A program made the position numbers and the translations under genes. Source: a virus. Taken from it: a stretch of DNA of 44,257 nt. Below the pieces are notes generated by a model that saw only the letters and a program-made list of their open reading frames with translations, was not told where the DNA came from and made no database searches. The stretch spans positions 1 through 44,257 of the IMG/VR virus record IMGVR_UViG_3300006802_000171; one strand, written 5' to 3'. Within the stretch, counting starts at the first letter, position 1. Each line of letters opens with the position of its first letter. Of this stretch, positions 1 through 44,257 are shown in pieces.

Positions 1-83
1 TTCCAAAATATTAAAAAAGTTCCAATCACTGCACCTGAAAGAATAAAAATGAAATCCCAAGAAATATTTTTATTCTTTCCCAT
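1..83 (-). CDS. Partial small membrane protein (N-terminus only)
   Basis: A reading frame opens at ATG 83-81 on the minus strand and runs off the left edge after 27 codons. A good Shine-Dalgarno (AAGGA, about five bases before the ATG) supports the start. The visible peptide begins MGKNKNISWDF and continues into a hydrophobic stretch (IFILSGAVIGTFLIFW) that looks like one membrane-spanning helix, with the short charged N-terminus outside it. It overlaps the end of the preceding gene by 14 bases, as is usual in this block. The rest of the protein lies outside the window, so no function is proposed; a small phage membrane protein is all that can be said. Confidence 0.55.
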   Translation of the reverse strand, partial: MGKNKNISWDFIFILSGAVIGTFLIFW

Positions 84-288
84 TTTTCCTTAATCGTGGC
101 TCAGGTGGTCGTTGGTCCAAGAGATAGTTTTCTAGTAATTCTTGTGCCGCTTCTCTGAATGATTCATCGCTCATACCAGCATTCTTCATGGCTAAAAGAA
201 TTTCAACTAATTCAGGATCGACAAAAGGTTTAATCCTATTCTTAAGATTATAAACAACCTCAACTACAGCTTCTGTTTCAAATAGCAT
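70..288 (-). CDS. Hypothetical 72-aa protein
   Basis: This small protein is acidic in its middle and basic at the end (…RLRKNGKE), with no recognised family. I chose ATG 288 because TGAGG lies seven bases upstream and because it overlaps the stop of the preceding gene by only 11 bases. A start at 300 is possible; the still longer frame from 396 would lie almost wholly inside the upstream gene and is unlikely. The central part (VDPELVEILLAMKNAG followed by SDESFREAAQELLENYL) predicts two amphipathic helices. It is the penultimate gene before the left edge, downstream of the polymerase fragments, and is probably translated by coupling. Confidence 0.6.
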   Translation of the reverse strand: MLFETEAVVEVVYNLKNRIKPFVDPELVEILLAMKNAGMSDESFREAAQELLENYLLDQRPPEPRLRKNGKE

Positions 289-463
289 TAAAAACCTCAT
301 GTTTTGTAATTGTCCAATCGCAAGCATCTTCCTCAGGTGGGAGGAAGAATTCAAGATAACGGTGTGTGGGTTCGTACGAAAAATAAAGTTCTTCACCTGT
401 AATATGATTGGTAACCTTATAAATTGTAAATGTAGGCTCTATGTTATGTTTATTAGATTCCAT
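278..463 (-). CDS. Hypothetical 61-aa protein
   Basis: The 61-residue protein starts at an ATG that overlaps the stop of the polymerase palm fragment by 11 bases, so it is probably coupled to that gene. The N-terminal half (FTIYKVTNHITGEELYF) looks like a short beta hairpin, and the C-terminal half is acidic (PPEEDACDW). No catalytic motif or known family is recognised. Its own stop overlaps the start of the next small gene. It may be one of the many small early proteins phages carry near replication genes, but that is inferred from position only. Confidence 0.6.
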   Translation of the reverse strand: MESNKHNIEPTFTIYKVTNHITGEELYFSYEPTHRYLEFFLPPEEDACDWTITKHEVFNAI

Positions 464-1595
464 CTAAATATTCCTTAATCTCATCCCAGTTAGTAATAAT
501 TCGATCTCTTTTCATTTCAACTTCAACTCCATCCCCGAAGCTTCGTCCAACAATAGTTTCCACATCAAGAGGAACATCCAAGGCCACGCCAAACGTGTGC
601 ATCACCGGGTTCTCTATCATATGATAGTGGATGATGTCCAAAAATTCTTCTAGCTCGTTGGGTGGTGATACGCCCTCTAAAGAGTCGTGGACAGTAGCTA
701 CAATTCTAGCTCTCATCTTTCTTTTTCGAAGCTCATCATTAATTCCTTTGATTGCACACAAAAGAATATCAGAGGCGGGTGACTGGATCGTGAAGTTAAG
801 GCCCTGCCGGAGTGCTCTTGCTACTACTTTCTTATCAGGTGATCTTACATTATCAAGTTTTCTGCGTCTACCAAAAATAGAGTAGGCATATTCATTTTCT
901 CTAATAAAATTATTAACAAAGTCCATATACCTTGGGACGGCTGGGTATGCTCTGTACCACTTTTGGATTACGGACTCTGCTCTTTTGATTTGGATATTTC
1001 GTTTGCGTGCGAGAGTATAAGCTGTTCCTCCGTAGACAACAAGGAATGAGGCTTCTTTAGCGTCTTGTCGTTCATCCGTAGTAACAAGATCAATTGCCTT
1101 GTTCTCGCAGAGTGACCCAGAGTAAGAATGAAGATCAACCCCATCAACAAATGCTTTTTGCATATTGTGCTCTTTGGAGATATGAGAGAGCACACGCAAT
1201 TCCATTCCCGAATAGTCAGTAGTGACAAACACCCAATCATCAGGAGCGCAAAATACTCTACGAACATTGGCAATATCCGATTCTCTAGGAAGAGTATGGA
1301 AGCTCACACCCTTCTTTATTTTCTTAGCCTGGTTTAATACATAAGCACCGCAGGAAAGTCTTCCAGAAACAGTCCCATCAAAATTAAACTTGCAGTAAAT
1401 CTTATTTTCTTCATTAACTTTTAAAGCTTTTTTAGTTCCTTGAATATAGGTCTTGTAAAGCTTACTACTTTTTCTAAGCTCTAGAAGAGACTGAATGAAA
1501 TCATAAGTTTTGTTCAGATGCTCATCAGTATGCTCCTTAATACGAGCTATACTAGTGCTTCTATCTAATTTCTTTTCTTTCCAGTTCCTAGCCAT
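453..1595 (-). CDS. polA (C-terminal fragment): DNA polymerase family A, fingers/palm fragment
   Basis: This 380-aa ORF holds the nucleotide-polymerising part of a family A DNA polymerase. Thumb-to-palm sequence LLELRKSSKLYKTY is at about residues 37-50. Motif A is DYSGMELRVLSH (127-138), giving the first metal-binding Asp127. The fingers motif B keeps R176, K180, F184 and YG (188-189). The Gln-containing NFTIQSPASDI is at 267-277, and motif C is VHDSLE (302-307) with the second Asp304; family members usually have HDE here, so Ser replaces Glu. There is no exonuclease domain: the upstream parts lie in two other ORFs (2589-3656 and 1835-2326). The ATG is the first possible start after an in-frame stop, and no close Shine-Dalgarno is visible; TATAAT lies directly before it. 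All catalytic residues are present, so it is probably active, perhaps only when assembled with the other pieces. Confidence 0.93.
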   Translation of the reverse strand: MARNWKEKKLDRSTSIARIKEHTDEHLNKTYDFIQSLLELRKSSKLYKTYIQGTKKALKVNEENKIYCKFNFDGTVSGRLSCGAYVLNQAKKIKKGVSFHTLPRESDIANVRRVFCAPDDWVFVTTDYSGMELRVLSHISKEHNMQKAFVDGVDLHSYSGSLCENKAIDLVTTDERQDAKEASFLVVYGGTAYTLARKRNIQIKRAESVIQKWYRAYPAVPRYMDFVNNFIRENEYAYSIFGRRRKLDNVRSPDKKVVARALRQGLNFTIQSPASDILLCAIKGINDELRKRKMRARIVATVHDSLEGVSPPNELEEFLDIIHYHMIENPVMHTFGVALDVPLDVETIVGRSFGDGVEVEMKRDRIITNWDEIKEYLDGI

Positions 1596-1617
1596 TATTA
1601 TAATCTGGTTCGCTTAC

Positions 1618-1845
1618 CTAATCAGCCTCTAGATCATAGTCATTTTCTCTACCTTCACAATAACCACAATCATATCCGGCTTCATAACCACAATTCTCAC
1701 CACTCTCGTAACCTTCCTCATGAGCTTTTTCTGTCAACAACATAATAAGATCCACTACTCTCTTAAATCTTGAATCTTTCATTTTACTAGGAACTTTCAT
1801 TCCTGTCTCTTTTAATTTCTCAATAGCTTCTTTTCTAGTTATCAT
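1618..1845 (-). CDS. Small protein lying between polymerase fragments (75 aa)
   Basis: This 75-aa ORF lies between the thumb fragment and the palm fragment of the polymerase. It has a strong Shine-Dalgarno (AAGGAG, six bases before ATG) and overlaps the end of the upstream polymerase piece by 11 bases. The N-terminal 45 residues are basic and helical (ITRKEAIEKLKETG); the C-terminal part is a Gly/Tyr/acidic tail with repeated GY dipeptides (EGYESGENCGYEAGYDCGY) and three cysteines. It resembles no part of family A polymerases, no homing endonuclease and no intein. Whether it is a polymerase accessory subunit, a linker or an unrelated insertion cannot be decided from sequence. Confidence 0.75.
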   Translation of the reverse strand: MITRKEAIEKLKETGMKVPSKMKDSRFKRVVDLIMLLTEKAHEEGYESGENCGYEAGYDCGYCEGRENDYDLEAD

Positions 1846-2326
1846 TTTTGCTCCTTTTGTTCATCTCTTCTTCAATATCTTCCAATAGATTCTTTAAACA
1901 CTCCTCGTTTACAGATGGATTGTCTTCTTCTGTGAAGACAGAGGGATACATTTGAAACCCTTTCTCATCTGTGAAGAGGATCTTTACAATATCATCGTTT
2001 GAACCTACGTTATACTTCTGGCTAACTTCCTTATACTCATACAAACGATCCTCGTCGTCTGTGTTTCTATCCTGCAAGTCCTTTCCAACCTCGTCAAGAG
2101 CTTTAAGACTTACATCTACACCATTATACTCAATCTCAGCAAAGTCTGGTGTGAGAGGCATAACCAAGTTCTCAATAAGATTCCAACGATCTTGCTTCTC
2201 TAGTTCCTCTTTCAGTGTTCTAAATATCTTGAGAGTGAAATATGTATCCCATGCATTTCCGCGAATACACTCTGAGATAGACATATTCTCCCAGTCGAAC
2301 GATTCCGGGTTAAGAATTGTTAGCAT
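1835..2326 (-). CDS. polA (middle fragment): DNA polymerase family A, end of exonuclease plus thumb fragment
   Basis: The 163-aa product is the middle of a family A polymerase. Residues about 10-35 (FDWENMS…GNAWDTYFTLKIF) match the last helix of the DnaQ-like 3'-5' exonuclease, with D27 at the ExoIII position, although the usual Tyr four residues before it is Gly. Residues about 50-75 (LVMPLTPDFAEIEYNGVDV) match the family signature at the start of the thumb, and YNVGSNDDIVKILF (about 105-118) matches the FNxxSxxQLxxxLF segment. It starts at ATGCTAA, overlapping the end of the 95-aa ORF, with AAGGTG seven bases upstream, so it is set up to be translated on its own. It ends in the thumb loop, just before the sequence taken up by the next polymerase fragment. 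Confidence 0.85.
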   Translation of the reverse strand: MLTILNPESFDWENMSISECIRGNAWDTYFTLKIFRTLKEELEKQDRWNLIENLVMPLTPDFAEIEYNGVDVSLKALDEVGKDLQDRNTDDEDRLYEYKEVSQKYNVGSNDDIVKILFTDEKGFQMYPSVFTEEDNPSVNEECLKNLLEDIEEEMNKRSKNDN

Positions 2327-2607
2327 TCAAGCACCTTTAAAAGATCCTCTAATTCATCTTGGATATCACCAAAACTACCATATGAATGTTTCTTTACACA
2401 TTTAAGGAACTTAGAAGAAACTTCCAATAGTTTATAATAACGTTTATTCCTATTCTCAAGCATATTTATAAACGTTAGAATATCTTCTTTATACTCCTCT
2501 GAACTAAAATTATCCTTAGCCAAAGTTGGATGCTCCAGCCCAAAAATAAGACGCTCCACTAAATCTTTAACTAATCTTGTAATAACCCCTAACTCTTTTT
2601 CAGACAT
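2320..2607 (-). CDS. Small helical protein lying between polymerase fragments (95 aa)
   Basis: This 95-aa ORF sits between the exonuclease fragment and the thumb fragment. It overlaps the upstream ORF by 19 bases and the downstream one by 7. The protein is predicted all-helical and charged (SEKELGVITRLVKDLVERL at the N-terminus, DIQDELEDLLKVLEC at the end) with two cysteines. No homing-endonuclease, intein or polymerase motif is visible. A purine-rich GAGG lies about 12 bases before the ATG, a poor fit, so coupling to the upstream gene is likely. Function unknown. Its conserved place inside a broken polymerase gene would be the first thing to look for in relatives. Confidence 0.75.
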   Translation of the reverse strand: MSEKELGVITRLVKDLVERLIFGLEHPTLAKDNFSSEEYKEDILTFINMLENRNKRYYKLLEVSSKFLKCVKKHSYGSFGDIQDELEDLLKVLEC

Positions 2608-3656
2608 AATTCCGTAACCTCATCTGCAAAATACTGTTGCGTAACATCCAACAACCTGTTTGGAGTATTCTCATCTACTTCATGCGCTAAGATCGCCGTG
2701 TCTATTACATTTTTATAATCCCTAATACCTTCATGAATTAGAAATTTAAGATCAAACTTAGCATTATGAAACACTTTATAATTATTAGGATTTCCCAAAA
2801 CCGGGCGTAAAAAGTTTTTTATCGAAATAATATCTGTCTCCATTCCACCATCTACTAAATCAGGGTGGAATGGAGAATGCTTATGCCTGAATGGTATTAC
2901 AAGAGTTTGTATTGGACTTCCCCAGGAAAGGGATATGGTTGTTATAACATTCTTTTTAAAGTCTAAACCATTAGTTTCTATATCAATCGCAATAGCTTCT
3001 GTTGTATCAAACAAAAATCTATAATTATCTAAATCTTTAGTGGTCTCCAAAACTTCATAGCTAAATTCAGATTTAGATGTCTTTTGAAGTATATGCCTAT
3101 TGTAACCATTCCTAATATCTAATTCAAAAAGAAATCTATTTTTAGGTTCATTAATAACCTGGAATGGGTGGAATACAGGGACCACTACACACTCATGCCC
3201 ATTTGGGGAAGTGTAAGGAAACGACTTTCCTCTCTTAGCATTCGGGCCAGTTAAACCTTTTTTAGCTATCACCATCTCCATTGGGAGAGCGCCACACGCG
3301 AAGATTAATTTAGGCTTTATCCTATCTATAGTTGCTTCTACGTGAGTTCTACAGATTTTCTTATCATCCGTTTTCATGTCCTTGGCTTTCACCGTAGGAC
3401 ACTTCACTGAAGCGGCAAACTCGAACTTACACTCCCCTTCTAGGGTTCCTAGAATTTCAACAAGCAGATCTATATCCCGAGCGGAAAACGCAACCTTCTC
3501 ACCAGTAAAACTACTAGTTTTTAGTGAGTCAGATAAAAATAATACGTCAGCCTCGGAACATTTCTCATAATCTAAATAGCAATGAAAAGGTTTACTTTTC
3601 TCTAGTATAGAACACCCTTCACACAAAGGGTTATATTTCTTATCCCTATTGAACAC
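2589..3656 (-). CDS. polA (N-terminal fragment): Uracil-DNA-glycosylase-like domain fused to polymerase 3'-5' exonuclease
   Basis: The 355-aa ORF joins two domains. Residues about 1-185 look like a family 4/5-type (Fe-S) uracil-DNA glycosylase: cysteines C12, C15, C86 and C102 are placed like the four cluster ligands, IKPKLIFACGALP (113-125) is a typical core strand, and FHPFQVI (162-168) matches the HPS-type motif. The usual GEAPG active-site loop reads LSDSLKTSS, so glycosylase activity is doubtful. Residues about 205-350 are a DnaQ-like 3'-5' exonuclease with ExoI DIETNG (225-230) and ExoII HNAKFDLKF (297-305); ExoIII is on the next polymerase ORF. Some phage polymerases, such as that of SPO1, carry a UDG-like N-terminus. 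The start is GTG 3656 with AGGT eight bases upstream. The ORF ends in a loop right after the exonuclease core. Confidence 0.88.
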   Translation of the reverse strand: MFNRDKKYNPLCEGCSILEKSKPFHCYLDYEKCSEADVLFLSDSLKTSSFTGEKVAFSARDIDLLVEILGTLEGECKFEFAASVKCPTVKAKDMKTDDKKICRTHVEATIDRIKPKLIFACGALPMEMVIAKKGLTGPNAKRGKSFPYTSPNGHECVVVPVFHPFQVINEPKNRFLFELDIRNGYNRHILQKTSKSEFSYEVLETTKDLDNYRFLFDTTEAIAIDIETNGLDFKKNVITTISLSWGSPIQTLVIPFRHKHSPFHPDLVDGGMETDIISIKNFLRPVLGNPNNYKVFHNAKFDLKFLIHEGIRDYKNVIDTAILAHEVDENTPNRLLDVTQQYFADEVTELCLKKS

Positions 3657-3667
3657 TATTATAACCT

Positions 3668-4027
3668 ATGGGAAAATCCAAGCATTATATTGACAACAAA
3701 AGATTTGAATATTTAATAAAACTTTACTTAAAAAATCCTTCATCTTGCGAGGATGAATTATTCAAACTATTTGATCTTCTAATATCTAATATAATCACCG
3801 GGTTTAATTTTAGGGTAGAGGCGGAAGATGCTAAACAAGATTGCTTCATTCTAGTCCTAGAAACTCTTACTAAATTTAAACCTTCAAAGGGCAGCGCATT
3901 CAACTACTTCACCACTGTTATTATTAATCGTATAAACAAATGCTGGAAGGACGAGAACCGCTACCGGGAAAAGATTAATAACTATATTAGTAGAATGTCC
4001 TCATACTATAACCCTAGTTCACTATAG
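3668..4027 (+). CDS. gp55: Late-transcription sigma factor, T4 gp55-like
   Basis: One of only two plus-strand genes. The 119-aa protein matches the region 2 part of small phage sigma factors: DAKQDCFILVLETLTKFKPS followed by AFNYFTTVIINRINKCW (about residues 53-92) is the helix pair that binds the RNA polymerase beta' coiled coil and the -10 element. There is no region 4, as in T4 gp55, which directs the host polymerase to TATAAATA-type late promoters with the help of the sliding clamp. The start codon is only 11 bases from the divergent GTG of the polymerase N-terminal fragment and no Shine-Dalgarno precedes it; TATTATAACCT lies directly upstream. The 3' end overlaps the convergent thioredoxin-like gene by 22 bases. 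It probably switches on the structural genes in this window. Confidence 0.8.
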   Translation: MGKSKHYIDNKRFEYLIKLYLKNPSSCEDELFKLFDLLISNIITGFNFRVEAEDAKQDCFILVLETLTKFKPSKGSAFNYFTTVIINRINKCWKDENRYREKINNYISRMSSYYNPSSL

Positions 4028-4338
4028 ATTAGGGGGATATAATCTGTAATGCGGCGCTCCCCTGTGCTTGACACAGTAACTAAGGTAGGAGCTTTCTTTA
4101 CATCAAATACCAGGAACGAATGAGGCATATTCATGCTATCAACAATATATAAAGGAATCCCTGTATCATAGCGTTCTTTTATTTCTTCCACTAGATCTTT
4201 ACAGTAAGGACACCATAGAGACGTATAAAGTATAAAGATACGCTCTTTTGTTTTCTTTTGATTCTTAATTAGTTTGTTTAATGAGTTTTCAGTATCAAGA
4301 AAATGGATATAGTTTTGTAATTCTGTGTTAGTCATCAT
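4006..4338 (-). CDS. Thioredoxin/glutaredoxin-like protein
   Basis: The 110-aa protein has a thioredoxin fold signature: a beta strand (RIFILYTS) leading into the redox motif WCPYC at about residues 42-46, a charged helix after it, and KAPTLV with the cis-proline at about 82-87. CPYC is typical of glutaredoxins and phage thioredoxins such as T4 NrdC, which supply electrons to ribonucleotide reductase. About 30 extra residues precede the fold. No nrd gene lies in the window to confirm that partner. The start (ATGATGACTAA) overlaps the upstream gene's stop, implying coupling. The C-terminal end overlaps the sigma gene on the other strand. Confidence 0.8.
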   Translation of the reverse strand: MMTNTELQNYIHFLDTENSLNKLIKNQKKTKERIFILYTSLWCPYCKDLVEEIKERYDTGIPLYIVDSMNMPHSFLVFDVKKAPTLVTVSSTGERRITDYIPLIYSELGL

Positions 4339-4657
4339 TTGCTTCGGGGATATTAATTACAGGAATTTCGGATTGCTCTGCTGAAGCCTTTTTTTCCATC
4401 TCTTCAGCTTTTTCTTTTGCATACTCGATCGCTAGTTGGCGTAAATCCTCATTTATAGATTGGATACCTTTGAAAAATAAAGTTTTGTGGAAATCATCAT
4501 CAGATATACCATCTGGTTTAGCATAATCTTTGAAATTCTTAAAACTTTCCGTCTCTTCTTTACTCAACTTAATTTGAAACTTCATACGTCCTCTTTTTCT
4601 CTCAACTACTTTTATATCCCAACCAACACCATTGGTTTCTTCTTTATTTTCACTCAT
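4328..4657 (-). CDS. Hypothetical acidic/helical 109-aa protein
   Basis: No family is recognised. The N-terminus is hydrophilic, residues about 18-32 are strongly basic (VVERKRGRMKFQIKLS), and the C-terminal half is a long predicted helix with an alternating acidic/basic pattern (LRQLAIEYAKEKAEEMEKKA) ending in an acidic tail. It is about the size of T4 gp33, the late-transcription co-activator, and sits beside a gp55-like gene, but no sequence feature supports that identity and I do not claim it. The start codon is one base away from the divergent start codon of the nuclease gene. It overlaps the thioredoxin-like gene by 11 bases. Confidence 0.65.
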   Translation of the reverse strand: MSENKEETNGVGWDIKVVERKRGRMKFQIKLSKEETESFKNFKDYAKPDGISDDDFHKTLFFKGIQSINEDLRQLAIEYAKEKAEEMEKKASAEQSEIPVINIPEANDD

Positions 4658-4658
4658 T

Positions 4659-5219
4659 ATGTCCTCGTCGACCTATAATAGACCTACTATGAGAGATGTC
4701 TTCGATAAATCTAAAATTAATCCCCGTAAGCAGAAACGTGTAAACAGTAAAGTGAAAGGTAACTCATTTGAACGAAAAATCTGCAAATTACTAAACTCTA
4801 AGTTTAACACCAAGGAATTCTGTAGAAGTCCTGGTAGTGGGGCTTTTGGTACTACTCATAATCATTTACCTGAGGAATTTAAAGTGTATGGTGATTTAAT
4901 TACACCTAAAAACTTCAAATTCATTATAGAGTGTAAGAAAGGTTATAATAGCGAGTCCATCGGCAATTTTTTCAAGCCAAACAGCCAACTGAGGAAATTT
5001 ACCCGACAGGCAGAAAAAGACGCCAAAAAATCAGGCCGTGAGGCTATGATAGTATTTCAACAAGATAGAAGTTTAATATTAGTTATAACTAAAGAAAATA
5101 CATTTCCTAATACACTAGAACATATAACTTATAAAGATAAATCTAATTCGTACAACATTCATATTCTTGATGATCTTCTTTTATTAGATAATTATTATTT
5201 TTTTGAAGGATGTTATTAA
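4659..5219 (+). CDS. PD-(D/E)XK nuclease, Holliday-junction resolvase-like
   Basis: The protein has the layout of Hjc-type archaeal/phage Holliday junction resolvases: a basic N-terminus (NPRKQKRVNSKVKGNSFER) with a conserved Glu in KGNSFERKI, an Arg-Ser-x-Gly-Ser segment (CRSPGSGAFG), then YGDLI supplying Asp and FIIECKKG supplying the E-x-K pair of the PD-(D/E)XK site. Such enzymes cut branched replication and packaging intermediates. I place the start at ATG 4659; ATG 4689 is also possible and ATG 4632 would run into the divergent gene. None has a Shine-Dalgarno. The last 77 bases overlap the convergent 800-aa gene, so the two transcripts would be antisense to each other there. Confidence 0.75.
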   Translation: MSSSTYNRPTMRDVFDKSKINPRKQKRVNSKVKGNSFERKICKLLNSKFNTKEFCRSPGSGAFGTTHNHLPEEFKVYGDLITPKNFKFIIECKKGYNSESIGNFFKPNSQLRKFTRQAEKDAKKSGREAMIVFQQDRSLILVITKENTFPNTLEHITYKDKSNSYNIHILDDLLLLDNYYFFEGCY

Positions 5220-7545
5220 ATATTTTATAGACTTCGGTTAGAGCTTCACTAATTACAGAGTTAGATTGCAAAGAAGAATTTCTAAGGTATGCATCATTAG
5301 CAACTACATGGGTATAAATATCTTTACCTTTCCTCAACCTTAACACATTAATTCTATTTTCACCTTGGGAAAGGAAAATATTTTTATCAGTGAACGAGAC
5401 ATCCCAAGATCCATCCAGCATTCCTCTGATTGCAGTTTTAAGCATGTCATTATGATTAACAATATGAACTTCACCCTTAACGAGATTAGCAGCATCCCCC
5501 ATAAACTCAGGATTATCGCTCCCAGCTATGGCTATTATCTCAGATATGGTGTTTTTAGTGGCTGGACCAACTACCCCTTGATTACGTTCTTTCTTTAAAT
5601 CATTGTGTCGTTTTACATTTGTCATGTATCTTACAAGTTTATGCTTCACTTGGTCAGCATAACTTGGTTTATTAGGATCTAAATCTTCTAAATCTCTTAA
5701 AGTTTTTCCTACAATAGAATTTAAATCTTGTCGTTCCTTATAAGTATAATTATCTTTAAGTGCATTAACTAAATTGGTTTTAATATCTTCAAGTGGTTTA
5801 GTGAATGTTTCATCACCGTTATTGTCAATAACCTTAGCCTCAAGAGGGAGAGTTCTTATTGATCTACTAATATTCATTAGTTTATCATGATACTTAGCAG
5901 AATCCTCCCACCAGCTCTTTGTGTCTAATTGGCCCAGATCTTGTAAATAGGAGTTCATAAAGGATTCAATTCTTGCGCTGTCCATCGCATCATTGCTTTC
6001 CCACTCTCCAGTCGCGAGCCCTTTTAAAACATTATTAACCCTGGTCATTGAGTTCTCACCAAATTTGTATCCCTTTGCCGAAGTATAATTTTTGAGTCCA
6101 ACTTCATTAACCCAAACAGTATCTTTGTCAGAGCTAATGACACCGGCTTTCAAAGCTGCTGATAGCATTTCAGGCTTGTCGTTGAATGCCAATGCGGCAA
6201 CCATTGGTTTTGGCTTTGGATTAAGAATTCCGCTCCTAGAGATGCCTTTAATCGCTTCTTCCCTATTTCCCCAAATCTCTAAGACATCAGTGGATTTACC
6301 TACACCAGTATCACCACCAACTCTAACAATGAGATCGGGGTTTCTAATTCTGATTGAATCGCGTGCTCTGTTTAGAAGACCAATAACTATATTTTTAGAA
6401 TCTTCACCAAAATATACAGTTAACTCATTTAGTAACTCAGCATCCTCAACACTAACCCCTGCTTCACCCATTTGGAAAGCATTGACCCAAGAGGCGTGAG
6501 CTTCAATTATATGCTTTTGGTAGGCTGCGAATTTCCTTAGACGTAATCTGGCTTCCTCGCAAATACCATCTACGTGAGGAAATTTACGACACAACTCTAA
6601 CATGCTTAGAGGTTCATAAAGCTCCTCCAGGTTGGTGCTTCTGAACCCTGACATTGAATCGTGGGCTTTAATGAATTCGAAATCATCAAACTTTGTATCA
6701 GGGAAGAACCCATCCAAAAGACCCTTAAGAAATTTAGTATTGTCACTAAAAATAATTCCTTGGTCTGAGTCGCCCTTTGCTTTAAATGCAACATAACCTT
6801 CTTGGGTTACCACAACCATATTTTTAATATTATCAGCATCAATAGGAGAAATTTCATCTTTAGTTAATGTTGACATGAAATCATTAAAAGTTTCTGCAAC
6901 ACCTTCTACAAGTTCTGGGCTGACTGGTTCTTTTGATGCTTCAACAGATTGAACTTCGTCATCTGTAATTGCTACTTTTATTGTGTTAGTATTGTATAAT
7001 TGTCTCTCAAAAGATTGTGGACTTTTACCTAGGAAATGGGTGATTATCTTTTTGCAACTTTCACCGGCAATCTTTCCTTTAAGGGTTTTTAGCTTACTAC
7101 AAATATCGTCTTTTTTGGTTTCAAGATTTTTGAAAATTTCAACAGTTCTGTCAGTAGCTCCCTCCAAAGCAATAGTTTCACCACCCATCACCCTGGCGTT
7201 AACATCTCCTACCGGTGAGGAAGTCTCCCCCTCCTCAGAAAAATAGTTAACAAACTGATTCCACCCTGCACCGTTTAGAACTCGTCCACCTGAATCTAAG
7301 ATATTAACATTGTTTAGCTTACCGCCGGCACCATTAACATAATATTTACCTTTTTTAGTAAATGTTATTGTGCCCGCAGACTGAGCAGGATTTCCTATAA
7401 CTTGCCCAAGAGGAACTGTTTGGCCTTGTGGGATGGACTTTAGGGCATCCCTTGCCATACGTTCTAAATTAGCATCCAGAGCAGCTTCAGTAATATGGAG
7501 AATTTCATATTCTCTAATAATATCAGCGAAAATATTCATTACCAT
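5143..7545 (-). CDS. Large probable virion protein with Walker A-like motif (800 aa)
   Basis: This 800-aa protein follows the tail tube gene and has no recognised family. Its one clear motif is GGDTGVGKST at residues 410-419, preceded by a hydrophobic strand (DLIVRV), which fits a P-loop (GxxxxGKS/T). A convincing Walker B was not found; hydrophobic segments ending in acids such as KDTVWVNEVG follow. The N-terminal 100 residues are Gly-rich (GKYYVNGAGGKLNN), and the C-terminal half is rich in charged helices. Its place at the end of the structural block suggests a virion or ejected protein, but this is inference. Start 7545 (ATG) or 7539 (second ATG); neither has a Shine-Dalgarno. The 3' end overlaps the plus-strand nuclease gene by 77 bases. 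Confidence 0.8.
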   Translation of the reverse strand: MVMNIFADIIREYEILHITEAALDANLERMARDALKSIPQGQTVPLGQVIGNPAQSAGTITFTKKGKYYVNGAGGKLNNVNILDSGGRVLNGAGWNQFVNYFSEEGETSSPVGDVNARVMGGETIALEGATDRTVEIFKNLETKKDDICSKLKTLKGKIAGESCKKIITHFLGKSPQSFERQLYNTNTIKVAITDDEVQSVEASKEPVSPELVEGVAETFNDFMSTLTKDEISPIDADNIKNMVVVTQEGYVAFKAKGDSDQGIIFSDNTKFLKGLLDGFFPDTKFDDFEFIKAHDSMSGFRSTNLEELYEPLSMLELCRKFPHVDGICEEARLRLRKFAAYQKHIIEAHASWVNAFQMGEAGVSVEDAELLNELTVYFGEDSKNIVIGLLNRARDSIRIRNPDLIVRVGGDTGVGKSTDVLEIWGNREEAIKGISRSGILNPKPKPMVAALAFNDKPEMLSAALKAGVISSDKDTVWVNEVGLKNYTSAKGYKFGENSMTRVNNVLKGLATGEWESNDAMDSARIESFMNSYLQDLGQLDTKSWWEDSAKYHDKLMNISRSIRTLPLEAKVIDNNGDETFTKPLEDIKTNLVNALKDNYTYKERQDLNSIVGKTLRDLEDLDPNKPSYADQVKHKLVRYMTNVKRHNDLKKERNQGVVGPATKNTISEIIAIAGSDNPEFMGDAANLVKGEVHIVNHNDMLKTAIRGMLDGSWDVSFTDKNIFLSQGENRINVLRLRKGKDIYTHVVANDAYLRNSSLQSNSVISEALTEVYKIFNNILQKNNNYLIKEDHQEYECCTN

Positions 7546-7549
7546 ATTA

Positions 7550-7566
7550 TAGCTAGTCTCTAGCTA
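7550..7566. repeat. Perfect inverted repeat between tube gene and 800-aa gene
   Basis: The short gap between the tail tube stop and the 800-aa gene holds TAGCTAG-TCT-CTAGCTA, a perfect 7-bp inverted repeat with a three-base loop. As RNA it could form a small hairpin just before the start codon of the 800-aa gene, which has no Shine-Dalgarno. It has no U-run after it, so it is not a typical terminator. It could be a processing site, a protein-binding site or a weak attenuator. Confidence 0.5.
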
Positions 7567-7571
7567 GGATT

Positions 7572-8120
7572 TTATGTTTGAGCAGTCTGTTCCATAAAGT
7601 CGAATCGGAAAGTTACTTCAATAGTATGAAACTCATTTGTGGAATAATTACGTTCCGCTGGTTTCCAAGATTTAGGATAAACTCCATAATATTCTACAGA
7701 AGAGTGGAGCGAGCGATCGTGGTTTAGTTGAATAACTGACATTCGATTAATTTTATTATCACCATCCCCAAGGTCACCAGTCAGGGGATTATAAGTTCCT
7801 TTAAACCATTCCCATAAAGATTTACCAACATCGTCCTGAATAAGATTGTCAAATGTGATTGTAATCTCATCTTGAGAAACAGTCCCTGGGTAGTAAACCT
7901 TATCGTTGATGCGTTGAACCGTAATATCGTCAACACTCATCCCAGCAGGACTAAACTGCTTAGCAGCTAAGCGATAGATACGATCGTCTAGCTTTCCCCT
8001 GAATTCAACCTCGAATTGGTATGCACGTATTGAATCAAGATCTCTTGATATAACAGGGAGATTTCGATCACTAGGCTGGTCCGCCCTGAAATCATCTCTG
8101 TAGTATAGTTTCTTTGCCAT
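7572..8120 (-). CDS. gp19: Tail tube protein, T4 gp19-like
   Basis: The 182-aa protein has the features of myovirus tail tube subunits: an N-terminal strand RAYQFEVEF (about 33-41), the central AAKQFSPAGMSVDDITVQ (52-69), which resembles the tube hairpin region, and a long strand TNEFHTIEVTFRFDFM near the C-terminus. Six-fold rings of this protein form the inner tube through which DNA passes. The gene follows the sheath gene directly, with stop and start overlapping as TAATG and AGGTAA eight bases upstream, the gp18-gp19 order known from T4. Its length is close to T4 gp19 (163 aa). Confidence 0.92.
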   Translation of the reverse strand: MAKKLYYRDDFRADQPSDRNLPVISRDLDSIRAYQFEVEFRGKLDDRIYRLAAKQFSPAGMSVDDITVQRINDKVYYPGTVSQDEITITFDNLIQDDVGKSLWEWFKGTYNPLTGDLGDGDNKINRMSVIQLNHDRSLHSSVEYYGVYPKSWKPAERNYSTNEFHTIEVTFRFDFMEQTAQT

Positions 8121-10231
8121 TATAGATTACCTAGCTGTGCAGATTGATTTGTTAAGTTTAACTCAAAAATGATAAACTCTGCTGTTTTAGTTGGCTTGAC
8201 AAGGAGTTTACACCAAAGTTGGTTATTATCAATTCTTTCAGGAGTATTTGTTGTCTCATCACAAACCACTCTGAATTCTGTAATTCCTCGTTGCCTCTTA
8301 ATCTTATCTAGAACTGGGTTAACAGCAGCCTCTAATAAGTCCCAAGTGAATTCATCATTTGGTTCAAAGATAAATGGACGACCAACAGCTCTTGTTACCT
8401 TAAATGTTTGGATTACTAATCGCTTTACATTTATTCTATCATCAGCAGCAGGAGTTCGTTTTGAAGTTCTCTGCCCCCAAATTACTATTCCTTCTTGTGG
8501 GAAATTCATAATTGGGTTTATAACATTTCCACCACTATAAAGTGAGTCAGCGTCACCTTGGTTAAGAATTACTTCCACTGAAGATGGTTTAGTTAGTCTA
8601 CCCCTCTTTGAGCCTGCTGGTGCAAACCATGGGTAGTAATTAGCATCAGTATAAACCATTTGCCTTGCGGCATAAATTACTGGATCATACCAACGATCCT
8701 GGGATGCAAAGACATCAAATGTCTGGACCCAGGGCCAATAGATAGCTGCGTAGGATGAATTTATAGATGCATTTCTACTGTCAGCAAAGCCATTATGCCA
8801 ATCGATAGCCGCTTGTGTACTCCCAACTCCATAAGGAGGAGACAGGAGTGCGATGAAACTTTGTGTGGATTCAGCTAGAGTCACCAGAGCATTTTGTGTT
8901 GCCTGGGTAGAGATTCCAGGAACAGCAGCAATACTGATATTAAGAAGCTCGTTGTCAAGAGCTTGCATCCCAGTCTTTGGTGTGGATGCTTGGGACCCAA
9001 TTAAAGCAGTGTCCCGGTCAGCAGCAGAAGATCCAATTCCACTATTCCCACCTGAGAAGTTCGTGGTTTTAGCCAAGGCTTTAATGAATCGAGGATTGAA
9101 GTTCTTCCCAATTCTACCAGATGAACCATCGCCAAGTCGCCCATATATCCCAACAATCCCAATTGTTGAAGCAGTATCAGCAAAGTAAGTAGCTTGGGAT
9201 GGAGATCCAGCGTCAGCCCCGGAGAAGAAGAGTGAACCTTGTATAATCTTAGACTTAAGATTAGCTGTGAAACTAGTATTAATCTTATTCTCAATAAAGT
9301 CTTGTGCAGATACAAGTGAGCATTTGAAGCTTTCCTTTAATGCCCCATTGTCATTAACTACTACATTAAAATATGGTCCGGCAAGATTTTGTATAGTAAT
9401 ACTATTACCACTAGTATCACCATTAGTTTTTGTCCCACCGTTATAGCCCGCACCTGGGTATAACGATTGTGCTACATAACCTAACCCACTTGCTCCAGTT
9501 CCTGAGAAAGAAATACCATAGGTAGTAGTAAGAGAAGTCGCTGCTAGTGCTGACGCCTGGCCCGCATTCGCACCACTAAATTGTAGTGGGGTTAGAATAT
9601 CTAAGAGAGTCCAAGTAGCAGTTGAGTCATAAGCAGATACACTAATCTTTGCGCCTGAACCTGCGAAGTTTCCAACAATAAAACCAGTGCTGGTTGTTGC
9701 GCTGTCAAAATAAGCACCAAACTTATCAGAATCTCTAGTTCCACCAATTGCTTTAGCTAGCGCCATTCCCTGATGGCCAGATGTCGCATTTACAGTTCCT
9801 GTGGCTATATGAATTATTTTTGGGTTTGCAAACTGTTGAACTCCATCATTGTCCCAAACTTGCACTTTGAGTGCCAGAGTAGAAGTAACACCATAAGATC
9901 CCGCACAAACTTCTAGTGCTGGGCAAGACCCAAACTCTACTACTGAGGAAGCATTAGCTGCCGTAGTTTCATCCGCTGCTCTTACAAAATAAAGGGAGTT
10001 TGTAGACTCAAGAATTTCAATGGCACCTTCAAGTGCTTGCCCAGGGATAGCCTCCATAGGCTCACCAAATGTATCAATTAAAGCCTGTGGACTAGTAATT
10101 AATGTTGCAACATTGGTTGGGCCTTTTGAAGCAAATCCTACTAATCCGACTACTGACGAGTTGATTACAGGTGCATATTCTGAAATATTTTTTTCTATGA
10201 AAAAAGTATCAGGACTTAGAAAGTTTGGCAT
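8120..10231 (-). CDS. gp18: Contractile tail sheath protein, T4 gp18-like
   Basis: The 703-aa protein opens with FLSPDTFFIEKNISEYAP and SSVVGLVGFASKGP (about 27-40), the conserved sheath N-terminus, and ends with the conserved sheath C-terminal domain: NVKRLVIQTFKVTRAVGRPFIFEPN followed by TWDLLEA and the last strand FIIFELNLTN. The middle (residues about 100-450) is Gly/Ser/Ala-rich and probably forms the variable outward-facing domains. Sheath subunits assemble around the tube and contract on infection. It starts at an ATG with AAGGAG upstream. It is slightly longer than T4 gp18 (659 aa). Confidence 0.95.
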   Translation of the reverse strand: MPNFLSPDTFFIEKNISEYAPVINSSVVGLVGFASKGPTNVATLITSPQALIDTFGEPMEAIPGQALEGAIEILESTNSLYFVRAADETTAANASSVVEFGSCPALEVCAGSYGVTSTLALKVQVWDNDGVQQFANPKIIHIATGTVNATSGHQGMALAKAIGGTRDSDKFGAYFDSATTSTGFIVGNFAGSGAKISVSAYDSTATWTLLDILTPLQFSGANAGQASALAATSLTTTYGISFSGTGASGLGYVAQSLYPGAGYNGGTKTNGDTSGNSITIQNLAGPYFNVVVNDNGALKESFKCSLVSAQDFIENKINTSFTANLKSKIIQGSLFFSGADAGSPSQATYFADTASTIGIVGIYGRLGDGSSGRIGKNFNPRFIKALAKTTNFSGGNSGIGSSAADRDTALIGSQASTPKTGMQALDNELLNISIAAVPGISTQATQNALVTLAESTQSFIALLSPPYGVGSTQAAIDWHNGFADSRNASINSSYAAIYWPWVQTFDVFASQDRWYDPVIYAARQMVYTDANYYPWFAPAGSKRGRLTKPSSVEVILNQGDADSLYSGGNVINPIMNFPQEGIVIWGQRTSKRTPAADDRINVKRLVIQTFKVTRAVGRPFIFEPNDEFTWDLLEAAVNPVLDKIKRQRGITEFRVVCDETTNTPERIDNNQLWCKLLVKPTKTAEFIIFELNLTNQSAQLGNL

Positions 10232-10240
10232 TAAATCTCC

Positions 10241-10444
10241 TTAACCAATCCTCAGAATTCTACGTTTCTGTAGATTGCGTATTTGCTCTGTCACGTATGA
10301 AGCTGGTACTAGAATATGGCTTCTTGGAGCTAGCCAATGGGAATCTGACCCCTCTGGTGTGCTCACATATATTTCCATCCCTTGACCTGAAATGTTTGTA
10401 ATTTTTGTTAAATCAGGAGGTATAAATTCTTTTTTGCTCTTCAT
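10241..10444 (-). CDS. Small virion-module protein (67 aa)
   Basis: The 67-aa protein is basic at both ends. Its middle (ITNISGQGMEIYVSTPEG followed by HWLAPRSHILVPASYV) predicts a compact beta-sandwich-like fold. Small proteins of this kind often lie just before the sheath gene in contractile phages, but I do not recognise the family. No Shine-Dalgarno lies within reach of the ATG: the nearest, AAGGA, is about 20 bases away. The gene stands ten bases upstream of the sheath start. Confidence 0.65.
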   Translation of the reverse strand: MKSKKEFIPPDLTKITNISGQGMEIYVSTPEGSDSHWLAPRSHILVPASYVTEQIRNLQKRRILRIG

Positions 10445-10475
10445 AATAATATCTATTCTATTTAGTCCTTAAGTC

Positions 10476-10491
10476 TTACTAATCTTAGTAA
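10476..10491. repeat. Short AT-rich inverted repeat
   Basis: In the 51-base gap between the second gp15-like gene and the 67-aa gene, TTACTAA-TC-TTAGTAA is a 7-bp inverted repeat with a two-base loop. It is AT-rich and would be weak as an RNA hairpin; in the minus-strand transcript the T-run precedes it instead of following, so it is not a standard terminator. The rest of the gap shows nothing more. Confidence 0.3.
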
Positions 10492-10495
10492 AAAA

Positions 10496-11158
10496 TTACC
10501 CTGTCCTTATTTCTAGATCGAATACAACCTCTTCTATTTTGCCCGTAGAAGTTATTTTGTAGATTGGATATGGGATGTATGTCTCCACATTTACCGTGAA
10601 TGTTTTAACCAAGGTTCTATCCTCCCCATCACCTGTATCATAAGTATAACTATCTTCTTCCTCAGTCAAAAATACTTGAGTGTGATCGTGGAGATCGGTC
10701 TCCAGGTTTAAACTTGGGTTGAATAATTTTCTAATTTGTGGAGAAATTTCATTTATATCTTCAATATACTTACCCCATAGTGATATTTGAAAAATAAAAT
10801 CCATAGCTTTCGGGGCTAAACTTATTACTCTCTCCGCTCTCTGGGTTTTATGATTCCACCATTTTTGAGACTTTACAACAGGAGCGAAATGTCGTCTTTC
10901 TTGGGATTCAATACTTTCTATTTGATAAACGGAAATTAGAGGGAGTATTATTGCGTTCTCTTGGAAGATCTCAGCTATTGCTCTTTCAGGAGCACCATAA
11001 ATAGTTTTCACTTTTATTACTTTATTGTCCTCTGAAAGATAATTAAAATCTAAAACATTAATAAAAGACTGAAGAATTTGTTTATTAACTTCTGTAAAAT
11101 CAATAGAATTCTTAGACATTTCAATCAGTTGTTCTATAATTATACTTGATACTGCCAT
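10496..11158 (-). CDS. gp15: Tail sheath terminator/stabiliser, T4 gp15-like, copy 2
   Basis: The 220-aa protein is clearly related to the product of 14232-15017. Shared landmarks are ILPLISVYQIES (about residues 70-81), where T4-like gp15 proteins have a conserved Pro-x-(I/M)-S segment, followed by an R-(H/Y) pair, a WH/WNHKTQRAERVISLAPKAMDF segment, SLWGKY, FNPSL, and a C-terminal ITSTGKIEEVVFDLEI. T4 gp15 caps the tail tube and sheath and connects to the neck. This copy lies immediately before the 67-aa and sheath genes. It starts at an ATG with GAGGACTA upstream, overlapping the end of the repeat-protein gene. It may form the tail-side ring while the other copy forms the neck-side ring; that is inference. 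Confidence 0.7.
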   Translation of the reverse strand: MAVSSIIIEQLIEMSKNSIDFTEVNKQILQSFINVLDFNYLSEDNKVIKVKTIYGAPERAIAEIFQENAIILPLISVYQIESIESQERRHFAPVVKSQKWWNHKTQRAERVISLAPKAMDFIFQISLWGKYIEDINEISPQIRKLFNPSLNLETDLHDHTQVFLTEEEDSYTYDTGDGEDRTLVKTFTVNVETYIPYPIYKITSTGKIEEVVFDLEIRTG

Positions 11159-12858
11159 TAGTCCTCGTTAATAGTTTTACTAGAGAAAGATTCTATTAAT
11201 CTAAATACCACTTTGTGATATGATGAGGGTGCCGATGCTCCCCCAGCCCCAACTGTTGGTGTCAGAATATTTAGAACTAGTGAAAGTGGTGAACTGATAT
11301 TAATCGTAGAGCTAGAGTTTATTGAATCATATTGTTTTATAGAAAGATTAAGTGATTGTGAGTTTAAACTTGGCGATACTTCTTCTGTGGATGTTAAAGT
11401 TGACAGGACTAAGGTCATTTTATTAGTTTGACTACCAACCTCAGTGTTAGCTGTTTGGGAAGTTAAGACTAATGTGAGAGTTGAACTATTGCTCTCTATA
11501 CCTGAATCTGGGGTTTGCGGTGCTAGGACGAGTTGGAGAAGATTAGCATTAACATTTTCAAAAGACCCAGATCCAGCGGTTGCTGTTAGTATAGCCAGGG
11601 TTAAGGTTAAACTACCTGTAGTATATTCTATATCTTCGTCTGCTGAATTCTGAGAAATTGATAGTGCTTTAGTATTAGCAGTATAGCTAATTTCTTCTAC
11701 TGCTGATTGTAGATTTAGGGTGATCGCTTGGCCATTTACAGTATATTCAACCCCGCCATCTGATGTTTTAGGATTAATATTAAGACTTAAACTATTTGCA
11801 TCATAATCAATTTCTTCAGAACTAGAATTTTGTGTAATAGTTATTGATTTACTATTAACTACGTAATCTATTTCTTCAGTTGCTGCTTGGGAATTTATAG
11901 TTAATGATAAGGTATTTGCATTAGATCCAATATCGGATTCCCCGTTTGCTAAAATCGATAAATTAAGATTTAAGTTGGAAGGTGTCCCTGTTATTTCTTC
12001 TGTAACCGAAAACTGAGCTAAATTTAGAGATAAAAGTGCCGCTGATTCTTCTACTAAAGTAGTAGAATCTGGTAATGATAAACTTAAACTAAGTGCCCCT
12101 GCTGTGACAGAATAATCACTAGTAGAAACAAGATTAGGTGTGTGTTTAACTCTTCTAGAATAAGCAGGGACAGGTGGTTGATCTCCAACTGATTGGCTTG
12201 ATCCCACGTTGCTGAAATTATTTCCGTTCCCTGAGTGATCGACTCCACAACCTTCTATAGTAGGTCCGTGCATTGGAAGAAAGAATTCTACACCATAGGT
12301 ATGCTTCCATAAATTTATCATCCTACTAGGATTTTTACGATAAGCATGGATCTGATTTACAGAGAGGGAGGCATTGACATAAGCTATATAAGCCATATCT
12401 CCATCCCATTCGTCGTACTCGGTGCTACGTGTTCCCAACCAAATAGGTGTTGCTAAATTTGTAACATCCCCTCCATGAGTGTGGTCGTCTTGAATCCTTA
12501 AAACATCCCCATTCATATCAAATATATTAATATGAATATCATTGGCAATATTATCGCCATCACACATTACAGAAAGAAGAAACCAGGTGCCTTGAGTATA
12601 AGAAAGACTTCCCCCATTCTGAAAGCTTCCACCTATGCTAATTGTAATAACATTGCTAGTGCTTAAACGACAGTAAACTTGGTTATCACTCTCCCCGGCA
12701 TCAGCTTTATTAAAAAAGCAACGATCATCACTGGATACATCATTTATACGGTAAAAACCTAACCAAGTCCATTTTTTACCCCGCTCAAAACGAGCCGTGG
12801 TAATATCAGGCGAGTATAAAGCATCCTGAGGGTTACCTGTGTCGTCATGCCAGCTCAC
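11158..12858 (-). CDS. LamG-like fibre/decoration protein with ~20-residue beta repeats
   Basis: This 566-aa protein has two parts. Residues about 25-185 look like a concanavalin/LamG-type lectin fold (WTWLGFYRIND, GTWFLLSVMCDG, MAYIAYVNASLS…QIHAYRKNP), common in sugar-binding phage fibres. Residues about 250-545 are a tandem array of about 13 short repeats, each a strand of alternating Leu/Ser (LSLNI, ITLNL, LTLVL) followed by a polar turn and a (D/E)EI-Y type ending. The last 20 residues form a basic tail. It starts at GTG with AAGGAGGGG directly upstream. It lies inside the neck module between two gp15 paralogues, so it may be a neck or head fibre. Its role in host binding is inferred from the domain types. 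Confidence 0.75.
   Translation of the reverse strand: MSWHDDTGNPQDALYSPDITTARFERGKKWTWLGFYRINDVSSDDRCFFNKADAGESDNQVYCRLSTSNVITISIGGSFQNGGSLSYTQGTWFLLSVMCDGDNIANDIHINIFDMNGDVLRIQDDHTHGGDVTNLATPIWLGTRSTEYDEWDGDMAYIAYVNASLSVNQIHAYRKNPSRMINLWKHTYGVEFFLPMHGPTIEGCGVDHSGNGNNFSNVGSSQSVGDQPPVPAYSRRVKHTPNLVSTSDYSVTAGALSLSLSLPDSTTLVEESAALLSLNLAQFSVTEEITGTPSNLNLNLSILANGESDIGSNANTLSLTINSQAATEEIDYVVNSKSITITQNSSSEEIDYDANSLSLNINPKTSDGGVEYTVNGQAITLNLQSAVEEISYTANTKALSISQNSADEDIEYTTGSLTLTLAILTATAGSGSFENVNANLLQLVLAPQTPDSGIESNSSTLTLVLTSQTANTEVGSQTNKMTLVLSTLTSTEEVSPSLNSQSLNLSIKQYDSINSSSTINISSPLSLVLNILTPTVGAGGASAPSSYHKVVFRLIESFSSKTINED
11224..12111 (-). repeat. Array of ~13 tandem 20-23-residue protein repeats
   Basis: Within the preceding protein, residues about 250-545 repeat with a period of mostly 20-22 residues. 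Typical units are NTLSLTINSQAATEEIDYVV, NSKSITITQNSSSEEIDYDA and NTKALSISQNSADEDIEYTT. Five consecutive units are exactly 20 residues long; units at both ends drift to 21-23. The pattern is Asn/Ser, then alternating hydrophobic/Ser strand, then polar turn, then acidic pair with a hydrophobic. It suggests one beta strand plus turn per repeat, as in a fibrous solenoid or a trimeric beta shaft. Confidence 0.8.
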
Positions 12859-12867
12859 GGCCCCTCC

Positions 12868-13368
12868 TTAACCTGGTGTGTATTCTAGATATGCGTCAAA
12901 TACAATAGCAGCGGCAGCCATAGTGTCGGCTGCGTCCGCCCCCTCTCTTGAAAGAATAATTAACAAATTATCTCCTGCCACGAAATTAGCTCCTGCTGGG
13001 GATGTCGTCTGAGCCCTCAAACGTTCGTGTGCAGCGGAAGGGGCAGCATCAGTAACTTCAAGCTTTTCCTGAGTAGCTGTCGTGTCAAAAGATTGAACAT
13101 CATTACCACTAACAACAAAATAAGCAACAGCCCACCTGACATTTCCTGTTGTTGCTGTGGAAGTCCAAACTATAGAAAACTCTGCACCTGAACTATAATC
13201 ATCAGGAATTCTGATATGGGCAAAAGCTTGGTCATCTCTTGCTGAGTCGTTGAATACTAAAACTTCGGCTGGGAAAATATCATTAGTATCTTTTACCCCG
13301 TAAGATTCAAAAAACACGTTTCCACTAGCGTCGGGGATACAGTGATCTAGAATACTAACATGAGCCAT
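12868..13368 (-). CDS. Probable beta-sandwich virion decoration/fibre protein
   Basis: The 166-aa protein belongs by appearance to a group of small virion proteins common in marine and environmental phages: a strand with HIRIPDDYSSG (about 52-62), SIVWTSTATTGNVRWAVAY (65-83), a variable loop, GANFVAGDNLLIILSREG (about 125-142) and a final ADTMAAAAIVFDAYLEY. The alternating strands suggest a jelly-roll. It contains no enzyme motif. It lies in the accessory cassette between the gp15 paralogues. I infer that it coats or extends the particle; the exact site is unknown. It abuts the preceding gene by a few bases, with AGAAGAGAG upstream. Confidence 0.7.
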   Translation of the reverse strand: MAHVSILDHCIPDASGNVFFESYGVKDTNDIFPAEVLVFNDSARDDQAFAHIRIPDDYSSGAEFSIVWTSTATTGNVRWAVAYFVVSGNDVQSFDTTATQEKLEVTDAAPSAAHERLRAQTTSPAGANFVAGDNLLIILSREGADAADTMAAAAIVFDAYLEYTPG

Positions 13369-13371
13369 GGT

Positions 13372-13614
13372 TTACTCTCTTCTAAATTTTGAGAGAAGCA
13401 TATATTTAACAATAATTCTTTTTTCCTCTACAGTTAAACCAGATTTAACTCCATTAATAACTGAATTAAGCCCTGGCTTCATTGTATTATCCATATAGTC
13501 TTCAATCGCTTGTAATATTGCATCAACTTCAGATTTAGTCCATCGGATTTCCAAAGAAACCCTAGCTAAATCCTGTCTTAACTTTACTAATTCATCCGAA
13601 GTTAAAGTTGGCAT
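13372..13614 (-). CDS. Hypothetical 80-aa helical protein
   Basis: The protein is predicted to be almost wholly helical: ELVKLRQDLARVSLEIRW and KSEVDAILQAIEDYMD look like a helical pair, followed by a basic tail. I take ATG 13614, which follows the upstream stop (TAATATG); a TTG at 13629 in the same frame would add five residues. No good Shine-Dalgarno is present for either, so it is probably translated by re-initiation. It lies between two decoration-like proteins. No family is recognised; a chaperone or linker for its neighbours is possible but unsupported. Confidence 0.6.
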   Translation of the reverse strand: MPTLTSDELVKLRQDLARVSLEIRWTKSEVDAILQAIEDYMDNTMKPGLNSVINGVKSGLTVEEKRIIVKYMLLSKFRRE

Positions 13615-13615
13615 A

Positions 13616-14053
13616 TTAAGACGCTGCAATGGTCATCAGTCCGGACCCGTTCCAGTTAATAGTTAGAGTTCCGTTTGTAACTGTAGTAGTGCCAAAATCA
13701 AAAACACCAATTACAGGTGAGTTAGCAGCACCAGTTCCAACTCTTTCCCAAACTAATGCATACCTTGTGCTATGGGTGAAGCTTGACCAAGATGGGTTAG
13801 CTGTAGAATCAAAAGTAGTGGTTGATCCAGGCCCTGTTACAGTGACCGCATCGCCATCTGAAATAGTTAAGCCACTTGTAGTATAACCATTAGCATTTGG
13901 AAGTTCTACTGCTGTGTAAGCATCGTAGAAACCAGCAGTAACATTAGGACCCGCCGTTGCATCTAGTAAAGCACAATATAAATCAGCAGTAGAAAGGTCA
14001 ATTTGTGCTCTCATAAGAGCATAACCTAGATTATCAGGAACGACATCAGCCAT
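13616..14053 (-). CDS. Probable virion decoration/head-fibre protein (145 aa)
   Basis: The 145-aa protein resembles a widespread group of small phage structural proteins: an N-terminal segment describing one monomer (DLSTADLYCALLDA), GYTTSGLTI (about 56-64), a WSSFTHSTRYALVWE strand (about 88-102), then SPVIGVFDFGT and a terminal LTINWNGSGLMTI. The many short strands point to a beta-sandwich. No enzyme motif is seen. It starts at TAATG, overlapping the stop of the 54-aa gene, with GGAG about eight bases upstream. Its place near the neck genes fits a head or neck decoration protein. Confidence 0.7.
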   Translation of the reverse strand: MADVVPDNLGYALMRAQIDLSTADLYCALLDATAGPNVTAGFYDAYTAVELPNANGYTTSGLTISDGDAVTVTGPGSTTTFDSTANPSWSSFTHSTRYALVWERVGTGAANSPVIGVFDFGTTTVTNGTLTINWNGSGLMTIAAS

Positions 14054-14217
14054 TATTTATCTCCAACTTTTTGCGCAAATGGTCTAAGGATCAATGTTCG
14101 TGGTGTTACAATAACACTTGTTGTGGGGTTACCATCTTTATCTACACCTTTTATAATGGTTTTACGAACACAATTTGGATCATCTACTTCAATGATTTTT
14201 TCATCTTTATCTGTCAT
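14053..14217 (-). CDS. Small 54-aa protein
   Basis: A 54-codon gene fills the gap between the first gp15-like gene and the 145-aa protein. It begins MTDKDEKIIEVDDPN and ends LRPFAQKVGDK, with a middle IIKGVDKDGNPTTSVIVTP that looks like a beta hairpin. It has a good Shine-Dalgarno (GAGG, seven bases before ATG 14217), and its TAA overlaps the next gene's ATG (TAATG), which supports real translation. No family is recognised. Its position within the cassette suggests a virion or assembly role, but this is unproven. Confidence 0.7.
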   Translation of the reverse strand: MTDKDEKIIEVDDPNCVRKTIIKGVDKDGNPTTSVIVTPRTLILRPFAQKVGDK

Positions 14218-14231
14218 AACATCCTCTTACT

Positions 14232-15017
14232 TTATATAGTTGAAGTTTGGTAGGTAAATTCTCCTAAATTTTCTCCATCAGGAATTTCCAAGACTTCAAG
14301 ATTAAGTTGTTCAATTTTACCCGTAGAAGTATACAAAACTTCTGGGTATCTTATCCACCCCTCTACAGTAAATATTATTCTACATTTAAGGTCTCTATCA
14401 GAACCATCATCCGGGTGAAAATCGCTTTCGTTTGCTATTTCAGAGATGAAACCATGAATTCTCCCCTCGTTAGTCCAGACCTCCAAAGAGGGCGTAAACT
14501 TTAGCATTATCTGATTTAGGACTTGATCGTAATCTGATTTATACTTTGTCCAAATACTTAATGCATAAGTAACATCTACTGGTGTTGGAGCGAAGGATAA
14601 AGCTCTCATCGCTCGCTGCTTTTCCTTGTGCCAGACTACTCTATGGGTTAATATGGGCTCATATCTTGATCTATCAGAATTAGATTCTGACTCCATCTGA
14701 GTTAGACTCATTATGGGGAGTATAATATTAGTTTCTCTTTTAGACTGTGCCCTGCTGGGAAGACCTTGGATAACCCTTATAGGAATTAATTTATTTTCTG
14801 ATGATTTTATTTTAACATCAGAAAATAAAGTTAATAGTTCTTGTGTTATTTTTCTGTATATGCCAAATGAGAAATTAGATTTTGAATAATAATCATAAAG
14901 TTTGGCTTGAGCTTCTTTTTGTAGATTTGCTATTGAACTGCTTGTTTCAACAGTATCAAAAGCTTGTGGGTTATAAAATACTTCTACTAAAGTTCCACTA
15001 ACCATTTCCTCTACCAT
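14232..15017 (-). CDS. gp15: Tail sheath terminator/stabiliser, T4 gp15-like, copy 1
   Basis: The 261-aa protein follows gp14-like as gp15 does in T4. Family-type features are ILPIMSLTQMESES…DRSRY (about residues 95-115), where T4-like gp15 proteins carry a Pro-x-(I/M)-S segment and a D-xx-R/K pair, then PVDVTYALSIWTKY, a helix leading to KFTPSLEVW, and the C-terminal YTSTGKIEQLNLEVLEI. gp15 seals the top of the tail and joins it to the neck. It is about 40 residues longer at the N-terminus than the paralogue at 10496-11158. The start is uncertain: ATG 15017 has GGAGG only two bases away, and ATG 15005 is the alternative. Confidence 0.75.
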   Translation of the reverse strand: MVEEMVSGTLVEVFYNPQAFDTVETSSSIANLQKEAQAKLYDYYSKSNFSFGIYRKITQELLTLFSDVKIKSSENKLIPIRVIQGLPSRAQSKRETNIILPIMSLTQMESESNSDRSRYEPILTHRVVWHKEKQRAMRALSFAPTPVDVTYALSIWTKYKSDYDQVLNQIMLKFTPSLEVWTNEGRIHGFISEIANESDFHPDDGSDRDLKCRIIFTVEGWIRYPEVLYTSTGKIEQLNLEVLEIPDGENLGEFTYQTSTI

Positions 15018-15570
15018 AACCTCCTAATTTATCATCAGTGGTATCAAGTAAAGTAGAGTCTTGGACATCAGCAGAATCACGAAGTAGTCTAGCGTAACAA
15101 TTTAAATGATAAACACCATAAGCTTGGAATTCATCTTCTTGAACTTCAAAGATTTCATACTTCTGCTCCTGGAAAGCGGGCTTGATAATATCCCCGGAGT
15201 GAGGTCGCCTATTTATTGCTTGCTCTATGTAAGTTAGATTAAATACAAATATTTGGTCATTAGAAATCTCTATACCGAACTGTCCTAAGTTTTCTTCCAA
15301 TGGACTTGGATCGTAGTGTCCATAAACAACAATCGGATCTTTAGCAATTAATTTATTTTTTGCCTCCATATAAACAGAATCGAAATCTTCTCCCCTGTAA
15401 TATTTATAGTAATACAATTTTGACCCTGATAGTCGAATTAATTCCTCATCTACCAAATTAAGTAAATTTAAATCTTCACTAAGCGGGTCAAATAAATTTA
15501 ACTCACTCTCAGGTATCGGCGGAAGTTTTGGTAACTTCGTAGTTACTTCGTAATTCTTTTTCTTAGACAT
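14998..15570 (-). CDS. gp14: Neck protein, T4 gp14-like
   Basis: The 190-aa protein sits between gp13- and gp15-like genes. It matches the pattern of T4-like gp14 neck proteins: a KLYYYKYYRGEDFDSVYMEA region, then FGIEISNDQIFVFNLTYIE (about 99-117), HSGDIIKPAFQEQKYEIFEV (about 124-143), where the family has a Gly-Asp-(L/I)-I and a 'x-F-E-I' strand, and FQAYGVYHLNCYARL near the end. The N-terminus is Pro- and Leu-rich. It is shorter than T4 gp14 (256 aa). gp14 and gp13 form the connection between portal and tail. The gene overlaps both neighbours by one to twenty bases. Confidence 0.72.
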   Translation of the reverse strand: MSKKKNYEVTTKLPKLPPIPESELNLFDPLSEDLNLLNLVDEELIRLSGSKLYYYKYYRGEDFDSVYMEAKNKLIAKDPIVVYGHYDPSPLEENLGQFGIEISNDQIFVFNLTYIEQAINRRPHSGDIIKPAFQEQKYEIFEVQEDEFQAYGVYHLNCYARLLRDSADVQDSTLLDTTDDKLGGYGRGNG

Positions 15571-16436
15571 TAGAATGTACTAAACATTGGAGGCTCCTCT
15601 ATAGCCTCTATAAGCTCCTGTAAGAGAAGTTCTTTCTCCCTAACACTCTCCTCGCGAAGTTCAGGACCGTCCAATACAGTCCCTCCTCCTGGGCCTGGGA
15701 GGCTCTTATGCTTGCCAAGCGTCCTGCCAAGAATTCCTTTACAAATCGCGAGTGTATATCTCTGCAACCAGTTCAAATAATACGGATGCATAGTCTCTGA
15801 ATCCAATGCTCTGTAAACAATAACGACAGGTTGTGGGGTAATAACAGGAGTAGGGGTTAATTGAATATACTTACCATTAACTACATCGTAAGCACCTTCT
15901 TGGGATAGAATCTTACGTATTTGCTCCATATGTTGTTGTAATAGATAGAATTCTCCTACATTAAAATCTTGGAAAAGATAATTATCTTGGAAGTATTTAA
16001 TAAAGAAATCAAATTCTAAAGTTCCCGCTTGTGCTTGGATAGATAACAAACTTTTCTTATAAACCACATACTCTAAATTATGGATCATAAATTGAGGAAT
16101 TTCATAAACATTGATATCAGCCGATGCATTAAAAGCAGCGAATTGCCGAGTCCACCTTGGCGCTCTATAGTGAAGAAGAGATATGGCCTCGTCTATTGCA
16201 GTTTTAATTTGGAATGGGACTAGTTCTACTCTAACCACAGGATGCCCTAAATGGGCTAATACATAATCATTAATTCTTTGTTCAGTAGGATTGAATTCTC
16301 CTACGTCAAAACCTTCATTTCTATTAAGGGAAGAAGGATTAATATCACCTGAAGCTTGGTAGTGGTGAAGACGATCCCCTCCATACTCACCAAACGATGA
16401 TCCATATATTTTAACCTGTGGTCTTGCGATCGCCAT
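15570..16436 (-). CDS. gp13: Neck protein, T4 gp13-like
   Basis: The 288-aa protein carries the neck-protein signature RINDYVLAHLGHPVVRVEL then QIKTAIDEAISLLHY (about residues 53-89), followed by strands FAAFNASADINVYEIP and a long helical C-terminal half (HPYYLNWLQRYTLAICKGILGR). Proteins of this family form the collar ring below the portal. It is the first gene after the capsid terminator, with GAGGTAAC eight bases before the ATG. A Gly/Pro-rich loop (LPGPGGGTVLDGPELR) precedes the last helix, as usual in this family. Confidence 0.85.
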   Translation of the reverse strand: MAIARPQVKIYGSSFGEYGGDRLHHYQASGDINPSSLNRNEGFDVGEFNPTEQRINDYVLAHLGHPVVRVELVPFQIKTAIDEAISLLHYRAPRWTRQFAAFNASADINVYEIPQFMIHNLEYVVYKKSLLSIQAQAGTLEFDFFIKYFQDNYLFQDFNVGEFYLLQQHMEQIRKILSQEGAYDVVNGKYIQLTPTPVITPQPVVIVYRALDSETMHPYYLNWLQRYTLAICKGILGRTLGKHKSLPGPGGGTVLDGPELREESVREKELLLQELIEAIEEPPMFSTF

Positions 16437-16466
16437 AAAAAGTTACCTCATTAGTATATAGATACA

Positions 16467-16504
16467 AAAATACCCTCGAAGGAAAAATCCAACGAGGGTA
16501 TTTT
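16467..16504 (-). terminator. Intrinsic terminator after the major capsid gene
   Basis: Read on the minus strand, AAAATACCCTCG and CGAGGGTATTTT form a 12-base perfect inverted arm pair around a 14-base loop that itself pairs further (GGA…TCC). The GC-rich part is followed by a T-run (TATTTTTG), the classic form. It lies 18 bases past the capsid stop codon and 30 bases before the gp13-like gene. A second short palindrome, TAATCCTA-GT-TAGGATTA, overlaps the capsid stop itself. The pair probably ends or thins head transcription so that capsid protein mRNA is most abundant. Confidence 0.9.
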
Positions 16505-16522
16505 CTGTAATCCTAGTTAGGA

Positions 16523-18142
16523 TTAGTATCCGCCGTATGCCTTTTCGTCGGCTTCGGTTACCCGCTTGAATGGGTCAATTAGGATGTTTTCTGTGGTTCC
16601 AACGATACGCATGATCCGATAGAATCGGTTCTTTGGTTGGATGGCAGCCTTACCATAGCGGGTAAGGATACCTTTTCGTGGTTGCCAACTCTCAGGATCT
16701 GGGATGGTTGGTAGTTGCTGGAGTGGGATATATGGGCAGTAGATAAATCCACCATCCATTGCGTTGTCAGGCTTGTATGCCATAAGGATTTCGTCCTCAG
16801 GCCAGAGAGGATCTACATAAAGATCATACTTCCCTGCAAACTTACCCTTAAAGGAGATGTTTTTACCCATATTTGATGGGCCGTCTCCCTCAGCTATACC
16901 GCCTTCTAGTTTAGCAGCGGACTCTAGCATAGCTGCTATAATTGGTGAGGTAACAAGAACTGTTCCCGGACCACGGTGAGTAGTGCGGTAAATATCTTGG
17001 CTCATCATGTTAAGAGCAGCTAGGAGGTTAGCATAGCGGTGACCCATGTGTTGGGCTGCCATACCTGTGGTGAATGAAGTTGTGGTTAGGTCAACAATCC
17101 AAACGTTTGACCCGGCTGCACTTTCGGTTGGGATACCAGTGAAATCATACTCGAAAGCTGTCGCGGCAAATCCACCGGTCTCATTTGGACCATTACCGCC
17201 AATGTCTCCAAAGTTGTTGGAGTTAGCGTTATCTAGTGAACTCTCCCACCAACCACCGGCACCATTGGTTAGGTTTGTGATACCACTTGGGTTGTAAGCG
17301 ATCATTCGGAGATCTTCTAGAAGCTCACGATCGATCTCAAGGCTTACTTCCTTACTTAGAAGGTCAGTAAGTTCTTTCTCAAGATTGATGTTATGGTAGG
17401 CTTTAAGATCTTGAGTAGCTTCGATTGTCCAAAGGGCACGCATCTTACGAGTACGGGCCTGGACTGGTTGCTGTTGGATCTGTAGGGAGATCTCAGGAAT
17501 TGATGTCCCTGAAAGACGCTCACCACCTGATACTGACCAACCGAGGATTGTCCCGGTATCTGGCCAGCTAGCAATCTTACCACCAAAGGTGGTAGATGGC
17601 ATACCAGCAGAAACTTCTAGTAAAGCACTAAGATCGATTGGGCCGGTCACACTAATATCAAGACCAACACCATCACCACTGTTCGACCCACCAATACCGT
17701 GGTTAAATTGGCCAGTACCACCTGAAGTATCAGGTGATAGTTTAGCACGAGAACCAATGTCCTCATTGATTAGACCACGATAAGTAAGATTAAACTTACT
17801 ATAGATGTTCTGTGCTGTGCTTCCGTAGTGTCGTGTATGGCCTACATAGAAGATCTGGCTTACAGGACCTGTCATTGGTTGAACGCCGACAAAGTTCTGT
17901 GCAATAAGATTGGGATAAACCCGACGAACGAGAGGGAATGCAAACTTCTGGAAAGTTCCTAGCTTACCAACTGTAGTGGTAGCAGTCGTAACAGCGGCCT
18001 CATCAAGACGCTCAGCTACGACGGCTTTAGCTTGGTTTTCAAGGAGCGTTGCGGTTACCTTACGGGTATATGGATCATTAATACCGTCTAGAATAGGTTC
18101 CCACTTGTCTAATAGCTCTTGTGAGCCGCCAATATCGTACAT
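16523..18142 (-). CDS. gp23: Major capsid protein, T4 gp23-like
   Basis: The 539-aa protein is a clear T4-type major head protein: FAFPLVRRVYPNLIAQNFVG followed by VQPMTGPVSQIFY (about 66-98) is the family's strongest signature, and the HK97-fold body follows, ending in a basic, Tyr-rich C-terminus. A prohead-protease cleavage site is visible at RLDE|AAVT, between Glu48 and Ala49, so a 48-residue N-terminal delta peptide is probably removed, as in T4 where cleavage is after residue 65. The gene lies directly behind the scaffold gene and is followed by a strong terminator. It forms hexamers of the head shell. Confidence 0.97.
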   Translation of the reverse strand: MYDIGGSQELLDKWEPILDGINDPYTRKVTATLLENQAKAVVAERLDEAAVTTATTTVGKLGTFQKFAFPLVRRVYPNLIAQNFVGVQPMTGPVSQIFYVGHTRHYGSTAQNIYSKFNLTYRGLINEDIGSRAKLSPDTSGGTGQFNHGIGGSNSGDGVGLDISVTGPIDLSALLEVSAGMPSTTFGGKIASWPDTGTILGWSVSGGERLSGTSIPEISLQIQQQPVQARTRKMRALWTIEATQDLKAYHNINLEKELTDLLSKEVSLEIDRELLEDLRMIAYNPSGITNLTNGAGGWWESSLDNANSNNFGDIGGNGPNETGGFAATAFEYDFTGIPTESAAGSNVWIVDLTTTSFTTGMAAQHMGHRYANLLAALNMMSQDIYRTTHRGPGTVLVTSPIIAAMLESAAKLEGGIAEGDGPSNMGKNISFKGKFAGKYDLYVDPLWPEDEILMAYKPDNAMDGGFIYCPYIPLQQLPTIPDPESWQPRKGILTRYGKAAIQPKNRFYRIMRIVGTTENILIDPFKRVTEADEKAYGGY

Positions 18143-18149
18143 TTTTTTC

Positions 18150-18773
18150 CTAATTTATACTTAAATCTATGATCTCTTCTGAGAGAAGATCATTATTGTT
18201 TTTGGAGACGACACCTTTACCTTTTCGTGGGTCTCCACCATTAACTGAACTAACAACTGCGCTTTCCGAAGACTTAAAAGGCTTTGGAGAAGTTTCCTTG
18301 GATTCGTTAAGAGCTTTTTGTGTGCCCTTAAGTTCCTCTTGGAGAACTGCAACTTTTTTGGCCAATGCTTTAATTGTGGTTGAAAGTTTCTGGTTCTCTT
18401 CAAGAGTTTGGTTATACTCTTCGACTAGAATTTCATTTGCTTCTTCAAGAGTTTGAGCTTCTTTAGCAATATTAATTGCTGCGTGATTTTCATCCTCTTC
18501 CGAAAGTTCTACTGACATAATCCCACGGATCGATTCAAAAAGTTGAGCATTTCTAAATACTGGATTTTCTTGCTCAAGTTCTTTTATCGCTTGTTCTTTC
18601 AACATATCAATATTAGTTCGCATGAAAGCTAGAACTTTAGTATTAAGATTCTCAACCTTTTTCTTAACAGACTCGGTTACTATAGTTTCAACCAAAGTAG
18701 CGATCTCAGTAATAGTTTTTTCTGAGAGCCCTTCGGGTAGTAGCGAGGCTATTGATTTGAGATTTTTCTTCAT
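18150..18773 (-). CDS. gp22: Prohead core scaffold protein, T4 gp22-like
   Basis: The 207-aa protein is mostly helical and charged, with a probable coiled coil from about residue 105 to 158. It has the landmark NPVFRNAQLFESIRGIM (about 70-86) found in T4-like core scaffolds just before the capsid gene. Candidate prohead-protease sites of type L-x-E|(G/S) are seen after Glu14 (LPE|G), Glu80 (LFE|S) and Glu157 (LNE|S), fitting a scaffold that is cut up and expelled. The gene is seven bases upstream of the capsid gene. It is shorter than T4 gp22 (269 aa). Confidence 0.88.
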   Translation of the reverse strand: MKKNLKSIASLLPEGLSEKTITEIATLVETIVTESVKKKVENLNTKVLAFMRTNIDMLKEQAIKELEQENPVFRNAQLFESIRGIMSVELSEEDENHAAINIAKEAQTLEEANEILVEEYNQTLEENQKLSTTIKALAKKVAVLQEELKGTQKALNESKETSPKPFKSSESAVVSSVNGGDPRKGKGVVSKNNNDLLSEEIIDLSIN

Positions 18774-18803
18774 GAATTATTCCTACTAAACTTATCTATT
18801 GTA

Positions 18804-18822
18804 ATAACTTTAAGAAAGTTAT
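18804..18822. repeat. AT-rich hairpin in the gap before the scaffold gene
   Basis: The 65-base gap between the protease and scaffold genes is very AT-rich and holds a perfect 8-bp inverted repeat, ATAACTTT-AAG-AAAGTTAT. It may be an RNA processing or weak attenuation hairpin that separates the protease message from the heavily used scaffold-capsid message. No T-run follows on the minus strand. The rest of the gap holds the scaffold Shine-Dalgarno (TAGGAA). Confidence 0.5.
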
Positions 18823-18838
18823 AAATTTTCAAAAAAAA

Positions 18839-20089
18839 TTAGTCTTTTTTCTTGTTTCTTTGCTTCAGCTTATCTAAAAGACCAGGATTCTTTTTGTTAA
18901 ATCTCTTTTTGGCACTATCAATTGCTCTGTCATGTTTATCAATAGCATCATAAGTTTCTGGTTTAACTTCAGTATTCCCCTTAAACTTCTTAACCATTGC
19001 TTTGGCGACTCGTCCAGTCCTTTGCAAGCCTGCTGAGCCTTCTTTATATAATTTTCTTACTAATCTACTTTGTTTTTGTGTTAAATCAGAACGAGTTTTG
19101 TTCTGGTGATTAACAGCATCGTCTTCTTCTTTACTACCAGGAACTGTCTTTCTGACAGCAGCGTTAGCTTTTTCTAATTTTTTATGTGTTCCTCGTGCTT
19201 TTCTCCTAGAATTTTTAATACCTGCTGAGCCTTCATTGAACTTCTGTCCACTAGGATCACCTTGAATCTTTCCACGACGACGAAGATCCTTAACTCTTTT
19301 CTGAAGTGCTTTTTCCCTGCTATCGCGGTCAGCCTCTGGGTTGTTCATAACTTTGAAGTTACGCTCGGATTTCTCCTTACCCTTTTTGGTTTGGCCTCGA
19401 CGAACCTTGGCAGCAGCAACACGTTTTCTTACTTTATTAAGATCCACAGACTCTAGAAGGTTAAGACCAGAATCATCCTCGTCCATGTAATCTTTTAAAG
19501 CCTCTTTAAGCATTGTAAGAAATACTTTCTCACCTAAGACTTTCTTATAAGCACTTTCAATTTTCTTTTGATTTTCTACTGATTCAGTTAAACCTACAAA
19601 AGCACCTTCAACACTAGGGTCAGTAACAAGATCCCATGTCTTTACATTTAGATCTTCATTAACCTCTTTCTTACCTGGGAAAGCTTCTGATTCTTTTAGA
19701 GAGCCGAGAGCCCGGGATGAAATACCAAGTTCAACACCATCACGAACTAGTGCTTGTGCTACTTGACCAGCAGGAGTTGAAAGAAGTTCTAATTCTCCAA
19801 TTACCTCATTACCTTCCATTCTAAGATCTGTAATCTTATGAGAAGCATTTGATAATTTAACTACATCATAATTTGGATGATCTAATTCACCTACTAAACG
19901 ATTTTCTTTAATTAGATCTTGTAATTTCTTTACTTCTCGCTCAAGTATAGACTTTGGATAAATACGATTATTCTGATTTGCTTCATCAGCACGTTGGAAT
20001 GTGCCACGGAGTTTCATTTTACCAGTAACTTTGTTTTCAGATATAATCTGAAGATTACTAAGTGGATAGTAGTCTCGTAATAGTTGCAT
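18839..20089 (-). CDS. gp21: Prohead protease, T4 gp21-like, with long basic C-terminal tail
   Basis: The first 210 residues are a T4-type prohead protease: RGTFQRADEANQNNRIYPKS (29-48), catalytic His71 in GELDHPNY, catalytic Ser (124 or 125) in LGISSRALG, and WDLVTDPSV (152-160). T4 gp21 is 212 residues long. Here a 200-residue extension follows that is dominated by Lys and Arg. Candidate self-cleavage sites of the enzyme's own type mark it: LLE213|S214 at the domain boundary, FNE286|GSAG and YKE350|GSAG inside. The twice-repeated EGSAG(I/L) is striking. The tail may be released as DNA-binding internal head peptides. The gene follows the 148-aa basic protein with a one-base overlap. Confidence 0.9.
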   Translation of the reverse strand: MQLLRDYYPLSNLQIISENKVTGKMKLRGTFQRADEANQNNRIYPKSILEREVKKLQDLIKENRLVGELDHPNYDVVKLSNASHKITDLRMEGNEVIGELELLSTPAGQVAQALVRDGVELGISSRALGSLKESEAFPGKKEVNEDLNVKTWDLVTDPSVEGAFVGLTESVENQKKIESAYKKVLGEKVFLTMLKEALKDYMDEDDSGLNLLESVDLNKVRKRVAAAKVRRGQTKKGKEKSERNFKVMNNPEADRDSREKALQKRVKDLRRRGKIQGDPSGQKFNEGSAGIKNSRRKARGTHKKLEKANAAVRKTVPGSKEEDDAVNHQNKTRSDLTQKQSRLVRKLYKEGSAGLQRTGRVAKAMVKKFKGNTEVKPETYDAIDKHDRAIDSAKKRFNKKNPGLLDKLKQRNKKKD

Positions 20090-20535
20090 TAATTTCTCCC
20101 GAATCTTCCTCTGAACTTATTCTTGAAAGCTGCACCTTTTGTGGTTAAAGCTTTCGAACGATCGTGACCGTGGCGAACTAGAGTTCGTTTAGCAAACTTT
20201 TTAACTGAATTAAAATCAGCTCCTGTGGTCAGGTTTTTAGCACCAGGGGTGAAACCCTTAGCAGTTTTGTTCCCGACTCTCTGTTCTTTATCTTTACCCC
20301 AACCGCCTGCTGTTATCACGTAGAGACGATCGGATTCTGTGGTGGAAAAAACTTCCCCTACTTTTCCGTGCTTAAGAGCATCCATAATACTTGAATAAAC
20401 TTTAGCTTTAGATTTCTCAGCAGAAACTTTACCTTTATGCCTACCCTTTGAAGACTCTACACCTTTAAAGCGACCTTCTTTAGAGCCCCGACCACTTTCA
20501 GCTCTGCTCTCGTTAATGAAATCCGTAATATCCAT
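20089..20535 (-). CDS. Basic probable internal head/core protein (148 aa)
   Basis: The 148-aa protein is very rich in Lys, Arg, Gly and Ser. Its N-terminus MDITDFINE|SRAE contains a prohead-protease-type site (I-N-E|S after Glu9), suggesting a short propeptide that targets it to the prohead. The middle VYSSIMDALKHGKVGEVF followed by SDRLYVITAGGWGKD looks folded, and the ends are disordered and basic. It lies between the 160-aa core-like protein and the protease. Internal proteins packed with DNA in T4-like heads share this composition. No named family is recognised. Confidence 0.7.
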   Translation of the reverse strand: MDITDFINESRAESGRGSKEGRFKGVESSKGRHKGKVSAEKSKAKVYSSIMDALKHGKVGEVFSTTESDRLYVITAGGWGKDKEQRVGNKTAKGFTPGAKNLTTGADFNSVKKFAKRTLVRHGHDRSKALTTKGAAFKNKFRGRFGRN

Positions 20536-21017
20536 TACTTTAAGTAATCCTTTAATGCCTCAGCAATTATTTCAGCCTCAGTCATTTCCTTAGTTTTCTT
20601 CTTTTTAGTTTTCTTCTTTTTTGGACCACAAGCTTCTTTCGCAGGACCGGCCATGTTTACACCGATCATACCAACTGTGGTCATTTCATTTACTAATTCT
20701 TTTACAGATTCAGTAATAGTAGTAAGTTGTGATATAATTGATTGAACTTTTTCTTCTAAAGAACCTAATTCTTCAACCTCTTCAGTTTCTTCTTCAATCT
20801 TAGTCCTTGTTATTCTTTTTCCTGTAATACTTTCTACAAGCTCATCAGGAACTTCAATATCTGACACGTCTGGAACATAATTAGGTTTTGAAATTTTAGT
20901 GGTATTGGATAAATCGGGGGGTGGCGCTTTACCTTCCAGTATAGACTTCTCCTCCCCCATAAGTAACTTTTCTACAAAATCTGTTACACTAATATCTGGT
21001 AGTTCCTTATCTGCCAT
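20535..21017 (-). CDS. Probable prohead core/internal protein (160 aa)
   Basis: The protein has an acidic N-terminal two-thirds, a predicted coiled coil (LEEKVQSIISQLTTITESVK, about 90-109), then a Lys cluster (KKKKTKKKKTK, about 132-142) and a short acidic helix at the end. A prohead-protease-type site ILE28|G29 lies near the N-terminus. The position corresponds roughly to T4 genes 67/68, small core proteins ahead of gene 21, but similarity in sequence is not evident. It starts at TAATG, overlapping the previous stop. Confidence 0.65.
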   Translation of the reverse strand: MADKELPDISVTDFVEKLLMGEEKSILEGKAPPPDLSNTTKISKPNYVPDVSDIEVPDELVESITGKRITRTKIEEETEEVEELGSLEEKVQSIISQLTTITESVKELVNEMTTVGMIGVNMAGPAKEACGPKKKKTKKKKTKEMTEAEIIAEALKDYLK

Positions 21018-21247
21018 TACTTCTCACCACGAATCTCTTTGCTTCGATCGGCCATCCCAGCACTTACGCTCCGATACCCAGCTTTCTTCATTTTCTCCCT
21101 ACGAGCTTTTAATTTTTTAGCTTGTGTAGGATCGCGAGCTTCTTGGTCAGCCATTTTTTGGCCTATCCTAAAAGCTTGTTGTGTTTTTTGCATTGCTGTT
21201 TTTTCGGCTTCACTCAGGAAAGTCTTCCGAATCGTCAGATTCATCAT
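21017..21247 (-). CDS. Small basic protein of the head module (start uncertain)
   Basis: The reading frame ends at 21017 and gives a basic, helical protein (KTQQAFRIGQKMADQEARD, then KKLKARREKMKKAG). The start is uncertain. ATG 21247 or 21244 lies inside the 3' end of the preceding gene and includes a prohead-protease-type site (LSE|AEK); ATG 21193 would give a 58-aa protein starting after the preceding stop. Neither has an ideal Shine-Dalgarno. The longer frame from 21304 overlaps the acidic gene too far and is rejected. Likely a prohead core or internal protein by position and composition. Confidence 0.5.
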   Translation of the reverse strand: MMNLTIRKTFLSEAEKTAMQKTQQAFRIGQKMADQEARDPTQAKKLKARREKMKKAGYRSVSAGMADRSKEIRGEK

Positions 21248-21512
21248 CCTCAGATTCGGTCTCCTCGTTGAGTTCTTCCAGGACAGAAACAATACGATTA
21301 ACACATTCTAGAATAGTGTCATCATCTAGTGCTTCAGTTAGCGGTGCCTGGCACATTGGGCAAGTATGTTCTTCAACTACTACTTCTTCTGCTGCTTCAA
21401 CATTAGACTCATCAAGCTTTTCCTTAAGTTCAACTTTAAGGTCAGCATCTTCCCATCGGCAGCCCTCTATAAGACTCTTAACAAAGTCTTTATCAATTGT
21501 TACGTGATTCAT
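21210..21512 (-). CDS. Acidic head-module protein with CxxC (100 aa)
   Basis: The 100-aa protein opens the head operon. Its C-terminal third is extremely acidic (long run of Glu/Asp/Ser), and the centre has EEHTCPMCQAPL (about 48-59), half of a zinc ribbon, with a lone Cys at about 70. Candidate protease sites are LIE16|G17 and LDE35|S36. An acidic, cleavable protein upstream of the protease recalls T4 gp67, an acidic core protein, but I see no direct sequence match. A CATAAATA late-promoter-like box lies about 50 bases upstream, and GAGGTA precedes the ATG. Confidence 0.65.
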   Translation of the reverse strand: MNHVTIDKDFVKSLIEGCRWEDADLKVELKEKLDESNVEAAEEVVVEEHTCPMCQAPLTEALDDDTILECVNRIVSVLEELNEETESEDDESDDSEDFPE

Positions 21513-21561
21513 TTTTATGATACCTCTAGGTTATGTAGTATTCCCTAAAAAGAATTTTACT

Positions 21562-21569
21562 TATTTATG
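21562..21569 (-). promoter_or_regulatory. Candidate T4-type late promoter of the head operon
   Basis: Minus-strand CATAAATA differs from the T4 late consensus TATAAATA by one base and overlaps the stop codon of the PAAR gene. Transcription would begin about 12 bases further on, in the 52-base gap before the acidic head gene. A gp55-like sigma factor is encoded in this window (3668-4027), so such promoters are expected. One match in an AT-rich genome is weak evidence by itself. Confidence 0.35.
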
Positions 21570-22383
21570 GACAATTTCCTGTTACTGGAATAGCATTCAA
21601 GATAATTGAAGCTATTCTAGAATTATCAAATTCAAATTCACTCGGACCTTCTGCAATAATATCAAGTTTAATAAACCTGGGGACTATTGCTTGGAATGAT
21701 CCTCTAATAGTTCCTGAGATTGGATCTATAGTAACCCCTTCTATCTGTTCACTTTCAAATCTGAAGTTAGTAATAGGAATAGGTAACTCAAACTCTTTCC
21801 TTGCATAGGCTGGCAGCTTGGCCCCTGCTTTTTCTGTTAAAGGTGGGCCAGGATAATTCTTAAATACCTGATTACTACCCTCTTCGATCAAAGGTGTCCA
21901 AGCATCTTGTATTTTTATTTCGAAAGGACAACCTTTGCTAAACTTTTTAACATTAAAAGCATGTTCTATAACATAGTAAACATTTTTTTGAACAGGATAG
22001 AAAATCTCAGGTTTCCCTCTTGTATACCCTGTCGAGCCCCGATTGCTCTTATTCCCGCCTGGCCCTGAGTCGCCACCACCGTTCGCTAGGACGTTCTGAG
22101 AGCCTCCATCCGCGACATCTCCGCAGCTCAAGGGATCACCATCACGCAAAATTGGCACCCCCTCGACGAAAACATTTGGACTACCAAGTATGGCTTGGAC
22201 GGGGTGGGTTGTAGGTGGAACAGTGCAGCTTGGGATATGTGGGAAAAAACTATCCCCGACCCCCATGGCTTTTCTTCCCTCCACAAAAACCGAACCTTTC
22301 CTATTAACAGACTGTGGCCAAGTTGGAACCCAACAATGCCCCTGTGTTAAGTTTGTAGGGTCTAATGTGATTATTTTAGCCAT
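21565..22383 (-). CDS. PAAR-domain spike tip protein
   Basis: The N-terminal 105 residues form a PAAR repeat domain: GSVFVEGRKAMGVGD (30-44), GSPNVFVEGVPILRDGDPLS (67-86) and GSQNVLANG (about 93-101), with His and Cys residues (H16, H49, C53, C87) that could bind the metal at the cone tip. PAAR proteins sharpen the end of the central spike of contractile tails. A Gly/Ser-rich linker follows, then residues about 125-272 with an Ig-like pattern (FELPIPITNFRFESEQIEG, then VTIDPISGTIRGSF), close to the putative-Ig 'He_PIG' type. The gene lies apart from the spike gene at 42130-43212, between the fibre cluster and the head operon. Confidence 0.85.
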   Translation of the reverse strand: MAKIITLDPTNLTQGHCWVPTWPQSVNRKGSVFVEGRKAMGVGDSFFPHIPSCTVPPTTHPVQAILGSPNVFVEGVPILRDGDPLSCGDVADGGSQNVLANGGGDSGPGGNKSNRGSTGYTRGKPEIFYPVQKNVYYVIEHAFNVKKFSKGCPFEIKIQDAWTPLIEEGSNQVFKNYPGPPLTEKAGAKLPAYARKEFELPIPITNFRFESEQIEGVTIDPISGTIRGSFQAIVPRFIKLDIIAEGPSEFEFDNSRIASIILNAIPVTGNCP

Positions 22384-24884
22384 TATCTATTCCAATTAAA
22401 ATCTGTATCAAAAATACGATCTGAGTCCTGAAGATAAATGGTATCATCAATTGAATCATCTCTAACATCTCCAAGACCTGTCTTAACTAAAGGCTCCCTA
22501 TTTAATATATAAGAAATTCCTTTACCCCTCCCACCTTTTTCTAACCAATCGGTAAGTATTTTGTGGTTCTGTTCCCGTGCTAACCCAAAAAACTCAAAAG
22601 CTTTTAGTCGTCTAAACACATCATACCAAGTTAACTTATCTTTTACTTTGTATCTAGCTATAAGATTATCAATTACTTGGATTAGTCTTCCTACTGAAGA
22701 AATTGTTCTAGGGGAAGGAGGTAAAGAATAAAACGAACCATTATAATAATAAGAACTAGTGTAATAGTTTTCACTGAAACCAAAAATTACATTATCCACA
22801 TCAGATGTTTCCACCAAACCTAAACTCTTTTTGTTTTCCACATTTAAAACAAAAGAAGGAGACAAGCTAGTCCTCCATTCTTCTGCTGTTGGAATTATGT
22901 CTGGAATTATACTTATTACTCTAGAAACATTACCTCTAAAATTCGTAATCTGGCTAACCCCAAAAAATGGGTTATGCCGACTGCCCGATCCTGGAACCAA
23001 AACTATAGCCTGTGGTGTGTCTCTTGAAATAATTGTATTTCTAGTATTGGCTCTTGAGGGGTTGAAATTCTTAAAACTAATGTCATTCATTGTTAAATTT
23101 AAATAACCACTATTATTAGCATAAACTAAGAACGGATCATTATAATCTATATTAACACTAATAACATTGTATCCGTTATTACGGGCATGGGTGTTGGCCT
23201 CTTGTGCTGTGAGTTTTGTGTAGGTAGCTGTTGTAGAGTAAGAGAGGGGATCTATACTTTCAGGTGACCCAACTGTTGATAGATCCAATTTAAAATACAT
23301 TGGAACTAAGGTGGAAGTTGTATCATAATTTGAAGAATATTCAGAAGTTCCTGAGGCTGAGGAAGCTTCAATTCTTATCTCAGGTGCTATTCCCATTAAG
23401 GACATGGCGTTGAACCTTTGCCCAGGATCTACGAATATAGCTGACGATGCTTCACTGCTTGTATCTAATACTAAAGATGCTGCCTGTAGATTTAGTCCAG
23501 AGAAATAATAACCATCTCCTTCTGCTATATCAGATATTTTTATAACTCCGTTAATAGAATTAAATCTAATCCCATCCTCCTCCGAATAGACATTTGCTTT
23601 ATCACCGCCACATTTTGTAACAGGAAGATTTAACTCTATGTCTGTATTGAGTGCTCGTGCTCTACGAAGATAAGGTCTTTGGACGGGATCATTTGAGTCA
23701 GGATTCACAAATACTGCATCTGTCTTTATAATTCCCAACGCTGCCTGCTCATTTATTACTTTATCTTGGCTAGGGATTAAAATAACTTTTTCTTGTGCTT
23801 CTTGTTTTTTAGACAAATTGATATAAAAAGAAGGATCATACTCATGAAGTCTACCTGTTAAGAGAAGATCAATAATAGTCTCTAAATTAGCATCTAAAGA
23901 AATCAATTGTCCCCCTCTATAGGACAAAGAATCTAATGCTATTAGTAAATCAGGTTTTAAACTTATGGCAACTCCTGATTTATTTAATCTGGATAAATGG
24001 TACTCATGCCAAGGCGAGTAACCACTTACATCGATTAATTCCAAGAAATAGTAAACTTCTGCTGTTACAACATCATTAAAAATATTTAAAAATCTATTAT
24101 TCTCAACAAAAGAATATTGGTCTGAACTACCCCAATCAATGATGTTATAATAATTATTATAAATTGAACCGGAACTAGCTTCTAAGCCATTACCAAGAGA
24201 ACTGTTTGCCTCATCATCAATATTAACAAATTCAATTTCTCTTATTTTAATGTTTCTATCTTGTCGGTGTTCATTTACTATTTGAGTAGGATCTTTAACA
24301 ATAGTAACATCATCCCTTTTAGGTATATTTACATTTCTAATTTCACTGCTACGAATATCAACATTATTTCCCGGTTCTCTACGCTCAAAATCCACAACCT
24401 GGCCATTAGAAATAATAATACCCGGATCAGGTTCTATACCAAAACCTGTTGTTGGGCCTTTCAACCTGCACTTGGGAGGAGTGTCTACGCAAGTTTTTTT
24501 ACACTCATCCTTTGTTTTACAAATACCATTTTTTACTTCATCTTTAGTACATTTAACGCAAGTTCTTTTTACACCATTTTCAACTACTTCAACTCCCAAA
24601 AAAGGGCTGGTGTTATTAATTACACAATATGCTAAAGAGTCCGCATAGGTCATAGCAGTTTCTTCGCATTTGTATTGTGGTGGTCCTGGAACTCCTGGTC
24701 CTGGTCCAGGTGGAGCTGGTGTTCCTCCACCAAAAGTGGGGGGCCTTTTTATAGGAGGGTTTATTTGTTTACCCGGATTTGGCTTGACAATATAGTTGTC
24801 ACCTTTTGGTGGTGGCCGTTTCTTATCATCAATCCTTCTTTTTCCAGGCTTGAACTCCCCACAGTTAAAAGTAATATTAGACAT
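22383..24884 (-). CDS. Large probable tail/fibre protein with Pro-rich, Cys-rich N-terminus (833 aa)
   Basis: I do not recognise this 833-aa family. The first 70 residues are Pro/Gly/Lys-rich (APPGPGPGVPGPPQYKCEE), and residues about 73-145 hold eleven cysteines, some paired as CVKC, looking like a small disulphide- or metal-stabilised module. The rest is Asn/Ser-rich with many short strands, typical of fibre or baseplate proteins, ending in a more helical part (about 730-800). It stands directly upstream of the PAAR gene with overlapping stop/start and may carry or connect to it. The start has GAGGTAAT upstream. Virion location is inferred from context. Confidence 0.7.
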   Translation of the reverse strand: MSNITFNCGEFKPGKRRIDDKKRPPPKGDNYIVKPNPGKQINPPIKRPPTFGGGTPAPPGPGPGVPGPPQYKCEETAMTYADSLAYCVINNTSPFLGVEVVENGVKRTCVKCTKDEVKNGICKTKDECKKTCVDTPPKCRLKGPTTGFGIEPDPGIIISNGQVVDFERREPGNNVDIRSSEIRNVNIPKRDDVTIVKDPTQIVNEHRQDRNIKIREIEFVNIDDEANSSLGNGLEASSGSIYNNYYNIIDWGSSDQYSFVENNRFLNIFNDVVTAEVYYFLELIDVSGYSPWHEYHLSRLNKSGVAISLKPDLLIALDSLSYRGGQLISLDANLETIIDLLLTGRLHEYDPSFYINLSKKQEAQEKVILIPSQDKVINEQAALGIIKTDAVFVNPDSNDPVQRPYLRRARALNTDIELNLPVTKCGGDKANVYSEEDGIRFNSINGVIKISDIAEGDGYYFSGLNLQAASLVLDTSSEASSAIFVDPGQRFNAMSLMGIAPEIRIEASSASGTSEYSSNYDTTSTLVPMYFKLDLSTVGSPESIDPLSYSTTATYTKLTAQEANTHARNNGYNVISVNIDYNDPFLVYANNSGYLNLTMNDISFKNFNPSRANTRNTIISRDTPQAIVLVPGSGSRHNPFFGVSQITNFRGNVSRVISIIPDIIPTAEEWRTSLSPSFVLNVENKKSLGLVETSDVDNVIFGFSENYYTSSYYYNGSFYSLPPSPRTISSVGRLIQVIDNLIARYKVKDKLTWYDVFRRLKAFEFFGLAREQNHKILTDWLEKGGRGKGISYILNREPLVKTGLGDVRDDSIDDTIYLQDSDRIFDTDFNWNR

Positions 24885-24885
24885 A

Positions 24886-27210
24886 TTACCTCAATATTAT
24901 AGTTTGGTTTCTACCCACTCCACCATACTGACCACCATACACCTTTGGAATACCTGTGATAGAAAATTGTATTGATGGGTAGATAGCTACTCCAGCCTGA
25001 GCTTCTCCAGTGAAAGCCTCAGTGGAACTGGGATAACGAATAATATCTTCATTAATAACTGCGAACCCTGCAAATAAAGAACCTAATCTATTATTATGAG
25101 GAGTTTTGAAGTTAGCACCGGCATGGGTTGTGGTGTCCCCGACTAAGCTGCCAGCCTCATTCCCTGCTTGTATAAAATCATTAGCTACCCAAGCCACATA
25201 GATTGTGAATGAGTTTTGTTTTTTATCCACCCAAACATGAGCCGCGCCCGCAGCACCATCGGACTGAAAGGGATGTGCTCTGTTGGAAAGAGGAACACAG
25301 TTCCAAAGTTGAACATCTACATTGTAGTCACCCATCCAAGTTACTTTTGTACGATCTATTGGAATTGTTTTTGACACGAAGTGGATACAAACAGTTCCTT
25401 TCTTACCAACTATATTATCTGTTCCAAATTCAGTAGCTCTTAAGTCCAATGACTGATTTACGTAGCATCCAAAATCTGCTGGATTTAATGTGTTCCTTTG
25501 GACATGGGTATTGATATAATCATTAGGGAAAGCACCCTTGCTTGAATAGTTTCCTTCTACTACCCATCTTGATAAATCCCATTGTGGATAATCAGGTATA
25601 TCAATTTCAGTTGTACTAAAACTTTTCCTCAATTCTTGTAATAATTGGTTCAGAGAACCACCATTATTTTTCGTAGATAAATAATCTATTAAGGCTCCCT
25701 CAACGCCAAAGTTAGTTCCTCCTAGAACATAACCTGTAGCTACGACTCTTGGGACATCATTAGTTTCTTTTTTCAGAGCATTAATTTTAGAATTGTAATC
25801 TAAAGTAATTCTGTATTTCTCTAAGTCTAACTGAGCTTTTCCAACAGCAGGGTTAGCCAGAGATAATGCTGGTATAGCTCCTGCAATACCGGCTCTTTCG
25901 TTGTAAGTTAGTTCGGCTGTTCTAAATAGTGGTCTAATATCGATTATGCTAGAATCAGTTAGGATATTAGTTCCTGAAGCGTTTAGACTGTCAGTGCTAG
26001 TGGTAACAACATAAGCAACTGGTAGGATACTTTGCCCAACTAGTAAAGGACTATCAGATTCAAGACTTTCAGAAAGAACTGGGGCGATGTTTAAAAGATC
26101 ATCCGGAGCTGGGAATGAACCATATACTCCAAGACCTTTGAAGCCTCCGTCTGTCATTAATTGGTCAGAAGCATTTGGTAGAATCTGTGAGTTACCATCT
26201 GCATCCTGGCCTAGAGCTGATGCTTGGAAATCTCTTGTGACTGAGTTTAATTCTGTGAAATCTACACCTACCCCCGCGCCATAAACAACCCCTAGTTGTG
26301 GTGCTGTTAATTGGGTTGGAGAACCATCTACCCATTTTCCTACTGTGATTGAACTTGTATCAATTGGTTTAGAATATATAAAAACTAAATCAATTCTGTT
26401 CGTAACACCACTTATTAAGTTTTTCTGCCCATCCTCAGTGTAAAAATAAGCGGCCTCGTTAAAAGGTGGGATTTCTATCTCTAATTCTTCGGGAACATCT
26501 ACGATTGCAGTTCTCGCTGTCCCCCTCCATCTTTTGATAGCATGGCTTTCTGCCATAGCTAAAGGCATGAAACCTTTAGGAAAATTATCAGACGCAAAAG
26601 CTCGAACGATGAAACTGGATTCTTCCTTACCTGCTGCCCACAATAGAACCTCACTAAGAGGGAAAGGAGATTTTTTGATTCCTGCAACATCTTTTATTGT
26701 AGGACCCCCTTCTGCATCAACGTTATCTATTAATCCTAATTCCTCATTTTGAACAGGATAGGTAAATGCTCTTTCAATTAAACCGTTAAGACCGAGGAAA
26801 TTAGCTTCTACCCTAGTTTTTAATCTATCAATAATATCTGTTATACTGGCATTATTTGATGTAAGAACTCTCCACGCATCCGTATCTTCTAACTCTGTTC
26901 CTAATACTTGAGTCATTAATTGTAATGGCTCAATACCATACACATCATTCACTCTGGCTGTGAACCTACCCGTCTTCACACGAACCACATTATCTTGGCC
27001 TGTAACATATGGTTTTAGCTCAGCAATATCTGATCTTTGAACATCAGAGATAGCAGTTTCACTTATTTGATCCTTGACCCATTTGATATTCTCCTCTAAC
27101 TGTTTAATTGGAATATTCTCCACTTCCCAGTAATAGGGATCGTTAGCTTTAAAGTATCTTATTGGGTCAGTAAACCTATACGGACTATCTTTAAAAATTA
27201 TTTCAGCCAT
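24886..27210 (-). CDS. Virion structural protein with fibre-docking N-terminus (774 aa)
   Basis: The N-terminus, IIFKDSPYRFTDPIRYFKAN then YYWEVENIPIKQLEEN (residues 4-41), resembles that of structural proteins from T4-like marine phages. The motif W-E-x-(E/D)-N-x-P-I-x-x-L-E-E also appears in the neighbouring 1169-aa protein, which points to a shared attachment site on the baseplate. The rest alternates helical and beta segments. Near the C-terminus, WVDKKQNSFTIYVAWVAND and then GSLFAGFAVINED suggest a beta domain. No enzyme motif was seen. I read it as a baseplate-attached fibre or wedge protein. Confidence 0.75.
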   Translation of the reverse strand: MAEIIFKDSPYRFTDPIRYFKANDPYYWEVENIPIKQLEENIKWVKDQISETAISDVQRSDIAELKPYVTGQDNVVRVKTGRFTARVNDVYGIEPLQLMTQVLGTELEDTDAWRVLTSNNASITDIIDRLKTRVEANFLGLNGLIERAFTYPVQNEELGLIDNVDAEGGPTIKDVAGIKKSPFPLSEVLLWAAGKEESSFIVRAFASDNFPKGFMPLAMAESHAIKRWRGTARTAIVDVPEELEIEIPPFNEAAYFYTEDGQKNLISGVTNRIDLVFIYSKPIDTSSITVGKWVDGSPTQLTAPQLGVVYGAGVGVDFTELNSVTRDFQASALGQDADGNSQILPNASDQLMTDGGFKGLGVYGSFPAPDDLLNIAPVLSESLESDSPLLVGQSILPVAYVVTTSTDSLNASGTNILTDSSIIDIRPLFRTAELTYNERAGIAGAIPALSLANPAVGKAQLDLEKYRITLDYNSKINALKKETNDVPRVVATGYVLGGTNFGVEGALIDYLSTKNNGGSLNQLLQELRKSFSTTEIDIPDYPQWDLSRWVVEGNYSSKGAFPNDYINTHVQRNTLNPADFGCYVNQSLDLRATEFGTDNIVGKKGTVCIHFVSKTIPIDRTKVTWMGDYNVDVQLWNCVPLSNRAHPFQSDGAAGAAHVWVDKKQNSFTIYVAWVANDFIQAGNEAGSLVGDTTTHAGANFKTPHNNRLGSLFAGFAVINEDIIRYPSSTEAFTGEAQAGVAIYPSIQFSITGIPKVYGGQYGGVGRNQTIILR

Positions 27211-30200
27211 TAGTTTTGTTTCTCTAGATCAAATACATTCAGAGATCTAATACCTCTACCTAAACTCTTATTTGTTGCACTTCCTGAGTCACCTTCTTTA
27301 GACTCATTTGCACCATATATAATAGCCTTCTTAGCCAAACCAGATTTACCTGTTGCAAGATGCTTAGCATTAGTAAATGCATTTGCTGCACTTTCATCCA
27401 AAAACAGTTGGACTCCACCATCTAACATAGCTGAGGCATAGTAAAAACCAGAAGTAGTTAACTTAGTTCCATCAGACGCCCAGAATGAAGCTTTTCCGTA
27501 TGTTGAACTAATATCAAATGATGAGCACCCAAGATGCGCTGAAGCTTGGTATCCTTGAGCATAAAGTTGATATGGCAACCCAAAGATCTCATTTCCAGAA
27601 GGAGTAGTTAAGAAATTTGTAACTGGGTCAGGGGATAAGTAAATCCTAAATGGTCCTTTATTTTGGCTTGTGAGCCCACCACCGAACGCTTCTGCTAGGG
27701 CACTGTCGGAAGGTCTTGGAATAACTACATCCAATGTCCCCGTTGTTTGTGGGGAAATACCAAAATAATCCAATATACTTAAACCACTGGTATCCGGGGT
27801 CCCACTCGGCGCTCTGTAAGCAGTAAGGCCCCCTTCATTCCAACAAGCACTCGGGCCAACATAAATTGAATCCTCTGGGTGCTGCGCACTTACTGAAAGA
27901 TAAGATGCATAAAGCTTAGAACTGTCAGCGATATTCCAAATAAATGGTCTATAGCATAACCAGTCATTTCCAGTGTGGCTAGCATCATAATGAGTTGCAG
28001 ATGGAACCCACCAACCAGCAGGGAAGATTACATTATTGGCGTTTACTATGCTATTCCCTAATGCTCTGACACAAATACCACCTGCGGTAATGGCGCTAAG
28101 ACCTCCAGCCCCCTCAGAGCCATTATCCCAAGCTCCTAAGGCTGTGCCTGCCAGGTATTGGTAGTAAGCCGAATCTGGGCTATCTGTGCTTTGCGTGAAC
28201 GACGTGGCAGCCATACTTTGAACAGCGGCAATACCACCATCAGGATCTACATAAAGGCTAGAATCATTTGGGTTTGGATAGAATTGTAGTGATCCCCCAC
28301 TAACTGCGCTAGCATAAGTAGCATTAGAACTTGTATTGTAATCTGTTCCACTAGCTAGGGCGCTCAGTCCGAAAGTCCCACGATTCCAGCATGGTTGGAA
28401 ATCTCCAAGATTTTGGAGATTAATGATTGAATTCCTATTTGCTACCAAGCAAGATCTTGTGCTATGCAATTCTACATGGGTATGGTTAGCATCATTATTT
28501 AAATCGAATGCACTTATATTAAGTGCTCCTGATTCCTTTTCCCGAGGAGGGTTAATATTGATTTCTGAGTTATCCTCAGCTAAGGCGTCAACTCCAAATT
28601 GAGAAATAACAGTTGGGCCGGTCAATTCAATTAATGAATTCTTGGAGGCAAAAAGTCCTGCTGTTCGTATCTGGTGTGCATAAGTTGTAGACCCGTATAC
28701 CCGTGTGGCCTGTATACCTGTCCCTCTCAAAAATAATTTAGAGTTATTAGTTACACTAGCAATAGAACCAAACAACGGAGTATTTGTTGTAATCCTCTCT
28801 GTGGAATCCCTAGACATTCTAGAATGGATAAGTTCTAGTTTAGATCCATTATCGACAACAATCGCTGGTAACTCTGTAGAATGGTTGTCCCAAGAAGAAG
28901 CTGTAATAGCGTGGGGCATCCTGAATAGATGGCGGCCAAATTTGCTGCCCATAGAACTAGTATAGACAGGAACATACTCAGAATTATCAAGACTAATATG
29001 GATACCATTAGCTGAGAATTCATACTGCTGATATGTGGATTCAGCAGCAGCAGTATAAGCAGTAGCATGTCTGCCGTAACGGATTAAAGAATTTTTTGCT
29101 ACCACTGCTTCAAGTTGGTGTGCAGTAAATTCATACTCGTCCAACGTAATATCACTATCTTCAGTTCTTAATCCTCGTAAGTTGGCGAAACAAATTAATT
29201 TACCTTTAAAATCAAGAGTGGAGTTTTTCGCCCAAATACCATTATTAGTATTAAGTTCTGAGTTTAGAAAAGTCTGTGTAATTTCATCAATTGTAATTGG
29301 CCCCGCCGAAGCCATATTTGTTGATCTACTTTGGCCTCCATCTAAAACAGAATTTTCTAGAATTATACCATTAGTATTTCTAGAAAATTCAAACATATAG
29401 TTTGCGGGGTATGTTCCTGATGCTGAATTCCTGACAGTAACGAACTCAAAGGAGGAAGTTGAGCTAACATTAATTTCAGAATTGTAAGCTTTCAAACCCG
29501 CTGTCTCATCTAAGAATTCAGAGAATTTCTGAGATTTGTTTATCCAGTTTCCATCTAGCCTAGCAGTTCCATTCTGAAGATAATTTCTATAAGCTATGCA
29601 TCCTCTAGTTAAAACAACTTTAGAGTTATTAAATAGGAATCCATTACCATTGTTTAAGACAGATGCACAGTTTTCAAGAACTACAGTTGAGTTATCAATT
29701 ACTACACCATCCTGGACAGCTCTATTGCCGTTGACTAGAAATCCTCTAATATAGATTGGACCATTACAATTTCTTACTCGAAGTTTTGTTAGTTTATTCC
29801 CGTAAGTTCTTATTGTTAATAAATCCAAAATAGATGGTACAGCTTTTAAGAGTTCTTCACTAGTAATTCTATTTGTACAGCTAGCGTCGTTACCATCAAA
29901 AGTTTCAGATCCTGAATCTTCATAAAGTGCCCCACCGATTGCTCCTAACGCATTATCAAAGCCGGGAGCATCCAAATGGGCAGCCATTCTATTATCAAGA
30001 CCCAAGGCTTTGTATTTCGCTATAAAGTGGTTGGCATTACCCCGGAATCTGGCATCAGTGAAGGATGAGGCAATAGTTGAACTTAGTATTAACGAGGAAC
30101 CATTAACTATCTGCCAACCTATAGATTCTTCCAGCGCACCCGCAACACCATTGGTTACAGCAGAAGAAAATTGTAATCCATACTTTCCATACTGAGACCC

Positions 30201-30719
30201 AGTATTTGAAATAGCCTGGGTATCACCCGTCCTGCTTACAAACCCGCCTCCAGGAGCCCCTGATAGAGTAAACGCTGGCCCATCAAATTCTAGCCGGTTG
30301 ATAATCTCAAGAGAACCGCTAGGACCGAACCCGATATCATTAAGAACAAACTCCCCCATGTCCCCATAGTTGCAGACTTCTACAAGAACAGGAAAATTAA
30401 TAAATTTAGGCAAAGCCTCTAAACATGATGATAAATCATGGAATACACTTTTATTGCAGCCCGTAACGGTATGGTCTTTGTTTTCTCCGCCCGATACGAC
30501 AAGAGCCAGCCCTGGGATACTTGAGGATGGAAACCCGAATTTCTCCCAATTTAAATAAGTTCTCTCTTCTAAATCGTAGATAGGAAGATTGTCATTTTCC
30601 CAGTTATAGAAGGAACTAGTATTGAACTTGAACACATCTTCTGTCCAACACTTCATCAGATGGACTGACCCGCTTGATGTATAAATATCGTTTTGGAAAA
30701 AAGTATTGAAGTTAGCCAT
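27210..30719 (-). CDS. Tail fibre/spike adhesin with beta-helix (1169 aa)
   Basis: The N-terminal docking segment FYNWENDNLPIYDLEE (37-52) matches that of the 774-aa neighbour. From about residue 290 to 800 short strands recur with polar turns (LRVRNCNGPIYIRGFLVNGN, then DGVVIDNSTVVLENCASVLN), the look of a right-handed parallel beta-helix like pectate lyase-fold phage spikes. Repeated 'ENS…' / 'DNS…' phrases mark the coils. The last 250 residues form separate Gly/Ser-rich domains. No depolymerase active site could be identified by eye, so it may only bind. It is likely the main receptor-binding or sugar-binding protein of this phage. Confidence 0.75.
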   Translation of the reverse strand: MANFNTFFQNDIYTSSGSVHLMKCWTEDVFKFNTSSFYNWENDNLPIYDLEERTYLNWEKFGFPSSSIPGLALVVSGGENKDHTVTGCNKSVFHDLSSCLEALPKFINFPVLVEVCNYGDMGEFVLNDIGFGPSGSLEIINRLEFDGPAFTLSGAPGGGFVSRTGDTQAISNTGSQYGKYGLQFSSAVTNGVAGALEESIGWQIVNGSSLILSSTIASSFTDARFRGNANHFIAKYKALGLDNRMAAHLDAPGFDNALGAIGGALYEDSGSETFDGNDASCTNRITSEELLKAVPSILDLLTIRTYGNKLTKLRVRNCNGPIYIRGFLVNGNRAVQDGVVIDNSTVVLENCASVLNNGNGFLFNNSKVVLTRGCIAYRNYLQNGTARLDGNWINKSQKFSEFLDETAGLKAYNSEINVSSTSSFEFVTVRNSASGTYPANYMFEFSRNTNGIILENSVLDGGQSRSTNMASAGPITIDEITQTFLNSELNTNNGIWAKNSTLDFKGKLICFANLRGLRTEDSDITLDEYEFTAHQLEAVVAKNSLIRYGRHATAYTAAAESTYQQYEFSANGIHISLDNSEYVPVYTSSMGSKFGRHLFRMPHAITASSWDNHSTELPAIVVDNGSKLELIHSRMSRDSTERITTNTPLFGSIASVTNNSKLFLRGTGIQATRVYGSTTYAHQIRTAGLFASKNSLIELTGPTVISQFGVDALAEDNSEININPPREKESGALNISAFDLNNDANHTHVELHSTRSCLVANRNSIINLQNLGDFQPCWNRGTFGLSALASGTDYNTSSNATYASAVSGGSLQFYPNPNDSSLYVDPDGGIAAVQSMAATSFTQSTDSPDSAYYQYLAGTALGAWDNGSEGAGGLSAITAGGICVRALGNSIVNANNVIFPAGWWVPSATHYDASHTGNDWLCYRPFIWNIADSSKLYASYLSVSAQHPEDSIYVGPSACWNEGGLTAYRAPSGTPDTSGLSILDYFGISPQTTGTLDVVIPRPSDSALAEAFGGGLTSQNKGPFRIYLSPDPVTNFLTTPSGNEIFGLPYQLYAQGYQASAHLGCSSFDISSTYGKASFWASDGTKLTTSGFYYASAMLDGGVQLFLDESAANAFTNAKHLATGKSGLAKKAIIYGANESKEGDSGSATNKSLGRGIRSLNVFDLEKQN

Positions 30720-31324
30720 TACCAGTTAATTGTCCATCTATAAACTAAAGCAAAATCCGAAGTTTTTTCTATCGCACTATGCTTTCTATATGCCACAAGA
30801 ATTGAAGCATCACTAGACCTACCTTGTGGATTTTTCATAAATAGTCCTGCCTCATTAAAGGGAGTAGCATTTTCCGCCATATCAACAACATCGTTACCTG
30901 CATCCTCATCCAAGACTAAAGTATATCTAACAGAGGTATCATTTACCCTAGCTGGGAATGTAGAAATCAGAGCAAAGGGTTGGTCCGCCACATCAGCGCC
31001 ATTCGCTATTTGAGTCGCAGAAACAGTTTGTAAAAGACTGCTGTCTCCTGTATAAAGTGCGCCACTACTCACCGGGCCGCTCAGTTCGAAAACTGCGCTT
31101 GTCTCAGTTACACCATTCCCAGATGTCCCAAGTTGAAATCTGTCAATTTGAAATTCTGTAATTTGAGTAGCACCTGAGAGGGAGAATAAGAGACTTAAGC
31201 CAACACCCATTCCCGACACAATTGTATTGTGGTCGTCGAAAACTATTTCTTCCTTACCATTCTTAAATACTTTTACTATTTGAAGATGGCCTGTTATTTC
31301 ATGGAATTCATTAAAATCAAACAT
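30719..31324 (-). CDS. Baseplate/fibre-associated protein (201 aa)
   Basis: The 201-aa protein begins GHLQIVKVFKNGKEEIVFDD and has NTIVSGMGVGLSLLF (33-47), a beta body, and the C-terminal stretch EAGLFMKNP…SILVAYRKHSAIEKTSDFAL ending in VYRWTINW. Proteins with this ending are common beside baseplate genes in T4-like environmental phages. It seems related to the next protein upstream (31325-32395), which shares the start pattern and ends in QWRISF. No enzyme site is visible. Probably a small fibre-connecting or baseplate rim protein. Confidence 0.7.
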   Translation of the reverse strand: MFDFNEFHEITGHLQIVKVFKNGKEEIVFDDHNTIVSGMGVGLSLLFSLSGATQITEFQIDRFQLGTSGNGVTETSAVFELSGPVSSGALYTGDSSLLQTVSATQIANGADVADQPFALISTFPARVNDTSVRYTLVLDEDAGNDVVDMAENATPFNEAGLFMKNPQGRSSDASILVAYRKHSAIEKTSDFALVYRWTINW

Positions 31325-32395
31325 TTAAAACGATATTCTCCATTGGATTTTACTTTTATACTCTGAGATACCTAATAAACTCTTAACAGGTGTTGAAAAA
31401 TAATTTAAGAGATTCGCAGGTTCACCATCAGTTGTTACATCTTTGCAATGAGTTAAATCTCTTAAGAATACTTTCTTTGCAAACAGTCTATAAATTCTAA
31501 TATTATTTAGTGTGCCAAAAGAATAAGGTGGTGTTAATCCATTCTTTAACATCTGTGGTACATCTAAAGTCCACAACCCTATAGCATAAATTCCTCCAAA
31601 GGCAGCGGGGAATGCAAAATCACCTGCGGATAAAATTACGTTATACCCTATTTGCCCTCCATGCCCTGAGAATGCTGGTCCCGTCGATACACCCGATGTT
31701 CCTGCCTGATGTGATGTTGGCCATAGTCCTTGGTTCGTAGGAAATTCTGCTAAGTCCGCCCCATCTTTCACACTGGACGTGGTTAAATGAACCATTCCTG
31801 ATTGATCCATAACATGATTCTTATTGAACTGGCTTTCAAATAAAGCTGATCCGATAAATCCACCTGTGACATCAGTTACATATAATGGGAACCCTCCTGG
31901 GCTAGAAGGGGGATAGCACCCTACAGCTAGAGCGGTTAAACCTAAACCATTAAGACCTGAGAATTCTATAGCATTTAAATTGTGGCCAATGTCTGATGTA
32001 TCCCATAGGCTAGATGTTGATAATCGTTCAACCCTAGTGTCTAGAGGATTAGGTGATGAGGGAACCCTAATTCCTGTAACAGAGGAGGTATTTATACTCG
32101 ATGTTGAGTTTACACTTTTAACTACTACAGCAGTAAACTCTAAAGCTGAAGTTAATTGGGCATGGGCATAGTTAGTATAACCATCTTTAGACTTGGCGAA
32201 ACTTATTCCTTGAATAACATAATTAGATGTATCTAATATAGAAGATGTATTTGAGTAAGCACTTAAGCTAGGCGGCATGGTCATTACATCGGCAATCGTC
32301 TTCCCAGCCCCGATGCAAATCATATTTGATTCTTCAATATGATAAACAATTTTATCATTCTCATCAAAACATGTTATAAGGACATTACCATGCAT
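31325..32395 (-). CDS. Baseplate/fibre-associated protein, paralogue of its neighbour (356 aa)
   Basis: The N-terminus (GNVLITCFDENDKIVYHIEE, then NMICIGAGKTIADVM) follows the same strand-loop plan as 30719-31324, and both end in an aromatic 'W-x-I-x-(F/W)' strand. The middle (about 60-290) is a Ser/Gly/Thr-rich beta region with many short loops, likely the exposed variable part. The protein starts at an ATG that overlaps the TAA of the giant gpI-like gene (TATAATGCATG). No catalytic motif is seen. I infer a surface-exposed baseplate or fibre protein. Confidence 0.65.
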   Translation of the reverse strand: MHGNVLITCFDENDKIVYHIEESNMICIGAGKTIADVMTMPPSLSAYSNTSSILDTSNYVIQGISFAKSKDGYTNYAHAQLTSALEFTAVVVKSVNSTSSINTSSVTGIRVPSSPNPLDTRVERLSTSSLWDTSDIGHNLNAIEFSGLNGLGLTALAVGCYPPSSPGGFPLYVTDVTGGFIGSALFESQFNKNHVMDQSGMVHLTTSSVKDGADLAEFPTNQGLWPTSHQAGTSGVSTGPAFSGHGGQIGYNVILSAGDFAFPAAFGGIYAIGLWTLDVPQMLKNGLTPPYSFGTLNNIRIYRLFAKKVFLRDLTHCKDVTTDGEPANLLNYFSTPVKSLLGISEYKSKIQWRISF

Positions 32396-35300
32396 TATAT
32401 TGGATTTCCGTCTAATATTATAGTTTCATTAACTTCCGCCGAAACTAAGCTAGAAGGTTCAACAGAAATATTTTGTGGGTTATTTGGATGTAAAACATAA
32501 TTAGCTCTTGATCCACCACTCAACTCATATGTAGAATTGGAGGAAGATGCTGAGAAATGATTCCTAGATGCATAACCTTGTCTGAATGTCTTTCCACAAA
32601 TTTCATTCCAATACTTAATAACTTTTAACAATTCCATTTGTGTTAGATTGATTGTTGGAATACCACAGTTCCGAACAACTGATAACCTAGTAACATCTGC
32701 TACAGGAAGTTTAGTTCGGTGATAATTTGTGTCATCTCTAAGAACTACATGCTCCAATACTGAGAATTTATTTTTATTGGAAGAAGAAGGAATCATGAAA
32801 ACTTCGAAAATATAGTCCTGATCTGTTCTATGCAATTGACCGAAAGTTCTAAAATAAAGATCAGGAGTGTATACTTCTTTATTTTTAGTATTAAACTTTA
32901 TCTCAAATTCTTTAAAATCATCTTTTCCTAATAATGAAATTACATCTTTTTCTTCTTTAGGTTTAAAAGTTTCTAAACAATTATTATTATTTTTCGTTTT
33001 TTTCTTCTTGGAACTTCTGGTTTCTTCCTTTAAAGAATCTATAAAAGTGAAATCAGATAGTATTCTATCTTTGGAAAGATCATCTAGTAAAATATATTCC
33101 CACTTACAGGTATGTCGATTGAGACACCAAATATGCCTGCCTTCCTCCTGGGTGTGAATCCAAACCCCAATCTTAACCCCACCTATCTTTTTACCATCAG
33201 ATGTTGCTCCTGAATATTTTACTTTAAAGGAAAAATCATGATTTGGTATCAATAAATTAGCTGTAGTATCGTAACCTTCATGGCTTGGATTTTGATAAGT
33301 TCTTAGAGAATATTTTAATCTTGGTAAACCATTAATAGCTTTTAGTTTAATTAAAGGTTTATTTATAAGATAATTATCTTGATCTTTTTTGAATAATGAT
33401 TTGTCTAATTTAACCAAAGAGAAACTATTTGAAAGTGATGCGCCTGAAGTTTGCACCATTTCCACTCCGGATAATGCATGAGCATTTCTTATCTCTACTG
33501 GAGGATTGGTGCCTTCCATCGAGGAAGCCATTACACTAGTTACATCCGCATGAATCACCGAGTCATAAGTAGCTACCTCTGTCCCTGCGAACAAGGATGC
33601 TCCGTTTTTTAGTTCAACCATAGCAGAGGTAGAGGACGCTTGGAGACTTGGAATTGTGTCTTGCAACTTTCCTAGTTTATCAAAATCAGAATTCCTAAGT
33701 GCCGAGCCAAACGTATGAGCCATAATAGTTGGGCCGCTTAGATCTAATATATTTCTAAAATGATGCCTTGCGAAATATTTTGCGTAGTCATCATACAATT
33801 TATGTAATCCTCTGCTAAATTCAAAATGGAAATAGTCTTCCATAGAATTAGGAAAACCACCACTAGCATTTGTCAAACTATTAGCCCAACTTTGTGCTTG
33901 AGCTTGATAGCCAGCCGAGGCAACATAATCGGGCCATAGGGCACTGACAGCAGACACCCCAAGAGCGTATTTTCTCTTTTCCCCAATAGAGTGCATCGTT
34001 GCTATGATTGGATCTAGCTGATTCCTATCTATGTAATAATCTGCGGAAGATGAATACTGAGTATGCTTAGCATCTGAGCCGAGTTTACGAAGTCCCCTGA
34101 TTGGAAAAGTTGCAGAAGCAGTAACACCCGAGAACACAGAGGACGAGCCAAGGTTGGCACAAGGTTTATAAACATCCGGTAAGTTAACATGATCTGATAC
34201 TCCCAAAAAGTGGTGTGCTGATGGTATATAGCCTAGGGCTTGGTATGCTGAAACCGATGAATCAGGCCACCATGATCTAGGACCATTGAATCCCGTCCGA
34301 GTATAAAACCCTTCTACCGGGAGCAGATGGCGGTAATCTCTACGTCTTAAAGAATTTCTTCTTAACGCTAGGACAGCAGTCGTGTCAAACATAAATGAAT
34401 CATAATCACTAATATCATCTACTTGGCCACGAGAGAAACTAGCGGGCATCGAAGCTCCATACCCGATTCTGTTATTTATAGAAGCACTAACACTACCAAT
34501 TGAGAAATCTTTTTTCTTGAGATCCAAATAAACTAATCTAACAGAAGAAGTAGTATAATCATCTTCATTCCTTAGGAATAGGTTAGATTTCTGTATTGCG
34601 TGTGCAGGGGAAAAATCTTTTCCTGCTTGGAAAGCAATAATGGGAGCTAGTTTCCCGTCAATATTAAGAGTGCTTTTTGAAAAATCAAAAGAAGTAGCTT
34701 CTAAGTTTAAGCAGTAATGTGAAGACTTGCCACTCCATAAACTAAGGAATTCAGGACGTTTGTTTGATACATCCTCTATGATTGTCCCCCAGTTGGGTGG
34801 GATATTTACTGATGAAGTTAATAGTAAGAAAGTATTACCATACCTTATATCATCATAAGCTCGGACAGAATTATTTCTGACATAATCTCCCACCTGTATA
34901 GCAAATGGGGAAGGAACACCGAAGCAGGCTAACTCATCTTGGAATTTATCAATTAATTGATCTGTTAGGCGGCAATTTATGTAATAAAGGTATTCTTCAA
35001 AAGGTGGGATAGGATAGTCCCTCCCCCGATAGTTAAAGATAAACTCTGGGTTATCCACTGGGAATTTAGTGCTACCATAGAAGAATAGACCTGGGTAGGC
35101 TTCGAACATCCTGAGGAGAATCGCGTCGACACATAGTCTTAGGTTCTCGTCCATGCTGGAGGAAGAGTAGCCAGACACACCCATTGCCTCAGCTTTGTCC
35201 CTAGTCCAAACATTGAATGACGATAAATCAACCGATTCTGTTGCCAAGGCATAGTAAGCTAAGTGTGGTATATAACTTTCCCAAAGCTCTGTGATGCTGC

Positions 35301-36453
35301 TAGAGACATCAAAAACCCCCTCAGAGAAAACTGAGTTAACGGCTGTTTGTATGGCAACCTTAGTCCCCGATCTCTTGTAAATATCAACTGCATTGGCTAA
35401 TTGGACCCTCCATTTATTAGGATCATATCCGTATAGTCTCCAGCCAATAAGATTCGCAAGTTCAGGTAAATACTCATCAGGGCATTCGTCAATGTTATAA
35501 AGAAACATCATCCGATCGAGGTCTTCTTGGATATCCATATATCCGTACGATAGAAGCCTCATCAAACTATAATGTGGACCTTTACTAGTTTCATCTGTTA
35601 ATAAAGTATTTGCTGAAATATAATCGTCAATAGCATTTTTAACAGTAAAATCTTGCTCATCAACCTTTAAGGGAGAGTAAACCACTTCAATTAGAGTTTT
35701 AAGTTTATCTAATTGTTGAGTGCCACTTGTATAAGTTCCCGTTGAATTTAAGTAGGATGAAGTTAGAAAATCTTGTGGTAAGACTTCCGCAGTTCTCCAA
35801 TATGACTGGGCATTGTAATTATGGAAAACATATTCTTGGAATATCTTAATTCCTTCTACCGTTTCTATTTTCTTCTGTCTGTATAGTTTATCAACAAGTA
35901 AGTCTCTGACCAAGGAAGAAGGCGCGAAGGTGCTTCCAGCCGTTCCTGTAGAGTTAAGAATATATAACCATCCTAAATTATTTAAGAGGTATTCATGTTT
36001 GGCAGAAGCATCAGTCCCCACACCATTAAGAGCTATAGTTGGATCATTAACAACACAACTAGGGAGGAAAGAGGCTTCCAAATAGGTCTCAAAAGCAGAA
36101 CTAGTTGAAAAATCCCGGAATGATTTATTTATAGGTAGAAGTAAAAATTGTTCGAACTTATTAGCATCTATATTTGTCAATTCATTTTGTTTAATAAAGA
36201 ATTGGCTCATCCCACTAATATTATCCATAGCGGAATATTGGTTATCAGAATCTAAAGCACTAACATAAGCAATTGAAGTAACGATTCCAAGACACTTTAA
36301 ATGTGAGTTAATAAGTTGCGAAATTGGGTTTATACCTGTCCCACTAAGAGTAATATCTTCATTCAAATATACATTAGGGCTAATAAATTTGTTAACAGCT
36401 TCAACAAAATTTATTTTACTAAACTCTCTCTTAGTAGCAGAAAACTTATTCAT
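32395..36453 (-). CDS. Giant baseplate protein with P2 gpI-like domain (1352 aa)
   Basis: Residues about 300-375 match the tail-protein-I pattern of contractile baseplates: a helix (DIQEDLDRMMFLYNIDECP) leading to YLPELANLIGWRLYG and then KWRVQLANAVDIYKRSGTKV, where P2 gpI-type proteins have 'L..LA...GW' and a 'KGT' turn. gpI with gpJ and gpW (here the gp6- and gp25-like neighbours) makes the baseplate wedge. About 1000 further residues of mixed beta and Ser-rich sequence follow, with a Lys-rich stretch (about 1130-1160), so this is a wedge protein fused to a long peripheral part. It abuts gp6/J with an overlapping start. It may combine wedge and fibre-anchor roles. Confidence 0.8.
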   Translation of the reverse strand: MNKFSATKREFSKINFVEAVNKFISPNVYLNEDITLSGTGINPISQLINSHLKCLGIVTSIAYVSALDSDNQYSAMDNISGMSQFFIKQNELTNIDANKFEQFLLLPINKSFRDFSTSSAFETYLEASFLPSCVVNDPTIALNGVGTDASAKHEYLLNNLGWLYILNSTGTAGSTFAPSSLVRDLLVDKLYRQKKIETVEGIKIFQEYVFHNYNAQSYWRTAEVLPQDFLTSSYLNSTGTYTSGTQQLDKLKTLIEVVYSPLKVDEQDFTVKNAIDDYISANTLLTDETSKGPHYSLMRLLSYGYMDIQEDLDRMMFLYNIDECPDEYLPELANLIGWRLYGYDPNKWRVQLANAVDIYKRSGTKVAIQTAVNSVFSEGVFDVSSSITELWESYIPHLAYYALATESVDLSSFNVWTRDKAEAMGVSGYSSSSMDENLRLCVDAILLRMFEAYPGLFFYGSTKFPVDNPEFIFNYRGRDYPIPPFEEYLYYINCRLTDQLIDKFQDELACFGVPSPFAIQVGDYVRNNSVRAYDDIRYGNTFLLLTSSVNIPPNWGTIIEDVSNKRPEFLSLWSGKSSHYCLNLEATSFDFSKSTLNIDGKLAPIIAFQAGKDFSPAHAIQKSNLFLRNEDDYTTSSVRLVYLDLKKKDFSIGSVSASINNRIGYGASMPASFSRGQVDDISDYDSFMFDTTAVLALRRNSLRRRDYRHLLPVEGFYTRTGFNGPRSWWPDSSVSAYQALGYIPSAHHFLGVSDHVNLPDVYKPCANLGSSSVFSGVTASATFPIRGLRKLGSDAKHTQYSSSADYYIDRNQLDPIIATMHSIGEKRKYALGVSAVSALWPDYVASAGYQAQAQSWANSLTNASGGFPNSMEDYFHFEFSRGLHKLYDDYAKYFARHHFRNILDLSGPTIMAHTFGSALRNSDFDKLGKLQDTIPSLQASSTSAMVELKNGASLFAGTEVATYDSVIHADVTSVMASSMEGTNPPVEIRNAHALSGVEMVQTSGASLSNSFSLVKLDKSLFKKDQDNYLINKPLIKLKAINGLPRLKYSLRTYQNPSHEGYDTTANLLIPNHDFSFKVKYSGATSDGKKIGGVKIGVWIHTQEEGRHIWCLNRHTCKWEYILLDDLSKDRILSDFTFIDSLKEETRSSKKKKTKNNNNCLETFKPKEEKDVISLLGKDDFKEFEIKFNTKNKEVYTPDLYFRTFGQLHRTDQDYIFEVFMIPSSSNKNKFSVLEHVVLRDDTNYHRTKLPVADVTRLSVVRNCGIPTINLTQMELLKVIKYWNEICGKTFRQGYASRNHFSASSSNSTYELSGGSRANYVLHPNNPQNISVEPSSLVSAEVNETIILDGNPI

Positions 36454-38024
36454 TAAACAAAGACCACATTAAGTTGTAAATTATTTAATTGGATTATCTC
36501 ATTGAAATCAATTTTTACATTTCTATCCAAATTATCTATAGTAGAAAATCTAACTTCTTTAACCTCAAAAATTGCACGGTTGAGATCTAGTAAATTCAAT
36601 TCTTTACCAAAATCATTATTGTCTACTGAAAAATAATTTTGAATTACATCTCTCACTTTAAGTTTAATGTCTTCCTCTTTTCCTCTATATTCTTTATCCA
36701 AACGTAGAGTAATAACTAAATCCAAAGTTCTAATCAAACCATCTACAATAACTAATTCATCCGTTAACATTTTATAGTTATTCATAGAGTCTAAGAGATT
36801 TAACTTAAACTGAGGTGTGGCTCTCCTAAGCTGGTGGTCGTTTGCCCGCTCTAATACAAAGACATCAATCACATTCGCTGAGGCAAATGCTTTTCTTACA
36901 GATGCTGTTACTTTTCCTGTATTACCATATGAGCCTATGTAAGTGTTACCAAAAGTTTTATAGTCTGTTAAAGATACTAATCTATCTTGTCGTCTAAATG
37001 TTAAAGGAGCATACTTCTTAGCATGATCCACGGTTTCTGCATCCTGGCCTCCCGTTCCTGGGGAAGTATTAGTGAGAACTGAAGTATTACCTCCGACACT
37101 GATGGAAGTGTCATTAATCACCCCCTCTCCGATATTACCTCTAGTTCCACCACCAACTCTATAGAATACAGTATACGTGTCACCTGCTCTTGGAGCTTGC
37201 CCAATAACATTATCACCGAAGACAACAGTTGCTTGGAAATCATCATCTGTAATCACCTGGAAGACCTTATCACTGCTGCTAGAGGCGGAATAAATATTCT
37301 CCACTTCTGTATAAGCACCAGATGTAGTAGTATCTCCCTCCATATATACTTGTACACTCGATTCAATTACCGGACTTTGTGTCAATTCTATTGATTTTAT
37401 TTTTTCTGAAGAAGCAAATGTGCCTGTTTCTTTTATTAAAGTTCCTTCTAGCAAAACTAAGTTACTAAAAACTTTATTACCATCATCATCTGATGATGAC
37501 GCATTTAAGGTAATATCTCCGGTGGCATCTTCCAAATCAACCTGGCCGTTTGTAACTTTGTATAAAATAAAACTTATACTTCCTCCATCTTCGGGGGATT
37601 GAAGATTCACAACTCTGTCACTTACATCGATTGTGATACTTGGAGAAGTATCGGATGCCCATGTAATCTTAGCGTCTGCTGCTGCGCTAATCGGGCCTTT
37701 CATCCGAACGCCTACCAGGCGGAGAAGATCCTTAACATTATTCCTATTCTTGGCCGTTCTTATAAAATTTTCATTAACATTAAAATCAGCTTTGTGAGTT
37801 GCGATAGCTCCCCAGTAGGCCATCCATTCCAAGATCATCATACCATAGTCATCTTCAGCGAAGTTTTGGTATGTAAGAGGATAGACAGCTTTAGCGTATT
37901 CTACTAATTTAGCTTTGATGCTATCAAAATCTTGGGCAGTGTAGTCTACCAGTGAAGCTTGTTTCGCACTTTCTACATTAACAAGATTTAAGAAATCAGA
38001 AGATACAGTTCCGGAAAATGTCAT
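36453..38024 (-). CDS. gp6: Baseplate wedge protein, gp6/J-like
   Basis: The 523-aa protein is a baseplate J/gp6-type wedge component. Landmarks are DYTAQDFDSIKAKLVEYAK (about 27-45), a helix with MMILEWMAYWGAI (about 65-77), FIRTAKNRNNVKDLLRLVGV (about 87-106), the central beta domain with FGDNVIGQAPRAGDTYTVFY (about 270-289) and GGTRGN (about 294-299), and the C-terminal DLVITLRLDKEYRG. Dimers of this family clamp the wedge around the central hub. It is between gp25 and the gpI-like gene, the order W-J-I known from P2, and all three overlap or abut. Confidence 0.9.
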   Translation of the reverse strand: MTFSGTVSSDFLNLVNVESAKQASLVDYTAQDFDSIKAKLVEYAKAVYPLTYQNFAEDDYGMMILEWMAYWGAIATHKADFNVNENFIRTAKNRNNVKDLLRLVGVRMKGPISAAADAKITWASDTSPSITIDVSDRVVNLQSPEDGGSISFILYKVTNGQVDLEDATGDITLNASSSDDDGNKVFSNLVLLEGTLIKETGTFASSEKIKSIELTQSPVIESSVQVYMEGDTTTSGAYTEVENIYSASSSSDKVFQVITDDDFQATVVFGDNVIGQAPRAGDTYTVFYRVGGGTRGNIGEGVINDTSISVGGNTSVLTNTSPGTGGQDAETVDHAKKYAPLTFRRQDRLVSLTDYKTFGNTYIGSYGNTGKVTASVRKAFASANVIDVFVLERANDHQLRRATPQFKLNLLDSMNNYKMLTDELVIVDGLIRTLDLVITLRLDKEYRGKEEDIKLKVRDVIQNYFSVDNNDFGKELNLLDLNRAIFEVKEVRFSTIDNLDRNVKIDFNEIIQLNNLQLNVVFV

Positions 38025-38491
38025 TATTTAACTCTTACTTGAATATCAAACACAGAATCCACATCCTCTTTAGTTCTTAATGTGAGATTTATGATTAAAG
38101 TTGAAAGGCCCTCTAACCCAATTTCTTCTAAATCCTCCCCAACTTGTAATCTAATTATTTCAACTCTAGGTTCATATCTACTAAGTGAATTTTGAATATC
38201 ATTTCTGATTTCATCTTTTGTAATATCATCCAAAGGTTCGAAAAGAAATCGTCTTAAGGAAATCCCAAAATCTGGCATCATTACTCTCTCACCACGTTCT
38301 GTACCGAGGAGTTGATTTAAGTTGTTGAGAAGAAGATTCCGACCAGTTACCTTACCAAATAATCCTTTATTTAATTCACTACCAATAGGAAATTGAAATC
38401 CGTATGTTTTCTGTGTTTTGGCTGCTACACCTTTTTTTAATGATACACTTGGAAGCTTCCCTATGATTGTAGTAGAACTATTTATTGCCAT
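38024..38491 (-). CDS. gp25: Baseplate wedge protein, gp25/W-like
   Basis: The 155-aa protein has the gp25 fold signature: NLLLNNLNQLLGTERGERVM followed by PDFGISLRRFLFEPLDD (about 53-89), where 'E-R-xx-x-P-x-F-G-xx-x' is the family hallmark, then helix TKDEIRNDIQNSLSRYEPRV and strands. gp25-like proteins anchor the sheath to the wedge and are among the most conserved parts of contractile systems. About 40 extra N-terminal residues precede the core. A GGAGAAG Shine-Dalgarno lies upstream, and the stop overlaps the gp6/J start. Confidence 0.92.
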   Translation of the reverse strand: MAINSSTTIIGKLPSVSLKKGVAAKTQKTYGFQFPIGSELNKGLFGKVTGRNLLLNNLNQLLGTERGERVMMPDFGISLRRFLFEPLDDITKDEIRNDIQNSLSRYEPRVEIIRLQVGEDLEEIGLEGLSTLIINLTLRTKEDVDSVFDIQVRVK

Positions 38492-41400
38492 TATTCTTCT
38501 CCAATTATATTTAGATAAGTATGGAAAAGATGATTTCCTAAGAAGAGTTGGGAAGAAGAGTCTAGATGTAATCCATCAGGACTAAGATTGTAAGCACTCA
38601 AATCTAAAGCACTTATTAACCCATGTGGATTTATAGCTCTCTCAGCAACTGCATGTTGGGCAGTAATTACAGAGAATACTTCAACAAAGCCCGCAAAGAA
38701 TATACTAGAATGCGGGCCAGCCGCAACAAACGGGATAGCACTAGTCCCCCCATTCCAATCTTGATTTCCAATTAATGCTCTTACCGAACTCACAAAATGA
38801 TCGAAATTAGTTTCATACACTAAAGAAGCGTCTTTTTTAACAGAATCAGCTTCTCCTTGAACCCAAAAGATTCCACAAACTTCTAATTCCTCATTACCTT
38901 GGCCTAATAGTCTAGGAACAGCAGTATCTGAAGCATCAAATCCTACACCCAAAGGAGTGGCGGATAAGAAATGATTAAACATATGAGATTCTTGGAATGC
39001 ACCAATAGGTGGATTACTCCAAGTAGCATAAAGCTGTGCAGCATCTGAGACATTTGTGGACTCCGCTAACTTTGACCCATCCCAAGCCATCTTAACTAAA
39101 TAAATGTTTTCGTCTGGATATTTCTGCGTCAAACCACTTGCTAGGCTGCACTCAGGCCCCAAGCATACTTGCCCCACATGAGCCCAGGGGACATTATAAC
39201 TTTTATTATTATAACCAGCTCTTAGGTTGTCCCATCTTTTCTCAGGAGTAGACGTTGGGTTTAGCAAGTTCCAAGTATAAACTCTTTCAAATTTTACATC
39301 TCTATAACCAGCACTTGAATCAGGTATTGCTGATAGGAACGAGCCATAATCTACGCCATTAACAGTTCTACACAAACCATTAGCATTAGATTGACCTAAT
39401 AGAAAGAACACTTTTCCTTTATTAACATTATGGGTTCTAATATTTTTAAAGAATGGGCATTGAACAGTATAATTTTTAGTTATCTGAATTTGGGTTAATG
39501 GTTTATTATAGAATTTCATACTTCCTATGTGACCTCTTAGACCACTAATCTTACCACCCCATTGGCCACCCATAAAGTTTCCACTAGCTTGCATACCGTC
39601 GGTGTAACCACCACCAACAATCCATGGTGTAAAGTAAGAGTTAAGCTTTGGTCCACCACTTAAAGCATTAGTAGCTGAAGGACCAACTGCTGCTCCGCTA
39701 GCGTAGTTAAAACTATTTGCTTTCACCATAGACGGTAGTCTTGGCGGCTCACCCTTAGGAATAGAAAATACAGTTTGCAGACTAGAAGTTCCCATAAGGA
39801 CAGAATCTAAGTATACTTTAACTTGATCTTTCGGAGGATCTATGGTTACTGCCACATGCATATAATCTTGATTGACATCTCTAAATCTCTTCCCATTTAC
39901 TACTGAGGATACATTCATAGACCAGCTTGCATAGGCACTTGACAGTTCACAACCTGAATTAGAAAGTCTTATATACCCCGCTGATGATTGGTCAAATGAC
40001 TGAGTTGGGGCTAAGAAGAAATGAACACCGGAGAGAGTACTTGGACTAAAATCATCGTTTGGAGGACCACCTGATACGATCCTCGAATCTCTCGTGAAGC
40101 CCATCACGAAACCTCTTACAAAGCCATCCCCATAATCTGGCTGCATCGCAGAGATATCGCCCTGGGATGACACTCCTGCTGCGGTGCCTACGTTCTCACA
40201 TGCTAAGACTAATCTATGGTTTGAAGAAACAAAAGTATAATCCTCCATCCAACCTTTTTCAGCATCTAAAAGAGTTGGGACGTATAACCAGAAATCAATA
40301 GTACAGCCTTCCTTATTATACATCAAATCTCTAAATTCAGGGGTATCAGGAAGCCTGCCAAAAGTCCCATGGGAGCTTGGTTGTGTAGAATCAAGAGAAG
40401 ATGCTTGATGCTTCGTCACACCTTCAAAGAACGGGACTCCCAAACCTTTTTGATATAATATATCAGGTTTACCAACGAGTTGGAGATTATTGTATCTATT
40501 TTCAGAAAAACTATTGTTTATTAAGAATTCTGTGGAAGAGGCTTGGACTGTCCTGGAATCGAGGAAATTATAAATTCCAATCAATCCATCAGTAATTACC
40601 GTATTAGTTACACTTTTATGAACTTGGCCTTGTGCAGAAACTGCGGAAGTTTCATAAGGCATTTCACCTACGCCTACCTCAGCAACCAATAAGTTATCAA
40701 AAGCAGAAAATTCTTTATTCTGCTTAGTCCCCACATATTTTGTTTGGATTGGTAGTACTACACCAGAAACATCCTCCTGGCTGAGAACTAGTCTTTTTTG
40801 TTGTTCTAAGGATGCTGCAATATTTAAATCTTGCAAATAGGAGAAATCATTAATTGGAATCCCACCGGGGGAGAATTTAGGTCCAGTCCCATAAAGAGAT
40901 GGGGCTTTGACCGCAATTTCTATTTGTTTCTTCCTACGATTGATTTTATCTTGGTGTAACTGAGATTCGGATAAAAGTTCTTGCCTAGTATTATCAATAA
41001 TTGCAACACCAGCTCCTGTATCACTGTATTCAATTATTTTATTTTTAAGATCTGATATCCTCTTGTCTCGCTGTTCAATTAACACACTTAAGAAATTATC
41101 AGCATTATAGAAGGTTTTTAAGAAATCGGATTCATCAATAATGTTAGGGTCAAATATTGTTCCTACATATTTCCTAAGTTCCTCATCTGAAATTTGAACT
41201 CCCTTACCCCCAATATTAGGATCATAATCAAATCTCCATCTCTTACTTTGTCCAATTTTTTCTTTCTGTTTCTTAAGATGCTCTAAAACAAAAGTAGTGC
41301 CACTTGTTTGAGAATCATAATACAGACCATCAACTGATAATAGGAATTTTCCTTTGGACGACTCAGGTGGGCCGAAAACTAATCTAAATATCTCTTCTTT

Positions 41401-42129
41401 ACTTTCCTCATCCTCACTCTTTTCAATTCTAAATTTATCAGGAAGATTAGAAGCAAACTTAGAATTAAACTCTGGTTCAAGATCAGGGTTCACACTACGT
41501 TCAGCTAGTAGGCCCTGTATTACGGAAAGAACCTCTGCTACCTCTTTAGAGAATGCTTGTAACTCGGAAACCCGAGCAATCTCAGCCGCATATTTTGATT
41601 CGACTAACGCACGTCGTTCCTCAGCAGTTAAATTATTCTTTTCTATAGATGAGTTGGCTGCATTAAAGGCTAAGGTTTCTTTGAACTTACCAATACAATT
41701 TTTTATATCTTCTAAGTCTCTTTTCCTAGAAAGATAATTATTATAAAGATTACCACCCGCTGCTAAAACACCGTTGATAGTCCCTAAAAAGCTGTCAATA
41801 CCTTGAAGAACTCCCCCAGACTCATATTCCCTTTCAGTATTAGCAACATCAGTGATTAGAATAAACTGCCCTGTCTCAGTATCGTATCTGATGATTCCTG
41901 AGTCTAAAAATATAGCATGGGTAATTTCTTTAATAGCGTCGTCGGCAGCTTTCTTTGCATTCCTAGATGCTTGGGACATTGGCCGTAGAACTGCGCTGGG
42001 AAGAAGCTGTAGGACATCCTTGGTCATGTTAATAAGGCATCTTGGAGCCCCGAAAGCCATACCCGTGGATTTAATTAGATCAGCTTCTCTGCCTTGAACT
42101 ATAGCAAATGTTTCAACATCAAATATCAT
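38491..42129 (-). CDS. Giant baseplate-operon protein with LamG-like and SGNH esterase domains (1212 aa)
   Basis: The first 450 residues are mostly helical with coiled-coil-like stretches (about 150-230 and 355-415) and may bind the baseplate. Residues about 510-890 look like a LamG/concanavalin fold (GLIGIYNFLDSRT, TIDFWLYVPTL, DYMHVAVTIDP, KVYLDSVLMG, GSMKFYNKPL). The C-terminal 300 residues match a sialate/acetylxylan-type SGNH esterase: FFLLGQSNANG with Ser914, then WVQGEADS (1089-1096) and SPDGLHLD with Asp1185 and His1188. Such enzymes remove acetyl groups from surface sugars. The gene lies between the spike and gp25 genes, so the enzyme probably sits on the baseplate and prepares host polysaccharide during adsorption. 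Confidence 0.82.
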   Translation of the reverse strand: MIFDVETFAIVQGREADLIKSTGMAFGAPRCLINMTKDVLQLLPSAVLRPMSQASRNAKKAADDAIKEITHAIFLDSGIIRYDTETGQFILITDVANTEREYESGGVLQGIDSFLGTINGVLAAGGNLYNNYLSRKRDLEDIKNCIGKFKETLAFNAANSSIEKNNLTAEERRALVESKYAAEIARVSELQAFSKEVAEVLSVIQGLLAERSVNPDLEPEFNSKFASNLPDKFRIEKSEDEESKEEIFRLVFGPPESSKGKFLLSVDGLYYDSQTSGTTFVLEHLKKQKEKIGQSKRWRFDYDPNIGGKGVQISDEELRKYVGTIFDPNIIDESDFLKTFYNADNFLSVLIEQRDKRISDLKNKIIEYSDTGAGVAIIDNTRQELLSESQLHQDKINRRKKQIEIAVKAPSLYGTGPKFSPGGIPINDFSYLQDLNIAASLEQQKRLVLSQEDVSGVVLPIQTKYVGTKQNKEFSAFDNLLVAEVGVGEMPYETSAVSAQGQVHKSVTNTVITDGLIGIYNFLDSRTVQASSTEFLINNSFSENRYNNLQLVGKPDILYQKGLGVPFFEGVTKHQASSLDSTQPSSHGTFGRLPDTPEFRDLMYNKEGCTIDFWLYVPTLLDAEKGWMEDYTFVSSNHRLVLACENVGTAAGVSSQGDISAMQPDYGDGFVRGFVMGFTRDSRIVSGGPPNDDFSPSTLSGVHFFLAPTQSFDQSSAGYIRLSNSGCELSSAYASWSMNVSSVVNGKRFRDVNQDYMHVAVTIDPPKDQVKVYLDSVLMGTSSLQTVFSIPKGEPPRLPSMVKANSFNYASGAAVGPSATNALSGGPKLNSYFTPWIVGGGYTDGMQASGNFMGGQWGGKISGLRGHIGSMKFYNKPLTQIQITKNYTVQCPFFKNIRTHNVNKGKVFFLLGQSNANGLCRTVNGVDYGSFLSAIPDSSAGYRDVKFERVYTWNLLNPTSTPEKRWDNLRAGYNNKSYNVPWAHVGQVCLGPECSLASGLTQKYPDENIYLVKMAWDGSKLAESTNVSDAAQLYATWSNPPIGAFQESHMFNHFLSATPLGVGFDASDTAVPRLLGQGNEELEVCGIFWVQGEADSVKKDASLVYETNFDHFVSSVRALIGNQDWNGGTSAIPFVAAGPHSSIFFAGFVEVFSVITAQHAVAERAINPHGLISALDLSAYNLSPDGLHLDSSSQLFLGNHLFHTYLNIIGEE

Positions 42130-43212
42130 CTATACACCATAATTATTGGGAACTGGTTCAGTGGGGTCATTGTCACCAGGGGTGACCTTTCCGGGGCTAG
42201 GTTCACCAAGATATGTATTTCCACCTGTGAGGTTAGCTGAACTTTGACCTTCAATAGTTGCTCCCTGTTGTGCCAATGCTGCGATATTTCTACCTTTTAT
42301 ATCTACATTCCCATTAGTTGCTTCTAATTTTAAGTTGTTAGCTGCTTTGATGTTTATGTCACCATCCGAACTTAAACTAATCTTTTGAGCTGAGTGGATA
42401 ATAATTTCCCCATCTCTACATTCTAATTGAATCTTATCCCCTGCATTTAAGAAAATTCTCCCTGTATTATTTTCAGCCGTGATATTAATATCCCGATATT
42501 TACTTTCGATATTAACGTTCCCAGTTCTCTCCCTAGACCCAGGAAGGGTGTTTGCACCTGTTGAAGTATTTCTAATATGGATATCTTGACCGTCAACTAC
42601 TCTTAATTTAACTTCTGCCTCTTGTGAGGTCAAAACCTGGTATCCTTTACTCGAAAGAAGAATGCTTCTTCCTGGGAGATCGGTGGAATCCTCTGATACG
42701 ATTTGAATACCATCTCCGGACTCATTTCGTAGCCAAATACATCCAAGCCCAGGACTATCTGCTAAAAGAATTTTCTTTCCTAATGATGATTTAATTTCTA
42801 CTTTCACATTATTTTTAGTAACATCATATTGATCTGATAAAGTTATACAATGCCCTAAAGGAGTTTTCCATATTACTTTTTGTGGGATATTATCGGAATT
42901 ATAAATTCCTACAGGTGGTAAGACATTTCTATTCATTAGGATATCAATGTCAGGATCATCTGTTTCCTCAACACCTTCTTTACGATTCACAATAGATCCC
43001 ATAAAATACCAGTTGGAATCATTTTCTAATTGTGAAATTAAGACTTCACTGCCTCTTTCGGGCAAAGCTATAAACCCGCCCTCAGCACTACGGTAGTAAG
43101 GACTAACATATATTACCTCAAAAAAGTCTTCCTCTATTTCAGGGCAGAATACTCTGAATCTTCCTTCTTGGGTTACATCTCGGGCGTCAACTACCTGTGC
43201 TTTGTAAATCAT
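42130..43212 (-). CDS. gp5: Central spike protein with OB-fold and beta-helix, gp5/V-like
   Basis: The N-terminal ~85 residues form an OB-fold: YKAQVVDARDVTQEGRFRVF then GFIALPERGSEVLISQLEND and WYFMGSI. This is the gp5/P2 gpV/VgrG pattern. From about 110 on, strands of alternating hydrophobic and polar residues (IKSSLGKKILLAD, GEIIIHSAQKISLSSDGDIN, IKAANNLKLEATNGNVDIKG) fit the three-stranded needle helix. There is no lysozyme domain, unlike T4 gp5. The C-terminus is Pro-rich and hydrophilic, perhaps the PAAR-binding end. It overlaps the hub gene by four bases (ATGA). Confidence 0.88.
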   Translation of the reverse strand: MIYKAQVVDARDVTQEGRFRVFCPEIEEDFFEVIYVSPYYRSAEGGFIALPERGSEVLISQLENDSNWYFMGSIVNRKEGVEETDDPDIDILMNRNVLPPVGIYNSDNIPQKVIWKTPLGHCITLSDQYDVTKNNVKVEIKSSLGKKILLADSPGLGCIWLRNESGDGIQIVSEDSTDLPGRSILLSSKGYQVLTSQEAEVKLRVVDGQDIHIRNTSTGANTLPGSRERTGNVNIESKYRDINITAENNTGRIFLNAGDKIQLECRDGEIIIHSAQKISLSSDGDINIKAANNLKLEATNGNVDIKGRNIAALAQQGATIEGQSSANLTGGNTYLGEPSPGKVTPGDNDPTEPVPNNYGV

Positions 43213-44257
43213 TTAATTTCTATATCCGTTTTATTTGGAATTTTTCTAGTAGTTCTGATCAAACCAAACTCAGAGCTAACATCATTAGAAGTTATTTTAT
43301 GTTTAAAACTTTCAATTATATAATGACCCGAAAAAGTAGAATCTCTATCAAATCCTATATCTCCTAAAAGAACCCCTTGAACTTCAAAATCATCAAATAA
43401 AAGTGTGCTACTTTTCAACATATCTTTAAGAGAGTTAGCAACATTAAACATAGGAATAGTTTTAACCCTCACTTTGAAATTCTCACCTCTAATTTTATCT
43501 AGAATAAATTGTTGGACAGAAATTGGATTTAGCTTGCTGCTAGCTTTTATTAGAACTGAGGGGTTAGGAGTTTTATAAGTTTCTAAAAATAGTTTAATAG
43601 CAAACTCTACGAAAATATTTAAATCTACTCTATCTTTAAATTCTTTCCCATAACGTCTTTTAAGTTCACTTCTAACTTTGTCAACTCTCTCTGTTTCCAC
43701 CAACCCTTTAATTAGTTCTATAACATCAGTTTGGTCTGGGTAGAGTTTTTCGAATGTAAATCCCTGCCTGGATAGGGACGCCACTGCTTGCAGTGATGGG
43801 ATCTCATTCATGGAAGCATAAATAGCATCCAGGTAGAAACTTTTAAGATCAATTTCCAAACTTATAACATTTGGATTTTTTACATTTACTCTAAACTCAA
43901 TATCATCTTTTGCACTAATCTCTTTTACTTCTTGTTTATACTTGCTAGATCTAAGAAATTCTTGAGATTTGTGGAGAAGATAATTAGGATTTTTACCACC
44001 ACCTAGTACTTTGGGACCCACAGTTAAATTTTGTAACATTTTACCGTATCTTTGAGCATCTTTTAGTTTACCATCTGTATCTAAAATCTTAATTGGTCCT
44101 GAACTAAAATTAGGTCTAATAATATCAGATGCAAACTTATTGTAGATCACATCATCAATAATCCGTTGGTCACCAAAAATTACTAAAGGTTGAATACCAT
44201 CCCCGATACCTAGATGTATTCTAATTAAATCCAAAAGTCTAATATCACTTTCTACAA
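43209..44257 (-). CDS. Baseplate hub protein, gp27/gpD-like (5' end outside window)
   Basis: The frame is open to the right edge of the window. The first in-window start (TTG 44234) is preceded by seven sense codons (VESDIRL), so the true N-terminus lies beyond. The C-terminus SGHYIIESFKHKI followed by SSEFGLIRTTRK is typical of phage late-control D/gp27-type hub proteins. Upstream there is DDIEFRVNVKNPNVISLEID, then a helical region. The hub forms the ring on which the spike sits. The gene ends with ATGA overlapping the spike start, which supports hub-spike pairing. Confidence 0.75.
   Translation of the reverse strand, partial: VESDIRLLDLIRIHLGIGDGIQPLVIFGDQRIIDDVIYNKFASDIIRPNFSSGPIKILDTDGKLKDAQRYGKMLQNLTVGPKVLGGGKNPNYLLHKSQEFLRSSKYKQEVKEISAKDDIEFRVNVKNPNVISLEIDLKSFYLDAIYASMNEIPSLQAVASLSRQGFTFEKLYPDQTDVIELIKGLVETERVDKVRSELKRRYGKEFKDRVDLNIFVEFAIKLFLETYKTPNPSVLIKASSKLNPISVQQFILDKIRGENFKVRVKTIPMFNVANSLKDMLKSSTLLFDDFEVQGVLLGDIGFDRDSTFSGHYIIESFKHKITSNDVSSEFGLIRTTRKIPNKTDIEIK

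Follow-up and report, generated by a model that had tools for sequence, protein, structure and literature searches.

The family A DNA polymerase of this phage is very probably (probability about 0.8) a conserved three-gene enzyme, whose co-translated chains, designated N, M and C, would reassemble into one polymerase. The carriers are a widespread uncultured group of marine T4-like myophages. The window, that is the whole stretch analysed, was the full-length 44 kb record of virus IMGVR_UViG_3300006802_000171 (44,257 nt), and the polymerase genes lie at its low-coordinate end, all on the minus strand. Genes for T4-type major head, tail sheath, tail tube and baseplate wedge proteins were present in the same contig (structural matches to phrog_138, 4e-77, phrog_23, 1e-73, and phrog_219, 6e-42), and the phage was classed as a T4-like myophage. 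Bacterial genomes were searched for relatives in order to find the host, and none was found there.

Domain content of the three chains

The three ORFs that the initial annotation had assigned to the polymerase were real and correctly placed, with two ORFs between them, and its domain assignment was borne out by Pfam, PHROG and PDB profile matches. The N chain (positions 2589–3656, minus strand, 355 aa) contains a UDG-like domain, ExoI (D225, E227) and ExoII (D302), as assigned by Pfam/PHROG, a PDB profile search and conservation in 43 triples, and was matched to DNA_pol_A_exo1 in Pfam (E 7e-13). The M chain (1835–2326, minus strand, 163 aa) contains the ExoIII helix (D27), with Gly23 at the position of Klenow Y497, and the first part of the thumb; it gave a weak match to the start of DNA_pol_A (Pfam, 0.009) and matches to phrog_17 (8e-9) and to Klenow residues 484–617 (E 8e-9). 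The C chain (453–1595, minus strand, 380 aa) contains the remaining thumb, fingers and palm, and was identified as DNA_pol_A (PF00476, 1.5e-71; PDB profile match, 2e-54). Motif A (D127), motif B (R176/K180/F184/Y188) and motif C (H303-D304-S305) occur in this order within the PF00476 domain, which places the predicted enzyme in family A.

Four cysteines of Fe-S type in the UDG-like domain of N (C12, C15, C86 and C102) were kept in 43/43 triples. The region of the usual glycosylase motif reads LFLSDSL in this domain, and glycosylase activity is therefore doubtful.

When aligned to E. coli Pol I, N extended up to residue 459, M covered residues 484–617 and C began at residue 615. At the first break 22 residues were counted in the split proteins versus 24 in E. 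coli; at the second none was missing, and about 35 were extra (C-terminal end of M plus N-terminal end of C). A similar picture was obtained when the breaks were judged against intact phage relatives, and the earlier statement that almost nothing is missing at either break holds, as do the break positions. The exonuclease acids are shared out, with the equivalents of D355, E357 and D424 in N and that of D501 in M, and the thumb is shared out between M and C. Since one break interrupts the exonuclease site and the other the thumb, neither domain is complete within one chain.

AF2 gave good models for the fingers and palm of C, and a Foldseek search with the C model returned Bst Pol I (3e-23) and also Klenow Pol I. 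The first 112 residues of C were modelled poorly, and the confidence for M alone was too low for a fold search, as would be expected if these parts depend on a partner; shallow alignments may also account for the poor confidence.

Conservation of the split

A scan with C gave six relatives, all with the same three ORFs (6/6). Eighty loci came from a profile scan and a further 80 from a scan with M, together about 110 IMG/VR contigs by name, and 58 complete triples from the first scans, 43 of them distinct, were studied in depth. In every cleanly readable locus the pieces were separate ORFs, broken at the same two positions; the shared breaks that the initial annotation had proposed to check for were thus found in all 43 distinct complete triples, and an intact, fused polymerase ORF was encountered in none (0) of the cleanly readable loci, these triples included. 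This recurrence is more than chance, and the identical cuts in every readable relative indicate that the split is old and probably a working design. Identities between the window and the other triples were 45–54% for N, 42–52% for M and 47–52% for C, and pairwise distances of the three chains correlated at 0.86–0.91. Searches with PF00476 and PF00136 in 14 contigs of 44–111 kb, none of them known to be complete, gave one PolA and no PolB match in each.

Locus L081 was left out of the fusion verdict because frames were broken throughout its contig; recoding was considered and rejected, as table 4 and TAG=Q left the frames closed, and the contig looks indel-ridden. In L011 (5581–5999) M has an internal deletion of about 27 codons and a frameshift that give two ORFs, by error or by true loss; a four-way split was accordingly rejected for this locus.

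The ExoI D and E, ExoII D and ExoIII D (DEDD), the motif A D and E, the motif B R, K, F and Y and the motif C HD were present in 43/43 triples. The earlier claim that all motifs and exonuclease acids are present thus stood, with one refinement for the exonuclease: the ExoIII tyrosine (Klenow Y497, DEDDy) is Gly in 43/43 triples, and proofreading may therefore be weakened. This tyrosine is kept in several intact phage enzymes and in E. coli. Motif C reads HDS, which was also found in intact phage enzymes. Median dN/dS values were 0.10 for N, 0.05 for M and 0.05 for C (9–11 usable pairs each). The same breaks, the purifying selection and the conserved catalytic residues, together with the lack of an intact copy and of a family B polymerase in the long contigs, back the earlier view of a working multi-chain enzyme rather than decay.

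Junctions and inserted genes

Junction 1 (N/M) was gapless in 26/43 triples, with N and M sharing one base (TAATG), and at junction 2 (M/C) the genes overlapped by 4 or 8 nt in 41/43, most often as GTGGGTAA. The remaining 17/43 had extra DNA at junction 1, with unrelated genes, some on the opposite strand; inserts comprised a 91-aa membrane-like ORF, a 2OG-Fe(II) oxygenase, a glycosyltransferase, a 62-aa ORF and reverse-strand ORFs. On a quick tree, on which the placement of the window is unsure, at least seven changes between the occupied and the empty state and at least 13 changes in the kind of insert were counted. Junction 1 is an insertion hot spot.

In the window, passenger ORF 1 (2320–2607, minus strand, 95 aa) occupies junction 1 and passenger ORF 2 (1618–1845, minus strand, 75 aa, with a Gly/Tyr/Glu-rich end) occupies junction 2, where a gene was otherwise present only in L010 among the 43 triples. 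Both were placed at the stop/start points, and the upstream chains were lengthened by a few residues. Passenger ORF 1 had no domain match in Pfam or PHROG, the sole match of passenger ORF 2 was a weak one to a PHROG of unknown function, and no relative of either was found in the viral contigs searched. Since the three genes abut in most relatives, the two small ORFs are best regarded as later passengers, and the idea that they form part of the arrangement was not supported. No endonuclease domain was detected in the window inserts or in the passengers of either orientation that were scanned, and no Rfam intron at the gathering threshold in the window or six insert-bearing relatives.

The reverse-strand ORFs at junction 1 (L015, L016, L019, L020, L024, L030, L043, L044, L050 and L055) belong to at least two families, one lipoprotein-like (164–182 aa) and a second with a GESIWNTY motif, of which several tandem copies occur in L011. 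About 30 bp, containing a CTATTATATAG box, separate them from the divergently oriented M.

Expression signals and proposed mechanism

The transcript structure, assembly and activity of the three chains are predictions from sequence features. No N start was preceded by a Shine-Dalgarno sequence (0/43), and a TATTATA-type box was located at most 18 nt from the N start in 34/43 loci versus 0.6% of background windows; in the window the TTATAATA box (3657–3664, minus strand) lies directly before the N start codon as the probable promoter of a leaderless transcript. The missing Shine-Dalgarno sequence and the nearby box are signs of such a transcript, and suggest a promoter between N and a divergent sigma-like gene. 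These signs at the N starts (window 3656–3668) might help to identify the host group. Shine-Dalgarno sequences were present ahead of M in 20/26 gapless loci and ahead of C in 38/43 (internal ATG/GTG, 15%); the one claimed earlier for the middle ORF was confirmed as AAAGGTG ahead of ATG. A TATTATA-type box ahead of M was found in 8/17 loci with junction 1 occupied and in 0/26 with junction 1 empty, so that N and M are probably on separate transcripts where it is occupied.

We propose that the three chains are translated separately, from one transcript in most relatives. N would be expressed from its own, probably leaderless, promoter, and M and C by reinitiation or from their own Shine-Dalgarno sequences at the overlapping stop/start codons. 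The chains would then assemble non-covalently into one polymerase with 3′–5′ exonuclease, in which the exonuclease active site would be built jointly by N and M and the thumb by M and C. The junctions would tolerate gene insertion since every chain already has a gene of its own, and the two small ORFs of the window would be insertions at such tolerant junctions. A more specific version, which we put forward tentatively and consider less likely to be right than wrong, is an obligate three-chain replicative polymerase with the exonuclease site and the thumb assembled in trans, a remodelled, Tyr-less proofreading site and possibly the thioredoxin-fold protein encoded nearby as an accessory subunit; M would then be in contact with both activities, and could link copying to proofreading or switch between them.

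Alternative explanations

Removal of the inserts from the RNA by self-splicing introns, to give a single chain as in SPO1, Bastille and other Herelleviridae, has a real basis, as homologous polymerase genes are interrupted by as many as three introns each (PMC11878797). It was nevertheless judged very improbable here, given that junction 1 is without an intervening base in 26/43 triples and yet changes frame (TAATG), that junction 2 is overlapping in 41/43, that the window and the six insert-bearing relatives gave no Rfam intron, and that the inserts are whole genes, in some cases on the opposite strand, situated at stop/start points. Programmed ribosomal frameshifting could, in the gapless relatives, yield a single chain from the ORFs, and the differing frames of N/M and M/C and the overlapping junctions would fit it; whole genes are, however, present in both junctions of the window and L010 and in junction 1 of 17/43 triples, several on the opposite strand, and at the M stop the sequence differs between loci (GGGTAA, GAGTAA, TCTAA, ATGA overlap) whereas the start codon and Shine-Dalgarno sequence are kept, so that this too appears highly unlikely. 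The expression signals and the gapless junctions together are a strong argument against both splicing and frameshifting.

A decaying or misassembled gene, a reading that has the broken copies in L011 and L081 in its favour, can hardly be reconciled with the recurrence of these breaks in about 110 contigs of many different samples, the low dN/dS values and the invariant catalytic residues. More credit, though still little, is due to the possibility that the chains are separate tools, with C as a minimal polymerase and N, or N plus M, as a stand-alone exonuclease or glycosylase-like factor: the palm and fingers of C were modelled confidently alone, and there are phage families annotated as ‘DNA polymerase exonuclease subunit’ (phrog_192), but the breaks cut the exonuclease site (N/M) and the thumb (M/C). 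Three chains that reassemble into one polymerase were thus retained as the preferred reading.

Comparison with known systems

A replicative polymerase is generally pictured as a single uninterrupted catalytic chain. The intact UDG/exonuclease family A phage polymerases of PHROG 17 (e.g. of Lysinibacillus phage LysYB1, Rhodobacter phage RcTiptonus and Gordonia phage MScarn) have the same domain order and motifs and could be aligned end to end, but are one chain, with a best identity to the C piece of about 31%, and several keep the ExoIII Tyr. E. coli Pol I (Klenow) has the same fold, and its catalytic residues map one to one except for Y497 and E883, but it is a single chain without the UDG-like domain.

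Among split genes, the two-piece family A polymerase of Methylophilales phages MEP401 and MEP402, with a small unknown ORF between the pieces, is common to most related metagenomic genomes, and its authors do not exclude an intron (PMC10580990). These are likewise marine phages with a polymerase split into ORFs, but there are two pieces and the break falls between positions equivalent to C-chain residues 88 and 121, just before motif A. In Bastillevirinae/Herelleviridae (SPO1, Bastille) the polymerase gene can be interrupted by one, two or three introns (PMC11878797), and a homologous polymerase similarly appears as several ORFs; there, however, splicing restores one chain, and the inserts carry homing endonucleases and intron cores that are absent here. 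Interrupted replicative polymerase genes of myophages are also found in T4-type Aeromonas phage 25, which has an intron in gene 43 (gp43, family B; PMC2993671), and in MIJ3, which has split PolB genes with an intein (PMC6892783), but these are family B genes tied to introns, inteins or homing endonucleases and not three conserved chains. Rhodothermus phage RM378, considered as a split family A precedent, was rejected, as its genome gave no PF00476 or PF01612 match. The earlier impression that nothing like this arrangement is known was therefore too broad, two-piece and intron-split versions having been published; no conserved three-chain family A polymerase was found in the literature searched, most subscription journals being outside its scope.

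A whole marine phage group appears to have kept the three-piece enzyme while its pieces diverged to about 42–54% identity, and never to have re-fused it. The breaks in the exonuclease loop and the thumb offer naturally evolved split sites for polymerase engineering and a direct test of cross-chain communication between proofreading and synthesis. Polymerase gene junctions act here as gene-insertion sites without homing endonucleases, and gene callers and polA-based virome surveys would see fragments.

Neighbouring genes

A thioredoxin-like protein is encoded just upstream of the polymerase in 41/43 loci (window 4006–4338, minus strand; L002 3829–4146; L005 3829–4149); it has WCPYC in the window and WD.. 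at the same place in most of the relatives listed. Host thioredoxin is the processivity factor of phage T7, and the neighbour was on this account treated as a lead and not as a finding: a role as a redox-dead accessory or processivity factor is conceivable. A search with PF09116 (T4 sliding clamp) gave no match, and the control was equally silent.

A small protein similar to sigma-70 region 2 (window 3668–4027, plus strand; L005 4142–4483, minus strand; Pfam E 4e-6) is encoded divergently from N, with about 11 bp between the two starts, and may represent a gp55-type late sigma factor. A RusA-like Holliday junction resolvase gene (window 4632–5219, plus strand; phrog_244, E 1e-21) lies between the polymerase and the structural genes, and a similar ORF was present in L002 and L005.
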